NCBI GenBank assembly: GCA_026393755.1
Contig: JAPKZO010000028.1
Location: forward strand, 310,001-374,000
DNA from: Acidobacteriota bacterium
GTDB lineage: Bacteria; Acidobacteriota; Vicinamibacteria; Vicinamibacterales; JAKQTR01
Direction: 5' to 3'
DNA: 64,000 nucleotides
The translations under genes were made by a program, and so were the position numbers. The notes beneath the pieces were generated by a model, which did not search any database, was not told where the DNA came from, and was given only the letters and a program-made list of their open reading frames with translations. Positions 1 to 64,000 of this stretch are shown here, piece after piece; position 1 is the stretch's first letter, and each line of letters starts with the position of its first letter.

Positions 1-76
1 TCAATAGTGCGTCCAGAACAATGCAGGCGATCTCTAGTGTTCGGCCGTGTCTTTGGGTGAGGCTATTGTAGGGCAT
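1..76 (-). CDS. possible start of a gene running off the left edge
   Basis: An ATG at position 76 on the minus strand opens a frame with no stop down to the window edge (25 codons, beginning MPYNSLTQRHGR). It lies about 95 bp downstream of the glycosyltransferase stop, where another operon gene would be expected. The visible part has no recognisable motif and the upstream ribosome binding site is weak, so this may simply be a short open stretch. Confidence 0.25.
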   Translation of the reverse strand, partial: MPYNSLTQRHGRTLEIACIVLDALL

Positions 77-170
77 GAAGATGTGAAGTGTCCGGGATCG
101 GCAGTCGTGGCGTGGCCGTGTGTCGTGAGAGATCGCTGACAGGCACTAAATCAATTCTGGAGCCTCGACA

Positions 171-1382
171 TCATCGATCGCTGCTGCCGGCCACGGCAAT
201 TATGTCCGCTGCCAGCTTGCGGGTGACATTCGTTCGGGCGTACTCAGCCACAAACTCGTTTCGGGGAATGTCCTGTATGCGCAATGTATCGAACGCTCGC
301 ACTGCGCCTTGTATGTCACACGGATGAAAGACGGCCGAGTTGCTGACTTGTGTCTTGAGAAACTTCTCGGCGTAACCAGACACGCCAGCCCAAATTGGTT
401 TACCCGAGGCAGCATACTCAAAGATCTTCGAAGGTAGCACTCGTGTAAAGGCGTCGCGGTCGTTCAAGTGCAGGAACAAGATATCCGCTGCACGGTAGGC
501 CGTGAGGAGGTGTTCACGGTTCATGGGCGGGAGCAGCTCCACGTTCGTCACACCGAGTGCTTTCAGGGCGTCCTCAAGTACGTGCTTGCGGCCCCCGTCT
601 CCGATAATCCTGAACTGAATGCGGGATCCCATCGACTTGGCAAGTTGAGGCACAACCGCGTGCAACCCCTGACTCTCTCCTACATTGCCGGCGTAAAGCA
701 CTCGGAGCGGCTGACCCTCGGTCGCCTGGCCGAGCGCGAGAGCGCTGGTTGGCGCAACTTCCAGAAACTCGTCGTCGATGCCATTCGTAAAGAAAGAGAA
801 TCGCTGGTGTGGATATCGAGAACTGAAATATTCCGAGAAACCTGCCGAGACCAGGTTAACCTTCTCGGCGCGTCGGATCGTCCACTTCTCCACCACTGAA
901 AAGACCGGTGCAATGGCCCACGCAATGCCGCGCGGCAGCATGTCCCTGACCATGTAGACGAAGATGTCCCGAATGTCGAGATAGAGCTTCGCGGCCTTCC
1001 GCCGCGCGATCCAAGCTCCCAAGAAGGCCGTCATCAGTCGTGAGGACGTCGCAATGACGATATCGTATCTTTGGACCGCCGCCAGTCTAACGGCCCTACG
1101 GAAGAATGTGTAGAATGCCATCGACTGGTCCAGCATGCCACTTTGGTGCTTCGGCACGGCGATACGGAAGATCCGCACGTTCCCGTGCTCTTCCATCAAC
1201 GGTGCCTCGGCCGCAAATGAAGAATATCGGTTGGGTAGCGTCGTGATCACGTCTACCCGAGAACCATCGGGTGCAAGCTTGCGAAGCGAATCGACGAGTG
1301 CCGTCGCCCGAAAGGACCCCGCACTTATGTCGGGCGGAAAATAGAAGCTGAGTAACAGGAACTTCAACTCGATCTTTCCCAT
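171..1382 (-). CDS. glycosyltransferase, GT4 family (WbuB-like)
   Basis: Predicted cytoplasmic or membrane-associated GT-B fold glycosyltransferase adding a sugar to a lipid-linked oligosaccharide. The N-terminus (LLLSFYFPPDISAG) is the usual first strand plus donor loop of WbuB-like GT4 enzymes. The C-terminal half has RVLYAGNVGESQGL and the EX7E-like region around PSKIFEYAASGKPIWAG, typical of nucleotide-sugar binding. An ATG at 1382 (MGKIELKF) is preferred over one at 1430 because the conserved first strand follows at once; it overlaps the upstream gene by 19 bp. About 403 aa, normal for the family. Donor and acceptor cannot be read from sequence. Confidence 0.85.
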   Translation of the reverse strand: MGKIELKFLLLSFYFPPDISAGSFRATALVDSLRKLAPDGSRVDVITTLPNRYSSFAAEAPLMEEHGNVRIFRIAVPKHQSGMLDQSMAFYTFFRRAVRLAAVQRYDIVIATSSRLMTAFLGAWIARRKAAKLYLDIRDIFVYMVRDMLPRGIAWAIAPVFSVVEKWTIRRAEKVNLVSAGFSEYFSSRYPHQRFSFFTNGIDDEFLEVAPTSALALGQATEGQPLRVLYAGNVGESQGLHAVVPQLAKSMGSRIQFRIIGDGGRKHVLEDALKALGVTNVELLPPMNREHLLTAYRAADILFLHLNDRDAFTRVLPSKIFEYAASGKPIWAGVSGYAEKFLKTQVSNSAVFHPCDIQGAVRAFDTLRIQDIPRNEFVAEYARTNVTRKLAADIIAVAGSSDR

Positions 1383-3028
1383 CCAAGGCTGGTGCGAAGC
1401 ATCGCACAAGTGAGCTCTACAACCAGACATACGCTAGGCTCGCTACGACCGAACTCCGGGTGCCAACTGGCGGCCTCCTCTCTCAGTCTGCCGCCTTCAA
1501 CGTGAAGGCGGACGCGTTGGCCCTGGGGCAGCAGCAATGTCGTCTCTGCACTTCCACTGGAAGTCACACATTGTTTAGCGAGCCTGATAGACGGATGCAG
1601 ATGAAACCGCGCTTCGGCGTGTTCACAGCTTCCGACAATGCGATCGTCAACTTCCAGCGTGTTCTCTCGGAACGACCAGTGCCGCAGATGATCTACCTTG
1701 CCAGGCAAACGCCGGTAGCCGTCGTGCGCACAGCGCACCGCAATGTTCCCGTCAGTCTCTATCTCGAGCCCCACTGGCCGCGCCCGCCGCGCGACGCGAA
1801 AACCGGCCCACATCTCCGAGGAATCCTGACCATCCACGACGACCGTGTTGTGCGCCGACGTCCCGCGCTGCCGCGATCGCTCAGCGCTCTGCCCATAGCA
1901 AGAAGTGCCCGAATTGACAAAGACTCGCTGTCCAAAGAGAGACAACTCGAAAGAAAGCGTGTCAGCGTGCGCGTGACCTGGAATGTAATCCGGGCCAATC
2001 CTCCCAACATCGAGCATTGCCACAGCCCCGCCCTGCTCAACCCGGATGTATCCACTGGCTGCAAGATGCGTGATACCCCGGCGTGGGGCAGGTCGACTTG
2101 AGCGCCCCAAGTCTGCTGCATACCGCTGAAGCTCACTTGAGGCGGGCGCTATGCCCATGGCCGAATCATTGAAGTAACTGATCTCGCAGTCAGGATGGGA
2201 CATCACCGCGAGCCAATCGCGCATAGGGTCGACCCTCTCCCTCCAGTCCGCAAGCGCCGCGTGCCAGCGCGCGGGGATCGCCTCCGTGAACACAGTGGTC
2301 ACATTACACAAGTCCAAAATGTCTTCCAGCGCCAATGCGTGATACATCGTGCTGCGTTCGAATTGGCCGCCGTCAGACAGGATCTGCTCTCGAACCTCCT
2401 TCTCCAGGATGCACACACCCCTTGCCAACCACGCATCTGCCTCGGGCCCATCAAAGAACAACCCGGCAAAAACCAACGCCTTGGCATTGGAAAACAGGTG
2501 GTTCCCCAGAAGATGAAACTCCAACCGTCGGGAAAGCCAGCGAACCTGCACCGCGAGACTCTGGACGCACTCCGAAGGCAGCACGTTGCCGTTCAGCGCC
2601 CATTTGATCCAGTTCACGATCCGTAGGGAGGTAGGATACGATTCCCATCCCGTGCCTACAGTCGGAGGATTCTCCAGCACCCAACGCACCAACAGGGCCC
2701 GATGCCACTTCGATCGTGCACTCGCACCTGACGCGTTGAGGTCGCCGAAGTAGTGGAGGTTGTACAGCCAGAGTTTCTCCAGCGCCGGGTCATCCCAGCC
2801 ATGGTCAGCCAGATCGTGCGTCTCGTTCAAGAAGCAGAAGCGCTCGGGTCCAAGCAAGTTCGGGCTGCGATGCGCCGGGGTCACCCAGTCACGGCCGCAC
2901 AGCATACGCAACGGCGGGGCTGCCCGCAGGTCGACACGCGGTCTAACCACGCATAACTGCATCCGCCCGTAGAACTGGACGGGCTTCAGGTATCGAAGCG
3001 TGTGCCAGTAGTTCAGCAGCAGTCGCAT
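1364..3028 (-). CDS. heparinase II/III family protein
   Basis: 554 aa protein of the heparinase II/III-like (alginate lyase superfamily) type: an alpha-helical toroid in the N-terminal half (WLYNLHYFGDLNA, GTGWESYPTSLRIVNW, LGNHLFSNAKAL) and a beta-sandwich C-terminal half beginning near PGHAHADTLSFEL, where His and Tyr catalytic residues of the family cluster. Members within polysaccharide clusters are usually proposed to trim or edit uronate-containing polymers. No clear signal peptide is seen at the N-terminus (MRLLLNYWHTLRYLKP), so the cellular location is uncertain. It sits between the WecB-like epimerase gene and the terminal GT4 gene, with short gaps and overlaps that suggest one operon. 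Confidence 0.85.
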   Translation of the reverse strand: MRLLLNYWHTLRYLKPVQFYGRMQLCVVRPRVDLRAAPPLRMLCGRDWVTPAHRSPNLLGPERFCFLNETHDLADHGWDDPALEKLWLYNLHYFGDLNASGASARSKWHRALLVRWVLENPPTVGTGWESYPTSLRIVNWIKWALNGNVLPSECVQSLAVQVRWLSRRLEFHLLGNHLFSNAKALVFAGLFFDGPEADAWLARGVCILEKEVREQILSDGGQFERSTMYHALALEDILDLCNVTTVFTEAIPARWHAALADWRERVDPMRDWLAVMSHPDCEISYFNDSAMGIAPASSELQRYAADLGRSSRPAPRRGITHLAASGYIRVEQGGAVAMLDVGRIGPDYIPGHAHADTLSFELSLFGQRVFVNSGTSCYGQSAERSRQRGTSAHNTVVVDGQDSSEMWAGFRVARRARPVGLEIETDGNIAVRCAHDGYRRLPGKVDHLRHWSFRENTLEVDDRIVGSCEHAEARFHLHPSIRLAKQCVTSSGSAETTLLLPQGQRVRLHVEGGRLREEAASWHPEFGRSEPSVCLVVELTCAMLRTSLGWERSS

Positions 3029-3099
3029 TCAATCAGTTCAGCCGCCTTGCCGTCCCGTTCTTCGAGGATGTGCGTACCAGATTGAACGGAGGGCTCGTA

Positions 3100-4173
3100 T
3101 CACTTCACCGCGAGCAACCCCGCGATTCGGTCACCGGCGTGGCCGTCCCACAACGCGGGTCTTCGGCCGTTCGGCTTCCAGTCGTTGAGGACCGAGGCCA
3201 CCGCGGGGACGATCGAGGCCGGATCGTCGCGCAGCAGCCGGTTTGTTCCTTCTGCGATTGTCACGGGCCGCTCCGTGTTGGCACGCAGCGTGAGACACGG
3301 GACTTCGAGATAGGTCGTCTCCTCCTGCACGCCTCCCGAGTCGGTGATGACCACACGCGCGTGAGCCTGGAGCGACAAGAAAGCCAGGTAACCCTGAGGT
3401 TCCAACAGCGTGACTTGCACTGGCGGGATCAGGTCCTGTGCGTTCAGTTGCGCCCTTGTCCGGGGGTGCACCGGAAAGACGACGCGAATCGAATGACTGA
3501 TCTGTTCGAGCGCCGCCATGATCAGGGCGAGCCGATCGGGGCTGTCGACGTTGGATGGTCGATGCAACGTGACCAGGGCATAGTCCTCAAGACCAAGAGA
3601 CCGGCGGAGATCTGGCCATGACACCACGGCCTTTGGGAGGAGCCGGACCAGTGTGTCGATCATCGTGTTTCCGACGAATTTGACCTTGCTGCGGTCTACT
3701 CCCTCTCGAGCCAGATTGTCTTCGCACTCCGGAGAGTGCGTCAGCAAGAGATCGGCCAGTTGGTCGGTGACCAGGCGGTTGATCTCCTCGGGCATGGTTC
3801 GATCCCACGATCGGAGTCCCGCCTCCACGTGCGCTACACGAATACCGAGCTTGGAGCAGACGAGCGCTGCGGCAACGGTCGAATTCACGTCGCCATACAC
3901 AACCACCCAGGTCGGTTGGGTGCCCAGCACGACCGGTTCGAACCGCTCCATCACGGCGGCTGTCTGGAGGGCGTGGGTTCCCGATCCGACACCCAAATCG
4001 ACGTCCGGTTTCGGGAGGCCAAGCTCATCGAAGAACACGGTGCACATTCGATCGTCGTAGTGCTGTCCGGTGTGTACCAGCGTTTGACGGACGGCCAGCC
4101 TCTCCAGCCCGCGGTACACGGGTGCGGCCTTCATGAAATTCGGGCGGGCGCCAACGACGTGAAGAACGTGCAT
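3100..4173 (-). CDS. wecB: UDP-N-acetylglucosamine 2-epimerase, non-hydrolysing
   Basis: Interconverts UDP-GlcNAc and UDP-ManNAc in the cytosol. The sequence shows GARPNFMKAAP at the N-terminus, GDVNSTVAAAL, the diagnostic HVEAGLRSWDRTMPEE block and DSGGVQEETTYLEVPC near the C-terminus. These fit the non-hydrolysing WecB/MnaA group rather than the hydrolysing NeuC/LegG group. The ATG at 4173 (MHVLHVVGARPN) is chosen because the family starts exactly here; the open frame extends 72 codons further upstream into non-homologous sequence. Length 357 aa is normal. The gene follows the two-domain dehydrogenase gene by 10 bp. It supplies ManNAc-type precursors for the surface polysaccharide. Confidence 0.93.
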   Translation of the reverse strand: MHVLHVVGARPNFMKAAPVYRGLERLAVRQTLVHTGQHYDDRMCTVFFDELGLPKPDVDLGVGSGTHALQTAAVMERFEPVVLGTQPTWVVVYGDVNSTVAAALVCSKLGIRVAHVEAGLRSWDRTMPEEINRLVTDQLADLLLTHSPECEDNLAREGVDRSKVKFVGNTMIDTLVRLLPKAVVSWPDLRRSLGLEDYALVTLHRPSNVDSPDRLALIMAALEQISHSIRVVFPVHPRTRAQLNAQDLIPPVQVTLLEPQGYLAFLSLQAHARVVITDSGGVQEETTYLEVPCLTLRANTERPVTIAEGTNRLLRDDPASIVPAVASVLNDWKPNGRRPALWDGHAGDRIAGLLAVK

Positions 4174-4183
4174 GCTCGGGGGC

Positions 4184-6370
4184 CTAAGGCAACAACTCGA
4201 TTTCGCGCTTCTGCTGGATGCTCTGAAGCGTGGCGAATACCGCCCGCATGGTGACCTCAATCTGGTCGAAAGGAATCGGAGAGGGGCCACCATTGGCGAC
4301 CGCGTCGGCGAAACCTCTCCAGCCTGCAGCGTGGCCTTTGTCGCGCTTGAGGTACGCGCGCTCCCGTCTGCGGCTCGATCCTCCGGCAAGCTCCAGCCTG
4401 CCGAAATCGTCCAGCACGGCGCTCTTCCCGCCGCCGTGCACTTCGATACGCTCCTTGCCCAACGCCCGGCCGCCGTTCGCGAGGTACAGCACCTGGGCGA
4501 CGGATCCTCTTCGAAAACGCAGCGTCAGCGCGACGTTGTCATTGTTGTAGATGCCACCATTGGCGGTCGCCCTGGCATACACGTGGGTAGGCTGATCGTC
4601 GGCCATCCAGATGGCCCAATCGATGAAGTGAACCATCTCTCCAACGACGCGGCCCCCTCCCTGGGCCGGGTCCTGAGTCCAATGACTGAGCGGGATTCGG
4701 CCTCCATTGACGCGATAGTGAATCGCCAGCGGTTCCGCCACGTTCTTCATGAACTGGCGAAGAGCCACCGCCATAGGCGCGAATCGGCGATTAAGGCCCA
4801 CCATGAGGACGGGGGCGGCGCGTCGAGCGACGACGTCGCGGTAGACGCGGCCAATGGCATCGAGCTCCTCCGCGCTCACGCAGAGTGGCTTCTCAACGAA
4901 CACGTGCTTTCCCGCCTGCAAGGCGGCCGTGGTTTGCTCGGCATGCAGATGATGGCGCGTCGCAATCACGACAGTGTTGACGTTCGCGTCGTTCGTGATG
5001 GCCTTCCAGTCGGTGCAGCAATACCTGAAGTGGAACCGGTCCGCCGTCAGACGAGAGGACTTACCAGAGGCTGAACACACCGCCACGAACTCAGTGCGCG
5101 CGTCCTTCTTGATGACGGGCAGGAGCACCCCCTTCGCGAACAGGCCTGCGCCAATCAGCCCGACTCTCACCCGACCGGTCGCCGCACCGGAACTGGCGCC
5201 GGCGGAGACATCGATCCTGCGAACAGTAGCCCTATCGCTGCGGCCGAACCCGGGGTAGGTCAGCAGCACGCCGAGGGACGGTTCCTTGGTGCGACCCGTG
5301 ATGACGTCGTAGGCCCGCGCGCCTTCTTCGATGGGAATACGGTGGGTCACGAGCGGCCGGGGATCTATCCTGCCGTCGGCAAGAAGTGCGACGACCGCTT
5401 CCATGTTGCGTCGCTCGGTCCATCGCACGTACCCAATCGGGTAGTCCTGCCCCTTCTCCTCGTAGCTGGAGTCGTAGCGACCCGGACCGTACGACCGAGA
5501 GACGCGGAATATCAGCTCCTTTTCGAAATAGGGCTTTCGCGGAATTGCGAGTCCCACTGCCCCCACGACGATCACTCGTGCGCGGTCGCGTGCCACCTGC
5601 GCCGCCAGCGCCACCGGGGCGCTGCTGCTGGTATCGGCCGTAATGAGGACCGCATCGACGCCGCGGCCGTTGGTCCCCGTCTCGCAGAACTGGATGAACT
5701 CCTCGGGCGTCGTGCCGGCGGCCGTCGCGCCGATTTCGCCTGCCAGTTGCGCGCGCTCGGGTTTGGGATCGACACAGAACACCTGGCAACCGGCGGCTTT
5801 GAGCTGTTGGATAGTCAGCAGGCCGAGGAGTCCGAGACCGATCACGCCAACGGCCTCACCGAGTGCCACCTCGCTCAATCGGATGCCCTGAAGCGCGATG
5901 GCGCCGATCGTCGCGAAGGCGGCCGATTCGTAATCGAGAGCGTCGGGAATGGCGACTACGAGGTTCTCGGGCACGACCACGGCCTCGGCGTGGACCGCGT
6001 ACCCGCCGCCCGCCGCCGCGACGCGATCCCCCGGTTTGAATTCAGTGACGTCACAACCGACTTCTCTGACGATACCGCTTACGGCGTAGCCAAGGGCCAG
6101 CGGTTCGGCGAGTTGCTGCTGCACGGCGCTCATCGTATTGATCAGCCCGTCGCGACTGACTTTCGCCAGCACCTGGCGGACCAGATCCGGGCGCGCCAGC
6201 GCCTTCGAAACGAGGTTCTTCTCGCCGAAGCTGACCAGTGACCGCTCGGTACCCGGCGACACGACCGACGCGGCGACCTCGATCAGCACCTGTCCCGGAT
6301 CGGGAAGCGGTGCCGGCGCGTCGATGACCAGCGCTTTGCCGGTGCTGATGTCCTGCACCAGTTGTTTCAT
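4184..6370 (-). CDS. bi-domain oxidoreductase: zinc-type alcohol dehydrogenase fused to Gfo/Idh/MocA
   Basis: 728 aa fusion. Residues about 1-370 are a medium-chain dehydrogenase (GTERSLVSFGEKN, GDRVAAAGGGYAVHAE, nucleotide site VGVIGLGLLGLL). Residues about 395-728 are a Gfo/Idh/MocA oxidoreductase (VRVGLIGAGLFAKGVL, and VFVEKPLCVSAEEL with the EKP motif). Such bi-domain proteins recur in lipopolysaccharide and capsule loci and are presumed to oxidise or epimerise a nucleotide sugar; the exact substrate is not established for this subgroup. The start overlaps the asnB stop by 4 bp (ATGA), indicating translational coupling. The AsnB + bi-domain enzyme pair next to WecB and a heparinase-like protein suggests an amidated or amino-uronate residue (inference). 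Confidence 0.88.
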   Translation of the reverse strand: MKQLVQDISTGKALVIDAPAPLPDPGQVLIEVAASVVSPGTERSLVSFGEKNLVSKALARPDLVRQVLAKVSRDGLINTMSAVQQQLAEPLALGYAVSGIVREVGCDVTEFKPGDRVAAAGGGYAVHAEAVVVPENLVVAIPDALDYESAAFATIGAIALQGIRLSEVALGEAVGVIGLGLLGLLTIQQLKAAGCQVFCVDPKPERAQLAGEIGATAAGTTPEEFIQFCETGTNGRGVDAVLITADTSSSAPVALAAQVARDRARVIVVGAVGLAIPRKPYFEKELIFRVSRSYGPGRYDSSYEEKGQDYPIGYVRWTERRNMEAVVALLADGRIDPRPLVTHRIPIEEGARAYDVITGRTKEPSLGVLLTYPGFGRSDRATVRRIDVSAGASSGAATGRVRVGLIGAGLFAKGVLLPVIKKDARTEFVAVCSASGKSSRLTADRFHFRYCCTDWKAITNDANVNTVVIATRHHLHAEQTTAALQAGKHVFVEKPLCVSAEELDAIGRVYRDVVARRAAPVLMVGLNRRFAPMAVALRQFMKNVAEPLAIHYRVNGGRIPLSHWTQDPAQGGGRVVGEMVHFIDWAIWMADDQPTHVYARATANGGIYNNDNVALTLRFRRGSVAQVLYLANGGRALGKERIEVHGGGKSAVLDDFGRLELAGGSSRRRERAYLKRDKGHAAGWRGFADAVANGGPSPIPFDQIEVTMRAVFATLQSIQQKREIELLP

Positions 6371-8304
6371 GATGTCTTGCCGTCCACGAATTGTCGGTGC
6401 CAGAGTTCGAGCGTGAGCAAAGACCAGATCGGAAGCGACAGGTCCGCGTCGCCCTTCCGATGTCGATTCACAAGATTCCGCACGGCCTTCGGTTCAAACA
6501 GGCCGCGTTGGCGGACGGACCGTTCCGACAGCACGTCATCCACCATCTCGCGCAGTTCGTGAGCCAGCCACACATCGTGCGGTGCGCCAAATCCGGCCTT
6601 CTTCTGAGCGAAGACCTCCGTGGGAATCGTGTTCGCCATGGCCTCCCGTAGAATCCATTTGGTCGTCCCATCTCTCAGTTTGAATTCGGGCGCGATGTTC
6701 CACGAACACCAGTCGACAAATTCCCAATCCAGAAAGGGTACCCGCACTTCCACTGATGAGGCCATGCTCATCTTGTCGTTGTAGGTGAGGTTCAAACTGA
6801 CCATGAACGTCTTGGTTTCGAGATAGAGCATCTGATTCAAGAAGTCCGCGTGTGCGATGTTCTTGAAATGGCGACGGTGTTGATGCCACGCGTCGAGATC
6901 TCGAGTGGCTTCGCGCACGTCGGGCGAGTAGAGGCCGCGCTTCTGTTCGTCAGACAGGTAGACGAAGTGCGTGATGAAACCGTCTTCCGGTGACAGCGAA
7001 CCGCTGCGGGCCAGTTTCTTCGCCAGTCTCACCCAGCCTTTCAGGGGCGTTCCGCGCAGCGACGGCAGGGCCAGTATCGATGGTTCGATCACGCGCCTCC
7101 GTAGTGACGCGGGAAGGCGACGATATCGCTCGGCGAGGTAGTGACCGACGTGACGGCGATAACCGGCAAAGACTTCGTCCCCTCCAATGCCGGAGAGCAG
7201 GACCTTGACGTCACGATGCGCCTCCCGACACACCATAAACGCCGTGATCGCCGCGGGGTCGGCGACGGGTTCGTCCATGTGCCAGACCAGTTTCGGAAGC
7301 AGGCTGACGACGTCGGGTTCGACGAGAATCTCGGTATGCTCGCAGCCGAAGTGTTTGGCGGTCCGAGCGGCCACCTTCGTATCGTCCAGCGTGGTTTCGC
7401 CAACCCGGTGACGGTCGGGAAACGCGATAGTGAATGTTCGCAGCGGTGCGCTCCCCTGGTCAGCGACCGCTGCGACGATGGCGGTCGAATCCATCCCTGC
7501 ACTGAGAAAGGCACCGACCGGCACGTCGCTCTGCAACTGCGCCCGGGCGGCCTGCAGGAATCGTCGATTCACTTCCCTGGCGAGGTCTTCGTGGCGTCCG
7601 GGAAACGCGTGGCCACGTTCTGGAAACGTGAGATCCCAGAACTGTTCTACGTGCAGACAGCCGTGCTTCCACCGCGCCCAATGACCGGCTGGCAACTTCT
7701 CCACACCCTTGAACGCGGTCGCCGGATCGGGCACCCACAGGAATGTCAGGTACTGATGGAGCGCTGCGATATCGAGTTCCGCCGGAACATCTGGAAGTTG
7801 AGTCAGCGCTTTGACTTCCGATGCGAAACTGAGTCCTCTCCCGCGCTCGGTGTAGTAGAGCGGCTTGATCCCGAAGTGATCGCGCGCCAGAAACAACTCC
7901 TCGCGCCGGGAGTCCCAGATGGCGATCGCAAACATTCCATTGAGCCGCTTGACACTCTCTGGTCCGTACTCCTGGTAGAGATACAGGACCGCCTCGGTGT
8001 CGCTGTGCGTCCGGAATCGATGACCCTTGCCCTCGAGGTGGTCCCGGAGTGCGCGGTAGTTGTAGATCTCGCCGTTGAAGACAATCGTCAGCGACCCGTC
8101 ATCCGTGGTGATGGGCATGCGCGCAGCGGCGGACAGATCGAGGATAGAGAGGCGGCGTGACCCCAACCCTACCGCCTGGGCCCCGTTGCGGATAGGAGTC
8201 CAGAATCTCCCGTGGTCGTCGGGGCCCCGGTGCTCGATGACGGCCATCATCCGATCGAGCCGGGCGCTCGAGTAGTCGCCGACGAATCCACACACACCGC
8301 ACAT
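6367..8304 (-). CDS. asnB: asparagine synthase (glutamine-hydrolysing) family protein
   Basis: Class II glutamine amidotransferase (N-terminal Ntn domain, Cys2 nucleophile in MCGVCGFVG) followed by an ATP-pyrophosphatase synthetase domain (LSAGMDSTAIVA, the SGGxDS-type P-loop with A in place of one G, and LLSGIGGDEVFAGY). In polysaccharide clusters these homologues probably amidate a sugar carboxylate rather than make free asparagine. The ATG at 8304 is chosen because the Cys must be residue 2; a GTG two codons upstream would bury it. 645 aa, the normal size. Its stop overlaps the start of the bi-domain oxidoreductase gene. Confidence 0.92.
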   Translation of the reverse strand: MCGVCGFVGDYSSARLDRMMAVIEHRGPDDHGRFWTPIRNGAQAVGLGSRRLSILDLSAAARMPITTDDGSLTIVFNGEIYNYRALRDHLEGKGHRFRTHSDTEAVLYLYQEYGPESVKRLNGMFAIAIWDSRREELFLARDHFGIKPLYYTERGRGLSFASEVKALTQLPDVPAELDIAALHQYLTFLWVPDPATAFKGVEKLPAGHWARWKHGCLHVEQFWDLTFPERGHAFPGRHEDLAREVNRRFLQAARAQLQSDVPVGAFLSAGMDSTAIVAAVADQGSAPLRTFTIAFPDRHRVGETTLDDTKVAARTAKHFGCEHTEILVEPDVVSLLPKLVWHMDEPVADPAAITAFMVCREAHRDVKVLLSGIGGDEVFAGYRRHVGHYLAERYRRLPASLRRRVIEPSILALPSLRGTPLKGWVRLAKKLARSGSLSPEDGFITHFVYLSDEQKRGLYSPDVREATRDLDAWHQHRRHFKNIAHADFLNQMLYLETKTFMVSLNLTYNDKMSMASSVEVRVPFLDWEFVDWCSWNIAPEFKLRDGTTKWILREAMANTIPTEVFAQKKAGFGAPHDVWLAHELREMVDDVLSERSVRQRGLFEPKAVRNLVNRHRKGDADLSLPIWSLLTLELWHRQFVDGKTS

Positions 8305-8348
8305 GCTCACTCTCCGTTACGACCGGCGCGCCCGAACAATTCACGACT

Positions 8349-9599
8349 CTATCTCGCGACGGTCGCGATTACACCCGTGGCCGTCGACACTTTTCGCACG
8401 CGGTGGTTGCTGATGTCGAGAACATAGAGATTGCCGGCCGGGTCGACCGTAACCATCGCGGGAAGAGGTAGTGCGGCGTTGGTCGCCAGTCCTCCGTCGC
8501 CCGTCTCGCGACCGAATCCGACCACGCTCGTGATGATCCCATCGGCCGATATCTTCCGGACGCGCTCATTGGCGGCATCGACGACATACAGGTTCCCGGC
8601 TGTGTCCGCGGCCACACCCGCGGGCCTGTTCAACCGCGCCTGCACAGCCGGCCCGCCGTTGCCGGTGAAGCCTCCATTGCCAATGCCCATCGGACCGCTC
8701 CCGGCGACGATCGTCATCATTCCCGTCGCCGCTGATATCTTCCGGATACGATGCCGCCAGTGATCGGCCAGGTACAAGTTTCCTTCCGGGTCGACCGCCA
8801 CGCCGGCTGCCGCGTCCAGTTGCAGGCTGTCATCGTTGACTCCGCCGGTGCCACCAACCACGATGGTCGTGATCGCGCCCGTCGCAGCCGACACCCGGCG
8901 AACGCGCTGGATATCGGCGTCCGCTATGTACAGGTTCCCGGCGCCGTCTACCGCCACCGCATAAGGAGCGTTCAGCCGCGCACGGGTCGCCTGGCCGCCA
9001 TCACGAGACTCGCTGCCGCCGCCGGCCACCGTCGTAATCACGCCCGTCGCGACCCAGACTTTGCGAATGCGGTCATTGACGTAATCGGCTATGTAGAGAT
9101 TCCCGGCCGCGTCTACGGCCAGCCCCCAGGGTCCGTATAAACTCGCTTGCGTCGCCTGTCCGCCGTCGCCGCCATAACCCCACTGACCGGTTCCGGCCAC
9201 CGTCGTCGTGACGCCGTTCGGCGCCACTTTTCTGACGCGGTTATGTGTCGTGTCTGCGATGTAGACGTTTCCGGCAGCGTCCACCGCCACACCTCGAGGA
9301 AACTCCAACTGGCCGGCCGTGGCGCTTCTGTCACGAACCGGTTCGTCCACCGTCGTCGCCGAACCGGCCCAACCTATGCCGATGAGCGCAAGGCCAAGGG
9401 CACAGTACCGACGCCACGAGGACGTCTCTACCACATGGTGCAGTCCGAGTCCGCGTTCACGGGCGAGCCAGAGGTGATAGGACGAGGCCGCCACAATGAT
9501 CGAGGCGCCGAAGACCCACCCGGCGTTGAACGCCAGATGCCATCCGTTGATCACAGATCCCGTCCGTATCGGTGCGCGTCCGACGCCTGATAGAGGCAC
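8349..9599 (-). CDS. membrane-anchored NHL-repeat protein
   Basis: About 416 aa starting at a GTG. Two hydrophobic segments lie near residues 20-45 and 68-86, followed by six NHL repeats of the form GVAVDAAGNVYIADTTHNRV-RKV. These should fold into a six-bladed beta-propeller, probably on the outer face of the inner membrane. NHL propellers bind proteins, glycans or nucleic acids; no catalytic function is implied. The gene lies between a divergent O-antigen ligase-like gene (its 5' end reaches to within 45 bp of that gene's ATG) and asnB. It is unusual inside a polysaccharide operon, and its glycan-binding or assembly role is a guess. Confidence 0.85.
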   Translation of the reverse strand: MPLSGVGRAPIRTGSVINGWHLAFNAGWVFGASIIVAASSYHLWLARERGLGLHHVVETSSWRRYCALGLALIGIGWAGSATTVDEPVRDRSATAGQLEFPRGVAVDAAGNVYIADTTHNRVRKVAPNGVTTTVAGTGQWGYGGDGGQATQASLYGPWGLAVDAAGNLYIADYVNDRIRKVWVATGVITTVAGGGSESRDGGQATRARLNAPYAVAVDGAGNLYIADADIQRVRRVSAATGAITTIVVGGTGGVNDDSLQLDAAAGVAVDPEGNLYLADHWRHRIRKISAATGMMTIVAGSGPMGIGNGGFTGNGGPAVQARLNRPAGVAADTAGNLYVVDAANERVRKISADGIITSVVGFGRETGDGGLATNAALPLPAMVTVDPAGNLYVLDISNHRVRKVSTATGVIATVAR

Positions 9600-9643
9600 A
9601 TCACGCGATCCCGGGAACTGGTGCTATCGTGGTCCAGGGAGTC

Positions 9644-10984
9644 ATGAGCCATTCTCGTCTTGTTCGATTCGTCGCCGCAGCCGAACTGCCCCTGATTATC
9701 GCAATCGCGCCACTGCTGCTCTTCCCGACTCCGGGACGCCTCACGGCACTAGCGGCCGTTCCAGTCATATGGTTGAGTGCGAAGACCACCAGCGGTCGGT
9801 TCATTCCCCACACGCCCGTCAATTCGGCGCTGTGGCTCCTGCTCGCCATGGTCGGCATCAGCCTGGGTGCAACATCGAGCGTACAAGGGAGCTTGGGCAA
9901 GGTCTCGGGGGTGGTTCTCGGCGCGCTGCTGTTCTGGGCGATCACGCGATGGATGACCATGCCGTGGCGACTGAAGGCTGGCACGGCGGTCTTTCTGATC
10001 GCCGGCGCCTGCCTGGCCGTGATCGGACTGCTTGCCGCGCCCGATAACTTCAGCATGGCGTCGTGGCCCTGGTTGCGGCGCCTTGTCCTCCGCCTGGGTG
10101 GTGCCGAGGTTCACCCTAACCCGGTGGCCGGCTGCCTGACGCTGTTCGTGCCCTTACAGATCGCCTTGCTCGCCGCGGGCTCGCATCGGTGGATGCGGCC
10201 ACGGCCCAGCAGCGACTCGGCTGGCGTGTCGCTCGTAGTTCTTCAGATCGCCCTCCTGGGCCTGACATTGGGCACGCTGCTCTCCATGCGTTCCCGCGGT
10301 GCCTGGGCTGGACTGGCCGTCGCGACTGTCGCCTTTCTGATGTGGTACGGCCGCCGGACTCGAATGGTGGCAGCGGTCTCTGGCGCTGCACTGGCCCTCG
10401 CTATGACGCTGCCGTCGCCGCGGAACGTTCTTGACAGTCAGACGTTCAGCAAGGCGGGAGCGAGCCTGCTGGACAGCGTCTCGATTCGAGTCGGACTCTG
10501 GTCCAAAGCCCTTGATGGCATCAGGGATTCTCCGTTGACCGGGCTGGGGATGAACACATTTCGAAAGGTGATGCCGGTTCGGTACCCCTTGTCCTCTCCA
10601 CCGGCATTTCCAAACGCCGACGTGGCTCACGCCCACGACAACTTCCTGCAGGCGGCGCTTGATCTCGGGATCCCGGGTCTTGTCGCCTACGTGTCGCTCT
10701 GCATTGTCTCGCTTGTGCTGCTCGTGATGGTCTACCGCCATTCCGAGGATCGGGTGTACCGGGTCATGGCTGGCGGCCTCGGTGCTGGCCTGATTGCCTA
10801 TTTCGTGTTCGGCATCACGGACGCCATCCCTTTGGGCTCGAAGCTCGGCGTTCTCTTTTGGCTCACGTTGGCCGTGACGGTGGCTCTCCACCGCGTTGCA
10901 TTGATGGGAGAGTGGAGCCACGAAGCCGCTGGTCGGGATGGGGTGTCCGTTCAGGCGGCGGTTCAATCCAGAAGTGCGTTGTAG
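9644..10984 (+). CDS. O-antigen ligase / polymerase family membrane protein
   Basis: 446 aa with about ten to twelve predicted transmembrane segments and a periplasmic loop before FPNADVAHAHDNFLQAALDL, the Wzy_C/WaaL signature, in which the His of AHDNFL is the family-conserved residue. A basic, glycine-rich SMRSRGAWAGL segment precedes it. The protein would join or polymerise undecaprenyl-linked glycans in the periplasm. The ATG at 9644 has a GGGA stretch 5-9 bases upstream. It is the only plus-strand gene in the first 40 kb and its 3' end overlaps the convergent GT4 gene by 22 bp. Together with the second Wzy-like gene at 17.5-18.8 kb it gives the locus one candidate polymerase and one candidate ligase, but which is which is not clear. 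Confidence 0.85.
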   Translation: MSHSRLVRFVAAAELPLIIAIAPLLLFPTPGRLTALAAVPVIWLSAKTTSGRFIPHTPVNSALWLLLAMVGISLGATSSVQGSLGKVSGVVLGALLFWAITRWMTMPWRLKAGTAVFLIAGACLAVIGLLAAPDNFSMASWPWLRRLVLRLGGAEVHPNPVAGCLTLFVPLQIALLAAGSHRWMRPRPSSDSAGVSLVVLQIALLGLTLGTLLSMRSRGAWAGLAVATVAFLMWYGRRTRMVAAVSGAALALAMTLPSPRNVLDSQTFSKAGASLLDSVSIRVGLWSKALDGIRDSPLTGLGMNTFRKVMPVRYPLSSPPAFPNADVAHAHDNFLQAALDLGIPGLVAYVSLCIVSLVLLVMVYRHSEDRVYRVMAGGLGAGLIAYFVFGITDAIPLGSKLGVLFWLTLAVTVALHRVALMGEWSHEAAGRDGVSVQAAVQSRSAL

Positions 10985-12081
10985 ATCTCCACCAGTCTTG
11001 GCCCCACGACGTCAAACGTGAAATGAGCGAGGGCCTTGCGGCGGTTGTGCTCCCCCATGTCGCGGAAGCGCCCTGCGGCCACGAACCTGTCGAGCGCGGC
11101 GAGCGCGCCATCAACGTCGCCAGGTGAACAGAGTTCCCCCCCTTTTCCTTCATCGATCATCTCAGGCACCGATCCGACGTTCGTAGCGATCACTGGCAAC
11201 CCCGAGCACATCGCCTCCGTGACCGCGAGCGGAAAACCCTCGTGGTAAGAAAGGAAGATGAAGAACGTGCTTTCGCGCAGCGCCTGTGTCAATTCGTCAT
11301 TCGTCAAGTTGACCCGCAGCGTCACGTTCTGCGGCAGGGACTCCATTGCGGGTTTGAACGAATCAACGACCGACGCACTGACGAGAGTGAAATCGATGTC
11401 GGGCCGCCGGCGTGCCACTTCCACGACATCAAGCGCCCCCTTTTGCTGTGTCAAGGCGCCAACATAGATCCCTTGCCGTCGCGCGCGATCGGCCGGGTTC
11501 GGCACTGGCCTGGACGGAAAGAACTGCTCGGCGTCCACATAGTTCGGCAAATAGAACGCCCCATCTCTCGCGGGACTGGTCCGATGCACGTACTCCAGGT
11601 CGGGGGTATTGCTGACGATGTTCACTTGCGACCTGACCATCAGGCGGTGTAGCAGATTGACGTGGATGCCCGGTTCCTTCACGAACTGCGCAATGCTGCC
11701 GTGGTAATGGGTCAGCACCCTCGCGCGGCCAACGTGCGCAGCAGCTGCGCACGTCCAGTCGCGAACGATGCCAGTACGCGCCAAACTACAGTTGATATGC
11801 ACGATGTCCGGCCGGAAGACCAACAGCGCTTTCGCCAGTTTCGCCAAGATGCCGGTGTTCCTGCGCAGTTCTCTTGCGCTGAAGGAAGTCGCGGCATGCA
11901 TCTTCCGGCCTGGAGCGCTGGTGTTCACAACCTCGACGCGGAAGTCGCCTGGCAGGCCCCTTCGGCTGAGAATGTCCATGAGGCTGGCAATCCCCCCGGG
12001 TGGGGGTAGGCACGGCGAGACGTAGAGAACCCGGGTCGGTCCCACGCGCACAGGTGAACTCTTCTCGTTCAGTATCCGCAA
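10963..12081 (-). CDS. glycosyltransferase, GT4 family
   Basis: 372 aa GT-B enzyme. The N-terminal glycine-rich loop (VLYVSPCLPPPGGIASLM) is typical of GT4, and the C-terminal Rossmann fold holds IYVGALTQQKGALDVVEVA and the EX7E region YHEGFPLAVTEAMCSGLPVIA. It probably transfers a hexose or deoxyhexose from a nucleotide donor onto the lipid-linked repeat on the cytoplasmic face. It lies 9 bp downstream of the methyltransferase gene, suggesting cotranscription, and its 3' end overlaps the convergent O-antigen ligase gene. Confidence 0.88.
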   Translation of the reverse strand: MRILNEKSSPVRVGPTRVLYVSPCLPPPGGIASLMDILSRRGLPGDFRVEVVNTSAPGRKMHAATSFSARELRRNTGILAKLAKALLVFRPDIVHINCSLARTGIVRDWTCAAAAHVGRARVLTHYHGSIAQFVKEPGIHVNLLHRLMVRSQVNIVSNTPDLEYVHRTSPARDGAFYLPNYVDAEQFFPSRPVPNPADRARRQGIYVGALTQQKGALDVVEVARRRPDIDFTLVSASVVDSFKPAMESLPQNVTLRVNLTNDELTQALRESTFFIFLSYHEGFPLAVTEAMCSGLPVIATNVGSVPEMIDEGKGGELCSPGDVDGALAALDRFVAAGRFRDMGEHNRRKALAHFTFDVVGPRLVEIYNALLD

Positions 12082-12090
12082 TCGCGTCGG

Positions 12091-12897
12091 CTACTTGATT
12101 CCTTCTATCAACAGTTGCAGTCCGACAACGCCATCAAATTGCCTGAGCATCCATCGTGGCCAGAGCTTTTTTAGAACCGCGAGGGCCACGCTTCGATGGC
12201 GTTGGCCAACGTCGCCCAGCAGGAGATCGCCGAATGAGAGCTTGACGCTGATCCTGACGGCAGAGAACTCTCGAAAGAGCGACCGCGCCTCAGATCGGGA
12301 GAACGCCTTGGTCCCAGGGCTCTCAAGGTACATCCCATACACGTCTCGCAGCGTCATCAGCACGCGTCCTCTGAGAAGCGCATAACGCAGCCACAGAAGC
12401 CATCCAACCGGAGAGGCCGAGTGGTAGATCATGATTCGACAGCGGCCGCCCGTGCGGAGAACTCGGTAGACTTCCGATACCGCTCGTCCGGTATCCGGGG
12501 AGTGGTGGAGGCAGCCCCACGAGTAGACCAGGTCGAACGATCTGTCAGGAAACGGAAGGCACTCTGCGTCGCCGACAAGCACACGAGGCTGTTGGCCGAA
12601 TAGTTGCAGTCTCTCTCTCGTGTATGCAACTGCACGAGGCGTGAGATCGACGCCGACGAGGCATTTTGGATGAGCTTCGGCCAGCCGCAGATGATCAGCG
12701 CCCATGCCAACGCCAATTTCCAGGACGTCCTGGTCTTTACTGCTCTCGAACTGCGCAAAGTCAGCGATGTACGGTTCGAGTTGATATCGTGCCCGGGCGT
12801 GCTGCGCCAGTCGCTCGCGCGGGTCGGATCCGACCGCATAGAGCTCTCCGCACGAGGCGGCATCCCAGAAGTCGCGTACTTCATGTTTTTCAGTCAT
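12091..12897 (-). CDS. class I SAM-dependent methyltransferase
   Basis: 268 aa with a classic seven-beta-strand methyltransferase core: motif I DVLEIGVGMGADHLRLA, motif II VGVDLTPRAVAYTRERL, and DAECLPFPDRSFDLVYSWGCLHHS carrying the acidic and aromatic residues that bind SAM. A C-terminal membrane-hugging helix is likely (GWLLWLRYALLRGR). Such enzymes in O-antigen loci usually O-methylate a sugar, but any small substrate is possible. The start is taken at the ATG at 12897 (MTEKHEVRDFWD), where homologous sequence begins; the frame is open further upstream. Confidence 0.85.
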   Translation of the reverse strand: MTEKHEVRDFWDAASCGELYAVGSDPRERLAQHARARYQLEPYIADFAQFESSKDQDVLEIGVGMGADHLRLAEAHPKCLVGVDLTPRAVAYTRERLQLFGQQPRVLVGDAECLPFPDRSFDLVYSWGCLHHSPDTGRAVSEVYRVLRTGGRCRIMIYHSASPVGWLLWLRYALLRGRVLMTLRDVYGMYLESPGTKAFSRSEARSLFREFSAVRISVKLSFGDLLLGDVGQRHRSVALAVLKKLWPRWMLRQFDGVVGLQLLIEGIK

Positions 12898-13020
12898 CAG
12901 GAACGGAATCCCTCGGCGAGTCGCCGGACGACGACAGATGGAGCGGCTGGTGGGCGGTTCTCCGAGGATCGTCGTCCGCCAAGCCGGGTAGTCCACCTGT
13001 GCGCGCCGGCGGTCAAGCGA

Positions 13021-14694
13021 TCAGTGCGCGCGGCGGTCGGGGACGGCCGGCTGCGCGGCAACGGCGCTCTCGGGCGGTGTGCGCGTGTCGAGCATGCGGT
13101 TCAGCCGCTTCTCGAGGACTCGCACACGCGCCTTTTCGTGGATCGCTCCTTTGATGGCGGCCGGTGCAACCTTGTAGATCGCCTTCTTCAGTAAGTTCCG
13201 CAGCATGTGGCCTCCAGGAGCAGGTCTTGGCTCCATCCTTTGCGCCTCTGTCATCCGCTGCGCGGCTTCGAAATCCTTCATTCGCCCCCGTCTCACGAGT
13301 TCGTCGTAGTACTCCTTCAGCAGGGCAAGACGGTCCGGCAGGACCGGGTAGCCGAAGATGCATTGCACGCCGAGTTCCTGCATCAGGTCGGTGTAGCGTA
13401 CGAAACGCTCCATGCGCATGGGGTATGTGTTGGTGCCATCGGCCGTTGACCACCAGAGTGAGCCGAGATCGAGGTCAAGCCCGTGCTTCTCGGGGTTCTT
13501 GCATCCCTCCGACCCCTCGGGGAAGTAGCAGAACCACAGACTCGGCGCAATGACGGAAATATAGCTGTGGTTGCGCCTCAGGAAGTCCATCTGCGCCTGG
13601 AAGTCCTCGTCGGTCTCGCCAGGCAGGCCGAACATCGTGCAGATAGCCACTTCGATGCCTGCGTCATGCGTGTCGCGGATGATCCGTTCAAAGTCCGCAC
13701 CGCGGGCGAGGGTCTTCCCGGCGCTCTCCAGCACACTTGCGACCGGGGTCTCGAGTCCATAGTCGAAGAATACGCATCCGGCAGCGCGTAGCTTTGCCAG
13801 CAACCGCGCGTCCATCTCGGGGCGGATCATCCCGTTGTTAACCGCCCACTTCAGACCGAGGTTGGCTTCAATCATGAGGTCGCAGAAGCGCTCTAACACG
13901 CGGACGTTACCGTTGCTCGTCGATTCCTGAAACCGGAACATCTCAAGCGACCCGTAGCGCTCCTTCTGCGTCCTGACGTCCTCGAAGATCCGCTCGGCCG
14001 AACGAGTGCGGTACCGGCCGAGAAAGGTCCGTTCTGTGCAGTAGATGCAGGCGTTCGGGCAGCCCCGGCTCGAGTACATGGGGAAAGCATGCGGGTCCCG
14101 GTAGAGCTCGAAGTCGAAATCTGAGAAATCGAGCAGAGGTAGCGAGTCGAGCCTGATAGGCTTCTCGCGGGCATTGACGATGCGCCGCGTCTCCTCACCG
14201 CGCGCGATACGCGTGAGCGCTTCCTCTCCGTCACCCAGGACGAAGTGGTCGATCCAGGGAAACCGTTCTCCGTATGCCTCGACGTCACCCAAGTAAGCTA
14301 CTTCAGGCCCGCCGAAGGCGATCCGGACTTCGGGCGCCTTTTGCTTGAGTGCCGCAGCGAATCGCTCGGTCAGCAACCGATTGGAGCAGAACAGTGAGAA
14401 CCCGACCGTCCTGGCCTTCGTCTCGAGGACGTCGTCTATCAGGCTCGACAGCACGGCTTGGTTGTCTCGCCAGAACGTATCGACGAAATTGCTCCGCTCC
14501 CAGGCCTCGAGACCGTGGGAGAGGTCCCACATGTGCCGGTACCGAGACAGCAGATGGTACAGTTCGACATTGAAGTCGAAGACGCTCACCGACACGCCCT
14601 TGCTGCGCAGATAGCTCACCAGGGAGGCGAGCGTCAAAGGAATGTCGGTGATCCCCCACGCGGGGAGCATCACCAGACTGACGTTCGTTGGCAT
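13021..14694 (-). CDS. B12-binding radical SAM protein
   Basis: 557 aa. An N-terminal Rossmann-like cobalamin-binding region (LVMLPAWGITDIPLTLASLV) is followed by a radical SAM core with the CX3CX2C cluster motif in SRGCPNACIYCTERTF. A further conserved stretch, TICMFGLPGETDEDFQAQM-like, lies in the barrel (seen as AICTMFGLPGETDEDF). Enzymes with this layout carry out methylations or radical rearrangements on lipids, sugars or antibiotics. In this setting a C-methylation or modification of a sugar or lipid carrier is plausible, but the substrate is unknown. The C-terminal 100 residues are basic and lower in conservation. The ATG at 14694 is preferred over one seven codons upstream. Confidence 0.88.
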   Translation of the reverse strand: MPTNVSLVMLPAWGITDIPLTLASLVSYLRSKGVSVSVFDFNVELYHLLSRYRHMWDLSHGLEAWERSNFVDTFWRDNQAVLSSLIDDVLETKARTVGFSLFCSNRLLTERFAAALKQKAPEVRIAFGGPEVAYLGDVEAYGERFPWIDHFVLGDGEEALTRIARGEETRRIVNAREKPIRLDSLPLLDFSDFDFELYRDPHAFPMYSSRGCPNACIYCTERTFLGRYRTRSAERIFEDVRTQKERYGSLEMFRFQESTSNGNVRVLERFCDLMIEANLGLKWAVNNGMIRPEMDARLLAKLRAAGCVFFDYGLETPVASVLESAGKTLARGADFERIIRDTHDAGIEVAICTMFGLPGETDEDFQAQMDFLRRNHSYISVIAPSLWFCYFPEGSEGCKNPEKHGLDLDLGSLWWSTADGTNTYPMRMERFVRYTDLMQELGVQCIFGYPVLPDRLALLKEYYDELVRRGRMKDFEAAQRMTEAQRMEPRPAPGGHMLRNLLKKAIYKVAPAAIKGAIHEKARVRVLEKRLNRMLDTRTPPESAVAAQPAVPDRRAH

Positions 14695-14715
14695 CAGCAA
14701 TCTACTTCCCCTCAC

Positions 14716-14919
14716 CGTTCACCTACAACACGCGATACCACGACGACGGCGGGCCACCTGCGACGTGATCCAGCGAGAGTGGCTGCGTGAAGATCGCTTT
14801 GGTGATGCCGCGGGCCGACGTGTGCGGATCTTGGGTGTTGATGGGCCGAACCGTGGCTATGCGGACGTCGAAGGCGCGAGAGTAGGTTCCGGCAAGGTTC
14901 CCCACGACATTGAGCAACG
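14716..14919. other. gap between the MBOAT gene and the radical SAM gene
   Basis: About 200 bp with no convincing reading frame. No strong hairpin with a T-run was found, so whether transcription stops here is unknown. Confidence 0.4.
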
Positions 14920-16383
14920 TCAGAAGTCAGCATAGAGAAACTTCACCGCCTCTTCCGGAGCGCACGTTATCAGCAAAGCGATAACGGCGTAGCACACCGA
15001 CCATTGCAGCCAAGGCGGCGTCCACTCGATCGACAGGCCGTGCGGGCGGTCACGTTGAAACCACTCCACCATAAACACGACTATCGCCATCGCAACCGCT
15101 GTGACCATCGCGATGCCAATGTGTCGCTCTTGTGAAAACGCAGATAGCAACGGGTATTTCGTCCACGACCGTGAGGTCATTGCTCCAACGTACGCAAACG
15201 CGCTGCTCACGCTTCCGGCACGGAAGAAGACCCACGCAAACGTAACAAGCGTAAACGTGAAGGCCATTTGCGTCATCTCTCGCAGTGTCGGCCATCGTCT
15301 TCCTCGCGCGACGATTCGAGAGCGCTTCCCCGGCGGACGCGCTATGAGTGGGAAGAAATACAACCCAACAAGCACGCCCCACGCCACAAACGTCCATTTG
15401 GGCCCATGCCACAGTCCGCAAGCAGCAAACGTAAGGAGGATATTCAGACACCACCGGAGGGTGCCACGGTAGTTTGCTCCCAAAGGGAAGAAGACATAAT
15501 CACGGAACCATGACGAGAGGGAGATGTGCCACCGACGTCAGAACTCTCCTATGTCGCGTGAGAAATACGGATACGCGAAATTGCGCGTGAGTTCGATCCC
15601 TAGAAGTCGACCTATCCCCATGGCCATATCCGAGTAACCGGAAAAATCACAATAGATCTGGATGCTGAAGAACAGCGTTCCGATCGCCAGTTCCCCACCG
15701 CCCGCCAGGCTCTGCTGGGTGTAGATGCGGTCCACAATCAATGCGAGATTGTCGGCTACGACCACCTTCTTGAGGGCTCCCCAGAGGAATTGTCTTACTC
15801 CGTCGCTCAAAGCCTCGTCGTTTACTTCGGCGCGGCGTTTGAGTTGGGGCAGCAACGTTGTGCCGCGCTCAATCGGCCCGGCGAGCATGACCGGAAAACA
15901 AGACAGGTACGCGACAAATCTCGGGAAGTTCCTTTCGGCCGGGATTGTCCCTCGGTAGACGTCAACCAGATAGCTCATCTTCGCGAACGTGTAGAAGCTG
16001 ATTCCAACGGGCAGAATGGCGCGGTACGCCCAAGGAGCCATTTGTGCGCCGAATGGTTCCCAAAGATCCGTCAACGAAACAACGAGGAATGTCGAGTACT
16101 TGAGATAGGCCAGTGGCAGGAGGCTCAGGAGCAAGGCTCCGGCAAGCCATCTTCCTTTCGTGGCTTCAGACTCGGCCGACGAGATCTTCAGGCCGATGGC
16201 GTAGTCGATCGATATTGTCAGAAGCAGCAGCGGAACGAGTTGGGGGTTCCACGAACCGTAAAAGGCGAGGTTCGCGACTATGAGGACGGCGTTCCGTGAG
16301 CCGACAGATCGTCTATTTGCTGTCCAGTACGCCGCGAAGACCACGCAGAGGAAGAGAATGAACGGCAGCGAAACAAAAGTCAT
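14920..16383 (-). pseudogene. MBOAT O-acyltransferase (AlgI-like) interrupted by an in-frame TGA
   Basis: The full frame (487 codons plus stop) encodes a multi-pass membrane-bound O-acyltransferase that would pass acetyl groups across the inner membrane for polysaccharide O-acetylation. The first 281 codons end in YPYFSRDIGEF. A TGA at 15540-15538 then stands where the family has Trp in the conserved block SRDIGEFWRRWHISLS, and the same frame resumes at once with RRWHISLSSWFRDY and continues to the catalytic His region CGLWHGPKWTFVAWG. Only a single base (TGG to TGA) is needed to explain this. The gene overlaps the upstream SGNH gene by 4 bp. It could be a true nonsense mutation, a sequencing or assembly error, or leaky readthrough; the active-site half is lost if termination is complete. 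Confidence 0.85.
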
Positions 16384-17417
16384 CGCGGCACGTCCGGCAG
16401 AAACACAGGGTCGGCACCGGAAGTCGCTTCGTTTCCTCCTCGGCGCGCGAGTTCATGCACGATGCGTTGAAGCAAGATCCGGCGACCCTCGGGCTCCAGG
16501 TGTGCTTCGTCACGAAAACAGATTATGCCGGCACTTTCATCAAACGCTGTCAACCCGTTGATGTAGCTGGCGTTGTCCGGCCACTGGACTGACTCGAGGG
16601 CGCCGTTCAGTTGCTTCATGGCCCCTGGCATGAACTGCTTACGATAGGCCCAGTTCTTCGACACCGATTGTTCGGCCGTTGGAGGGCCCTGACGAAGGTA
16701 AAGATACGGTTGCAGGACCGCAACGTGTCGTGCGCCAATCCCCCTGGCAAGGAGTGAAATCTTGGTGATGTTCGAGCGGTACAGCGCGACAGTGCTGTCG
16801 ATCAACGCGTGGTCAAGTCCAACTGCCACTTCGCGCCGGCGCTCGGCGATCTTCCGCGCAGTATTGACCAACTGTGAAGTGGCGAGTAACCGTGTCACCC
16901 AGAAAGTGGTTGGGTTGGTAAGTGCCTGCTCGATAGCGATGTTGAGGTATGGAATGCCTGGTTTTCCGGTCTTTGTGACTCCGATGATGTCGTTAATCCC
17001 ATCAAGGGTGACAATTAGATCCGGTTGAAGTTGCATTCCGTAAAGGCTCAACTGGACAAGTTCCTGACTCGAGTTGTAGCCCCCCTGTGAAAGATTGAGC
17101 ACCTCGACCTTGCGACCGAATAATCGCTCAAACGCGGCCTCGAGTTCCTCGCGCGTGAATTGCTGTGCGGTAGAGGAGCCGCACCAGAGGACTCGAGGAA
17201 CACCTTCTCGTCGAGGTCGGTAGGCGTATGTCGCCTCGTCGCCCGCCGTGATCAGAAACGGCGCATAGTTGAGTTGTTCCTGGTTCGCATGGTTGGCGCT
17301 GCCGTACTGCCACCAAATCGCGACACGCGCGGCGGATTCGCCCAGAAGGAACAGGAACGCGATGGCCGCTAACGGAATGAGCCGATCTACCCATTTCTGC
17401 GGGGAATCCTGGCTCAC
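16380..17417 (-). CDS. SGNH/GDSL hydrolase-like protein (AlgJ/X-type partner of MBOAT)
   Basis: 345 aa with an N-terminal transmembrane anchor (residues about 13-32) and a periplasmic SGNH domain. Block I is WCGSSTAQQ (catalytic Ser in GSS), block III is TLDGINDIIG (the GxND-like Asn), and block V is FRDEAHLEPEG (the DxxH pair). Proteins of this kind sit beside MBOAT genes and either transfer the acetyl group to the glycan or assist that step. It overlaps the MBOAT gene by 4 bp (ATGA), so the pair is translationally coupled. The function depends on whether the interrupted MBOAT partner is still made. Confidence 0.8.
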   Translation of the reverse strand: MSQDSPQKWVDRLIPLAAIAFLFLLGESAARVAIWWQYGSANHANQEQLNYAPFLITAGDEATYAYRPRREGVPRVLWCGSSTAQQFTREELEAAFERLFGRKVEVLNLSQGGYNSSQELVQLSLYGMQLQPDLIVTLDGINDIIGVTKTGKPGIPYLNIAIEQALTNPTTFWVTRLLATSQLVNTARKIAERRREVAVGLDHALIDSTVALYRSNITKISLLARGIGARHVAVLQPYLYLRQGPPTAEQSVSKNWAYRKQFMPGAMKQLNGALESVQWPDNASYINGLTAFDESAGIICFRDEAHLEPEGRRILLQRIVHELARRGGNEATSGADPVFLPDVPR

Positions 17418-17469
17418 TCTGGCCTCTGTGTGCGCTGGGAACGGCGTCGGGAACGGGGGGGGTGGTCAC

Positions 17470-18774
17470 TCAAGAGTCAGCACGCCCCGAGAGTCGCTCT
17501 GTGTTTCGTTGTTCGCGGAGATCTCGGTACGATTGTGTGACTTGACGCGGTGCTACGACCCAATCGCCCCGAATGGCTGCGATAAGGGGGGCTGCGACAA
17601 GGAACGCGAACAGGGGAGAATCGAAAACCGTGACGCGCTGAAACACGAACATGATGAGCGGCGGCAGGCTGATGAATACACAGGCCATGAGGCGGTCTGG
17701 GCGCGGTTTGGCCAGGTACTTCAACGAGGTGAGCAGTGCGACCAAGATTATGACGCTGTAGCCGATCATGGCGCCCACGCCGCCTAGAACAAGGGCTGTA
17801 TACGGCGCGAAATCGGATCCCAAGTAATCGCTGTCGACTGTTCCAATTGCCGAAAGGGAGGCCCCCACCAGGGGGGTTCCGAGCGGGCGAGTCATGATCT
17901 GGTGTCCTAACGTCTTCCAGAACCGAATGGCATTCTCTTCCCGCACGGTCGCCGATTCCGCCTTGGCGTCGTAGCTGCGGACGAAGAAGTTACCGAACAG
18001 GGTGACGACCCCCACGGCGATAACCGCCAGGATCAGCCCGCGGACGAGCCAGCGCCGCGTCCACCACAGTGTGAAGGAGCCCGCCATTACCGCGGCACTG
18101 GCAAACCCGCCGAGCGAGTAAGACAGAAAAAAGGCGATCGGAAGAACCACCAGCCCAAAGCGTTTCCGGAACACGAGGGCGTAAACAATCGCAGGCAACA
18201 ACCACATCGCCAACGTACCTGGCTCGGGAAATACGCCGTGCATCCTGAAGTGCGGGCTGCCGTCCGGCGTTCTAAGGTAAGTCGTGAATATTCCCGTGTT
18301 GAAGCTGCCGTAGACCGTCTCAATCGGTTTCGTCGCCAGGTGCCCGGTAAACACGGCCCAGTACTCCACACAGGAGATCACTGAGGAGATCAACATGAAA
18401 CGATAGAAGACCAGCCACGACGCCGCGAGGCTGTACGACGGCATGAAGGGTACCGACAAGGCTGCACACCACGGGAGCAGCATGCCCAGACGACCGAGGG
18501 CCTGAGAGTCCAGGCTTCGGAGAATGTTGATGGCGTAGCCCAACAGAACAAGACCAGCGGGGAGCAAGAAGAAGAAGAACACCGACTCAGAGACCCTTCG
18601 GTAATTTGCTCCCAGGATCATGATCAGGAACGCACTCAAGGCAATCGCGTTCGCGACGCGAGCGGTTCCACGCAACCCAAGGATGTCGGGCAGGAGCGAT
18701 GTCTGGAATATCAACACGAGGAGCAGGAGCCACGACAGTGAGGGCGTCCACCATCTGTTCGGCTTCTTGGTCAT
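17470..18774 (-). CDS. polysaccharide polymerase / O-antigen ligase-like membrane protein (Wzy candidate)
   Basis: 434 aa, dominated by about ten to twelve hydrophobic helices, with a longer hydrophilic loop holding YGSFNTGIFTTYLRTPDGSPHFRMHGVFPEPGT-like sequence (key pieces FRMHGVFPEPG). An HGxFxEP-type stretch with a conserved His and Glu is common in Wzy-like O-antigen polymerases. The ATG at 18774 (MTKKPNRWW) is preferred to upstream starts because it lies 5 bp after the GT2 stop and begins the first cytosolic tail. As the protein lies in the run with Wzx, it is the better Wzy candidate in the window; sequence alone cannot separate polymerase from ligase. Confidence 0.75.
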   Translation of the reverse strand: MTKKPNRWWTPSLSWLLLLVLIFQTSLLPDILGLRGTARVANAIALSAFLIMILGANYRRVSESVFFFFLLPAGLVLLGYAINILRSLDSQALGRLGMLLPWCAALSVPFMPSYSLAASWLVFYRFMLISSVISCVEYWAVFTGHLATKPIETVYGSFNTGIFTTYLRTPDGSPHFRMHGVFPEPGTLAMWLLPAIVYALVFRKRFGLVVLPIAFFLSYSLGGFASAAVMAGSFTLWWTRRWLVRGLILAVIAVGVVTLFGNFFVRSYDAKAESATVREENAIRFWKTLGHQIMTRPLGTPLVGASLSAIGTVDSDYLGSDFAPYTALVLGGVGAMIGYSVIILVALLTSLKYLAKPRPDRLMACVFISLPPLIMFVFQRVTVFDSPLFAFLVAAPLIAAIRGDWVVAPRQVTQSYRDLREQRNTERLSGRADS

Positions 18775-18779
18775 CGCAC

Positions 18780-19661
18780 TCAGTGCCTTGAGAGGCCGCT
18801 CTGCCGGAGCAGTGCCATCGGATCGGCGAATAGCCCGTGCCCGATTGCCAGACAGGCCCCCAGCAACTGGCGTTCCTGCCACAAGGCGAAGCCATACTTC
18901 ACCGAGGTAATCGCCGTCCGTTCCCGATTCCGTCGCAGGCTCTCTCTCCCGAGCGTCAGGTGCTCCCGGGCATAGCGGAGAAGCGCCAGCGTGTCACGCG
19001 CCACATCGACCCGAAACTGCGATTTGCCCGTTAAGCTCGCCGATGACACGCGCCGGTCGCACAGGTACTCGCCAATCACGGCCACCCGGCCGTGGCGCAG
19101 AATGCGTAACCACAGTGCCAGGTCCTGGGCATACGGACATTCCATGGGGTACCCCCCGACGGCCGAAGCCACTGCCGCCCGGTACATTGCCGAGGAGTGG
19201 ACGATCGGGTTTCCCCACCCGAACCACTCATAGAGGGCTTTCGGCTCGGTTGGCACTGTCCACCGGTCAACGAAGTGTCCGACTTCGTCGATATGGTGCG
19301 CCCAGGTGCCGACCAGAACGACGTCAGGCTGTTCATCCAGTAGCGCGACTTGTCTGGCGAGCCTCGCAGCGTGCGAGCGATCGTCGGCATCCAGCACTGC
19401 GATATACGTCCCCCGGACCAGATCAAATGCCAGCCTCAATGCTGCTGTCCGCCCGGCGTCCTTCGTCAACCAGGTCGTGCGAATCCGAGGATCTGTGTAG
19501 GACGCCACGATGGCTGGCGAATCATCCGTCGAACCGTTCTCGACAATGATCAACTCCCAGTCCTCAAAGGTCTGCTTGACGATGCTGTCGATCGCCTCCC
19601 GGATATACGGGGCGCCGTTGTGCACCGTCATCAACACCGACACGCGGGGCGGCTTAGTCAT
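18780..19661 (-). CDS. glycosyltransferase, GT2 family
   Basis: 293 aa GT-A enzyme. It has VSVLMTVHNGAPYIREAIDS at the N-terminus, the NGSTDDSP loop and the metal-binding AVLDADDRSHAARL (DxD-type) motif, followed by an acceptor region with YPMECPYAQDLALWLRI (the ED-like catalytic base region, here QD). It would transfer a sugar in the cytoplasm to the growing lipid-linked unit. The ATG at 19661 overlaps the upstream SDR gene by 8 bp and gives the exact family N-terminus. Substitution of the usual ED base by QD is worth noting but may be subfamily variation. Confidence 0.88.
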   Translation of the reverse strand: MTKPPRVSVLMTVHNGAPYIREAIDSIVKQTFEDWELIIVENGSTDDSPAIVASYTDPRIRTTWLTKDAGRTAALRLAFDLVRGTYIAVLDADDRSHAARLARQVALLDEQPDVVLVGTWAHHIDEVGHFVDRWTVPTEPKALYEWFGWGNPIVHSSAMYRAAVASAVGGYPMECPYAQDLALWLRILRHGRVAVIGEYLCDRRVSSASLTGKSQFRVDVARDTLALLRYAREHLTLGRESLRRNRERTAITSVKYGFALWQERQLLGACLAIGHGLFADPMALLRQSGLSRH

Positions 19662-20580
19662 TGCGGTCCGGTCTGAATGTCGCGCTGGCAGCCAGGAGCG
19701 TGGCCAGCAACTCATCGTCGAATGAGGCAATCAGGCCATAGCCCGCATCGAGGAGTTTGTCGGTGCGGTAGTCCAGCGGGGCCGGTGCGCCACCAGGATC
19801 GACGGGGCCAAACGTCAAAGCCGGGCGGATTCCCAGCGCGTTGGCACTCACCCGCGCGACGCGGGCAGCAAGATCCCGCAGGGTCATGGAAGAAGATGCA
19901 CCGAGATTGTATGTCCCGGGCGCAAGACTCGTGATCGAGGCGTGCAGCGCGCCGACGATGTCTGGCATGGGCACAAAATTGCGCCATGCAAGCCCCGAAC
20001 TCCGTATGGTGATCTGTCTCCGGACGACGGTCTCCTTGCAAAGCTCATTCGCGATGATCTGCCAGCCGTCCGCGGAGGGCCCGGCCGGCGCGCCGAAGCC
20101 GTTCGCGAGGCGGAAGACGACGCAGTTGGGGTGTTGGGATTGCGCGTAGTCCTCGGCTGTTCGGTGCGTGATCGCGTAGTGCGAACGGGGCTTGGGCGGT
20201 GTCTCCTCCGTCACGCACCCGCTCGGGTTGTCGCCGTACACCTTGTAGGTCGACAGTTGGACAAATCGCGTCACGCCCGCGCCGGCAGCGGCTGACGCCA
20301 GGGCCAGTGTCCCACCCGCGTTGACCCGCAGCGCCTCGGCGGGGTCCAGACAACAGGCCCGCTCAGACATCGATGAGAGATTGATCACGGCGTCGACCCC
20401 GCGACATGCATCCGCCAGGCTTGCGGGCCGCCCGATGTCAGCGACACAGCCTTCGACCCCGGCCGGCCAGGCTCGCGCGATCCGGCTGGCCGCGCGAATC
20501 GTCACGCCGCCTCTCTCGAGAAGGAACCTGATCAGCCTCCCGCCGATCAGGCCGGACGCGCCGGTCACCAGTAGTCGCAT
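19654..20580 (-). CDS. NAD-dependent epimerase/dehydratase (SDR) with His in place of the catalytic Lys
   Basis: 308 aa extended short-chain dehydrogenase. The nucleotide-binding GASGLIGG motif is at residues 7-14 and the catalytic Ser/Thr lies in VQLSTYKVYGD near residue 110. The active-site YxxxK reads Y135-AIT-H139, so the Lys is replaced by His. It is downstream of rfbF, rfbG and a 3,5-epimerase-like gene, where a 4-ketoreductase finishing a CDP-6-deoxysugar would be expected. With the Lys missing the activity may be altered or lost; NAD-binding and overall fold appear intact. Confidence 0.85.
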   Translation of the reverse strand: MRLLVTGASGLIGGRLIRFLLERGGVTIRAASRIARAWPAGVEGCVADIGRPASLADACRGVDAVINLSSMSERACCLDPAEALRVNAGGTLALASAAAGAGVTRFVQLSTYKVYGDNPSGCVTEETPPKPRSHYAITHRTAEDYAQSQHPNCVVFRLANGFGAPAGPSADGWQIIANELCKETVVRRQITIRSSGLAWRNFVPMPDIVGALHASITSLAPGTYNLGASSSMTLRDLAARVARVSANALGIRPALTFGPVDPGGAPAPLDYRTDKLLDAGYGLIASFDDELLATLLAASATFRPDRND

Positions 20581-20627
20581 AATCCGGTCGGAGTGGACGC
20601 TTGTCAGCCCGATCGAGCGCTCGAGAC

Positions 20628-21077
20628 CTATTTGTGCTTGATGCCCCAGTCGTACGGGATACTCGGGTCGAACGGCGGTCTGCGCTCGAGCTCATCAGGA
20701 TCGTGCGGCAAGGTGGCACAGTTGGCGACGATCGTCGAGTGACTGGCGATGCCCTTGAACCCGTTCCAGATGAGCGGGGGAACCGTGATGAGCTGATAGT
20801 TCCTCGGGGAGAGGAAGAACTCGTCAATCGATCCACGGGTCGGGCTGTCCGGGCGATCGTCGTACAGGACGAACTTGATCTCGCCAAAGACGACGGCGTA
20901 ATTGAGCGTCATGCGTTTGTGCAGGTGCCAGGCCTTGATCGCACCCGGGTGCGTGCACGAGAAGTAGATCTCGCCAAACCTGGAGAAGACGGGTGAGTCC
21001 TCGCGCAGCATGTGCATGATGCTTCCGCGCTCGTCGAAGAACTGAGGCAACGGCGTGACGACTACTCCATCAATCAT
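20628..21077 (-). CDS. dTDP-4-dehydrorhamnose 3,5-epimerase-like cupin (RmlC family)
   Basis: 149 aa single-domain cupin. It has QFFDERGSIMHMLRED at the N-terminus, the substrate and catalytic His region GAIKAWHLHKRMTLNYAV, GEIKFVLYDDRPDSPTRG, and PPLIWNGFKGIAS in the C-terminal part. It is shorter than true RmlC (about 180 aa), as is common for divergent 3- or 5-epimerases acting on other nucleotide sugars. Clustering with rfbF and rfbG points to the CDP-4-keto-6-deoxy-D-glucose produced by RfbG as its substrate (inference). The ATG at 21077 overlaps the rfbG stop by 4 bp. Confidence 0.85.
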   Translation of the reverse strand: MIDGVVVTPLPQFFDERGSIMHMLREDSPVFSRFGEIYFSCTHPGAIKAWHLHKRMTLNYAVVFGEIKFVLYDDRPDSPTRGSIDEFFLSPRNYQLITVPPLIWNGFKGIASHSTIVANCATLPHDPDELERRPPFDPSIPYDWGIKHK

Positions 21078-22141
21078 GTCCACTCCGGAAAGTAGTCGCG
21101 CAACTGTGCGAGCGTGACCGCCCTGGCCTCCTGGCCACCCAGCACCGCCTTGTACCAGCCGGCCGTCGCAGCCAGCGTCTTGTCGGGGCTCCACCTGGGC
21201 CGCCAGCCGAGCAGGTGGTGCGCCTTGTCGCAGTTGAGTTGAAGCAGTTGCGCCTCGTGGTGGCCAGGTTCTGCCTGCGTCGTGTCCGGGCGCTCCTGGC
21301 CGAGCGCTTGAGAAACCGCGACGGCCACGTCCTCGACTGTCCGGACATCAGAGCTCGACGGGCCGAAGTTCCAGGAGCCGCCATAGCTCGTGGGCTCGTC
21401 GCGGAGCCGGGCGGCCAGCAGCAGGTAACCCGAGATGGGCTCCAGCACGTGTTGCCAGGGACGGGTCGCCTGCGGATTGCGTAGTTGCACCCGGACGCCC
21501 ATTCCTGCGGCCCTGACGCAGTCCGGCACGATACGGTCCGCCGCCCAGTCGCCCCCTCCGATCACGTTCCCTGCCCGAGCCGTGGCCGCACCCAGATTGG
21601 GCAGTAACGACAGGAAGGAACGCGCGTAGGCGGAAAATGCCACCTCGGCGGCGGCCTTCGAGGCGCTGTAGGGATCGTGCCCACCGAGGCGATCGTTCTC
21701 CCGATACCCCCACACCCATTCGACGTTCTCGTAACACTTGTCCGAGGTGATGAAGACGAGCGAACGCACGGAGTTGCAGTGCCTCACCGCCTCGAGCAGG
21801 TTGACCCCTCCCATGACGTTCGTACCGAAGGTCGTGACGGGGTCCTCGTACGATCTCCGCACGAGCGCCTGAGCAGCCAGGTGAAACACATACTCGGGCT
21901 GAAACGACTGGACCGCGGCCCGGATCGCGGGGGCGTCACGAATGTCGAGCACGACATGCTGGATGCTGTCTTCGAGGTGAAGCAGCTCGAAATGGCTGGG
22001 GCGTGGCTCGGGCGGCAGGGCGCAGCCCATGACATCGGCGCCGAGCTCCTTCAACAGGAATGCCAGCCAACTGCCCTTGAAGCCTGTGTGGCCGGTGACG
22101 AGAACCCGTCTGCCCGAGAACGAGGCCAGCACGTCCCTCAT
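21074..22141 (-). CDS. rfbG: CDP-glucose 4,6-dehydratase
   Basis: 355 aa SDR converting CDP-D-glucose to CDP-4-keto-6-deoxy-D-glucose. The start region SGRRVLVTGHTGFKGSWLAFLL is diagnostic for RfbG, with the NAD-binding GHTGFKG. Also visible are TSDKCYENVEWVWGYRENDRLGG and the catalytic DPYSASKAA (YxxxK). The ATG at 22141 lies 2 bp beyond the rfbF stop. No RfbH (CDP-4-keto-6-deoxyglucose 3-dehydrase) is present in the window, so the 3-deoxy branch to tyvelose or abequose is not supported here. Confidence 0.95.
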   Translation of the reverse strand: MRDVLASFSGRRVLVTGHTGFKGSWLAFLLKELGADVMGCALPPEPRPSHFELLHLEDSIQHVVLDIRDAPAIRAAVQSFQPEYVFHLAAQALVRRSYEDPVTTFGTNVMGGVNLLEAVRHCNSVRSLVFITSDKCYENVEWVWGYRENDRLGGHDPYSASKAAAEVAFSAYARSFLSLLPNLGAATARAGNVIGGGDWAADRIVPDCVRAAGMGVRVQLRNPQATRPWQHVLEPISGYLLLAARLRDEPTSYGGSWNFGPSSSDVRTVEDVAVAVSQALGQERPDTTQAEPGHHEAQLLQLNCDKAHHLLGWRPRWSPDKTLAATAGWYKAVLGGQEARAVTLAQLRDYFPEWT

Positions 22142-22143
22142 GT

Positions 22144-22962
22144 CTATCGAACCCACGGTGCATTCCCCGATGCATAGAGCGAGTTGAGAAACTGGTATTC
22201 GCGGCTCGTGTCCATCGGCTGCCAGAAGCCGTCGTGCTCGAAGACGCACATCTGGCGATCGGCGACCAGGCGAGCCATGGGTTCCTGCTCCAGCACCAGG
22301 TCTTCCTGCTCGTTGAGATAGTCGAAGAACTCACGGCGGCAGACGAAGAACCCGCCTGAGATCCGTCCGGCTGTAGCCTGCGGCTTCTCGTTGAACTCCA
22401 CGACCACACCATCGTCTGTCGCGCGTAATTCGCCGAACCGACTTGGGGGACGCACCCCGGTAATCGTCAGGATCCTTCCGTGCGCGCGGTGAAAGGCCAC
22501 CAACTTGTCGATGTCGATGTCGCCCAGGCCATCACCATAGGTGAGCAAGAACTCCTCGTCGCTCGCGATGTACTTCTTGATCTTGCGCACTCGCGCTCCT
22601 GTCATCGCGTCCTGACCAGTGTCGGCCAGCGTGACTCGCCAATCGGCTTCATCGTGGTTGGTCAGGTACTGCACCTGACCCCCGCGACCGAGCACGATCG
22701 TCGCGTCCTGCGTGTGCGCCTCGTAGTTCAGGAAGAAGTCGCGGATGACCTGGCCCTGATAGCCCAGGCACAGCACGAAGTCCCTGTAGCCGAACCCGGC
22801 GTAGTACTTCATGATGTGCCACAGAATCGGCTGGCGGCCGATCGGGATCATCGGCTTCGGAATGTTGTCGGCGACGTCGCGAATCCGTGAGCCGTAGCCG
22901 CCACAGAGAATGACAGTTTTCAACGCCCCACCCGCAGTTTGTTCTGTCTTCGTGTTGACCAC
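22144..22962 (-). CDS. rfbF: glucose-1-phosphate cytidylyltransferase
   Basis: 272 aa nucleotidyltransferase forming CDP-glucose from CTP and glucose-1-phosphate. It shows VILCGGYGSRIRDVADNIPKP-like signature (residues about 16-36), YGDGLGDIDIDKLVAFH and GGFFVCRREFFDYL, all typical of RfbF. The length fits the family (about 255-260 aa) plus a short N-terminal extension. It starts the tightly packed CDP-sugar set rfbF, rfbG, epimerase, SDR. Confidence 0.95.
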   Translation of the reverse strand: MVNTKTEQTAGGALKTVILCGGYGSRIRDVADNIPKPMIPIGRQPILWHIMKYYAGFGYRDFVLCLGYQGQVIRDFFLNYEAHTQDATIVLGRGGQVQYLTNHDEADWRVTLADTGQDAMTGARVRKIKKYIASDEEFLLTYGDGLGDIDIDKLVAFHRAHGRILTITGVRPPSRFGELRATDDGVVVEFNEKPQATAGRISGGFFVCRREFFDYLNEQEDLVLEQEPMARLVADRQMCVFEHDGFWQPMDTSREYQFLNSLYASGNAPWVR

Positions 22963-23013
22963 AGCGGCACCCGGATACGCCCCGGGGTCGTGAAGAAGGG
23001 CACATCTCGCTCC

Positions 23014-24285
23014 TCACGCCACATTCTGCACCGCATGGAGCGCTCCCGTGCACAATTCCTCGTAGAGCGCCATGTATCGCGACACGGCCAGGTCCTCGCG
23101 AAAGTGCGCCTTGAACCGTTCAAGGCCATTATCGCCGAGAGTGCGGCGCAGCCCTGGGTTTCTGACCAGGCGGACGAGTGCCTCGGCCAGCGCGCCTGCG
23201 TCTCCCGGTTTGATGAGAATCCCGGACTCCATGTCTGTGACCTGTTCGGGCACGCCGGCAATCCGGCTCGCCACGACGGACTTTCCGAGACTCATCGCCT
23301 CGAGTATGACATTCGGGAAATCCTCGTGGGAAATAGACGGCAACACGATCACGTCGACCGTGTTCATTAGGTCGAAGACGTGTTCTTCGGAGCCGAGACA
23401 GTGAATGCAGTCGTCGAGCGCATGCTTCCGGATGAGAGCCTTCACTTCCGCCAACTTCGAACCCACGCCCTCGATGAGCAGCATCGGCATCTCGGACGGA
23501 TCTAGTCGGCCTCGCATGACGCGCATGGCCTCGATGAGAACCGCGTGCCCTTTGCGTTGTTCGATGACCGCGATGACCGCGAGCAACGTGCGGTCGGGAG
23601 CCAGACCAAGGCGCTCCAGCACCGCTCCCCGATCTTCATGGAGCCGTCGCGGAGCGATGCCGTTCTGAATGGTCCGGACCTGCTCGACACGAAGCCGAAG
23701 CACTCGCCTGAGGGCGTCCGCGGCAAAACCAGAACCGGTCACGAATACCGTGACCGTGCCAGCGACGAGCCGGTCGATGGGATAGTCCGTCCACCGTAGG
23801 GGTGACGCGTACGGTTGGGCGATGTTGTTCACCACGTAGACAATCCGGCGAATGCCGGCCAGCCTGGCTGCCAGCACGGCAGCGTTGCAGGAGTAGGCTG
23901 CCGGGTAACCACCGTTGTTCACGTGGAGAATATCGACGCGCTCCCGGCGAAAGAACCGCCACAAAATCGCGGTGTTCCAGAGAAGAAAGAAGTAGCGAAC
24001 CTGAAGAAGGAACAGGAGCAACTTCCAACCCCTGTCGACGATTTTGGGCAGGCTTCCGGTCAACTCCATCAACGTGGCGGTGTCACGGAGTCTCAGCGGG
24101 AACGTCGGCACCGGTGTGGAGACTCGGCTGCGGAACCCACGCTCGTACTCGAGGGTGTAACGGTAACTGAAACTCACGTCGAACTGCTCTCGCAAGGCGT
24201 CACTCCCCACGAGGTTGCCTACCATGTTCTCGGCACCGCTGAAGAACTGGCAGTCGGAGTGAACGTGCAGCCTGGGCTTCGTCAC
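23014..24285 (-). CDS. glycosyltransferase, GT4 family
   Basis: 423 aa GT-B enzyme. The N-terminal domain includes LHVHSDCQFFSGAENMVGNLV and a hydrophobic segment (WKLLLFLLQVRYFFLLWNTA) that may attach it to the membrane. The C-terminal domain has LLAVIAVIEQRKGHAVLIEAM, GSEEHVFDLMNTVDVIVLPS and ISHEDFPNVILEAMSLGKSVVA, the EX7E donor motif. The start is placed at a GTG at 24285 (VTKPRLHVHSD), 11 bp after the upstream stop; the frame stays open far upstream but that part overlaps another gene. It likely transfers a sugar to the lipid-linked intermediate. Confidence 0.85.
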   Translation of the reverse strand: MTKPRLHVHSDCQFFSGAENMVGNLVGSDALREQFDVSFSYRYTLEYERGFRSRVSTPVPTFPLRLRDTATLMELTGSLPKIVDRGWKLLLFLLQVRYFFLLWNTAILWRFFRRERVDILHVNNGGYPAAYSCNAAVLAARLAGIRRIVYVVNNIAQPYASPLRWTDYPIDRLVAGTVTVFVTGSGFAADALRRVLRLRVEQVRTIQNGIAPRRLHEDRGAVLERLGLAPDRTLLAVIAVIEQRKGHAVLIEAMRVMRGRLDPSEMPMLLIEGVGSKLAEVKALIRKHALDDCIHCLGSEEHVFDLMNTVDVIVLPSISHEDFPNVILEAMSLGKSVVASRIAGVPEQVTDMESGILIKPGDAGALAEALVRLVRNPGLRRTLGDNGLERFKAHFREDLAVSRYMALYEELCTGALHAVQNVA

Positions 24286-24296
24286 GAGACGGCGTC

Positions 24297-25289
24297 TTAT
24301 GAATAGGCAGGAACCGTCATCGCGAGGCCAGCATCGATGGACACCCTCGGCGCCCAGGAGAGGGTCTGGCGAGCCAGCGTACTGTCGACGGCATAGTCCA
24401 TCATGTCTGCAGGTCGGTAATCCAGGGCTCCGACGCGGATGAGGTCTTCCCTCCCCAGCAGACGGCCCACCTTCAGCGCGAGATCGACTATGCGGATCGG
24501 GACACCACTCGAGATGTTCAACAACTCGCCCGACCGGCACACGGAGGCGCGCGTCAATGCGTCTATTAGATCGGAGACGAAGATGAAGTCCCTGGTCTGC
24601 TCTCCCCGCGTCATCTCGAACGGCCGGCCCGCGGCGATCGTGCCAATCAGCGCGGGCAGGAACATGTCCCTGGCCTGCCCAGGTCCGTACACCACGCTGG
24701 GGCGGATCACGACGCACGGAACGTGGTGCACCCGATTCATGAATTGCGCCACGTGGGTCGAGAACACTTTCGACAGCGAATAGATGCTGATGGGCGCCTC
24801 TCTTATGGTTTCGGTGTACGGCGGGACATTGTCGCCGTATTCCTCGGCCGTGCCGAGCACGACAATCGTCCGAAGGGCGCTCACGTTCGACGCGGCACCG
24901 AAGAGATTCGCGGTCACGAAGAGGTTGGTCTCGGAGATGCTCCTCAACGCCGCGAGGTCCGCCGTCCGATCGCGTGACGCCGCGAGATGATAGATGAACT
25001 CCGGCTGGAGCGCCTCGAGCAGGCGATCACATGCGCCGGCGTCCCTGAGGTCCACCGTGACATGGCTGGCCCCGGCCTCGGTCTCAGCAACGAGCGACGC
25101 CGTCGTGACTCTGGCGCCGGCATCGACGAGAGCGGGCACGAGGTGGCTCCCGATGAATCCCGGCGCCCCTGTCACGAGGACGCGCCGGCCACTCACGTTC
25201 GCCGATGAGATCGGCGTAACAACGTGGCTGGCTTTTTCGAATCCGCGCTGCGAACGTCCTGCAGGTTTCTCGCGCTGGTTCACGGTCAT
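24297..25289 (-). CDS. NAD-dependent epimerase/dehydratase (extended SDR)
   Basis: 330 aa. After a 30-residue polar leader, VLVTGAPGFIGSHLVPAL provides the nucleotide-binding glycines. VVLGTAEEYGDN and SIYSLSKVFSTH carry the catalytic Thr and YxxxK. VIRPSVVYGPGQARDMFLP is the substrate-binding region of UDP- or CDP-sugar epimerases and reductases. The start ATG overlaps the wzx stop by 4 bp. The substrate is unknown; it may act on a product of the sps-like or the CDP-sugar module. Confidence 0.87.
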   Translation of the reverse strand: MTVNQREKPAGRSQRGFEKASHVVTPISSANVSGRRVLVTGAPGFIGSHLVPALVDAGARVTTASLVAETEAGASHVTVDLRDAGACDRLLEALQPEFIYHLAASRDRTADLAALRSISETNLFVTANLFGAASNVSALRTIVVLGTAEEYGDNVPPYTETIREAPISIYSLSKVFSTHVAQFMNRVHHVPCVVIRPSVVYGPGQARDMFLPALIGTIAAGRPFEMTRGEQTRDFIFVSDLIDALTRASVCRSGELLNISSGVPIRIVDLALKVGRLLGREDLIRVGALDYRPADMMDYAVDSTLARQTLSWAPRVSIDAGLAMTVPAYS

Positions 25290-26851
25290 ACCGCGGCCGC
25301 TTCGACCTTGGGTCTCGAGAAACTGACCTTAAGGATATCGGCGACGGCTTCTCTGAATTCCCTCGATCCCCAGTAGTACAGGAGCAACGCCAGACTCGAG
25401 GCGGCCGCGCCAGTGCCCACAACGATGGCGACATTGATCTGGCTCTTTGCCATCGGCATGAACCCCTCGACATTCCACAAGATGATAATCAGGAACAGGC
25501 ACGGGACGATCGCCGGACCGAGCACTTCCCGGACGAACTCCTTCCCGCCCCTGCTCACGCATCGAATGGAAATCCCGAGACTCCAGATCAGCACGGGCAC
25601 GGCCCCCACTAGCTTGAAGAGCCCGAAGGCCGCGATGTCCAGGACATGCCATGTCATCAGGATCCCTGCCCAGAAGATGATGGGGGACACCGCGTTCACG
25701 ATGTACAGCTCCCGGATGCGCTCCTGGGCCACGAGGAGATAGCTCGCGGGGTTCGAGCTGAAGGCGCCGGCGAAGATCAGAATGAGCATCTGTGCGATGA
25801 CGACTGATTCGGCATAGTTGCCGCCGACCCACGAGAAGACAAACGGCCGCATGAGGAGCACGAGACTGATCACGGGAAACAACGAGGCTGGCTCCGTGAC
25901 CACCATCACGCGACGATACAATGCCCGAAGACGGTCTTCGCTTCGCAATGCAACCAGGTGATTGATTCTCGCCATGAAAGGAGCGTAGATGATGGACGTG
26001 AGGCTTCTGAAGAACGTGGCCAGCGAGAAGGCGACGGCATACAGCGCCAACCTGTCTGGGCCCAGCGTCTTTCCGATCACCACAGCATCAAGCTCGTAGT
26101 AGAGGACCCACGCAAACGTCGCGAAGAGCGAATTGAGCGCCAGCCGCCTGGTGTCTTTGAAGATCTCTGGGGAAAACCTGAACGAGCGAACGAATAGATG
26201 GAAATCGTAGTGGTACCGGACCCGCGCGACCCCCAATGACGTGAGGCTGCACAGCAGCGTGATCACTTGACAGGAAAAGAAATACCCGACGATGTTGTAA
26301 CCCGTGGGGCTGACGAAGAGGTACACAGACGCGATCTTGGCGAGATTGCCGATGGTGCTGATCCGCTGATCGACATATGCTTCGATTCTCACGCCGTAGA
26401 TGATCTGCAGTACTCGCTGCAAGACTATCCCCGGAGAGAACGCCGCCAACGTCCAGAGCATTGCCGAAGCGGCCGACGCCTCGTCGGAACTCGACAGGTT
26501 GGCAATCAGCAGCGTCGGGTTCGTCGCCAGAAACGCGACGAACAGCGCATACAGCGCGACGAAGGCTGACAGCACGAACGCGACGAACCCTACCACCTGC
26601 ACTTCGCGCTTCATGTCGTGGGTGGCATAGCTCTGGCTGGCATATCGATAGCCCGCGCTCAGAAAGCCTAAGTCGGCATAGGACGCGAGAATCGTGACTG
26701 ACACGCAAATGCTGTAGATCCCAAACATCGCGTGGTTCGACGACAATCTCGGAACCACGACAAACATCGAGAGAAAACCCGTCACGATCGACAGGCATTG
26801 CCATAGATAGGTGCGCAGGTAGTTAGGAAGATACGATTTTGCCGTGTCCAT
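25286..26851 (-). CDS. oligosaccharide flippase (Wzx-like, MOP/MATE superfamily)
   Basis: 521 aa polytopic membrane protein with about twelve to fourteen predicted helices, an N-terminal first helix (YLWQCLSIVTGFLSMFVVVPRL) and an internal repeat of the MATE type. These proteins move undecaprenyl-diphosphate-linked repeat units from the cytoplasmic to the periplasmic leaflet. Its start overlaps the upstream LIC12162-type gene by one base (TGATG), and its stop overlaps the next SDR gene, so it lies in the centre of a coupled run. It is the only Wzx candidate in the window. Confidence 0.88.
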   Translation of the reverse strand: MDTAKSYLPNYLRTYLWQCLSIVTGFLSMFVVVPRLSSNHAMFGIYSICVSVTILASYADLGFLSAGYRYASQSYATHDMKREVQVVGFVAFVLSAFVALYALFVAFLATNPTLLIANLSSSDEASAASAMLWTLAAFSPGIVLQRVLQIIYGVRIEAYVDQRISTIGNLAKIASVYLFVSPTGYNIVGYFFSCQVITLLCSLTSLGVARVRYHYDFHLFVRSFRFSPEIFKDTRRLALNSLFATFAWVLYYELDAVVIGKTLGPDRLALYAVAFSLATFFRSLTSIIYAPFMARINHLVALRSEDRLRALYRRVMVVTEPASLFPVISLVLLMRPFVFSWVGGNYAESVVIAQMLILIFAGAFSSNPASYLLVAQERIRELYIVNAVSPIIFWAGILMTWHVLDIAAFGLFKLVGAVPVLIWSLGISIRCVSRGGKEFVREVLGPAIVPCLFLIIILWNVEGFMPMAKSQINVAIVVGTGAAASSLALLLYYWGSREFREAVADILKVSFSRPKVEAAAV

Positions 26852-28659
26852 CAGCCCGCCCGGCCCGCTGTTTCAGTTCTGCTGCCAGCCGACGCACGCG
26901 AACCGATGGCATCGGTCAGCAGTCGTTTCATCCTGCGCACCGGCCTCGCTTCCGATCGGCACCACTGCTGGCAGAAGGTGCTGCGTGCGTCCTGCACCGT
27001 CCGGCTGGACCACCACTCGCTGACGCGATCCCAACGCTGGGCCACCCATTCGGCGGCCTGCTCGGGGCTGTCCGCCAGGATGCCGCCGGACCTGAGTGCT
27101 TCGTAGTACGCCTTCGCATTCGGAAGCAGATGATCCAGACCTCCATGCCAGAAACAGATCGTCGGGACGTTCGCGGAGAGTGTTTCCAACAGGCCGGTCG
27201 AGTCGTACGAGTGGATTACAAGGCGACTGTGCGCAATCAGTCGGCTGATCGGTTCCATTCCCTGGTCGATGCGCACGTTCGCGTCATGCGCCTGCCACCG
27301 TTCTTCATCGAACCACGCCTGGTGCCGATGCTCTGCGTGCAGGCGGACGGTCAGCGCTGCCCGGATCTCCGCAGGCAGCGCGCGCGCAAATCGAAACTGC
27401 TCGTCCTGGTAGATCCCGAACTCGAACACGGCGTCCCACACCTCCACCTGGTCAGGGACGTGGAGTTCAATGAGCAGCAAGCCGCCGGCCGGGGACGGGC
27501 GAGCGTGTTCTTGACGCCCAGCGCGCTTGAAGATGAATGCGGGGATGGTGCGAGGGTTGTCGTCGGTCCATCCCCAGGTGAAGAATCCGTCGGTGGTCGT
27601 TCTTTCGGGCCATTTCTGGCTCCCGAGAAGGGTGCCGTAGTTATTTCCGTGCTGGCCAGCGAAGTACGGGGTTCCCTCTTCGACCTTTGAGGCGGTCCAG
27701 ATCTTGAACACCTCGTCCGTGTCGAAGTTGTTGGACGTCAGGATGAATTTTGGCCGTGCGGGCCAACCCACAGATTGAGCGTGGCGCTCCAGTTCCCTGT
27801 ACCCCTCGAGATAGCAGGTTGGAATCATATCCGGCAGTTGCAGCCTCACGTATCGCTCGAATCCGCGGTGACTCGCATGGTCGAGACGCAACGGCTCTCG
27901 CCGAACTGGATCGCGTTCGATGGTTCGGACCATCGGCCGCTGCCAGAGTTGCGGACACTGGCCCAACGCGACTTGCAGCGCCATCTCCTCGATCTTGGGG
28001 AGATAGGTGTTGATTACGAAGGCATCGCCGTCCCGACTGAAAGCACGTAGTAATCGACCAACGAGGTCGGCCACCACACGCCTGACGCTGAGCTCGGCCG
28101 ATCGCGACACCACGGCTCGAGAGCCGTCATCGGGCCCATTCCCGGCACCGGCAGCCGGTTCCATGGTCAATGTGCCCCAGAAGTTCAAGATGCTGGCGTA
28201 GACGCCCCCGTTGAAGACGTCGTCATTACATGCGCGAATGAACGCCAATGAGTCTGGGGTGGCAAGACGGTAGGCGCTCGCGTCCAGGACCGTGGTGCAA
28301 GAAACCGAGTGATTCGCCAGTGTCTGTTCCAGGGTGAAGTATCGGTTGAACGCGACCGCCACGTATCGCTGAAGCCAACGCCCGAGCGCAATGTTCCAGA
28401 AACGGACGCTGTGACGTGTCTGATGGAGGCGGTTGAGCGTTTCCGCCAGTTCCGCGAGTAGTTGATTGGACAACTCCTGAACATACGCGAGATCGTGAAT
28501 CTTCTGTCCGCTTGCCAGGCCGTATGGCTCGGCGACAGCCGCGTCCATGCGCTCCCAGACCGATCTCCGGTCATACCGTCGACACCATTCACCCAGAAAC
28601 AGGACGGGCCGATCGAACTTCCAACAACGCTCGTCTGCTGTTGTGATGAGGTGTCTCAC
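26851..28659 (-). CDS. LIC12162-family putative transferase
   Basis: 602 aa. The start HLITTADERCWKFDRPVLFL, the central FILTSNNFDTDEVFKIW and the C-terminal TPYFAGQHGNNYGTLLG and RLVIHSYDSTGLLETLSANV match the large putative transferase family first described from the Leptospira O-antigen locus (TIGR04331). The C-terminal half resembles CMP-sugar or Kdo-type GT-B transferases. Members usually co-occur with NeuB-type synthases, so it may transfer the nonulosonate-like sugar made by the genes at 29-36 kb (inference). A GTG at 28659 is chosen because homology begins there (VRHLITTADERC). Confidence 0.8.
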   Translation of the reverse strand: MRHLITTADERCWKFDRPVLFLGEWCRRYDRRSVWERMDAAVAEPYGLASGQKIHDLAYVQELSNQLLAELAETLNRLHQTRHSVRFWNIALGRWLQRYVAVAFNRYFTLEQTLANHSVSCTTVLDASAYRLATPDSLAFIRACNDDVFNGGVYASILNFWGTLTMEPAAGAGNGPDDGSRAVVSRSAELSVRRVVADLVGRLLRAFSRDGDAFVINTYLPKIEEMALQVALGQCPQLWQRPMVRTIERDPVRREPLRLDHASHRGFERYVRLQLPDMIPTCYLEGYRELERHAQSVGWPARPKFILTSNNFDTDEVFKIWTASKVEEGTPYFAGQHGNNYGTLLGSQKWPERTTTDGFFTWGWTDDNPRTIPAFIFKRAGRQEHARPSPAGGLLLIELHVPDQVEVWDAVFEFGIYQDEQFRFARALPAEIRAALTVRLHAEHRHQAWFDEERWQAHDANVRIDQGMEPISRLIAHSRLVIHSYDSTGLLETLSANVPTICFWHGGLDHLLPNAKAYYEALRSGGILADSPEQAAEWVAQRWDRVSEWWSSRTVQDARSTFCQQWCRSEARPVRRMKRLLTDAIGSRASAGSRTETAGRAG

Positions 28660-29034
28660 ACGACGATCTCCGGATTCCGGGAACTGCCATTCCGGGGCCT
28701 TGGCCCCACGCGATCTCCGGGCGGAACGGCGTGGTGTTCCAGCGCCCGCCATCGTCTGGCGCTCGCCTCACACAGATCCTTATTGGTCGGTTGGTGGTTC
28801 AGAACAGGCCAGTTGTTCTGGGGTATCAAAGGTTCTTGTCGGGCAAGCGGCGATCTGTCATTCGGATGAATCTTCTCTTTGCCCGCTCTTGTTGCGGCTT
28901 GGCGCGGGATTCACCAGGCGGGTGGAGGCCGACGTGGTTGTTACGACGCGTGAACTCCCTGATCGGCGGTCACAACCGGGTCGGTGTGACGCGACTGGAG
29001 CGACCAGCGCCTGGGCGGGGGGCGGGACTTGTTG
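28660..29034. other. non-coding gap with an operator-like inverted repeat
   Basis: This 375 bp gap splits the minus-strand run between the sps-like module and the LIC12162/wzx part. No convincing frame was found on either strand. A 7-bp inverted repeat (CAGAACA at 28800-28806 and TGTTCTG at 28814-28820) has a 7-base spacer and lies about 140 bp upstream of the LIC12162-type start. It could be a protein-binding site or a small hairpin. A promoter here is likely from the gap size, but no clear -35/-10 pair was identified. Confidence 0.45.
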
Positions 29035-29820
29035 TCACGGTTTCCGGCCCACCTGCCCGTCCTTTGCGAGCGCAGGCTTCCAACCTACCCCAAATTCATG
29101 ATGGGCGTTCATGTGCCAGACGCCGGGGTTGGCTGCCAACCACTCCACGAGTTGGGCCAGCGTCAGCGTGTAGATCGTGTCACGGAATGCCGAGACCACG
29201 CGCCTGATCACTTCCAGATCTTCCGGGTAGTCAACCGTCAATCGCAACCAGGACAGGTCCGTTGGTGAGTCGAGCCGGACGACGTTGTACTCTGTGGGGT
29301 TTTTCCAGATACGAAAAGTTACATGCTCGCGCTCCGACGGCAACTGGGCCCGGTGCCATGAGCGCTCCAGGGCCTCGAACGACATCGCCTCGATGTCCAT
29401 TCCCTCGGGGTAGGTTCCTGGCGGTGGAACCGTTGTGCTGACAAAGTCCAGTCGTCGATCGGACAACGTCTGGACGCACTTATCGATGAGGTTTGGATCC
29501 ACCAGGGGGCAGTCTGCCGTCAATCGGACGACGACCTCAGCGCCCACGTCCTTGGTCGCTTGATAGTACCGATCGAGAACGTCATCGGTCGATCCTCTGA
29601 AGCACTCGGTATCCTGTTCGCCGCACAGTGCGACGATGGCATCATCTGCGGCTTGGGTCGTGGTCGCTACAATCCAACGGCGCACCGTACGACTTCGGCG
29701 AACACGCGCCAACATCAATGAGAGGAGCGGCCCGCAGTCTGTCGGCGCGAGCACCTTGCCAGGCAGCCGAGTGGAACCCATTCGGGCCTGGATGACACCA
29801 ACGGTCGCGTTCCCGTTCAT
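29035..29820 (-). CDS. SpsF/NeuA-like cytidylyltransferase family protein
   Basis: 261 aa GT-A-like nucleotidyltransferase. It starts with VGVIQARMGSTRLPGKVLAP, the SpsF signature, and has GSTDDVLDRYYQATKDVGAEVVVRLTADCPLVDP in the middle (key piece RLTADCPLVDP, with the metal-binding acidic residues). SpsF proteins of Bacillus spore-coat polysaccharide operons and their relatives are thought to activate acidic sugars as CMP derivatives. It is the last gene of the sps-like module and lies 40 bp from the acetyltransferase gene. It would be the activating enzyme for the NeuB-type product (inference). Confidence 0.87.
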   Translation of the reverse strand: MNGNATVGVIQARMGSTRLPGKVLAPTDCGPLLSLMLARVRRSRTVRRWIVATTTQAADDAIVALCGEQDTECFRGSTDDVLDRYYQATKDVGAEVVVRLTADCPLVDPNLIDKCVQTLSDRRLDFVSTTVPPPGTYPEGMDIEAMSFEALERSWHRAQLPSEREHVTFRIWKNPTEYNVVRLDSPTDLSWLRLTVDYPEDLEVIRRVVSAFRDTIYTLTLAQLVEWLAANPGVWHMNAHHEFGVGWKPALAKDGQVGRKP

Positions 29821-29860
29821 TTGTCGACGATCTGGTGAAGCGAAGTTTGCACGAGCCCTC

Positions 29861-30910
29861 TCACTCGTCGGCCGATAGGAACCACCGGTGGTACCACAGG
29901 GCTGTCTCGGCGGTCACGAATCCGCACCGTTGGTAGAGTCTCTGGGCGCCGTGGTTTCGGCCCTGCGTGACAACCGTTGCTCGCCTCATGCCCTGCGATC
30001 GAAACCAGTCCAACGCGGCCTGGACTAGTGCCTTGCCGAACGAGCGTCCTCGTGCTTGTTCCGATACACCCACGAGCTCGATCGCCCCTGTCGCGTTATC
30101 TCGAATCTGGCAGGTGACGTAACCCATGGGCTCGTTCTGGTCGGTGGCCACCAGCACGGCGCTTGCGTATCCGCGGCAACTCTTCTCGAGCCATTCCGAA
30201 TAGAATCGCTTGCAGATCGCCTCCGGAAAATGCTTGTCGAAATAGTAGCGTGACACCGCATAGCTGTTTCCCGCAATCGCACTGAGGCGATCAATGTCGG
30301 TGGGTACACTCAGACGGACGTGGCCAAAGTCCGAATGTGGTTGTACCGCGTCCAGGTCGGTTTCAAACGTCAAACGAATGTCAACAAACGTGAACCCGTG
30401 GGCTTCGGCTGCGATAACGCTCTCCTGGTCGTGGCAATCGGCGAGATAGTACAGGCATTCAATCCCGGCTCTCTCACAATCAGCTTCGATGAACGATGCC
30501 AGTTTGCGGGTGATCCGGCGCCTCGTGACCGTGCCGATCGATCGTGAGAAGAAATGCGTGTCCCACGGCAGCCTCTTCCAAGAGAGCACTTCATCGGCGG
30601 CCTTCTCTGCGTCGACCGTGGCGAGCGCGCGACCGATGACGACCGTGGCGTCGCAGGGGACTCCGGCAATGGACGGGCCGACAAACACAACCGGGGCGTG
30701 TTGCGGGTTCCGGCTCAGTTGCTCGCTGCGGCCCTGGCTCCACAGCACCAGGTGCAGATCGACGTCGTCAGGGCTGACACTGCCCTGGGCCACATCGATC
30801 AGGCGGTAGCCTCTACGACGAAGTTCCGCGACAATGGCTTCGCCGGATTCGCCATCGGCCATTTCGAGTTCCCGATGGACGGCAATTGTCGAGGGGGAGC
30901 TACGCGGCAT
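29861..30910 (-). CDS. GNAT N-acetyltransferase, WecD/SpsD-like
   Basis: 349 aa. The C-terminal GNAT domain carries ELVGVSEQARGRSFGKALVQ (acetyl-CoA loop) and QGRNHGAQRLYQRCGFV, ending in ALWYHRW as in WecD/RffC, the TDP-4-amino-4,6-dideoxygalactose acetyltransferase. The middle part (WKRLPWDTHFFSRSIGTV) also matches the WecD N-terminal domain. About 100 extra residues precede it, with no motif recognised. An ATG at 30910 with GAGG upstream is preferred over a GTG at 30943. With the WecE-like aminotransferase at 34.9 kb it could make a 4-acetamido-4,6-dideoxy sugar. Confidence 0.82.
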   Translation of the reverse strand: MPRSSPSTIAVHRELEMADGESGEAIVAELRRRGYRLIDVAQGSVSPDDVDLHLVLWSQGRSEQLSRNPQHAPVVFVGPSIAGVPCDATVVIGRALATVDAEKAADEVLSWKRLPWDTHFFSRSIGTVTRRRITRKLASFIEADCERAGIECLYYLADCHDQESVIAAEAHGFTFVDIRLTFETDLDAVQPHSDFGHVRLSVPTDIDRLSAIAGNSYAVSRYYFDKHFPEAICKRFYSEWLEKSCRGYASAVLVATDQNEPMGYVTCQIRDNATGAIELVGVSEQARGRSFGKALVQAALDWFRSQGMRRATVVTQGRNHGAQRLYQRCGFVTAETALWYHRWFLSADE

Positions 30911-31107
30911 ATTGGAACGACCTCGCGACTTGTCAAACGACACACGAACCGAGAATGGGGAACTGGGTGCGCGTAGCGAAGTTGACGCGACTGTCTTCGT
31001 CTGGCACCGGCCAGCCTTGCGGCCGAAGCCGGGAAGGCATGCCGTCTTTCAGCTTGACCGGAAACACCGACACGCATGGCTCGTGCCGGCAAGCACGGGG
31101 CGGAGTT

Positions 31108-32436
31108 CTAGTTGTACCGGCGGAACACGGGTTTGGATGGGGAGCCCACCAAGTGCTTCTCGACGCTCCCGTCGGAGAGAGCGTTCGCGACCACCCTCGT
31201 GGCAGACACCATTGCTTCCTCGGTCCGATCGAGATCCTGTTGAGTATGCCGGAAGCATGGGCAGACCCATGGCAGAAACACACCGTGTCGGGCGAGTTCC
31301 TGTTGCATCAATGTCTTGTAGGAGGCAGACACCTCCCGGCGCGCATCTCTGACGACGAGCAGAGGACGACAGGCGTAATCGGTTCGAGCTGTGACGTGGC
31401 CTTCAATGCCGGCTTCTCGAGCCGCTGCGTCAACAATATCTGTCAATCGCCCGCCGGTGTGCCGGATCTGACCGATGACGTCGTGGCCGCCGTAGAAGTC
31501 GATCGTCGCCAACGCCGCGCCAAGGGCGCTCTGCTCCGGTCCATTTGTAGTCGAAAGGATGAAGACGCGTTCCGCGGTGTGATGCAATCCGGCGCGCATC
31601 ATACACTCCCGCTTTCCCAGAAGTGCGCTGAGCGCGTAGCCGTTGGCCATGCCTTTTCCCAGCGACAGAAAGTCGGGGATGACTCCGTATTCGGCGTACA
31701 TCCCGCGGAGGGAATACCTGAAAGCGGTTACGATTTCGTCGAAAAGCAGAAGTGTTCCAAACCTGTCGCAGAGAGTGCGCAGTTCTTCCAGGAAGCCGGA
31801 AGCGGGCTTAATGTCCCGGCACACTTCGAGCACCACGATCGCAAGGTCGGCCCCGTGTAGCTCAAACATCCCGCGCATGCTCTCGAAATCGTTGAACCGG
31901 AATGGCACGCTCAATCGCTGGACGGCCTCGGGCACCCCGGCATTCATCACCGTCGAGCCGATGAACCAGTCGTGAATGCCCAGAAAGGGTGCGGCGGCAT
32001 CGAAGGCAATGAGTTTCTTGCCCGTGATCGCCCGCGCCAATCGAATGGCCGCGAGGTTGGCGTCCGAGCCGTTCTTCGCGAACTTGGCCATTTCCATTCC
32101 GGGAAACACGGCGATCAGGGTCTCGGCCAACTGCAATTCCCCGATGCTAGGACGGGTCAGTGCCTGCCCACGTTGCGCCGATTCGAACGCAGCCTCGTCA
32201 ATGGCGTTCTCGGCATGACCGATCAGCACGTTGTTGATGCCCATGCCCCAATCGACGAACTCGCGACCGTTCAGGTCCCATGCCCGTCCGCCCTTCGCAC
32301 GCACGAAGCAGCGTGGTGCGAGCTCTGGAAGTTGGTCGTCCCCCCGCGAATATGTGTGCGCCCCGCCCGGGATGACGGCGTGGATGCGTCTCGTGAATTC
32401 GCCGTCGTCGCTCGGTGTTCGAAACTCCGTAGACAT
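31108..32436 (-). CDS. class III (glutamate-1-semialdehyde-type) aminotransferase
   Basis: 442 aa PLP enzyme of fold type I. Recognisable parts are IPGGAHTYSRGDDQLPELAP, FAKNGSDANLAAIRLARAIT, LLLFDEIVTAFR (Asp that contacts the PLP ring nitrogen) and FLSLGKGMANGYALSALLG (Schiff-base Lys). It resembles HemL, but the setting inside a NeuB/SpsF module argues for a sugar or sugar-acid substrate rather than haem synthesis. The ATG at 32436 has GGAGG five bases upstream, which decides the start. It follows the NeuB-type gene by about 20 bp. Confidence 0.87.
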   Translation of the reverse strand: MSTEFRTPSDDGEFTRRIHAVIPGGAHTYSRGDDQLPELAPRCFVRAKGGRAWDLNGREFVDWGMGINNVLIGHAENAIDEAAFESAQRGQALTRPSIGELQLAETLIAVFPGMEMAKFAKNGSDANLAAIRLARAITGKKLIAFDAAAPFLGIHDWFIGSTVMNAGVPEAVQRLSVPFRFNDFESMRGMFELHGADLAIVVLEVCRDIKPASGFLEELRTLCDRFGTLLLFDEIVTAFRYSLRGMYAEYGVIPDFLSLGKGMANGYALSALLGKRECMMRAGLHHTAERVFILSTTNGPEQSALGAALATIDFYGGHDVIGQIRHTGGRLTDIVDAAAREAGIEGHVTARTDYACRPLLVVRDARREVSASYKTLMQQELARHGVFLPWVCPCFRHTQQDLDRTEEAMVSATRVVANALSDGSVEKHLVGSPSKPVFRRYN

Positions 32437-32455
32437 GCCGCCCTCCAGGATTTGT

Positions 32456-33295
32456 TTACGAGGAATACCGCCGGAACGGTGCAATCCCAGCCTCCGCCGC
32501 ACCCGGACATAGAGCGCCGTCGCCGAGCGCTTGCTCGACCTGGCGAATAGACTGGACGAGCGCCTTGAACTCGATCGGGTCTGCCGACATCGCGTGGTCG
32601 GGTCCCTCCATGTTGCGATCCAATGTGAAGTGTTTCTCGATCAGCCTCGCCCCGGCCGCCACGGCCCACGTCGCCGCCCGTACACCGAGGGTGTGGTCGG
32701 AGTACCCCACTGGGAATTCATACTTCAGGGCCAGGCTGTGGATCGCAAGCAGATTAGCGTCATTCAGAGCCGTCGGGTAGGCGGACACACAATGCAGCAG
32801 AGCGATTGGACTTCCCTCAGCTGTAAGTGTCCCAATTGCACGGGACAGCTCCTGTTCGTTGGACGCGCCACGAGAGAGGAAGACGGGCTTCTTCGTCGCC
32901 GCAATACAGCGGAGCAACTCTTGGTGGTTGATGTCGAACGACGCCACCTTGAACACCGGCACGTCCAGGGCTTGAAGCAGCGCGACACTTTCGATGTCAA
33001 ACGGGGTTGAAAAGAACACGACGCCCAGTCGATCGGCCAGTGCCTTCAGGCGCTGGTGCGCGTCGAAATTGAGTTCACAGCCCTTGAGCAATCCCTGCAG
33101 CGGATGCGTGACCGGAACGCGTTTTTCGGTCAGGTACGTCTGGAACTTGACGGCGTCGGCACCGCACTTGACAGCCTGATCCACCAATTGCTCGGCAATC
33201 GACACGTCACCGTTGTGATTCAAACCAATCTCTGCAACGACGAATGTCGGAGATGTCCGCGAGATATTCCTTCCCGCCACATTGATGCTGTTCAT
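32456..33295 (-). CDS. NeuB/SpsE-type nonulosonate synthase lacking the SAF domain
   Basis: 279 aa TIM-barrel enzyme that should condense phosphoenolpyruvate with an aldose. It holds VVAEIGLNHNGDVSIAEQLV, DAVKFQTY, FFSTPFDIESV, VFKVASFDI, LLHCVSAYPT, GYSDHTLGVRAA and IEKHFTLDRNMEGPDHAMSA, all hallmark NeuB motifs. Known NeuB and SpsE proteins have about 340-370 residues and end in an SAF (antifreeze-like) domain that helps close the active site; this one stops at the junction (APFRRYSS). The ATG at 33295 has GGGAGA upstream. Because the barrel is intact and the gene is packed with the next one, the shorter form is probably natural rather than a recent truncation. Confidence 0.88.
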   Translation of the reverse strand: MNSINVAGRNISRTSPTFVVAEIGLNHNGDVSIAEQLVDQAVKCGADAVKFQTYLTEKRVPVTHPLQGLLKGCELNFDAHQRLKALADRLGVVFFSTPFDIESVALLQALDVPVFKVASFDINHQELLRCIAATKKPVFLSRGASNEQELSRAIGTLTAEGSPIALLHCVSAYPTALNDANLLAIHSLALKYEFPVGYSDHTLGVRAATWAVAAGARLIEKHFTLDRNMEGPDHAMSADPIEFKALVQSIRQVEQALGDGALCPGAAEAGIAPFRRYSS

Positions 33296-33378
33296 AATCT
33301 GTTCTCCCACGGGTACCCCAAACGCTCGCGGTCTGCGCTCATCTTCGGCGCGCGCTCATCTGACGACCACTCTCCCTG

Positions 33379-34179
33379 CTAAACCACGTTCCAGGCGTGG
33401 CTCGCCGCGACCGACCGGCAGAACTTGATCAACGCCGAAATGTCTCGGTAGTACTCCGGCGTCACGTAACGTAGACCTGTCGCGTGCGCTGTCCATCGCG
33501 CGCCAGCGACGACATCCTCTATGGGCGGGAGGCTGTGCGCATCGACCCAGCCCGAGCCGGTTTCCTTTGGCGCGCTAATGTGAACCTGCACCGTCCGGGT
33601 GAGTGGCAGTTGCGTGATGTAATCGCTCACTTGAACGCCGAGATGCGCGGCGCTAATTTGAGCGTGGCTCCAATCGAACACGAATCCGAGGTTTCCCTCG
33701 CGCGTCAGGTCCGTCAGAAATTGAGGATCGCACACGTCTTCATACGCGCCCGTCGGAAAGTAGTTGTTGTTCTCAATCGCGACGCTCGTCCCTTCCGGCA
33801 GCATCCCGGCAACCCGCGCGAGGTTCTTTGACGCGGTCTCCAGCATCTCTAATCGTCGCCGTCTCCGCCCGCTCGGCACGAATCTGCCATCGATAAGCTT
33901 CGGCCGGTTGTAACAGGACGCGACATGAAACGAGACCATCTCAATATCCGAGTACTCACCCACGATTCGGGCAAGGTGCGCCACTTGCTCGTCGGAGAAG
34001 TCTACGACGATGCTCGCGTCCGAATGATAGATGATGCGGTGAGACCGATTCTGTATTGTCTGGCTGTGGTCGCGAACCTCGAGAACACGTGCGAGCCTGA
34101 GAAGCGTGCCCACCAGCGAAGGATCGCCCCGGTCGATCAGTGTTGAAACCGGCAGCGCCAGCGACACGTGCTGACTCAC
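33379..34179 (-). CDS. MNIO/DUF692-like TIM-barrel protein, sugar-cluster type
   Basis: 266 aa. Reading by eye, the C-terminal half follows the DUF692/MNIO pattern: ENNNYFP (where DUF692 has ENPSSY), GFVFDWSHAQISAAHLG (LLLDVNNIYVSACNHG), YITQLPLTRTVQVHISAP (YLDALP..EIHLAGH) and WVDAHS (IDTH). Candidate metal ligands are about His85, Glu136, Asp169, His172, His200, Asp213 and His215. Characterised MNIO enzymes are iron oxidases that modify cysteine or other residues in RiPP peptides, but no precursor peptide is seen here. It could instead be a sugar phosphate isomerase of the xylose-isomerase fold. A GTG at 34179 overlaps the SDR stop (GTGA) and has GGAGGG upstream. Confidence 0.6.
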   Translation of the reverse strand: MSQHVSLALPVSTLIDRGDPSLVGTLLRLARVLEVRDHSQTIQNRSHRIIYHSDASIVVDFSDEQVAHLARIVGEYSDIEMVSFHVASCYNRPKLIDGRFVPSGRRRRRLEMLETASKNLARVAGMLPEGTSVAIENNNYFPTGAYEDVCDPQFLTDLTREGNLGFVFDWSHAQISAAHLGVQVSDYITQLPLTRTVQVHISAPKETGSGWVDAHSLPPIEDVVAGARWTAHATGLRYVTPEYYRDISALIKFCRSVAASHAWNVV

Positions 34180-34922
34180 CAAATTGTGAACCCTCCGTCG
34201 ACGACGAGGTTCTGGCCTGTCACGTAAGCGGCTGCGTCGGACGCGAGGTAGACGACGGCTCCCGCCATGTCGTCGGCTTCTCCCATCCTGCCCAATGGTG
34301 TCTTGTCGCTGTACCGCTGGACAAAATCGGTTCCTTGGCCGGCGTAGACCCCGCCGGGGCTGACACTATTGACCCGTATCTTGAACGGGGCAAGGTGAAC
34401 CGCCCAGTAGCGGGTCATTTGAATGATCGCAGCCTTTGAACCCGCGTAGACTTCTGACGTTCTCCGGGCACAATCGGTGTAGATGCGCGGATCGCCGCTG
34501 ACAATGCCGTACACGGAAGCGATATTCACGATGACCCCGCCCGTAGACTGGCGCTTCATCGCGCCTGCCGCCGCGTTCGTGCAGAGAATCGAGCCTAGGA
34601 CGTTCACGTCGAACACGAACCGGTACTCGTCAACGGTCCGCTGATCGAACGGGGTAAACACGGCCACCCCGGCGTTGTTGATGAGGAGGTCAAGGCGGCC
34701 CTCCCGCGCAATCACGTCGCTGACACCTGCGTCGACAGAAATGGGATCGCGCACATCCAGGTGGACATGGCCGATGTCTTCCGAGTCACCAGCGACGGGG
34801 CGGACCAGATCGCCGCCATAGACTCGGTAACTCCCGCGTCGGAGGGCGCGGCAGAACGCTGTTCCCAATTGTCCGCTGCCCCCTGTAACGAGCGCAACCC
34901 GCGCGTTCTGGTTTGGCGTCAT
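34176..34922 (-). CDS. SDR family oxidoreductase (classical, FabG-like fold)
   Basis: 248 aa classical short-chain dehydrogenase. It has VALVTGGSGQLGTAFCRAL (nucleotide site), LDLLINNAGVAVFTP (NNAG), IVNIASVYGI (catalytic Ser) and SEVYAGSKAAIIQMTRYW (YxxxK), and ends in VTGQNLVVDGGFTIW. It resembles PtmA-type and other oxidoreductases found with nonulosonate clusters. It overlaps the WecE-like gene stop by 4 bp and the MNIO-like gene start by 4 bp, so three genes are coupled. The likely role is oxidation or reduction of a sugar hydroxyl; the substrate is unknown. Confidence 0.88.
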   Translation of the reverse strand: MTPNQNARVALVTGGSGQLGTAFCRALRRGSYRVYGGDLVRPVAGDSEDIGHVHLDVRDPISVDAGVSDVIAREGRLDLLINNAGVAVFTPFDQRTVDEYRFVFDVNVLGSILCTNAAAGAMKRQSTGGVIVNIASVYGIVSGDPRIYTDCARRTSEVYAGSKAAIIQMTRYWAVHLAPFKIRVNSVSPGGVYAGQGTDFVQRYSDKTPLGRMGEADDMAGAVVYLASDAAAYVTGQNLVVDGGFTIW

Positions 34923-36058
34923 GCGTATTCCGTTACTGCGGCGACGAACGCATCAGCGACGCGCGCCCGATCGGCGTCGGAAAGCGTCGGATAGAGAGGC
35001 AACCTGATGAGCCGGGCTGCGTAATCGTCGGTGACTGGTAGCTCCTGGGGAGCGCCGAGCGTACTTCCGAATGGAGACGAATGCAGGGGAATATAGTGAA
35101 AAGTCGCACCGATTCCAGCCGAACGGAGCCTCGAAATTACCAAGTCGCGGGCCGTCGCGTTCTTGGTGAACACCACAAATAGATGATAGTTCGGCGTTAC
35201 CTCAGGAAGCGTCTCGGGCAACTCAATGAGCCCGGCCTTTTCCAACTCGTCAAAGCGGTGTCGGTAGAAAAGCCAGTGTTCAGCTCGCTTCGATTTGATC
35301 CACGATTGTTTGGCGAGTTGTTGTTGCAGAATTGCCGCCAGAACGTCGGACAGCACGTAACTGCTGCCAACTCGAACCCATGTGTATTTGTCCACCTGTC
35401 CACGCAGGAAGGCCGAGCGGTTTGTGCCTTTTTCGCGAATGATTTCAGCTTTCGCGGCCAGCGTGTCGTCATTCGTGAGCAGCGCGCCCCCTTCTCCACA
35501 CCCGAGGTTCTTTGTGTGATGGAAACTGAGACACCCAAGTTGACCGATTGTGCCAAGAAAGCGCTCACGATACCGCGCAAAGACCGCCTGGGCTGCGTCT
35601 TCGATCAAGGGCACACCGGAATCTTCGGACAACTTCTGGAGGGCCTCCATGTCACACGCAATTCCGGAATAGTGGACCGGCATGATCGCGCGTGTTCGTG
35701 CCGTCACTTTTCTGGCCACGTCTAGGGGATCCAGTGTCATCAAGCGGGGTTGCACGTCGGCAAAAACCGGAGTCGCCCCCCTCAGCACGATCGCGTTGGC
35801 GCACGACGAAAACGTGAAGCTCGGGAGAATGACTTCGTCGCCTGCGCCGATTTCCAGCGCCATCATCGAAATCTCAAGGGCATGACTTCCCGATGTAGTC
35901 AGGAATACATGTCCGACCTGAAGCGCGCAGCGAAACTCGGCTTCGACCTCCGCGCACACGCGTCCCCCGCCAATGCCTCCTTGCGCTCGAATCACCCGGG
36001 CGGCAGAGGCGATTTCGGCTTCGTCATAACAGGGCTGCTGCAATGGAATCTCAATCAC
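34919..36058 (-). CDS. DegT/DnrJ/EryC1-type sugar aminotransferase, WecE/RffA-like
   Basis: 379 aa PLP aminotransferase acting on a nucleotide-linked 4-keto sugar. The resemblance to WecE/RffA is close: FLGTIGQLGCLSFHHTKNL (Schiff-base Lys), GCGEGGALLTNDD, IIREKGTNRSAFLRGQVDKY, TWVRVGSSYVLSDVLAA, and ATFHYIPLHSSPFG. In the enterobacterial common antigen pathway WecE makes dTDP-4-amino-4,6-dideoxygalactose; the acetyltransferase partner WecD also has a homologue in this module. Start is placed at a GTG at 36058 (VIEIPLQQPCYDE) with GAGAGGA upstream; a start at 36124 would add 22 unrelated residues. Confidence 0.88.
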   Translation of the reverse strand: MIEIPLQQPCYDEAEIASAARVIRAQGGIGGGRVCAEVEAEFRCALQVGHVFLTTSGSHALEISMMALEIGAGDEVILPSFTFSSCANAIVLRGATPVFADVQPRLMTLDPLDVARKVTARTRAIMPVHYSGIACDMEALQKLSEDSGVPLIEDAAQAVFARYRERFLGTIGQLGCLSFHHTKNLGCGEGGALLTNDDTLAAKAEIIREKGTNRSAFLRGQVDKYTWVRVGSSYVLSDVLAAILQQQLAKQSWIKSKRAEHWLFYRHRFDELEKAGLIELPETLPEVTPNYHLFVVFTKNATARDLVISRLRSAGIGATFHYIPLHSSPFGSTLGAPQELPVTDDYAARLIRLPLYPTLSDADRARVADAFVAAVTEYA

Positions 36059-36124
36059 GTCTGGAGATCCTCTCGGGAGAAACACGGCGTTCGAACGTCC
36101 TGCGAGTTGTGTGTCAACGCTCAC

Positions 36125-36326
36125 GTTACCGGGTAGACGCTCCTAATGCCAAGGCGCTTCTGGGAGACGAACGGCTTCAGGAAGAGTGCCGCCATGAGAT
36201 TAGGGAAGAACTTCGGAACGGTATTGCAAAAATAGCCAGCCGAACCGCGGCGCGAACGCCCCGAATGCCGCAATCGCAATCAGCGGAAGGTTAGCGAGGA
36301 GAATGTATCGATTGCACACCATGCAA
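36125..36326. other. gap holding a short frame, perhaps a gene remnant
   Basis: On the minus strand an ATG at 36322 opens a 40-codon frame ending at 36200 (MVCNRYILLANLPLIAIAAF and then GAFAPRFGWLFLQYRSEVLP). A shift to the next frame at the end continues for another 28 codons (KFFPNLMAALFLKPFVSQKR). The first part looks like a membrane helix. Together these may be the decayed remains of a small membrane-protein gene, or chance. No homologue is recognised. Confidence 0.3.
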
Positions 36327-37346
36327 CTACCCGTTCATCGTGCGTGTGCGGCCCGGCTGCTTGTCCCGCCCCGGCGTGATGTGTAGATTCCGCAGTTTTC
36401 TATAGAGATTTGTCCGCTGGATGCCCAGCGCACGCGCGGCGGCGGAAACGCGGCCCTGGTGCTGGGCGACCACGGCGGCGATGTAATCACGCTCGAAATG
36501 CTGGCGGGCGTCGCGCAGGCTTATTCCCAGATTCCAGGAAATCAGGGGGCTGCCCTCAAGTCGCACGCTGTCGAGAAGCGCGTTCAAGTCGATGGTGCCG
36601 CCCAGGACCTTGATGGTCAGCGTCTCGACAAGACCCATCAGTTCGCGCACATTGCCGCGCCACGGCATGGCGGCAAGGACAGAGCATGCGGCCGGGTCAA
36701 TGGTCTTTGCCGGAATGTCGATCTTGTGGCACGCGTTGGCGAGCAGGAACCCCGCGAGGGCAGGGATTTCCGTGCGGCATTCCCTAAGTGGCGGCAACTT
36801 GATCTGGTTCGCAGAGAAACGACGGTAGAGATCGACGCGGAGACGTCCATCCTTCACCATTGCCTCAGCATCGGGGTCGACCGCTGCCATCGGCCTGACA
36901 TCGTATGAAATCTTCGGACCTCGTGAACCAACCAGACACTCCCGGTCTCTCAGGAGTCGCGCCAGACGGCCTTGCGCACCTGCGGGCAGTTCTTCAAGAT
37001 TCCGGAAGTAGATTGTCCCGCCGATGGCGTCATGAAGAGCGGAGCCCGGGTAGATTGGCTCGCACGCGCGGCCGACGGCTTGAAGACTGTCGCCCGGGCC
37101 GGATCCTCCAAAGAGCCGCTTCTCGTTTTCGCTGTGGTTTTCGCCGGCGCAGTAGACAGCCACGAATGGGGCGCCGGGCGGATTGCGTCTCGCGTGGATG
37201 GCGCGGGCGACTATGCCCCGACCCGTGCCGGGTTCTCCGTACACGAGGACACCCCTGGGGTTGTCGACAACTCGATCGACTTGCTCGAGGACATCGCGCA
37301 TCGGACTCGAACGCCCGATTAGCCCGAGAGTGTCATCAGTAGACAT
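36327..37346 (-). CDS. NtrC-type AAA+ regulator with degenerate ATPase motifs
   Basis: 339 aa in the layout of a sigma-54 activator without a receiver domain: AAA+ module (residues about 1-235) and a C-terminal Fis-type HTH (AARALGIQRTNLYRKLRNL). The R-finger region survives (RLRVDLYRRFSANQIKLPPL). However, Walker A reads GEPGTGRG with Arg43 for the Lys, the Walker B region reads TIYFRN in place of the usual FLDE, and no GAFTGA loop is found near residue 80 (LFGGSGPGDSLQ instead). It probably binds DNA but cannot remodel sigma-54 polymerase in the usual way. Position at the head of the sps-like run suggests control of this locus. Confidence 0.85.
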   Translation of the reverse strand: MSTDDTLGLIGRSSPMRDVLEQVDRVVDNPRGVLVYGEPGTGRGIVARAIHARRNPPGAPFVAVYCAGENHSENEKRLFGGSGPGDSLQAVGRACEPIYPGSALHDAIGGTIYFRNLEELPAGAQGRLARLLRDRECLVGSRGPKISYDVRPMAAVDPDAEAMVKDGRLRVDLYRRFSANQIKLPPLRECRTEIPALAGFLLANACHKIDIPAKTIDPAACSVLAAMPWRGNVRELMGLVETLTIKVLGGTIDLNALLDSVRLEGSPLISWNLGISLRDARQHFERDYIAAVVAQHQGRVSAAARALGIQRTNLYRKLRNLHITPGRDKQPGRTRTMNG

Positions 37347-37667
37347 AGCTTCGCCCTGTCACTTACAAGAGCAAGCGCACTGCAGCCCCCACGGCTGGAA
37401 AGACAGACCGGGAACGCCACCACCAGAACAGCCGAAGACATACTGTTCGGAGACCAAGGCGCGGCGGCTGGCCCGGTTGGCAGCAGGCGTGTATTCTATC
37501 TCCGCCCGGTATTGTGTCAACACTTAACCAAGTGTGGCGGCGATGATACGGGCGCTCAGTGCGCTCGTTCCGTCTGTTTTCCGTGACGTACCCCCGGGAT
37601 GAAATGCTGGTCGGGGACGCCGTCTCCGGGTGGAACGGCTACGCCTGTCATTGCACACGCGTCGATT
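37347..37667. promoter_or_regulatory. intergenic region with an inverted repeat, candidate control region of the sps-like run
   Basis: The 320 bp gap upstream of the degenerate AAA+ regulator contains no convincing frame. A 6-bp inverted repeat (ACACTT at 37520-37525 and AAGTGT at 37530-37535, 4-base loop) lies about 175 bp upstream of the regulator start. The ten bases GTCAACACTT (37516-37525) recur exactly at 40807-40816 in another promoter-size gap. No clear sigma-54 (GG-N10-GC) or sigma-70 element could be fixed. Confidence 0.4.
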
Positions 37668-38411
37668 CTATGGCTGCTTGCCCGGTCCGTCGAGCAGTCG
37701 GTCGCGCATTCGCTCGAAATCCTGCTGCGCACGGGTGTAGTCCTCGGGGCGGCCGATGTCGAGCCAGTACCCCTTGTGCTCGAAGCCGGCGACGTGCTTG
37801 CGGGCCGCAATTAGCGCGCGGATCAGATCCGGCAGGTCGAATCTGGTGTCGGCCGGAACAAACGCCAGCGCCGCCCTCCCGAACACGTAGGCACCCATGC
37901 TGGCCCGGTACTGGTACGTGGGCTTCTCGATATAACCAGTCACGCGGTCCTGGTCGTCGGTTTCGATGACGCCGAGCTCAATCTGTTCCGAGCGCGCGAA
38001 CAGCCCAATCGTCGCAAGCGCGCCAGACGCGTTGTGCGTCTTGATCATCACTCGAAAATCCAGATCCGTGAGCAGGTCGCCGTTGACGACCAGAAAGGGA
38101 TCGGTGAGATTCTGGACGAGCGAAAGCGGGCCTGCTGTGCCGAGCGGGGTGTCTTCGAGCGAGTACTCGATCGGGACCTTAAACCGGCCCCCGTCGCCGA
38201 AGTAGGCCGTGATGAGCGACGACAGATGGCCGACCGCCATCACGATGCGCCCAACGCCGCCGACGTGCAGTCGGTGCACCAGGATCTCGAGTACGGGCAT
38301 TCCGCCGATGGGCACGAGCGGTTTCGGCAGATTCGCCGTGTATGGAGCCAGTCGAGTCCCGCGGCCGCCAACGAGGACGACAGCGTCTAGCCTATCTTCC
38401 GCGAGTGTCAT
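37668..38411 (-). CDS. sugar-1-phosphate nucleotidyltransferase (HddC/PtmE/ManC-like)
   Basis: 247 aa NTP-transferase domain protein. The signature LVGGRGTRLAPYTANLPKPL is at the N-terminus, followed by PLGTAGPLSLV and VNGDLLTDLDF (metal-binding Asp), EKPTYQYRASMGAYVF and GYWLDIGRPEDYTRAQ. It is the size and style of HddC and PtmE, which form GDP-heptose and GDP-glucosamine, but RmlA-like donors cannot be excluded. The ATG at 38411 is chosen as the position where homology begins. It lies between the LegB/GMD-like dehydratase gene and the AAA+ regulator. Confidence 0.88.
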   Translation of the reverse strand: MTLAEDRLDAVVLVGGRGTRLAPYTANLPKPLVPIGGMPVLEILVHRLHVGGVGRIVMAVGHLSSLITAYFGDGGRFKVPIEYSLEDTPLGTAGPLSLVQNLTDPFLVVNGDLLTDLDFRVMIKTHNASGALATIGLFARSEQIELGVIETDDQDRVTGYIEKPTYQYRASMGAYVFGRAALAFVPADTRFDLPDLIRALIAARKHVAGFEHKGYWLDIGRPEDYTRAQQDFERMRDRLLDGPGKQP

Positions 38412-38516
38412 CTTCGCTTCGACTCCGTCGGGCTGAACACTGTTTGTTCTTCTCCGATGCCGTACAACGCGCAAGCGGTCGAAGATGTCGGTGCTCAGAT
38501 TGAGCGCGTTCAGGGT

Positions 38517-39506
38517 TCACACTTCGTACGTGCCGGCGCGGTACAGGTCCGCGTGCTGCCTTACCCATTCGACGGTCTCGGCCAGGCCGGCCTCAAGTTG
38601 AACAGCCGGATGCCAGCCGAGCACGCGGTGGGCCAGCGACGCGTCGGCGTGGAGTCGCATCACTTCGCTTCGTTCGGGGCGGAGCCGAGCAGGGTCCTGC
38701 ACAACGTCGATGTCGGAGCCCACGAGCCGCGCGATCTGGCGGGCAAGCTCACCGATGCTGACTTCGCGGTCGGTGCCCAGGTTGATCTCGAGGCCGACCG
38801 CGGCATCCTGCTCGGCGCCGAGAATGAAGCCCGCGACGGTGTCGCGCACGAAAGTGAGATCGCGTGTCGGTGTAAGAGAACCGAGGCGCACCTCCTTCCC
38901 GGCCAGCGCCTGCGTGATGATGGTCGGCACGATGGCCCTGGCCGATTGCCGCGGCCCATACGTGTTGAACGGCCGAATCGTGATGGCAGACACGCCGAAC
39001 GAACGCGCATAGCTTTCGACGAGTTTGTCGGCGCCAATCTTGCTGGCCGAATACGGCGATTGCCCTTGCAGGCGGTGGCCTTCGTCTATGCGCTCGGAGA
39101 GCGCGGTTCCATAGACTTCGCTGGTGGAGGTGTGCACCAGCCGCCGGACATCGCAGCGCCGGGCCGCCTCGAGCACATTGAATGTGCCGATGACATTGGT
39201 GTCGACGACTTCGCGGGGATGAACGTAGGAGTACGGGATCCCGATAAGCGCGCCGAGGTGGAAGATGGTGTCGACCCCTGTCGATGCCAGCCGTATGGCA
39301 TCCCCGTCGCGCAAATCGCCGCGTATGATCTCCACGTTCTCGAGCAGCGCCGGATCGATAAATCGGAGCAATCCGTTGTCGGGGCGGGAGGTGTAGCGCA
39401 GAAACGCACGGACCCTGGCGCCCCGACCCGCCAGTGCTTCGATCAGATGACTGCCGATGAAGCCTCCGGCGCCTGTGACCAGAACGGACCTGTCAAGCCA
39501 GTTCAT
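38517..39506 (-). CDS. NAD-dependent nucleotide-sugar 4,6-dehydratase, LegB/GMD-like SDR
   Basis: 329 aa extended SDR. It has VLVTGAGGFIGSHLIEALAG, GALIGIPYSYVHPREVVDTN, VGTFNVLEAARR-type helix, TSTSEVYGTALSE and SPYSASKIGADKL (YxxxK), and PFNTYGPRQSARAIVPTII. The IPYSYVHP block resembles LegB-type dehydratases of the GDP-sugar legionaminate route and some GDP-mannose 4,6-dehydratases. Together with the small nucleotidyltransferase and the reductase upstream it forms a likely GDP-sugar set. Which sugar is made (D-rhamnose-like or a 6-deoxy-HexNAc) cannot be decided from the sequence. Confidence 0.85.
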   Translation of the reverse strand: MNWLDRSVLVTGAGGFIGSHLIEALAGRGARVRAFLRYTSRPDNGLLRFIDPALLENVEIIRGDLRDGDAIRLASTGVDTIFHLGALIGIPYSYVHPREVVDTNVIGTFNVLEAARRCDVRRLVHTSTSEVYGTALSERIDEGHRLQGQSPYSASKIGADKLVESYARSFGVSAITIRPFNTYGPRQSARAIVPTIITQALAGKEVRLGSLTPTRDLTFVRDTVAGFILGAEQDAAVGLEINLGTDREVSIGELARQIARLVGSDIDVVQDPARLRPERSEVMRLHADASLAHRVLGWHPAVQLEAGLAETVEWVRQHADLYRAGTYEV

Positions 39507-39634
39507 ACCTCACTATCTCCTGTGCAATTCTCTCCGCCATTCCGGCGAACGCTGGAATCCACCCGTGTGCCCACCTGGATCCCGGCTTGCTATTCCGACA
39601 CCGCTTCCGCCAGCGGGACGATTCTTGTCTCTCG
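39507..39634. repeat. intergenic hairpin-forming repeat-like segment
   Basis: The gap contains CATTCCGGCGAACGCTGGAA (39538-39557), a stem-loop of the kind that is widely dispersed in GC-rich genomes with CCGGC/GCTGG arms, followed by CTGGATCCCGGC (39579-39590). No other copy was found in the window. It may act as a transcript 3'-end structure for the reductase gene. Confidence 0.4.
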
Positions 39635-40711
39635 TCAGACCCCGCGCTTCCGCGCGTGGTCCAGTGTATCGCGCACCGACGTCGAAAATGCGATCGTTGG
39701 CGTCCATCCTGTGAGTTGCCGGAGCCGCGTGGCGGACCCCTGTTGATAATCAATGTCGCCTGATTGCAGGCGCGAACCGTCATGGTCGAGGGTCACGGGC
39801 ACCCTGGCGAGAGCCAACATCTCGTCGGCTATCTCACGGCAGCTATGGGAAGCGCCGGTGCATACGTTGAATATCCAAAGACGCTGGTCTGGCGCGCTGT
39901 CCTGGGCCGGGGACGCTCGCACGGCATCGCGAACGTCGGTCGTTGACTGGCTGGCGAGCGCCAGGTACGCCCTCACGGCATCGCGAACATCGACGTAGTC
40001 GCGACTCGAGTCGAGTCTTCCGACCTTGATCGTCGATGGCGCACCGCGTTCCGCCGCCGCGATCTGCGCCGCGAGCGAACCGGCGAACAGCCGCGGCGGC
40101 ATCCCCGGTCCGATCAGATTGAACGTCCTTGTGACGACGATGTTCATCCCGTTCACACTGCGGAACGAACCCGCCGCCGTTTCGATTGCGGCCTTGCTGA
40201 TTCCATAGGCGTTGGTGGGCTCCAACGGGGCATTCTCGTCAATCGGCTGACGAGTTGCGGGACCCTGGTCGCTCCCGCAGGCCGTCGCCGATCTCGGTTG
40301 GGAACCTTCGTCTTCGGGGTGGCGAGCGGGCGCGCCGTAAACCGCACTGGAACTCGCGATGAGAACCCGCGTGCGCATGGCTGATGCGCCGATCGATTGC
40401 AGCAGCGCGGTCAAACCGAGCACGTTTCGGTCGGTCGCAGTGGAGCCGTTGGCTCGATCGCGATCGCCAAACTCCCACGCGAAGTGAAACACGTGCGTGG
40501 GCCTCGCGGCCTTGACGACGTGATCGGTGAAGGCCGGGTCGCAGACGTCGCCCAATTCAATCGCGGTGACGCGGTTGGCGACGGCGGCGTTGGCCGCACT
40601 AGCGAAGACGGGCAGGCGGTCGATACCCCACACCTCGAAGCCCTCCCGCAGGAGCAGGGTCGACATGTGTCCGCCGACAAATCCGCCGATTCCCGTGATT
40701 AGTGCGCGCAT
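39635..40711 (-). CDS. GDP-6-deoxy-D-mannose reductase-like SDR (RMD family)
   Basis: 358 aa. It has ALITGIGGFVGGHMSTLLLR, ARPTHVFHFAWEFGDRD, LIASSSAVYGAP, PTNAYGISKAAIET (YxxxK) and RTFNLIGPGMPPRLFAGSLA, the last being typical of RMD. Two unusual insertions are present. About 25 Ser/Gln/Asp/Gly-rich residues precede the usual DENAPLEPTNAYG block. Farther on, an imperfect 18-residue duplication has DVRDAVR twice, encoded by near-identical 19-mers at 39920-39938 and 39974-39992. RMD converts GDP-4-keto-6-deoxymannose to GDP-D-rhamnose. The insertions sit in loops and may be tolerated. Confidence 0.83.
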   Translation of the reverse strand: MRALITGIGGFVGGHMSTLLLREGFEVWGIDRLPVFASAANAAVANRVTAIELGDVCDPAFTDHVVKAARPTHVFHFAWEFGDRDRANGSTATDRNVLGLTALLQSIGASAMRTRVLIASSSAVYGAPARHPEDEGSQPRSATACGSDQGPATRQPIDENAPLEPTNAYGISKAAIETAAGSFRSVNGMNIVVTRTFNLIGPGMPPRLFAGSLAAQIAAAERGAPSTIKVGRLDSSRDYVDVRDAVRAYLALASQSTTDVRDAVRASPAQDSAPDQRLWIFNVCTGASHSCREIADEMLALARVPVTLDHDGSRLQSGDIDYQQGSATRLRQLTGWTPTIAFSTSVRDTLDHARKRGV

Positions 40712-41070
40712 GCGTTTATGCCATCTTATCCTCACATGTCTGGGCAACGGCAGTTCATGCGCGATCTATGAGTGCGTTCGTGTGGGGCAACGTCTCGGGC
40801 CGAGGAGTCAACACTTTGTGAAATCGGTCGCGTGATTCTGTCCGCTTTGGGTTGCTGTCTGCGGTCGCGAAGGCCTGCCGGAGCCGAAGCGTTACGTGGG
40901 TCTGGCGGAACGACACAGCCTTCTCGCGCGTGACTCAGTAAAGTCCGTACGATACGCTTGTTTGCGTCACGCGTGCTCGTCGTTTGAATGGCGGACGCCG
41001 TGCCGGGTTTCGTGCGGGCTCATGATGAGTCGCGTTCACCGCAATTGTGCGTCGTTGAGATCCTCCAGTG
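40712..41070. promoter_or_regulatory. divergent intergenic region between the polysaccharide operon and the plus-strand genes
   Basis: This 359 bp gap separates the first minus-strand gene of the polysaccharide run from the plus-strand sulfatase-fold gene, so it should hold promoters in both directions. No long frame is convincing. GTCAACACTT at 40807-40816 is shared exactly with the gap upstream of the degenerate AAA+ regulator (37516-37525), which makes it a candidate common regulatory site. No secure -10/-35 pair was identified. Confidence 0.4.
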
Positions 41071-42645
41071 ATGATTGACAAATACAGGATGCCTTTCGTC
41101 GGGTATGCGTTCGCGTGTCTCGCGCCCGGTCTCGCGTTTCTGGCGGACAACGCAGCGGAATTCCAAGGGGCCGCCAGCTCCGGGAGGCTGGTTATCCTGT
41201 CGCTGTGCGGGCTGATGTGGCTGCTCGGCCTTGTTGTCGTTGTGATCGTGGCAGGATTCAAGAACCGCTGTGCGGTTGGGCGGTTGCTCACTGTTGGAAC
41301 TGTCGGCGTCTTCCTCGTCTTTTCACAACGGGAGTTCAGGCTCTGGTTGTTGGCTGCGACTCCAAGTCGTGTCATCTTCTTCTGTGTCTCCTTGCTCGTC
41401 TCGGTGAGTCTCTTGTCGCTGGTGTGGCGCTTGTCGCGCCATGAAGCCGCGCGAAGTTGGTTTGCAATATTGGCAATCATCGCTGCTGCGATTCCGGCCG
41501 GGAGGCTGGTCTGGATCGCCACAACCGCGCACACCGCAGCCGTTGACACGAGTTTGTCGTGGGCTGACCCTGTCGGCGCGTCGCGGCCTGGTTTCGACGC
41601 TCGAACGCGTCGGAATGTTTACTACGTGATCGTCGACGGGTACGCCGGTCGCGGGTCGCTCAAGAGGAATCAGGTGGCGGACATCGGCCCATTTCTGGAA
41701 GAGATGCGCGGAACGGGCTACGACCTCATGGACTCCGCCCGGACAAACTACGTGACGACATTTTTGTCGATCATGGCAACCCTGCAGATGGACTACGTGG
41801 TCACGGAGCAGTCGGGAAGGTTCTCGGATCGTTCGGGTTTGTTCCCGAACGCGTTGGAAAATGGCGCCGTACCACGGGTTATCAGCGAGGTGCGCGCCAC
41901 GGGCTACGACTTCTTTTTCGCTGTCCCAAGGGACACTGCATGCCAAACGCGTTTGGAGATCAACTGTCTGAATGGCATCAGCGATCTTGGTGCCTACTGG
42001 CAAGTCGCGCAGGCGTTTCTGGCGTCGACGAAGATCCCGCAGATGGCTCGGATGCTGTCTGGCCACGCGAGTATGTCATCCGACGCCATAGCCGCGCTGT
42101 CAGCCTCCATGGATAGCCTGATTCGCCGGGGCCGGCCCTTTTTCGCATTCGCGCACAACATGTCTCCCCATCCCCCTTACCGCCGTGCGGACTGTTCGGT
42201 GCTTCCGGATGCCGATCGAGAAGCCGACGGTCAACAGATCGGACGACGCGAATATTACGGGAACGCGATACGGTGCGTGAATGCGGAGATTCTTGCGCTT
42301 GCTCATTCCATCCACGACCGGGATCCCGAAGCAATTGTGGTATTTCAGTCGGATCACGGGAGCGACTTCGACGTCGACTGGTCACGACCGATCCAGTCGT
42401 GGAGCGATGCCGCTATCGATGAACGATCAGATATCCTCAACCTCATTCACATGCCCGAGCCGTGTCGCGGGTGGGTGCGGCCAGGGCTTTCTCAGATCAA
42501 CACGATGCGTCTCGTCGTAGCATGTTTGCAGGGACGCCCTCCGGTCTACGTCGAAGATCGCACATTCCTCAACGTCTACGAGCAGAATCCTGATTTTGGT
42601 CTCGTGTGCGAGGTGACCGGCCGGTTGCACAAGCCCCAGGAGTGA
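41071..42645 (+). CDS. membrane-anchored alkaline phosphatase/sulfatase superfamily protein
   Basis: 524 aa. Four to five N-terminal transmembrane helices (residues about 8-150) precede a periplasmic sulfatase-fold domain beginning with RNVYYVIVDGYAGRGSL. The VDGY Asp, the NYVTTFLSIMATLQMD region (nucleophile Thr position), FFAFAHNMSPHPPY and VFQSDHGSDFD (DHG metal ligands) match phosphoglycerol- or phosphoethanolamine-transferase-like enzymes. It probably transfers or hydrolyses a phospho-group at the cell surface. An ATG at 41071 is preferred to the GTG just before it. A related but different protein is encoded at 57.5-58.9 kb. Confidence 0.82.
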   Translation: MIDKYRMPFVGYAFACLAPGLAFLADNAAEFQGAASSGRLVILSLCGLMWLLGLVVVVIVAGFKNRCAVGRLLTVGTVGVFLVFSQREFRLWLLAATPSRVIFFCVSLLVSVSLLSLVWRLSRHEAARSWFAILAIIAAAIPAGRLVWIATTAHTAAVDTSLSWADPVGASRPGFDARTRRNVYYVIVDGYAGRGSLKRNQVADIGPFLEEMRGTGYDLMDSARTNYVTTFLSIMATLQMDYVVTEQSGRFSDRSGLFPNALENGAVPRVISEVRATGYDFFFAVPRDTACQTRLEINCLNGISDLGAYWQVAQAFLASTKIPQMARMLSGHASMSSDAIAALSASMDSLIRRGRPFFAFAHNMSPHPPYRRADCSVLPDADREADGQQIGRREYYGNAIRCVNAEILALAHSIHDRDPEAIVVFQSDHGSDFDVDWSRPIQSWSDAAIDERSDILNLIHMPEPCRGWVRPGLSQINTMRLVVACLQGRPPVYVEDRTFLNVYEQNPDFGLVCEVTGRLHKPQE

Positions 42646-42649
42646 CTGC

Positions 42650-42666
42650 GTTTCGGAAACCGAAAC
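42650..42666 (+). terminator. stem-loop just after the sulfatase-fold gene
   Basis: GTTTCGG-AAA-CCGAAAC forms a perfect 7-bp stem with a 3-base loop, starting 5 bp after the TGA stop. It lacks a downstream T-run, so it may be a 3'-end stabiliser or a weak terminator rather than a classic intrinsic terminator. Confidence 0.45.
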
Positions 42667-42836
42667 AGAAGGAAACAAAGGGCTTCGATCTTCGTGCGCC
42701 GCGCTTGATTCAGGCTACAATCGGCGGCAAGTATCCGTCGGTGGCCGCTCGACTCGATTGAGGCCTTCGGACGTACCTGGAATACACAAACACTCCAGGA
42801 GCGGTTGTCTGATTCTCAGGGCGATTCTCCGGCGCG

Positions 42837-44189
42837 ATGAACACCGATCCACGACGCGGCCTTCAGCGCTCCGAACACCGCTTGTTGCTGCTCGGCGGCG
42901 ATGTGGCGGCGGCGTGCGTGGCCGTTGTTGCCTCTCTCTGGATCTGGAGCCTGACCACCGGGTTCGCGTTCGACGCGGCGTTCGTCTGGAAATGGGCGGT
43001 CTTTGCCGTCCTGGCGCCGGTCTGGGTATTGCTGCTGGCCCCGGCGCGCCAATTGCGCGTGGGCCTGTCGCTCAATCTCACGTGGCGAACACTGCTGGTG
43101 GCCGCGGCCTCGGTGGCGGCCGCGTACCTGCTGGCGTACTTCTACGCGCCACGCGCCGTCCTGCCCCGCCTGCCCGCACTCTATTTTCTCTGGGAGGCGG
43201 CGCTCCTGACGCTCGGGTGGCGGCTCTGTTATCTCTACGCGTTGTCGCGCGGGTTGTTTCGACGCCGCGCTCTCGTCATCGCCAGCGCGCCGGCAGCCGC
43301 CAGTTTCGCGGAGTTGCTCCGCGGGCATGCGCCGGATGTAGAGATTGTCGGGTCGATCGATCCGGGCGCCACAGAGGATGCGCTCGATGAGCTCGTGCGC
43401 ACGCGCGGGGTGGCGGAAATTGTGATTGGGCCCCGCGCCGCGCTGGCGCCTGCACTGCTGCCCGCGCTACTTCGCTGGCAGGAACGCGGCATCGAGGTGG
43501 TGCCAATGACGACGGAGTATGAGCATGTGCTGATGCGCGTGCCCATCGCCGACCTCGAGCCGGACTGGATGTTCACATCACTGCCGGAATGGGTGCGCGC
43601 GCGCGATGCGTCACGTGCTGCCAAGCGGATCATCGACATCCTATGCGGTCTCGCGGGACTGATGGTGCTGGTTGTCGCCGCGCCGATTGCCGCGCTGCTG
43701 ATCGTCGCGGACTCGGGCCGGCCGGTGTTCTACCGGCAGCGGCGGCTCGGGGCGGGCGGACGGACGTTCGACGTCCTCAAGTTCCGGACGATGGTGCAGG
43801 GGGCCGAAACGGAGGGGCCGCAGTGGGCCACGAAGAGCGACCCGCGCGTGACGCGCGTGGGACGCTGGCTGCGCCGCTCCCGCGTGGACGAACTGCCGCA
43901 GGTGTTCAGCGTTCTGCGCGGCGACATGAGCACCGTGGGACCGCGGCCCGAGCGACCGGAGTTCGCCGAGGTGCTCGAGCGGCAGATCCCGTTCTATCGC
44001 ACGCGGCTGATGGTGCGGCCAGGCCTCACGGGGTGGGCCCAGGTGAATACGCCTTACGGGGATTCGGTAGAGGGCGCGGCGCTGAAGCTCGAGTACGACC
44101 TCTATTACATCAAGCACCGGTCGTTGCTATTCGACCTGTGGATCGTGCTGCGGACGGTGGGCACGGTCTTCGCGATGGGGGGACGGTAA
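42837..44189 (+). CDS. polyprenyl-phosphate sugar phosphotransferase (initiating transferase)
   Basis: 450 aa integral membrane enzyme that places the first sugar-1-phosphate on undecaprenyl phosphate and so starts each repeat unit. Four N-terminal helices (residues about 15-145) are followed by a CoA-binding-like cytosolic domain and a C-terminal catalytic domain: RDASRAAKRIIDILCGL, PVFYRQRRLGAGGRTFDVLK, KFRTMVQGAE, SRVDELPQVFSVLRGDMS, VGPRPERPEF and MVRPGLTGWAQVN. The DE pair in SRVDELPQ is catalytic in the family. The style fits the EpsB/TIGR03013 group linked to EPS in Acidobacteria and Deltaproteobacteria. A palindromic repeat follows 15 bp after the stop. Confidence 0.93.
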   Translation: MNTDPRRGLQRSEHRLLLLGGDVAAACVAVVASLWIWSLTTGFAFDAAFVWKWAVFAVLAPVWVLLLAPARQLRVGLSLNLTWRTLLVAAASVAAAYLLAYFYAPRAVLPRLPALYFLWEAALLTLGWRLCYLYALSRGLFRRRALVIASAPAAASFAELLRGHAPDVEIVGSIDPGATEDALDELVRTRGVAEIVIGPRAALAPALLPALLRWQERGIEVVPMTTEYEHVLMRVPIADLEPDWMFTSLPEWVRARDASRAAKRIIDILCGLAGLMVLVVAAPIAALLIVADSGRPVFYRQRRLGAGGRTFDVLKFRTMVQGAETEGPQWATKSDPRVTRVGRWLRRSRVDELPQVFSVLRGDMSTVGPRPERPEFAEVLERQIPFYRTRLMVRPGLTGWAQVNTPYGDSVEGAALKLEYDLYYIKHRSLLFDLWIVLRTVGTVFAMGGR

Positions 44190-44203
44190 GTGGCGAACGT
44201 AAC

Positions 44204-44222
44204 AATCACTCCCGGAGTGATT
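44204..44222. repeat. 19-bp palindromic repeat
   Basis: Perfect odd-centred palindrome AATCACTCCCGGAGTGATT, 14 bp after the sugar-transferase stop codon. It belongs to the dispersed family that also occurs at 44.27, 48.35, 55.63-55.74, 58.88-58.96 and 59.43 kb. Confidence 0.85.
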
Positions 44223-44264
44223 AGGCTGCGTCCCGCGACGCTGGCACGATATTCGCGTTGGCAC

Positions 44265-44283
44265 AATTACTCCCGGAGTGATT
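44265..44283. repeat. 19-bp palindromic repeat
   Basis: AATTACTCCCGGAGTGATT, one central-symmetry mismatch, 61 bp from the previous copy in the same orientation. A TTG that could be read as a start of the next gene lies inside it. Confidence 0.85.
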
Positions 44284-44305
44284 GTCGGGTCGACGGGGGG
44301 CGCCG

Positions 44306-44761
44306 GTGAGCGGGCGAAAGCTGGCGGCGGCGATGGCGGCGATCGCGCTGCTGACGTTCGTGCTGCCTCCGCTTGCCGCGCGGCAGGTGAATGAGCGCCG
44401 CATCGACCGAGCCCGCCATGACGTCGAGCGGATCGCCGCGGCGCTCGGGGGCGAGCATCGGGCCGCGCTCGACGAAGCCATCGCGGCGGCCGGCGGCGGG
44501 CCGGTCGTGCTGACAGGGCCTGGCGCCGCGCCCACCTTCGCACCGGGTCTGGGTTGGTCGGCTGGGAGGATGTTCCCCTGGCCAGCGCTGTCTGACAGCG
44601 AGTCGCGCGACCCCTGGGGAAATCACTATCTGATTGCCGTCGGCGACGGACCGGGAGCGCCGATAGTGGTTCTGTCGGCGGGCCCAAACGGCGTGGTGGA
44701 CACGCCATTTCCAGCCGCGGCCTCTCCACGAAGCGACGACATCGCTGCGGAACGGAGATAA
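44306..44761 (+). CDS. GspG-like pseudopilin domain protein without prepilin leader
   Basis: 151 aa. An N-terminal hydrophobic helix (KLAAAMAAIALLTFVLPPLA) is followed by a charged coiled-coil-like segment and a C-terminal part ending SDSESRDPWGNHYLIAVGDG, VVLSAGPNGVVDTPF and DD. This is the calcium-binding C-terminal region of GspG-type major pseudopilins. The usual GFTLIELLVV prepilin cleavage site is missing, so it probably remains a simple membrane-anchored periplasmic protein. A GTG at 44306 with a G-rich site 5 bases upstream is preferred over a TTG at 44282 that overlaps the palindromic repeat. It lies between the sugar transferase and Wzz-like genes. Confidence 0.7.
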   Translation: MSGRKLAAAMAAIALLTFVLPPLAARQVNERRIDRARHDVERIAAALGGEHRAALDEAIAAAGGGPVVLTGPGAAPTFAPGLGWSAGRMFPWPALSDSESRDPWGNHYLIAVGDGPGAPIVVLSAGPNGVVDTPFPAAASPRSDDIAAERR

Positions 44762-44767
44762 CGGGAC

Positions 44768-44787
44768 GGGCACGGCATGCTGTGCCC
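44768..44787. repeat. GGCATGCC-centred inverted repeat
   Basis: GGGCACGGCATGCTGTGCCC, an imperfect palindrome just after the stop of the GspG-like gene. Closely related copies lie at 48316-48343 and 62920-62943. Confidence 0.75.
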
Positions 44788-44902
44788 CTACACCGGAACC
44801 ACTGATGCGCGCGCATTGGAACGTGCCACGCTGGCGTGCGCAGAAATCCAGCCGTGCTAAACTGGGCCGGTTTTCCATCATCACTTTGGGCCAGGTGCAT
44901 AC

Positions 44903-46489
44903 ATGAGCGAACAGGAACGGAATCAGGCGGACGCGGGCGGCGAGAACTATGACGACGAGAGCATCTCGCTCTGGCCGATGATCGTGAAGGTGTGGAACTC
45001 GAAGCGAACGATCGGCCTCGCGTTCGGCGGCGCACTGGCTGTCTTTCTTCTTGGGCTTGCTTTCGTCTATGTCTGGTACCCGAACCAGAAGACCGCTCAA
45101 GTCGGTTTCCGCCTGCTGTTCGATGGCGCCGACAAGGGACAGTATCCAAACGGCACGCCGTTCGGCCCCTCCGACATCACGTCTACTCCCATTCTCGAGC
45201 AGGTGTACAAGACCAACGGCCTGGATCAGTATGGGAAGTTCGAGAACTTCAAGAGCGCCCTGTTTGTGAGGCAAGCAAACCGGCGCCTGGAGGTGCTGGA
45301 GGAGGAATTCCGGGCGAAACTCACTGACACGAAGTTGACACCTGTGGATCGGCAGCGCATCGAGCGGGATTTTGACGCGCGAAGCAAGGGTCTGGCAAGC
45401 GCCGACTTCGACTTGATATTCGTTCGCACTGAGCGATTTCGAGAGATGCCGACGGCGCTCGCACAAAAGACGCTGTCTGATGTCTTGAGCACGTACGCCG
45501 CCGACGCGGATCAGAAGAAGGGTGCGCTGAAGTATCGGGTGTCGATTCCTACGCGGAACATCTTGCGGCAGGACCTGGTGGACGACGAAGACTACATCGT
45601 CAGCCTCGACATGATTCGGAATGCGATCCAGAAAGTCCAGACAGCCGCGACGGCGGTCCAGGCAATACCTGGTGCAAGTGTCCTACGGGTTGGGCCCAAG
45701 CGCCTCGCCCTGACGGATGTTCAGTCGAATCTGGACGACCTGCTCAGGTTCCGAATCAACCCGATGATTGGTTTCGTGCGCAGCATTGGCGTCACCAAGA
45801 ACGCGGCGCTCACGATCCAGTACCTGAAGAACCAGTTGTTCACGCTCAACCTGGAACGCGATGCCGCAAAGCGCCAGACCTCGGTCTACGCAGACGGATT
45901 GCGCACGTATGTCACGCAGCGACCAGGTGTTTCTGCGGAGAGTGCGGGAACAGCAGCGCGGGCAGCCGGTTCGGGGGGAATGGGCAACACGCCGGCCCTG
46001 ATTCCCCAGTTGGGCGATTCCTTCTTCGACCGCCTGATCGAGCTTGGGACCAAGGGAGACGACACGCTCTATCGCCAGGATCTGGTCAACAAGTCGACGG
46101 CTGTCGGCATGGAACTGGTCGCGTTCGAGAAGGAAGTCGCGTACTACCAGGACCTGATTTCCGCTTTCGAAGGCGCGTCGAAGAAGCCGAATCCGACCGT
46201 TCAGAAGCAGTTTCTGGATGTGTTTCGGGTGCGGTATCCGAAGATCTTCGAGGAACTGCTCGCGGCGATCGACAACGTGAATCTATTCTACGACACGCTG
46301 TCGCAACAGAACCTGAACCCGACAACGATGCTGGTGGAAATCACGACGCCGGCCACGGTGAACAGCGAATCGTCAATGGCGGGCAGCCGCGTGCTCGTGG
46401 CCGCGGTTGTCTACTTCATGTTCGTGGGACTCGCGGTGATCATCTGGATCTTCTTCTCCGCGCGGTTCCGGGAGGAGAAACAAGTTTAG
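44903..46489 (+). CDS. Wzz-like polysaccharide co-polymerase
   Basis: 528 aa with one transmembrane helix near residues 37-57 (IGLAFGGALAVFLLGLAFVY) and another near 500-520 (VLVAAVVYFMFVGLAVIIWI). A long periplasmic domain lies between, rich in predicted helix and coiled coil (residues about 120-470). This two-helix hairpin layout is that of Wzz/PCP proteins that set glycan chain length. It lacks a C-terminal tyrosine-kinase domain. Sequence similarity to classic Wzz is low by eye, so the call rests on topology and neighbours. It is convergent with the sigma-factor gene, with 2 bp between the stops. Confidence 0.72.
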   Translation: MSEQERNQADAGGENYDDESISLWPMIVKVWNSKRTIGLAFGGALAVFLLGLAFVYVWYPNQKTAQVGFRLLFDGADKGQYPNGTPFGPSDITSTPILEQVYKTNGLDQYGKFENFKSALFVRQANRRLEVLEEEFRAKLTDTKLTPVDRQRIERDFDARSKGLASADFDLIFVRTERFREMPTALAQKTLSDVLSTYAADADQKKGALKYRVSIPTRNILRQDLVDDEDYIVSLDMIRNAIQKVQTAATAVQAIPGASVLRVGPKRLALTDVQSNLDDLLRFRINPMIGFVRSIGVTKNAALTIQYLKNQLFTLNLERDAAKRQTSVYADGLRTYVTQRPGVSAESAGTAARAAGSGGMGNTPALIPQLGDSFFDRLIELGTKGDDTLYRQDLVNKSTAVGMELVAFEKEVAYYQDLISAFEGASKKPNPTVQKQFLDVFRVRYPKIFEELLAAIDNVNLFYDTLSQQNLNPTTMLVEITTPATVNSESSMAGSRVLVAAVVYFMFVGLAVIIWIFFSARFREEKQV

Positions 46490-46491
46490 TT

Positions 46492-47412
46492 CTACCGCCG
46501 CGCGGCGCGGGCGCGGGCACGCGGCTTCTCGGCCGCGACAGCCAGCGGCATCCGCGTCCAGGTCGCCACCATCTGCTTACGCTGCTCGGGCGAGGTGGCC
46601 ACCTGCGTCGGCGCGGTCGCCAGTTGCGCCTTGAGCATCCTGGGCTTCTGCTGAAAAGCCCATACGGCCTCGCGCAGAATTTTGCCCGCCGACTTCGGAT
46701 CGGCCTCGGAGCCGAGCGCAACGCGCAGACGCTGAATCGCCCGCGTGTGCAACTGCGACACGCGCGATTCGTTGACCCCAATACTGCCTCCGATATCCTT
46801 CATCGTCACATCGCCGTAGTAATACATGCCGACGACCTTGCGCTCGCGCCAGGGCAACGACGCAATGGCGGCACGCACGCGGTCGCGGGTCTCGCCTGTC
46901 TCGAAGGCTTTGGCGGGCGACATGGGCTCAGACGGCATCAGCGCGGCCGGCAAATTCACGTCATCGCCGCCATCGGTGCTGGAGTGCGGTGAGGTCGATT
47001 CAATCGTGTTGATGCGGACGATGGTGCGGTTGAGGCGCTTTTCGTCGGAGCCGACCTTGGCGGCCAGATCCGCGACCGACGGCTCGCAGCCCATCGTGAT
47101 GCGCAGTTCCTCGCGCGCGGCTTCGAGCTCGCGGCGGACGCGGCGGACGCCACGCGGCCAGGCTTCGCGCCGAAGCGCGTCAATCATCGCGCCCCGCACG
47201 CGCCGCTCGGCGAACGTCTCGAACTTGATGCCGCGGCCTTCGTCGAACCGGGAGGCTGCGTCAATCAGACCCACCACGCCGTCCTGGACGAGGTCGCTGA
47301 TGTCGATCGAGTGTGGCATCGACGCCGCCATCCGGCGCGCGAGCGACTCAACAAACGGCAACGTCCTGACGACTCTGTCGTGATTCTCAACCTGGTGTGT
47401 CTGACCGTTCAT
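46492..47412 (-). CDS. FliA/WhiG-type RNA polymerase sigma factor
   Basis: 306 aa. Regions 1.2-2 are present (LPFVESLARRMAASM, DISDLVQDGVVGLIDAA, FETFAERRVRGAMIDALRR), region 3 (GCEPSVADLAAKVGSDEKR), and a region 4 HTH (MKDIGGSIGVNESRVSQLHT). This is the FliA/WhiG subgroup of sigma-70 factors, which usually read TAAA-N15-GCCGATAA promoters. About 60 extra basic residues follow region 4, which is unusual for the group. No flagellar gene occurs in the window, so its regulon may be something else. Two small regulatory genes lie upstream. Confidence 0.9.
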   Translation of the reverse strand: MNGQTHQVENHDRVVRTLPFVESLARRMAASMPHSIDISDLVQDGVVGLIDAASRFDEGRGIKFETFAERRVRGAMIDALRREAWPRGVRRVRRELEAAREELRITMGCEPSVADLAAKVGSDEKRLNRTIVRINTIESTSPHSSTDGGDDVNLPAALMPSEPMSPAKAFETGETRDRVRAAIASLPWRERKVVGMYYYGDVTMKDIGGSIGVNESRVSQLHTRAIQRLRVALGSEADPKSAGKILREAVWAFQQKPRMLKAQLATAPTQVATSPEQRKQMVATWTRMPLAVAAEKPRARARAARR

Positions 47413-47786
47413 CGCTATCTCCCCCCTGTCACGCCGAAGCCCTTCGACCCGCGCCCTTCGCTGCGGCTCAGGACGAAGGCGGAACGCACTCTCCTATCGC
47501 AACGGTGATGCCATACGGGAAATGCTGCGCCATGGCGTGAAGATCGCGTACGGCAAATCCCGTAACTTATTGCAATGTTTGGGGTTACACGGGGTTGGCC
47601 GGAAAGGCGAACACAATAGACAGAATGGCCGATCAGCCCGTTTCGTCATCGGGTTGACAGAACGGACGTCGCGATCTGTCAAATTAATGACAGCTGTGGT
47701 TGGCGGGGCTGGGGAACTTTACCCTTCGGCCAAGTTTAATTGCGCTCAGGGCAGGCCCTTCGGCTGCAGAAATCCGAGCTCAGGGC
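47413..47786. promoter_or_regulatory. intergenic region with repeated TGACAG half-sites and repeat fragments
   Basis: This 374 bp gap upstream of the sigma-factor gene has no convincing frame. CTGTCA (47676-47681) and TGACAG (47688-47693) form an inverted repeat with a 6-base spacer, and another TGACAG lies at 47655-47660, so it could be an operator with three half-sites. A hairpin CCTTCG/CGAAGG lies at 47455-47479. At 47735-47760 a fragment resembles the 35-bp unit of the tandem array at 50.2 kb (TTGCGCTCAGGGC...CCCTTCG). Confidence 0.45.
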
Positions 47787-47999
47787 TTATAGTGCTTTCG
47801 GCGAGGCGGCCTCGAGGGCGAGTCTGATCTTGCGGGTGGTGGCCAACGCTTCGAGCGTGGTGGTGACGACCTGGGTTGCGCGGGCGCGCGGGGCGTCTTC
47901 CTTGACCTTGGCCTCGAGCAATTCCGCGTGAGACAGAATGATGCCGAGCTGATTGTTCAGCGTGTGGAACAACTCGCGCAGTTCGGCGTGTTCAATCAC
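47787..47999 (-). CDS. 70-aa protein resembling an isolated histidine-kinase DHp domain
   Basis: The sequence FHTLNNQLGIILSHAELLEA closely follows the HisKA helix around the phospho-acceptor (H-E-L-N-N-P-L), giving His12 as candidate phospho-acceptor. A second helix follows (ARATQVVTTTLEALATTRKI). There is no sensor and no ATP-binding domain, so it cannot be a kinase alone. It may be a phosphotransfer or dimerisation partner, or a remnant. The start overlaps the HTH-gene stop by 4 bp, so the two are coupled. Confidence 0.65.
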   Translation of the reverse strand: MIEHAELRELFHTLNNQLGIILSHAELLEAKVKEDAPRARATQVVTTTLEALATTRKIRLALEAASPKAL

Positions 48000-48211
48000 T
48001 TGAGCGCCTCAAACGGGATGCTGTACGGCATCTGGTAGGAAGACGAATCGGTGGCGGCGTCGCGCCAGAGCGAATCGACGAAGATGCGAATCGACCCGCC
48101 GGCCGTGCGAACGTATTCGACTTTGCCTGCGGTGATCCAGTTGTAGATCGTCCGGCGGCTGACTCCCACCAACTCGCATGCCTTCATGATCGAGATAGCT
48201 TTCCGTTCCAC
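47996..48211 (-). CDS. small helix-turn-helix protein (MerR/excisionase-like)
   Basis: 71 aa, starting at a GTG with GGAGGG seven bases upstream. KACELVGVSRRTIYNWITAG and KVEYVRTAGGSIRIFVDSLW give a winged HTH of the MerR/BldC/excisionase class, followed by an acidic, Ser-rich tail. Proteins of this size act as DNA-binding regulators or as recombination directionality factors; no integrase is nearby, so regulation is more likely. It is coupled to the DHp-like gene and lies upstream of the FliA-like sigma gene in the same direction. Confidence 0.8.
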   Translation of the reverse strand: MERKAISIMKACELVGVSRRTIYNWITAGKVEYVRTAGGSIRIFVDSLWRDAATDSSSYQMPYSIPFEALK

Positions 48212-48315
48212 GTATTTCCCTCCGCAACAATCGTATCGGTGGATCGCGGCGGAGCTTTAGTCTGTGGAGCGGCTGGCGTCCCGCCCAAGCAAACCGCCTC
48301 TCTCGTCTGTCGGCT

Positions 48316-48343
48316 GTAGGGGCACGGCATGCCGTGCCCGTAC
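48316..48343. repeat. GGCATGCC-centred inverted repeat
   Basis: A near-perfect 28-bp palindrome built on GGGCACGGCATGCCGTGCCC with GTAG/GTAC ends, just left of a copy of the 19-bp palindrome. Relatives lie at 44768 and 62920. Confidence 0.8.
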
Positions 48344-48345
48344 GT

Positions 48346-48364
48346 AATCACTCCGGGAGTAATT
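48346..48364. repeat. 19-bp palindromic repeat providing the dusB stop codon
   Basis: AATCACTCCGGGAGTAATT, reverse-orientation member of the family (central G). The dusB stop TAA (48363-48365) is made by the repeat's right edge. Confidence 0.85.
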
Positions 48365-49331
48365 ACCTCCCGCCGAAGAACGTCGCGATGAGACCGCGCA
48401 GTTCCGCGACTGACGCGGCGTGATTGACGGCCACACGCAGGTTGGATCCGCCCTCGAAGCCCTTGGTGTACCAGCCGCAGAGGGCACGCAGCTTGTTAAC
48501 GATCCAGCGGCCGGAATCTGGATTCTCGGCGGCGAGCAGCTCGATGTAATCAAGGAGGAAGCGGCCGCGGTCGCTGGCGCTGATCTCGCGAATGGGGCGA
48601 CCCGCCATCAGATCTGCCGTCTGCGCGAACAGCCAGGGATTGCGCAGGATCCCGCGCCCAACGAGGACGCCGGCCACATTCGCCTGCTTCATCCGTTCAA
48701 GAATGTGGTGCGGTTCCACCAGATCACCGCACCCGAAGACGGGGATTCTCACGGCCTCCGCCACACGCCGAATCAGATCCCAATCCGCATGCCCCGTGTA
48801 GGCCTGGGCGGCCGTGCGCCCGTGAACGGCAATTCCCGCCGCGCCCGCATCCGCCACCCTTCGCGCAATCTCTTCCGCGTTGATCTCGCGCTCGTTCCAC
48901 CCGGCGCGCATCTTGACGGTGACGGGAATCTTCACCGCCGCCACCATGGCTGCGACAATCGCGGCCGCGCGGGCGGGCTCGCGCATCAAGCTGCAACCGG
49001 CGGCGCTCCTGGCGATCTTGGGGACGGGACACCCCATGTTGATGTCGACGATGTCCGCTCCGCGCGATTCGATGATGCGGGCGGCCTCGGCCATGGCGTG
49101 GGGATCGCCACCGAAAATCTGAATGGCGATGGGGCGCTCTTCTTCGGTGTATTCGAGATACTCGAGCGTTCGATCGATGCCGCGAACGATGGCCTCGGAT
49201 GACACCATCTCGGAGACCACGAGCCCGCATCCGCCCTGGCGCTTGACCAGCCGGCGAAACGCGCTGTCGGTCATCCCCGCCATCGGCGCAATGCCCATCG
49301 GAGGAGAGAGCGACACGCGGCCAATGTTCAT
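48363..49331 (-). CDS. dusB: tRNA-dihydrouridine synthase
   Basis: 322 aa FMN enzyme reducing uridine to dihydrouridine in the tRNA D-loop. It has PMGIAPMAGMTDSAFRRL, VSEMVSSEAIV, RPIAIQIFGGDPHAMAEAA, VDINMGCPVPKI (catalytic Cys of the family), TVKMRAGWNE, GIAVHGRTAAQAYTGHADW and GVLVGRGILRNPW. The ATG at 49331 is chosen since DusB begins at this point; the open frame extends 37 codons upstream into repeat DNA. In this genome the gene is not linked to fis. Confidence 0.95.
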   Translation of the reverse strand: MNIGRVSLSPPMGIAPMAGMTDSAFRRLVKRQGGCGLVVSEMVSSEAIVRGIDRTLEYLEYTEEERPIAIQIFGGDPHAMAEAARIIESRGADIVDINMGCPVPKIARSAAGCSLMREPARAAAIVAAMVAAVKIPVTVKMRAGWNEREINAEEIARRVADAGAAGIAVHGRTAAQAYTGHADWDLIRRVAEAVRIPVFGCGDLVEPHHILERMKQANVAGVLVGRGILRNPWLFAQTADLMAGRPIREISASDRGRFLLDYIELLAAENPDSGRWIVNKLRALCGWYTKGFEGGSNLRVAVNHAASVAELRGLIATFFGGR

Positions 49332-49363
49332 GGGATTACTCGGCGGGCGTTTGGCTTCTGAAG

Positions 49364-49503
49364 CGGCCCCTCGAACCGAGCCGACAGCGTCAGTCTGCAA
49401 GACGCACCGTGACGGCCAGGACGGGCTGCGCGAAAAGCGCAAACGTCAGGCCGGCGACGAGTCCGGTAAGGTGCGTTTTGCCGGCTCGCGTGAGCGGGGA
49501 CGC
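49364..49503. repeat. partial copy of the dispersed element seen at 51.5 kb
   Basis: About 140 bp align with 51534-51697 with about nine substitutions, and copy two has an extra 25 bp. The copy lacks the 23-bp terminal inverted repeats that flank the 51.5 kb copy. Both copies keep a minus-strand frame reading GKTHLTGLVAGLTFALFAQP then VLAVTV and a stop. Confidence 0.75.
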
Positions 49504-49617
49504 GGAAGAACCACCGCCTCGCCGAGACGGCGCCTTGCAGCACCGCCTTCGCCCCGACTTCGCTCGAAGAGCTTCGTCGGGCTACGGCGCTCGGCCGGGT
49601 CCGCACCAGCCCAGCCG

Positions 49618-50169
49618 TCAATACTTCCGCACGTCGGCGGCGTCGAGGCGAACTTCGACTCCGCGGTTGATCATCGTGATCGCGACCAGGAGCATCGTCT
49701 TTGGCCCCTTGTGGATCAGGCGTCCGGTCACACCCTTGAGCGGGCCGTGCATGACCTCGACGAGGTCGCCTTCGTGCAGGAGCGGACACGGATCGAATTG
49801 CAGATCGGATGAGACGACGCGCTGGATGGCCTCAATCTCGGCGTTGGGAATCGGCGCCAGTTCGCCATCAAACGAGATGATCGTCGCGACGCCCACGCAC
49901 TTTCGCACATCGAGCGCCGCTCGCCTGTCGAAGCGCGCGAAGCAGTAGCCCGGGAACAGCGGCCAGTCGACCTTCTTCTTGCGGTCCTTCCAGCGGCTCC
50001 ATCGCTGGATTGTCGGCAGGAAGACCTCGATGTGCTTTCGCTCCAGTTGCTCGACGACGGACTTTTCGGCGCGGCTGCGCGTCCAGATGGCGTACCACGG
50101 GGATTGGTCGGAGATGACCAGGTCGGGAACCAGAATGTCGCTCGCGCTGGTGTCGTCGCTCACGGACAT
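49618..50169 (-). CDS. NusG-like transcription antitermination factor, UpxY family
   Basis: 183 aa. The NGN domain (residues about 22-115) includes WYAIWTRSRAEKSVVEQLER and LFPGYCFARFD; the KOW domain near the C-terminus has LHEGDLVEVMHGPLKGVTGR. UpxY-type specialised NusG paralogues bind polymerase at capsule or O-antigen operons to allow long transcripts. It is some 9 kb from the nearest polysaccharide gene in the other part of the window, so it may serve the large locus in trans. A 35-bp tandem repeat array lies just upstream of its start. Confidence 0.88.
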   Translation of the reverse strand: MSVSDDTSASDILVPDLVISDQSPWYAIWTRSRAEKSVVEQLERKHIEVFLPTIQRWSRWKDRKKKVDWPLFPGYCFARFDRRAALDVRKCVGVATIISFDGELAPIPNAEIEAIQRVVSSDLQFDPCPLLHEGDLVEVMHGPLKGVTGRLIHKGPKTMLLVAITMINRGVEVRLDAADVRKY

Positions 50170-50175
50170 GGTCTA

Positions 50176-50315
50176 CCCTTCGACACGGGTGAAGTTGCGC
50201 TCAGGGCTGGCCCTTCGACACGGATGAAGTTGCGCTCAGGGCTGGCCCTTCGGCACGGGTGAAGTTGCGCTCAGGGCTGGCCCTTCGACACGGGTGAAGT
50301 TGCGCTCCGGGTTTA
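50176..50315. repeat. 35-bp tandem repeat, nearly four copies
   Basis: Copies at 50176-50210, 50211-50245 and 50246-50280 differ at only one or two positions; a fourth, 50281-50315, is degenerate over its last bases and forms the 3' end and stop codon of the SurA-like gene. The unit begins CCCTTCGACACGGGTGAAGT. It lies between the SurA-like stop and the UpxY-like start. Confidence 0.9.
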
Positions 50316-51437
50316 CGACACGCCGGGGTTCTTCGACTCCGTGGTCGGCGCGGAGGTCTTCGCAACCCACAACTTCTGCATCTCCTCGTTCTTCCACTCG
50401 ATGATGCCTTCGCTGCGGAGACGCCGGATGTACTTGTCGAACTCGGCCCGCCGTTTCGCATCGAACACCTTGTTGCTCACATCTTCTCGCGCCTGATCGA
50501 ACGGCTTGACGTCGGCCTTGGTCGCGGTTTCGAGCTTCAGGATGCCGTAGCCCTTCGGGGTGCGATACACGGCGGTCATGTCGCCAGGTTTGAGCGGGTC
50601 GACCAGTTTCTTGATGTCGGGTGCCAGTTCGTCTGGCTGGATGGGACCCACCAGGCCGCCGTTCGCCTTGGATGGCGACTCGGACACTTCGGCGACGAGT
50701 TTCTCGAAGGCCTCCCCCGCCTTGAGGCGCGCGAGCACGGCGTCGGCTTTTCGCTGGGTCTCCTCGTCGGTGGCGACGCTGACGTTCTTGCCGTCGGTGG
50801 GCGCGAGCACGACGATTTCGCGAAGCGTGATCGACGCCGGCGTCGTAAAGTCGCTCTTGTGCTCGTCGTAGTAACGCCGCGCTTCTTCTTCGGTCAGCCC
50901 GAGCTTGGCCGCCACGTCGACCTGCTGCACCCTGTTGATGATGAGCTGCCGCTCGAGGTTCTTGCGCAGCACGGTCATGTCGAGCCCTTCCTGCTTGAGG
51001 GCAGCCGCGAAGGCCTCATCCGACTCGAGCTTGTTCTCCTTGCGGATGTTGTCGAGCACCCGTTTGTAATCGTCCTCGGTCACCTTGTAGCCGAGTTCCT
51101 TGCCGCGCTGCAGGAGCAGAAGCTCGTCCACGGCATCAACGAGGATGTCTGGCGTCAGATCGGCGATGGCCTTTTTCAGTTGATCGTCGTTGAGTTGCTG
51201 GCCGCGGCGTCGGATCGCGTCGATCTGCCGCGCCTCGAGATCGGTCTTGGTGATGATGTCGCCATTCACCTTGACGAGAATCTGCTCGAGCAGCATGGAC
51301 GGCGGCGCTGGCGCGGCGGCCGGTGCGGCCTGAGCGGGCGGTTGCGCCGGCTGCTGGGGGGCCACTGTCTGCGCCTGCGTCGCCAGCGGAAGAGCAGCGA
51401 AAGCCGTGCCAATGACGAGGACCTGCAACTTGCTCAT
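50313..51437 (-). CDS. SurA-like periplasmic peptidyl-prolyl isomerase/chaperone
   Basis: 374 aa. A signal peptide (VLVIGTAFAALPLATQAQ) is followed by a Pro/Ala/Gln-rich linker, a SurA-type N-terminal chaperone domain (residues about 55-190) and one parvulin domain (residues about 205-325, SITLREIVVLAP, SESPSKANGGLVGPIQPDEL and YRTPKGYGILKLE). It should help outer-membrane proteins fold. The ATG at 51437 is used; another lies two codons upstream. Its last codons run into the fourth unit of the tandem array. Confidence 0.9.
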   Translation of the reverse strand: MSKLQVLVIGTAFAALPLATQAQTVAPQQPAQPPAQAAPAAAPAPPSMLLEQILVKVNGDIITKTDLEARQIDAIRRRGQQLNDDQLKKAIADLTPDILVDAVDELLLLQRGKELGYKVTEDDYKRVLDNIRKENKLESDEAFAAALKQEGLDMTVLRKNLERQLIINRVQQVDVAAKLGLTEEEARRYYDEHKSDFTTPASITLREIVVLAPTDGKNVSVATDEETQRKADAVLARLKAGEAFEKLVAEVSESPSKANGGLVGPIQPDELAPDIKKLVDPLKPGDMTAVYRTPKGYGILKLETATKADVKPFDQAREDVSNKVFDAKRRAEFDKYIRRLRSEGIIEWKNEEMQKLWVAKTSAPTTESKNPGVS

Positions 51438-51509
51438 AAACATCTTTCTATTCTACCCGCTCCAGCCACAGACGGGGTTCGTTCTCATCACCGGCGTCGT
51501 TTCCGCTTG

Positions 51510-51721
51510 GCCGTGGCGCGTTGGCCCGCAGGACGGCCCCTCGAACCAAGCCGACAGCGAAGTCCTGAGCGACGTCGAAGGGCGTCAGTCTGCAAAATAC
51601 ACCGTGACGGCCAGGACGGGTTGCGCGAAGAGCGCAAACGTCAGACCGGCGACGAGTCCGGTAAGGTGCGTTTTGCCGGGTTGCGTGAGCGGGGACGGCC
51701 TGCGGGCCAACGCGCCACGGC
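51510..51721. mobile_element. MITE-like element with 23-bp terminal inverted repeats
   Basis: Positions 51510-51532 and 51699-51721 are exact reverse complements (ends CCGTGGCGCG). The 212-bp element carries no transposase. The core matches 49364-49503 closely. An internal 25-bp segment (about 51561-51585) absent from the other copy contains TCCTGAGCGACGTCGAAGGG, resembling another common short repeat. It lies between mfd and the SurA-like gene. Confidence 0.75.
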
Positions 51722-51777
51722 TGCCCTTGTCTTGGTGCTGTGAGATAAGACGATCAAGAGCGCCGCGCGGCCGCTGG

Positions 51778-54700
51778 TTACTGCAGTAACTGCTGCAGGA
51801 GCCCCCCAACCCGGTCGAAGATGCCGCCCTCGGCGCGCGGTTGTTCGCTCGGCGGCTTCAGAATTTCCTGCTTCGTGAATCCAGGCTCCACCGATTTGGC
51901 CGTCGCCCTGGCGGTCCACCACGACGGCGATAGTGCCTTGCCGCCTGCGGTCTGCCACCGCCCAGGTAGTCTGCCGCCCTGGGATGGCGCTTGCCGCCCG
52001 ACATCCCCGCCGCCGCTCCCCGTTGGGTATGCGGAGGACTTCGGCGCTGTCGCGCCCGTCCGCGGCGGGACTCCCCGGTCGCCATGCCCCGGTCGGCCGG
52101 CCGAATCTCGGGTGCGACCCACCAGGCCAAGCCGAAGAGAAGAGGGCGGCAGCAGCGTGAGATCCGCGCGCCGCGACAGAAGGCCGAGCACGCGCTGGGG
52201 ATCGGGCGCCCGCGACCCGGCGCTGTCGCGGAACTTGAGCACGACGTGCTCGCCGTGCCTGTCGACTGATTCCAGCCCCAGCCGATCGGCCATCACGCGA
52301 ATGCGGCCGTACTCGGCGAGATTCAGCATCGATTCGGGCAGTGGTCCGTAGCGATCGCGCGCTTCGTCGATGATCTCGCCGACTTCCTGTTCGCTCCGCG
52401 CCGCGGCCACCTTGCGATACACGACCAGTCGCTGAGCCATGTCCGGCACATAGCTCTCTTCGATTCGGATGTCGATCCCCAGGTTCACCGTCGCCCGCAC
52501 ATCATCATCCAGTTCCTCACCCTTGAGTTCGCGCACGGCCTGCTCGAGCAGCTTCATGTACATCTCGAAGCCCACGGCCTCGATGTGGCCGCTCTGCTCG
52601 CCGCCCAGCAGATTGCCGGCACCGCGAATCTCGAGGTCGAGCGCCGCCACCCGGAAACCGCTGCCGAGGTCGCTGAACTCGCGTATCGCCGCCAGCCGCT
52701 TCTTCGCCACTGGCGAGAGGGAGATTTCTGGCGGCACCAGCAGATACGCGTACGCAGCACGATCCGATCGGCCGACGCGGCCCCGCAACTGGTAGAGCTG
52801 CGACAGGCCGTAGCGGTCGGCGCGATTGATGAAGATCGTGTTGACGTTGGGGATGTCGAGGCCGTTTTCGACAATCGTCGTCGCGAGCAGGATGTCGAAG
52901 CGCCTGGCGACGAAGTCGATCATCGCCTTCTCGAGTTGGTGCTCGCCCATCTGGCCGTGACCGACGACGACCCTGGCTTCTGGCACGAGGCGCGTCAGCA
53001 AATTCCCGATCGAGAAGATCGATTCCACGCGGTTGTGCACGAAATAGATCTGGCCGCCGCGTGCCAGTTCGCTGCGAATGGCCCGCGCAATCACCTGCTG
53101 GTCGAACTTGACGACATTGGTCTGGATCGCGAGGCGATCTTTGGGCGGCGTCTCGATGATGGACATGTCGCGAATGCCGACAAGCGACATATTCAGCGTC
53201 CGCGGAATGGGCGTCGCGGTCATCGTCAAAACGTCCACGCGCTTGCGGAGCTGCTTGATCTTCTCCTTGTGCGACACGCCGAAGCGCTGTTCCTCGTCGA
53301 CGACGAGGAGCCCCAGATCCTTGAAGACGACATCCTTCGACAGCAGGCGGTGCGTGCCGACGATGATGTCCACTTTGCCTTCGGCGAGATCGGCGAGCGA
53401 GGCCTTCTGTTCCTGCTTCGTCCGGAAGCGGCTGACCATGTCGATGCGAACCGGGAAGCCGCCGAAGCGCTCGCCGAGCGTCTTGATGTGCTGGAAGGCG
53501 AGCACGGTGGTGGGCGCGAGGAAGGCGACCTGCTTGCCGTCCATCACGGCCTTGAACGCGGCGCGCATCGCCACTTCGGTCTTGCCGTAGCCGACATCGC
53601 CGCAGAGGAGCCGATCCATGGGCGTCGCCGATTCCATGTCGCGCTTGATGTCCTCGATGGCCGATTGCTGGTCTGGCGTCAGCACGTACGGAAACGCGCC
53701 CTCGAACTCCTCCTGCCAGTGCGTGTCGGGACTGAACAGGTGCCCGGTGATGGCCTTGCGCGAGGCGTACAGCTTGAGCAATTCCTCGGCCATGTCGCGC
53801 ATGGCCTTCTTGACGCGCGTCTTGGCCTTCTCCCAGCTCGTCCCGCCGAGGCGATCGAGCGCCGGGCGCGATCCGCCGGTGAACTTCTGAATCAGATCCA
53901 GGCGCGACACGGGCACGAACAGCTTGTCGTCGCCGGCGTAGCGAAGCTCGAGGTACTCCTCGGCGCCAGCGGCCGCGGCGGTTCCGGCGCTGGCAAATCC
54001 GGAACTGACGTTCAGTTGCTTGAGGCCGACGAACTCGCCGATGCCGTTGTCGACGTGGACGACGAGATCGCCAACCTTGAGGTCGCGCAGGTCGGAGAGG
54101 AACGCCTTGGTCGCGGACCGGCGGACGCGTTCCTGGGCGCGGTGCTCTTCCTCGAAGAGATCTGTCTCGGCGAAAATCTGCAGGTTGGCGTCCGGCAGGC
54201 GGAATCCGCGCGACAGCACGCCGGTGGTGACGAGCACGCTTGCGGCAAACGCGTCTCCGGCGCGATCGATTTGCACGGCGCGCAATTCGTAGTCGGCCAG
54301 CACCTCCCCGATGCGCTCGGCGCGACCCGGGGTGGCGGCCACGAACAACACGGTGTCGCCGCGCTGGCGAGCGGTGCGGATCTCGGCAATCCAGTCGGCG
54401 AGACGCCCGGAGAAGGACAATGCTGGCTGGCAGGAGATGTGACACGAGAAGGCGAACGCAATGCCTGCCGGGCCGTCCGACGGTCCGAGGCCTAGTTCGG
54501 CGAGGTTGGTGGCGTTGGCCAGATGCGCATCGACGTCGGGCCACGAAATCAGCAGTTGTTCTGGGGTGGGCGCGTTCCTGGTCTGGCTGTAGCTCTCTGT
54601 GACCTGTGCGAGCCATCGCTCGATGCGGTCGCGAATCTCATCCCGCTCGGAGACGAGGAAGACTGGCCGCCTTGTCGCGCCGCTCAGATAGTCAAAGAAC

Positions 54701-55554
54701 GGGACCAGGCAGACGTGAGTGTTCTCGCCATCTGGACCCGCGTCGGGGCGCTCGCGGAGCGGAACGATGCGAAGGCGGGCGATCTCCCCCACCGAGCGCT
54801 GCGAGCCCGGGTCGTACCGCCGGATCGATTCGATAGTGTCGCCGAGAAGCTCGATGCGCGCGGGCTGGTCGTCGCCGGCCGGGAAGATATCGATCACGCC
54901 GCCACGAATGCAGAACTCGCCGTGTTCGTCGACGGGGTCTGTGCGGGTGAAGCCCGCATCAACCAGCAGACTGGCCAGCGCGGTTGTGTCGACGTCGTTG
55001 CCGGCCTGCAGATCGAGTGCGAGCCCGGTGAGCACTGCCGGGGCGCTGACGCGCGGCAGCAGCGCGGTCGCTGACGAGACGACGACCCGCGCGACGCCGG
55101 TGGCCAGCGCGTGGAGCGCGCGGGCACGGGCTGACGCGATGCGGAAGTGCGGAGCGAGGCCGCGGTACGGATCCACCTCCTGTGAGGGAAACGGCAGGAC
55201 GGCGCGATCGAGTTCGTCGGCTGAGCTGCCTTCCAGGCCTCCGAGAAAGAAGCGGATGTCGGCGACAGCCAGATCGACGTCGCGATCGGCGGGAACGATG
55301 AAGATCACTACTTCGTGTTGGGGATCCCGGGTGGCGGCGCCTGCGACCCAGAGCGCTTTGGCGGCCGGGGTAAGACCGCTAATCTCGAGCGCGGCGGCAC
55401 TGGTCAGCCGCGGCGCTTTGGTTGCAGACGACGGCCCCTCAAATTCCGGGGGGATGGCAACGGGGCCGGTCGTTGTGGGCGCTTTCGCCGAAAAGGCGAA
55501 ACCTTCGCGCACAAGGACGCCCCGCAGCAACTCTTGAAGCTTCAGTGACGGCAT
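51778..55554 (-). CDS. mfd: transcription-repair coupling factor
   Basis: About 1258 aa. Mfd removes stalled RNA polymerase at DNA lesions and brings in UvrA. It has the UvrB-like N-terminal part, the polymerase-interacting domain (LKVGDLVVHVDNGIGEFVGL), and the RecG-like motor with GDVGYGKTEVAMRAAF (Walker A), VVDEEQRFGV (DEEQ box) and TATPIPRTLNMSL. The TRG/D7 region closes the protein. Near the C-terminus (roughly 51930-52125) a Gly/Arg/Pro/Ser-rich stretch of about 60 residues interrupts conserved sequence (LRLGLVG then SWWTARATAKSVEPGF). An ATG at 55554 (MPSLKLQELL) is preferred to the upstream starts. The 5' end faces a block of palindromic repeats. Confidence 0.94.
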   Translation of the reverse strand: MPSLKLQELLRGVLVREGFAFSAKAPTTTGPVAIPPEFEGPSSATKAPRLTSAAALEISGLTPAAKALWVAGAATRDPQHEVVIFIVPADRDVDLAVADIRFFLGGLEGSSADELDRAVLPFPSQEVDPYRGLAPHFRIASARARALHALATGVARVVVSSATALLPRVSAPAVLTGLALDLQAGNDVDTTALASLLVDAGFTRTDPVDEHGEFCIRGGVIDIFPAGDDQPARIELLGDTIESIRRYDPGSQRSVGEIARLRIVPLRERPDAGPDGENTHVCLVPFFDYLSGATRRPVFLVSERDEIRDRIERWLAQVTESYSQTRNAPTPEQLLISWPDVDAHLANATNLAELGLGPSDGPAGIAFAFSCHISCQPALSFSGRLADWIAEIRTARQRGDTVLFVAATPGRAERIGEVLADYELRAVQIDRAGDAFAASVLVTTGVLSRGFRLPDANLQIFAETDLFEEEHRAQERVRRSATKAFLSDLRDLKVGDLVVHVDNGIGEFVGLKQLNVSSGFASAGTAAAAGAEEYLELRYAGDDKLFVPVSRLDLIQKFTGGSRPALDRLGGTSWEKAKTRVKKAMRDMAEELLKLYASRKAITGHLFSPDTHWQEEFEGAFPYVLTPDQQSAIEDIKRDMESATPMDRLLCGDVGYGKTEVAMRAAFKAVMDGKQVAFLAPTTVLAFQHIKTLGERFGGFPVRIDMVSRFRTKQEQKASLADLAEGKVDIIVGTHRLLSKDVVFKDLGLLVVDEEQRFGVSHKEKIKQLRKRVDVLTMTATPIPRTLNMSLVGIRDMSIIETPPKDRLAIQTNVVKFDQQVIARAIRSELARGGQIYFVHNRVESIFSIGNLLTRLVPEARVVVGHGQMGEHQLEKAMIDFVARRFDILLATTIVENGLDIPNVNTIFINRADRYGLSQLYQLRGRVGRSDRAAYAYLLVPPEISLSPVAKKRLAAIREFSDLGSGFRVAALDLEIRGAGNLLGGEQSGHIEAVGFEMYMKLLEQAVRELKGEELDDDVRATVNLGIDIRIEESYVPDMAQRLVVYRKVAAARSEQEVGEIIDEARDRYGPLPESMLNLAEYGRIRVMADRLGLESVDRHGEHVVLKFRDSAGSRAPDPQRVLGLLSRRADLTLLPPSSLRLGLVGRTRDSAGRPGHGDRGVPPRTGATAPKSSAYPTGSGGGDVGRQAPSQGGRLPGRWQTAGGKALSPSWWTARATAKSVEPGFTKQEILKPPSEQPRAEGGIFDRVGGLLQQLLQ

Positions 55555-55629
55555 TCGTCTGAACGGCCCTGACAACGCCGCTGGCATCCACGCCTGCGGT
55601 GCCCTCTCAGTGTACCGCAGGCGGGCGTC

Positions 55630-55737
55630 AATCACTCCCGGAGTGATTGCGTTGGAGCCAATTACTCCCGGAGTGATTACGATTTTGTAATTACTCCGGG
55701 AGTGCTTGCAGCGGGGCTAATTACTCCGGGAGTAATT
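55630..55737. repeat. cluster of four 19-bp palindromes
   Basis: Copies at 55630-55648, 55660-55678, 55689-55707 and 55719-55737. The last three, with spacers TACGATTTTGT-like and GCAGCGGGGCT-like, form an 80-bp unit that recurs at 58880-58957. The cluster lies in the gap between the divergent mfd and the YIDPG-motif gene, which is otherwise without a frame. Confidence 0.85.
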
Positions 55738-55855
55738 GTCTTGGCCGTCATCCCGACGGTCGGTGGGAAAGACAAGATCGGCCCAAAGCGGTTATCATAG
55801 GCGACGCGGCGATATTCGTTAACCTTCCCGGCCGCGGGTCTGTCTAATTTTTACC

Positions 55856-56095
55856 ATGCGCTTGGCTACCTTACTCGTCATTGCCGTCTCGCTCGTGCTG
55901 GCTGTTCCCGGGCTTGCGTGGGCCTATATCGACCCGGGGGCCAGCAGCATGGCGTACCAGGTGTTGGTCGCGGGTGCGCTGGCGCTCGGATTTGCGCTGA
56001 GACGCTGGTGGCACCGGCTCGGCGAGGTGATCGGCAGACGAAGATCGTCGAATCGCGACCTCGCTGGGCCTTCCGAGCCGAATCCAAAGCCTTGA
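55856..56095 (+). CDS. small membrane protein with YIDPGASS motif
   Basis: 79 aa. A signal or anchor helix (LLVIAVSLVLAVPGLAWA) ends in AYIDPGASS, followed by a second hydrophobic helix (MAYQVLVAGALALGFAL) and a basic tail. Small proteins with AYIDPG-type sequence after the cleavage site commonly precede methyltransferase and sulfatase-fold genes of surface biosynthesis loci. The function is not known. The stop is 5 bp before the next gene. Confidence 0.8.
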   Translation: MRLATLLVIAVSLVLAVPGLAWAYIDPGASSMAYQVLVAGALALGFALRRWWHRLGEVIGRRRSSNRDLAGPSEPNPKP

Positions 56096-56100
56096 GCGGC

Positions 56101-57468
56101 GTGCAAGTCCTCCCGTCCTCATTTCGAGACCCGTCCGGACGAGTGTTCCTGTCTGACGGTGTCCTGCTGCGCGGCGTCTTCGAGTCGGGCCGGCGGGACT
56201 ACGAACAACTCCTCACGTCGGGGCTGTACGACAAGTTGGTGGGACGGGGTCTGCTGATTCCCCATCAGGAAGTGGCATCGGATGGACGGGGACTGCCCGG
56301 ATGCTGGAAGGTTCTTCAGCCCGAGCGGATTTCCTTCATCAGTTACGCGTTCGAGTGGTCGTTCTCGCAGCTCAAAGATGCGGCGTTGACCGTGCTGGAC
56401 GCCCAGGCGGAGGCTCTTGCTCACGGCATGATTCTTAAGGACGCGCCAACGGCCAACGTGCAGTTCCATCATGGCCGGCCGGTCCTCGTCGACACGCTGT
56501 CGTTTGTGCGCGCGGACTCCGCCGCGTGGCCCGCGTATTTCCAGTTCTGCAAACACTTTGTCGCGCCGCTGCTGCTGGCGGCCTACGGGATGGATCGTGC
56601 GTTGCGGTGGTCGGCCGTGGAGGCAGACGGGATCCCGTTGGAGGTCGCCGCGCAGCTTCTGCCTCGGCGATCGTGGCTGCGGCCGCTGGCCCTCTGGCAC
56701 GTGCACCTGCACTCGCGCGCGAACTCGAGCGCGCGGCCTCTCGCTGAATCGCCCAAAGGCAAAGAGGGCAATCAGGGGCTTGCGCGGCAGATGGCGATCA
56801 TCGAGAGCCTGCGGCGCGGGATTGACGGGCTGTCGTGGCTTCCGCCCGACACGGAGTGGTCTCGTTACGGCGACGAGCGGCCGACCTATTCGGAGGAAGC
56901 CTGGGAGGCGCGGCTCGCTGTTGTTCGCCGTGTGCTGGCGCAACTGAAGCCGGCGGTCGTCTGGGATTTCGGGATGGCGGCGGGGCACTTTTCTCGTGAG
57001 GCCGCCGAGTCTGGCGCGTTGGCGATCGGGTTTGACGCCGATGCCGCGTCGGTTGAAAAGGCCTACTGTCTTGCCCGCAAACGCGGCGAGACGCGTTTTC
57101 TTCCGCTCGTTCAGGACCTGTTGCGCCCGACGGGGCCGGGAGGGTGGGCGGAGGCGGAGACTCTGAGCCTGTCGGCGCGTGGACCCGCAGATCTGCTTCT
57201 GGTCCTCGGATTGGCGCACCACCTCGCGGTGCCGGGAGGCGTGCCGCTCGGCCATCAACTCGCGCACTTTACGCGTCTGGGAAAGACGGTGTTGTTTGAG
57301 CTGGTGCCGGATACCGATCAAGTGCCGTGCGGATGGGCCTCGCGATTCGATGTGCGCGGCCTGAATCGCGCAGCGTTCGAGTCGTCCGTGCTTCCTCTAT
57401 ACGACGTGATTGAAACTGTGCCCCTTCCCTCTTCGGAGCGGGTGCTCTACCTGATCAGGGCCCGCTGA
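56101..57468 (+). CDS. NoeA-like class I SAM methyltransferase
   Basis: About 455 aa. The N-terminal half (VFLSDGVLLRGVFESGRRDY, HGMILKDAPTANVQFHHGRP and VDTLSF) and the C-terminal Rossmann part (VVWDFGMAAGHFSREAAESG, AIGFDADAASVEKAY, LLLVLGLAHHLAVPGGVPL) fit the NoeA/NodS-type large methyltransferase proteins. The glycine motif is FGMAAGH in place of the common GxGxG. The product may modify a glycan or its lipid. The start is uncertain: a GTG at 56101 is used here, but a TTG at 56092 overlapping the upstream stop is also possible. The TGATG overlap with the next gene shows coupling. Confidence 0.8.
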   Translation: MQVLPSSFRDPSGRVFLSDGVLLRGVFESGRRDYEQLLTSGLYDKLVGRGLLIPHQEVASDGRGLPGCWKVLQPERISFISYAFEWSFSQLKDAALTVLDAQAEALAHGMILKDAPTANVQFHHGRPVLVDTLSFVRADSAAWPAYFQFCKHFVAPLLLAAYGMDRALRWSAVEADGIPLEVAAQLLPRRSWLRPLALWHVHLHSRANSSARPLAESPKGKEGNQGLARQMAIIESLRRGIDGLSWLPPDTEWSRYGDERPTYSEEAWEARLAVVRRVLAQLKPAVVWDFGMAAGHFSREAAESGALAIGFDADAASVEKAYCLARKRGETRFLPLVQDLLRPTGPGGWAEAETLSLSARGPADLLLVLGLAHHLAVPGGVPLGHQLAHFTRLGKTVLFELVPDTDQVPCGWASRFDVRGLNRAAFESSVLPLYDVIETVPLPSSERVLYLIRAR

Positions 57469-58862
57469 TGGGCAAGCGCGTGGTGTCGGCGCTCGGCGGG
57501 ATGGGGCTTGCCACAGCGTTCTTCATGCCGATCGCGGCGGCCGGGAGCATTGATGCGCCGCTGCTGATGTGGACGTCGCTTCACACGATCGAGTTGGCAT
57601 GTGCGTGGGCGGCGTGCGCCATTGTTGCCGCTGTCGGATTGGGATGGTTCCACCGCATTCCACAACCGCGGCGGCAGTCCGCGTTGATTCTGCTGGTTTC
57701 CGTGCCGAGCCTTCTGTCGTTGCTTGCGATCACGGGTCGAAATGCGACCGCTCTTGGTGAGGGCACCGACACGGTCCGTTTTGTGGCGATCGGCGGCCTC
57801 GCTGTCGGGTTGATCGTCGCGACGCTTCTGTGGATCGTGAAACCCAAGCTTCTCGTCAGGACGCTGCGAACCATCCTGCCGTTTGGCGTGATTCTGCTTG
57901 TGCCGGGCGTTCAGGCCCTGCGCGCGCTTCCAATTCCCGATCAAGACGTTCGGTCGATCGCCTATACGGCGAGCTCCTCCGGCAGGGCGAGCGCGAGCGA
58001 CCGGTGCGGTAATGTCTACGTGCTGTTGTTCGATGAACTTGCCTACGACGCCGTGTTCTCGGGAGGTCGTGTCACGCTCAGTAGTCTGGCGGGCAGGATT
58101 GCAACGGCGCAGGTTTACCATCGCGCCTCTGCACCAACAGCATCTACTAACACCTCGATCGGCGCGTACCTTTCCGCATCTCCGACGCGCAAGGAGGATC
58201 GCAACTCGGCGCCCCCCGTCGGGCTGTTCGGGATGGCGCAGGCGGCCGGCCTGGAGACGGAAGTGGCGGGCTGGTACTTCCCGTACTGCGAGAGCCTCGG
58301 GGTCACGGCCACGCGTTGCCGGTCCTACAGCATGTACAACGCGGCGACGGCATACGACGGATTCAGCCTGGCCGCGCCCTTCGAAACGGTGCTGAACATC
58401 TGGCCGTTCCAGATGCCCACCGGTCTGCTGAAGCGGCCGTTCGCGGTGCGCCTGCACCGGGCGGAGCTCGAGTCCATCACCGCTCTGGCAGCGGCGCCTC
58501 CTCCGGCGAACCCGGTTCTCAGGTGGGTTCATTTCAATGTGCCGCACGTTCCCTGGCTGCAGGACACGGGGCCACTGTCCTTCCGGGCGTTCGAACAGAC
58601 GCGCGCGCGCTATCTGCATCAACTCGACGAAGTGGACCGCGCGCTCAACTCGACGTTTCGCACGCTGGAAACGGCTTCGGCGGGTCGGAGCACGACGGTG
58701 GTGATTACCGCGGACCACGGATCGCGGCGCGGGCACGCCGGAGAGCCACTTCACGTCCCCCTGATCGTCTGGTCGCCCAACGGCATCCACGAGGACATCA
58801 CCGAGCAGGTGCGCGTCGGCGACGTCCTCAACAAGGTCGTCTCCGGCGCATGCCGGCAGTGA
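57468..58862 (+). CDS. membrane-anchored sulfatase-fold protein
   Basis: 464 aa. Four predicted transmembrane helices (residues about 8-140) and a periplasmic alkaline-phosphatase-superfamily domain: NVYVLLFDELAYDAVF (metal-binding Asp), TASTNTSIGAYLSAS (nucleophile Thr region), FNVPHVPWLQDTGP and VVITADHGSRRGHAGEPLHV (DHG and H ligands). It overlaps the methyltransferase by one base. The YIDPG protein, methyltransferase and sulfatase trio probably decorates a surface glycan (inference). The stop is followed after 17 bp by the second 80-bp palindrome unit. Confidence 0.83.
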   Translation: MGKRVVSALGGMGLATAFFMPIAAAGSIDAPLLMWTSLHTIELACAWAACAIVAAVGLGWFHRIPQPRRQSALILLVSVPSLLSLLAITGRNATALGEGTDTVRFVAIGGLAVGLIVATLLWIVKPKLLVRTLRTILPFGVILLVPGVQALRALPIPDQDVRSIAYTASSSGRASASDRCGNVYVLLFDELAYDAVFSGGRVTLSSLAGRIATAQVYHRASAPTASTNTSIGAYLSASPTRKEDRNSAPPVGLFGMAQAAGLETEVAGWYFPYCESLGVTATRCRSYSMYNAATAYDGFSLAAPFETVLNIWPFQMPTGLLKRPFAVRLHRAELESITALAAAPPPANPVLRWVHFNVPHVPWLQDTGPLSFRAFEQTRARYLHQLDEVDRALNSTFRTLETASAGRSTTVVITADHGSRRGHAGEPLHVPLIVWSPNGIHEDITEQVRVGDVLNKVVSGACRQ

Positions 58863-58879
58863 GCGGCGTCTGCTCAGAT

Positions 58880-58957
58880 AATCACTCCCGGAGTAATTAC
58901 AATTTCGTAATTAGTCCCGGAGTAATTGCGCGGAGGCTAATTACTCCGGGAGTGATT
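58880..58957. repeat. 80-bp triple-palindrome unit, second copy
   Basis: Palindromes at 58880-58898, 58909-58927 and 58939-58957, with spacers closely like those at 55660-55737. The right edge makes the TAA stop of the adenylyltransferase gene (58956-58958). It fills the space between two convergent genes. Confidence 0.88.
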
Positions 58958-59426
58958 AGCTCGCGCTGTGGAGTTTTTCAACAATTGCGGTGGTCGAATG
59001 GCCGTCTTCGACGTTGACGCGAATGACCACCCCGCCGCGAGCTTCGACGATGTCGCGGCCGACGATTCGGTCGGCAGCCCAATCGGCGCCCTTCACGAGC
59101 ACGTCGGGCTGAATCAGGCTGATGATTTCGTGCGGCGTGTCCTCGTCAAACACAACCGTCGCGTCCACCGACGCCAGCGCGGCGACGACCTCCGCGCGTT
59201 CCGCCTCGGGGTTCACCGGGCGCGTCGGCCCCTTGATGGCGCGCACCGAGCGGTCGGAATTGATGGCGACGATCAGCGCGTCGCCCTGGCGGCGCGCCTC
59301 TGCCAGATAGCGCACGTGTCCGGGGTGGAGGATGTCGAACACGCCGTTGGTGAAGACCACGCGCTTCTGCTGGCGCCCCAAGTGCTGGCGCCACCGTGCG
59401 GCCGCCTCCTGTGTCATCACAGACAT
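58956..59426 (-). CDS. rfaE2: D-glycero-beta-D-manno-heptose 1-phosphate adenylyltransferase (RfaE2/HldE C-terminal domain)
   Basis: 156 aa stand-alone nucleotidyltransferase. It has KRVVFTNGVFDILHPGHVRY (the HxGH motif), ALIVAINSDRSVRAIKGPTR, VVFDEDTPHEIISLIQPDVL and VKGADW with VVEARGG-type end. It activates heptose phosphate for LPS core synthesis. The kinase half (HldE N-terminal) is not in this window. The ATG at 59426 has GGGAG of a degenerate palindromic repeat about 10 bases upstream as its likely ribosome binding site; another ATG lies at 59417. The stop codon also comes from a repeat. Confidence 0.9.
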   Translation of the reverse strand: MSVMTQEAAARWRQHLGRQQKRVVFTNGVFDILHPGHVRYLAEARRQGDALIVAINSDRSVRAIKGPTRPVNPEAERAEVVAALASVDATVVFDEDTPHEIISLIQPDVLVKGADWAADRIVGRDIVEARGGVVIRVNVEDGHSTTAIVEKLHSAS

Positions 59427-59431
59427 CTGAT

Positions 59432-59450
59432 TGCCACTCCCGGAATGATT
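59432..59450. repeat. degenerate 19-bp palindromic repeat between wzt and rfaE2
   Basis: TGCCACTCCCGGAATGATT, imperfect relative of the family, with the spacer ACAATTCTG on its right as in the 80-bp units. The wzt stop TAA (59449-59451) overlaps it, and its GGGAG core may serve as a ribosome binding site for the next gene. Confidence 0.65.
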
Positions 59451-60834
59451 ACAATTCTGTCTCCGGCGCCGGCGGGGTGAAGCGCACGCCGCCGCTGAAG
59501 CTCCACGAGTGGCGCGGCCGATAGATCCCGACGTCCTGTACCGGTGATGTGACGCGGAAGCTGTACAGCAGGCGATGGTAGTCGTAGGGATAGCCGTCGC
59601 GCCGATGGATCGCCACGTCGAGCTTGTAGGTGCCGGCGACCAGATCGAGTCCGTCGATCTGAAAGGCGACTTCGGCGTCGCCTTCGAGCCGCTCGGCTTC
59701 GAACTTCTCCTGATCAGTGTTGGTGCCGAAACAGCACACGCCGTCGATGTTGAACAGGCCGATCCCGACGACAAAATCCGTCAGGGCGTGCGGGGCGTGC
59801 AGCGCGATGCGGATATTGACCCGCTCGCCGGTCTGGAACACATGCGCGGGCTGGCCGTCCTCGCCGACGAGTTGGACGCCGGTGATCTCGGCCTCGCGCG
59901 ATCCCCATCGGCCCTCGCCGGCCTGGAACATGTCCTGCGGTCCGGCCGGCTCGACGGGAGCTGTCTCGGCTGGCTTCTCCAGCCATGCTGCGGCGGCCTT
60001 AATAATGGGGTCATGCCCCTTCTCGCCGGCGGGCTCCACGCTGGCCTGCGCCTTGGCATCGGCGGCGGCAATCTGGGTCTCTTCCTGACGCCCGACGTCC
60101 GTGATGTATGCCGCAACGACGCGCCTCGGATCGCCAATCCCGCGCGACTTCCCTTCGTCGAGCCACAGTGCCGTGTCGCAGAACCGCTCGACCAGCGTCA
60201 ACTGGTGCGTCACCAGGAGAATTGTCTTCCCTCGGCGGCGGAGCTCCGCGAACTTGTCGAGGCACCGGTGCGAAAACGCCTCGTCTCCGACCGCCAGCAC
60301 CTCATCGACCAGCAGCACGTCCGGATCCACGTGAATGGCGACCGCAAACCCGAGGCGGACGTACATCCCGGATGAATACGTCTTGACCGGTGCGTCAATA
60401 AAGTCTTTCATCTCGGCAAACTCGACGATCTCGTCGAAACGGCGCGTGATCTCGCGCTTCGACAATCCGAGCATGATGCCGTTGATGAAGACGTTCTCGC
60501 GGCCGGATATCTCGGGATGGAAGCCTGCGCCAAGCTCAATCAGCGCCGAGATGCGGCCGGCGACGGACACGCGGCCGGAGGTCGGCTTGGTGATGCCGGC
60601 GACCAGCTTCAGCATCGTGCTCTTGCCCGATCCGTTGCGGCCAACGATGCCGAATGTCGATCCGGCGGGCACGTCGAACGACACGCCATTGAGCGCGTTG
60701 AATGTCTCGGCCGGATTCAGATCGCCCGCCATCGATCCGGACAGGATCGCGCTCTTGAGCGTGGCAAAGCTGCGGCGACGCGAGTACTTCCGGTAGGTCT
60801 TCCGGACGTCGACAACCTCAATGGCGGGTTTCAT
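59449..60834 (-). CDS. wzt: polysaccharide ABC transporter ATP-binding protein with Wzt C-terminal domain
   Basis: 461 aa. The ABC domain (about 1-245) has FGIVGRNGSGKSTMLKLVAG (Walker A), TYSSGMYVRLGFA (signature), DVLLVDEVLAVGD (Walker B) and LLVTHQ. A linker rich in Ala/Glu leads to a C-terminal Wzt domain (about 310-461) that binds the glycan's non-reducing end in known systems. With Wzm it forms an exporter for a polymer made wholly in the cytosol, separate from the Wzx/Wzy set. Overlaps wzm by 4 bp. Confidence 0.93.
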   Translation of the reverse strand: MKPAIEVVDVRKTYRKYSRRRSFATLKSAILSGSMAGDLNPAETFNALNGVSFDVPAGSTFGIVGRNGSGKSTMLKLVAGITKPTSGRVSVAGRISALIELGAGFHPEISGRENVFINGIMLGLSKREITRRFDEIVEFAEMKDFIDAPVKTYSSGMYVRLGFAVAIHVDPDVLLVDEVLAVGDEAFSHRCLDKFAELRRRGKTILLVTHQLTLVERFCDTALWLDEGKSRGIGDPRRVVAAYITDVGRQEETQIAAADAKAQASVEPAGEKGHDPIIKAAAAWLEKPAETAPVEPAGPQDMFQAGEGRWGSREAEITGVQLVGEDGQPAHVFQTGERVNIRIALHAPHALTDFVVGIGLFNIDGVCCFGTNTDQEKFEAERLEGDAEVAFQIDGLDLVAGTYKLDVAIHRRDGYPYDYHRLLYSFRVTSPVQDVGIYRPRHSWSFSGGVRFTPPAPETEL

Positions 60835-61622
60835 ACTTCTTCGGCGAACGAATCCCTGAGCCGATCAAACACGAAGTAGCCGACGAAGAACAGCAGCAGC
60901 GACGCCCCGCCCAACGCGAGCAACCACTTCCAGTGGCCGAAGTCGCCCTTGAAGAACAGGATCTCCTGGTACGAGACGGCGAGGTGCGTGAACGGATTCA
61001 GATTCAGCAACGTCTTCCCGATGGGTGGCGCGCCGTTCATCGAGTAGATGATGGGGGTCGCGAAGAACCAGAACGTCATCAGATTCGACAGGATGTCCTT
61101 GACATCGCGAAAGTGCACGGTGAGCGCCGACACGATGAGCGCCAACCCGAGCGTCAGCACCAGCTGCACCAGCACAACGACCGGGAACCATACGATCTCC
61201 GACCACTGCAGCGGCGCCTGATAGTAGATCAGGAACACCACGAGGATCGGCAATCCCAGCAGGAAGTGCACCATGTTCGCCAGCACCGTGACGATGGGGA
61301 GCACTTCGGCCGGGAAGAGGACTTTCTTGATCAGGTTCCCGCCGGCGATGAGGACGTTGGACGCTTCCAGAAGAGACGAGGAGAACCACGTCCATGGAAG
61401 GATGCCGCAGAACAGGAAGAGCGCGTACGGATACATGTCGGGCTGGCGTGACGGCAGGACGTACGAGAAGACGAATGTGTAGATGAGGAGCAGCAGCAGC
61501 GGATTGATGAACGACCAGAAGAATCCCAGCACCGAGGCTCTGTAGCGCGCTTTCAGTTCGCGCGCCACCAGGCTCTGGACCAGCTGGCGATACTTCAGCA
61601 GGTTGGAGAGGTTCTTCAGCAT
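60831..61622 (-). CDS. wzm: polysaccharide ABC transporter permease
   Basis: 263 aa ABC-2 type permease with six predicted helices (for example FWSFINPLLLLLIYTFVFSY, LFLFCGILPWTWFSSSLLEA, WFPVVVLVQLVLTLGLALIV) and the conserved ARELKARYRASVLGFFW amphipathic start. It forms the channel of the Wzm/Wzt exporter. The start is the ATG at 61622; a hairpin in the 42-bp gap separates it from the phosphatase gene. Confidence 0.93.
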   Translation of the reverse strand: MLKNLSNLLKYRQLVQSLVARELKARYRASVLGFFWSFINPLLLLLIYTFVFSYVLPSRQPDMYPYALFLFCGILPWTWFSSSLLEASNVLIAGGNLIKKVLFPAEVLPIVTVLANMVHFLLGLPILVVFLIYYQAPLQWSEIVWFPVVVLVQLVLTLGLALIVSALTVHFRDVKDILSNLMTFWFFATPIIYSMNGAPPIGKTLLNLNPFTHLAVSYQEILFFKGDFGHWKWLLALGGASLLLFFVGYFVFDRLRDSFAEEV

Positions 61623-61632
61623 CGGTTGAAAT

Positions 61633-61650
61633 GCCGGGCTGGAGCCCGGC
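61633..61650. terminator. hairpin between the phosphatase and wzm genes
   Basis: GCCGGGC-TGGA-GCCCGGC, perfect 7-bp stem. No T-run follows on the minus strand, so its role as terminator is uncertain; this type of hairpin also occurs as a dispersed repeat in many GC-rich genomes. Confidence 0.45.
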
Positions 61651-61664
61651 GCAACCCGAACATT

Positions 61665-62468
61665 CTACTGTGCTGTCACTTCCGCGACGACGACTGTGAT
61701 GTTGTCGGGGCCGCCGGCGGCGATGGCGGTTTCAATGAGCGTCGCGCACAGCGGGCCCGGTTCGCCCGGGGTCGCGCGCGCCATGATGGCTGCGATCGCC
61801 GAATCGGGCACCGGCGTCGAGAGGCCGTCGCTGCAGAGCAGGAATCGATCTCCCGGCTGCAGCGCGACCGGCGTGATCTCGACGTCGGGGTCCTCGGCGC
61901 CGGCCAGCGCGCGCGTCACCAGGTTGCGCCACGGATGCCGTCGCGCGTCCTCGGTGGTCATCGAGCCCGCGGCGATCTGCTCTTCGACCCACGAATGATC
62001 GCGCGTGATCTGTTCGAGTCGCCCTTCGTGCCACAGGTACGCGCGGCTGTCTCCCACGTGCGCCACGAGCCCGCGGATGATCCGGGCTTCGCCGGACGCG
62101 GCCGGCGGTTGCGCGATCAGCAGGGCCACCGCCGTGGTGGCCATCCCGTGCAGCGCGGCGTCATCGGCTGCCCGCTGCTGGATCTGCCGGTTGGCGAGCC
62201 TGAATGCCGACGACAGCCGGTTGCCGTCGACGCCGAGCGCCGCGTTGTAGCCGAATGGCCACGTCGCCTGTTCGCCCTGCCCTGCCGTGTGCTCGACAAA
62301 GGCCTCGATCGCATCGACCGCCACATGCGACGCCACCTCGCCAGCGGCGTGGCCGCCCATGCCGTCGGCCACGACAAAGAGGCCGAGCGTTGGACGCAGG
62401 CTGAAGCTGTCTTCGTTGGAATCGCGACGAAGGCCGGGATCGGTCGAGGCAGCGGACAGAATACGCAT
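61665..62468 (-). CDS. PP2C-type serine/threonine phosphatase (Stp1-like)
   Basis: 267 aa metal-dependent phosphatase. It shows DSNEDSF, LFVVADGMGGHAAGEVAS, VAHVGDSRAYLW, RFLLCSDGLSTPVPD and GPDNITVVVAE, the complete set of PP2C metal-binding Asp residues. It reverses Ser/Thr phosphorylation; no cognate Hanks kinase is in the window. Its start shares one base with the atpC stop (TGATG). Confidence 0.92.
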   Translation of the reverse strand: MRILSAASTDPGLRRDSNEDSFSLRPTLGLFVVADGMGGHAAGEVASHVAVDAIEAFVEHTAGQGEQATWPFGYNAALGVDGNRLSSAFRLANRQIQQRAADDAALHGMATTAVALLIAQPPAASGEARIIRGLVAHVGDSRAYLWHEGRLEQITRDHSWVEEQIAAGSMTTEDARRHPWRNLVTRALAGAEDPDVEITPVALQPGDRFLLCSDGLSTPVPDSAIAAIMARATPGEPGPLCATLIETAIAAGGPDNITVVVAEVTAQ

Positions 62469-62899
62469 CAGAATCTGGTTCGGGCCTTTGTCGCCACCTG
62501 GAGCCGGCTGAGCGCCTTCATCAACGCGACGCGCGCGCGCTCCATATCCACATCCGATGCCCCGGTTCGCGCCGCCTGGAGATGGTCTTCGGCCCGGCGC
62601 TTTGCCTCCTCGGCGCGGCGCAGGTCAATCTCTTCGGCGCGTTCGGCGAATTGCGCCAGCAGCCGGACCCGGTCGGGCAACACCTCGGCGAATCCAAACG
62701 CGATCGACAGGTAGTGCTTCTCGGTGCCCTTCCGGTACCACATCTGGCCGACCTTCAGGCCCGTCAGCAGGGGCGTGTGGCCCGGCAGAATACCGAGATA
62801 GCCTTCCGTGCCAGGCAACTGCACCTCGTCCACTTCCTCGTGGGCGATGGCGCGGTCTGGCGTCACGATCTCGAGCGTCAAATACGGCGGTAGAGCCAT
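62468..62899 (-). CDS. atpC: ATP synthase epsilon subunit
   Basis: 143 aa. N-terminal beta-sandwich (LTLEIVTPDRAIAHEEVDEV, QLPGTEGYLGILPGHTPLLT) and a C-terminal two-helix domain (EEIDLRRAEEAKRRAEDHLQ). It links the F1 rotor to catalytic subunits and can inhibit ATP hydrolysis. It follows atpD by about 80 bp, filled by two repeats. Confidence 0.95.
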   Translation of the reverse strand: MALPPYLTLEIVTPDRAIAHEEVDEVQLPGTEGYLGILPGHTPLLTGLKVGQMWYRKGTEKHYLSIAFGFAEVLPDRVRLLAQFAERAEEIDLRRAEEAKRRAEDHLQAARTGASDVDMERARVALMKALSRLQVATKARTRF

Positions 62900-62919
62900 C
62901 CTGAATCCTGCAACCGTCC

Positions 62920-64000
<1,081 letters not shown>

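Follow-up and report, generated by a model that had tools for sequence, protein, structure and literature searches.

Single sigma-54 activators that lack the GAFTGA motif and have turned into regulators of the sigma-70 type are already known. VpsR of Vibrio cholerae has no GAFTGA motif, acts at sigma-70 promoters and does not need ATP, and its N-terminal domain retains a conserved aspartyl site (PMC10274813); the genes that it regulates are polysaccharide genes (PMC9303241). NtrC of Rhodobacter capsulatus likewise lacks GAFTGA and works at sigma-70 promoters, where ATP binding is needed but hydrolysis is not, and in the NtrC of Caulobacter, also active at sigma-70 promoters, GAFTGA is deleted and the Walker residues are needed (PMC10274813). 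For the canonical activator motor, the ATPase activity of PspF is 39.5 per min, and is undetectable in the K42A mutant, 0.23 in D107A and 0.15 in E108A; the RxDxxxR R-hand described for the same protein acts in trans (PMC3419264). At the level of elongation, the ops pause GGCGGTAGCGTG is read by RfaH (PMC5995543).

The protein described here is encoded in a 64,000-nucleotide stretch of Acidobacteriota DNA (the window, Table 1), and resembles VpsR in being a GAFTGA-less member of the NtrC family with probable polysaccharide targets and a similar predicted fold, but has no N-terminal domain with an aspartyl site. It differs from the R. capsulatus and Caulobacter NtrC proteins in that these need ATP binding or Walker residues, plus a phosphorylated receiver. 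By analogy, it may work like VpsR or R. capsulatus NtrC while belonging to neither. PrsR is an NtrC-type regulator family tied to exopolysaccharide clusters, and its model (PEP-CTERM-box response regulator, TIGR02915) matches the query with an E-value of 4.5e-43, at a score of 148 against a cut-off of 503; PrsR is a separate, canonical activator family. What is new is a clade spread over many genera without receiver chemistry, Walker A, Walker B and GAFTGA, which has kept its helix-turn-helix (HTH) and its placement at polysaccharide genes.

Table 1. Position of the regulator gene, its motifs and associated features in the window
Feature	Position	Strand	Remark
Pseudo-NtrX regulator gene	36327..37346	(-)	339 aa; AAA+ core, lid, Fis HTH; without receiver domain
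Degenerate Walker A, residues 37-44 GEPGTGRG, K to R43	37215..37238	(-)	R43 invariant in the nine aligned members of A1
Expected GAFTGA L1 loop region, residues 81-104, without GAFTGA	37035..37106	(-)	Sequence inspection
Degenerate Walker B, residues 111-116 TIYFRN, DE to R115 N116	36999..37016	(-)	Alignment
Kept R-hand RxDxxxR: R170, D172, R176	36819..36839	(-)	All three invariant in nine members
Fis-type HTH and preceding helix, residues 276-323	36378..36521	(-)	Best conserved part of the clade
JUMPstart/ops-like leader element TTGTAAGTGACAGGGCGAAGC	37348..37368	(-)	Ends just before the ATG of the query
Sigma-70-type promoter candidate TTGACA-16-TAGAAT	37493..37520	(-)	11/12 consensus matches
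DegT/DnrJ/EryC1/StrS sugar aminotransferase	34919..36124	(-)	First biosynthetic gene downstream
NeuB-family sialic/nonulosonic acid synthase	32456..33310	(-)	Same glycan run
Specialised NusG paralogue, RfaH-like candidate	49618..50169	(-)	183 aa

Motif content of the regulator

The reading frame of the regulator begins with ATG and is free of stop codons. Pfam recognises Sigma54_activat (PF00158) at residues 9-182 (E 2.3e-24, 86.4 bits against a cut-off of 20.2), AAA_lid_14 at 188-262 and, as C-terminal Fis-type HTH, HTH_8 (PF02954) at 284-319 (E 2.2e-10), while no receiver domain was found in the scan of the 339-aa protein. An earlier note on this DNA had read the protein as an activator that has lost the Walker A lysine, the Walker B acidic pair and the GAFTGA loop and has kept the R-finger region and a good Fis-type HTH, and each of these readings is borne out by the residues listed in Table 1. 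No GAFTGA is present between LFG and Walker B, and LFGGSGPGDSLQAVGRACEPIYPGSAL stands where the LFG...GAFTGA loop belongs; alignment with the intact NtrX of the same genome revealed no intact motifs elsewhere in the protein. Among the hallmarks of a bEBP (NtrC family), the AAA+ profile, the R-hand and the Fis HTH are thus present, and GAFTGA, the Walker A Lys and the Walker B DE are absent. Since loss of the Walker A lysine or of either Walker B residue is by itself enough to abolish, or almost abolish, the ATPase activity of PspF (PMC3419264), the query is predicted to have lost ATPase activity as well. Such proteins still match sigma-54 activator models, and are therefore liable to be miscounted in predictions of RpoN regulons.

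Descent from an NtrX-type activator and extent of the degenerate clade

The best paralogue of the query in its own genome is NtrX (L002, 38% identity), and NtrX is also its best NCBIfam model (NF051870), albeit at 174.5 bits against a cut-off of 600 and hence below the curated threshold. The best solved structure by sequence is the Brucella abortus NtrX (5m7n), and NtrX is again the best match by fold when the AlphaFold2 model of the query (mean pLDDT 81) is used. These matches in sequence and fold, together with the paralogue, suggest an ancestor of the NtrX type. The layout of AAA+ domain, lid and Fis HTH is shared with NtrX, as is an NtrX-like C-terminus, whereas NtrX retains the receiver, Walker A Lys, GAFTGA and Walker B that the query has lost. 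The phosphoacceptor Asp of an NtrX receiver is likewise missing, as the query has no receiver and the receivers of its relatives are degenerate.

Strong matches to the query were found in 10/60 related genomes including its own, with the other nine being 39-51% identical. When 193 genomes of the class were searched with a profile, high-scoring members turned up in some forty, and for some genomes membership is by profile score rather than by residue inspection. A scan of a named genome collection for close relatives returned only two proteins, both distant and intact. We inspected 40 distinct degenerate relatives from the order of the query residue by residue, the gene starts having been called mechanically: GAFTGA and the Walker B DE are absent from all 40, and the Walker A lysine is retained in only two (L029 and L085). 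Proteins in the query's subclade usually have GExGTGR at Walker A, Arg replacing Lys, while in a second subclade of proteins of about 350 aa, also without receiver, the P-loop is further eroded to AExGxxxxxVAR. Relatives with a longer N-terminus carry a receiver-like domain which lacks the acidic pair, the Thr/Ser and the Lys, and which in the one example scanned (L022) was not recognised as a receiver by Pfam.

A maximum-likelihood tree unites all degenerate proteins of the order in a single clade (support 100/100) that lies among intact NtrX-like proteins; its sister group consists of five intact proteins from another order of the class, followed by the NtrX of the query genome. This branch supports one event of motif loss at the base of a clade common to many genera of the order, and because of the nesting among NtrX-like proteins these losses are probably separate in origin from those of VpsR. 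The earliest branch, L029 (G006:C306:18934-19869), has kept the Walker A Lys and lost GAFTGA and Walker B, which suggests that the parts needed for sigma-54 were lost before the Walker A lysine. The clade would represent a complete transition from motor to scaffold of which the intermediate L029 is still extant. Genome G006 carries L029, a member of the second subclade and an intact NtrX, and so holds a natural series of intermediates.

As a control we used NtrX from 20 genomes of the order, selected because each, judged by sequence or profile score, also has a protein of the degenerate clade, and found Walker A, GAFTGA and Walker B intact in 20/20. With the same losses in 40 distinct relatives and NtrX intact in these 20 genomes, the losses are neither chance nor a sequencing slip. 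When the same genome pairs are compared, pairwise identity in the AAA core is 0.50 for the clade and 0.88 for NtrX, as opposed to 0.73 and 0.85 in the HTH; for the second subclade the corresponding values are 0.46 vs 0.86 (AAA core) and 0.77 vs 0.86 (HTH). The AAA core has been released from constraint, and the DNA-reading HTH much less so.

Genomic context at exopolysaccharide genes

The query heads a glycan run on the minus strand (the sps-like run of the earlier note), with genes for a DegT aminotransferase, an SDR protein, a TIM-barrel protein, NeuB and a class III aminotransferase. The TIM-barrel protein (window 33379-34182 (-)) is of the MbnB/TglH/ChrH-like type (PF05114, E 5e-11), which is unexpected beside NeuB. 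Members of the clade are almost always placed at exopolysaccharide operons. In relatives, where the names of neighbouring genes are partly our own reading of the sequences, the regulator gene is flanked on one side by the gene for a small lipoprotein that has EF-hand-like repeats and on the other by an operon encoding an outer-membrane barrel, an OPX exporter (Wza-type) and a Wzc-type chain-length protein, often adjacent to Dus, SurA-like, Mfd and NusG-like genes; a matching Dus, NusG-like, SurA-like and Mfd block is present at 48-56 kb of the window. In many relatives (L033:4484-5134 (-), L034, L036, L088 and others) the gene for the EF-hand-like lipoprotein immediately precedes that of the regulator or else the barrel and OPX genes, and no copy was seen beside the query gene. 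The window also encodes a sigma-70-family factor with regions 2, 3 and 4 (46492-47412 (-)), which has counterparts of 70-84% identity near the polysaccharide or degenerate-regulator loci of L032, L034, L036 and L139.

The gap upstream of the query (37347-37667) holds both a sigma-70-type promoter candidate and a conserved leader element. Sigma-54-type promoters are not in excess in the window (4 found vs 4.75 expected). A palindromic operator shared upstream of the operons was sought by enumeration of exact dyads at 19 loci and by EM with a palindromic model; neither approach turned up a convincing dyad, and what EM exposed was the non-palindromic leader element.

Mode of action and alternative explanations

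Taken with the comparative evidence, which supports the view in the earlier note of a DNA-binding regulator evolved from an NtrC-type activator without ATP-driven sigma-54 opening, the query is probably a regulator of surface polysaccharide genes of NtrX-type descent that no longer remodels sigma-54 polymerase by means of ATP. The comparison also refines that view, in that it supports an ancestor of the NtrX type, one loss at the base of the clade and, as the most likely targets, the adjacent exopolysaccharide genes. The AAA+ domain would serve as a non-hydrolysing scaffold, probably for oligomerisation or ligand binding, and the Fis HTH would read DNA near promoters, from where the regulator may act on, or block, RNA polymerase of the sigma-70 class without ATP-driven remodelling. 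The GAFTGA-less precedents at sigma-70 promoters support this ATP-independent reading; also in its favour are the good sigma-70-type promoter ahead of the gene and the number of sigma-54-type promoters in the window, which is no higher than expected. Some observations sit less easily with it: the three R-hand residues are invariant in the nine A1 proteins, which is odd for a subunit interface without nucleotide, and some nucleotide binding with an Arg in Walker A is possible; moreover, rpoN is present in the genome together with over twenty other matches of the sigma-54-activator type, and a palindromic operator was not found.

The retained R-hand, which in PspF acts in trans (PMC3419264), would also fit a protein that co-assembles into rings with an intact bEBP, for instance NtrX, where it either contributes arginine fingers or poisons the assembly and thereby modulates sigma-54 transcription; intact NtrX is available in the same genomes, and rpoN in that of the query. 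We regard such a role as quite unlikely, since a protein without GAFTGA adds nothing to the contact with sigma-54, the P-loop glycines too are lost in the second subclade, and the clade has a well-conserved HTH of its own and a location at polysaccharide operons. Loss of function and decay towards a pseudogene might be read from the many missing catalytic residues and the missing receiver of the query, but this is already contradicted by conservation across the order and is very improbable: the frame is open in almost all relatives, there is one old origin over many genera, R43 is invariant in A1, the HTH is 73% identical between genomes and the neighbourhood is constant.

A more specific mechanism, compatible with the ATP-free scaffold that we prefer, is that the dead ATP pocket or another surface of the AAA domain binds a second messenger, e.g. 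c-di-GMP, which controls DNA binding. FleQ and VpsR bind c-di-GMP, and in FleQ an LFRS motif precedes the AAA domain. The modelled fold of the query resembles those of VpsR (Foldseek E 4e-17) and FleQ, but the overall fold match is common to all bEBPs, and no FleQ-type LFRS-like motif was seen by eye before the AAA domain; we therefore consider ligand gating unlikely, even with target genes of the same type as those of VpsR (PMC9303241).

A leader element and a specialised NusG paralogue

With regard to the leader element, its consensus is CTGTRASNSACRGGGCRRAGC(T), and it was found in 56/193 genomes of the class, all within the order of the query, with few matches to a reversed control pattern. 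The genome of the query has exactly two copies within one mismatch of the 21-base pattern, one preceding the query gene and the other preceding an OPX/Wzc exopolysaccharide operon 117 kb away. Alignment with the E. coli JUMPstart sequence (between galF and wzx) gave a score of 24, which was reached by 9/5000 shuffles, and when all instances were used none of 200 column permutations reached the similarity. The layout of the element core GGGGCGRAGCTG parallels that of the ops pause, although the exact ops core GGCGGTAG is absent from the element, the core being GGGCGRAGC. An Rfam scan of the window gave no match. Extraordinarily stable DNA mini-hairpins with the sequence GCGAAGC have been published, and we take the core GCGRAGC to be of this type; what RfaH reads is a non-template-strand hairpin. 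When the element was folded as DNA under standard parameters, no stable hairpin resulted.

Across the order, 34/43 genomes with a degenerate regulator carry the element vs 22/119 in which none was detected, counts which ignore kinship and use a pattern built partly from loci that were later counted. In view of this statistical tie the element may have a double role and also serve as operator of the regulator. The element as mainly the regulator's own operator was rejected, given that 22 genomes carry it although no degenerate regulator was detected in them; in many of these that were inspected, it lies upstream of the same lipoprotein, barrel and OPX operons. Among relatives that have a degenerate regulator, the nearest (G003) lacks a good copy of the element.

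The specialised NusG paralogue encoded in the window was found in 120/162 genomes of the order at 53-100% identity and, at the same stringency, in none outside it, and is present in 51/56 element-bearing genomes (kinship ignored). Because of the 22 genomes mentioned above, the element is more likely to be the site of this paralogue, a candidate RfaH-like antiterminator, than the operator of the regulator. The likeness to the RfaH, ops and JUMPstart system of enterobacteria is that the element precedes polysaccharide operons and that a specialised NusG paralogue occurs in the same genomes, whereas the bacterial group is a different one and the core is GGGGCGAAGCTG here vs GGCGGTAGCGTG there. 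Element and paralogue together make it testable whether polysaccharide operons of this order are controlled in an RfaH-like way. The wider picture, in which the clade has lost both receiver chemistry and AAA+ motor to become ATP-free scaffolds at exopolysaccharide operons that also carry an element read by an RfaH-like NusG paralogue, is tentative, and seems to us possible rather than probable; if true, two repurposed general factors would govern initiation and elongation of one polysaccharide regulon. The element is also located at L131:12319-12339 (-).
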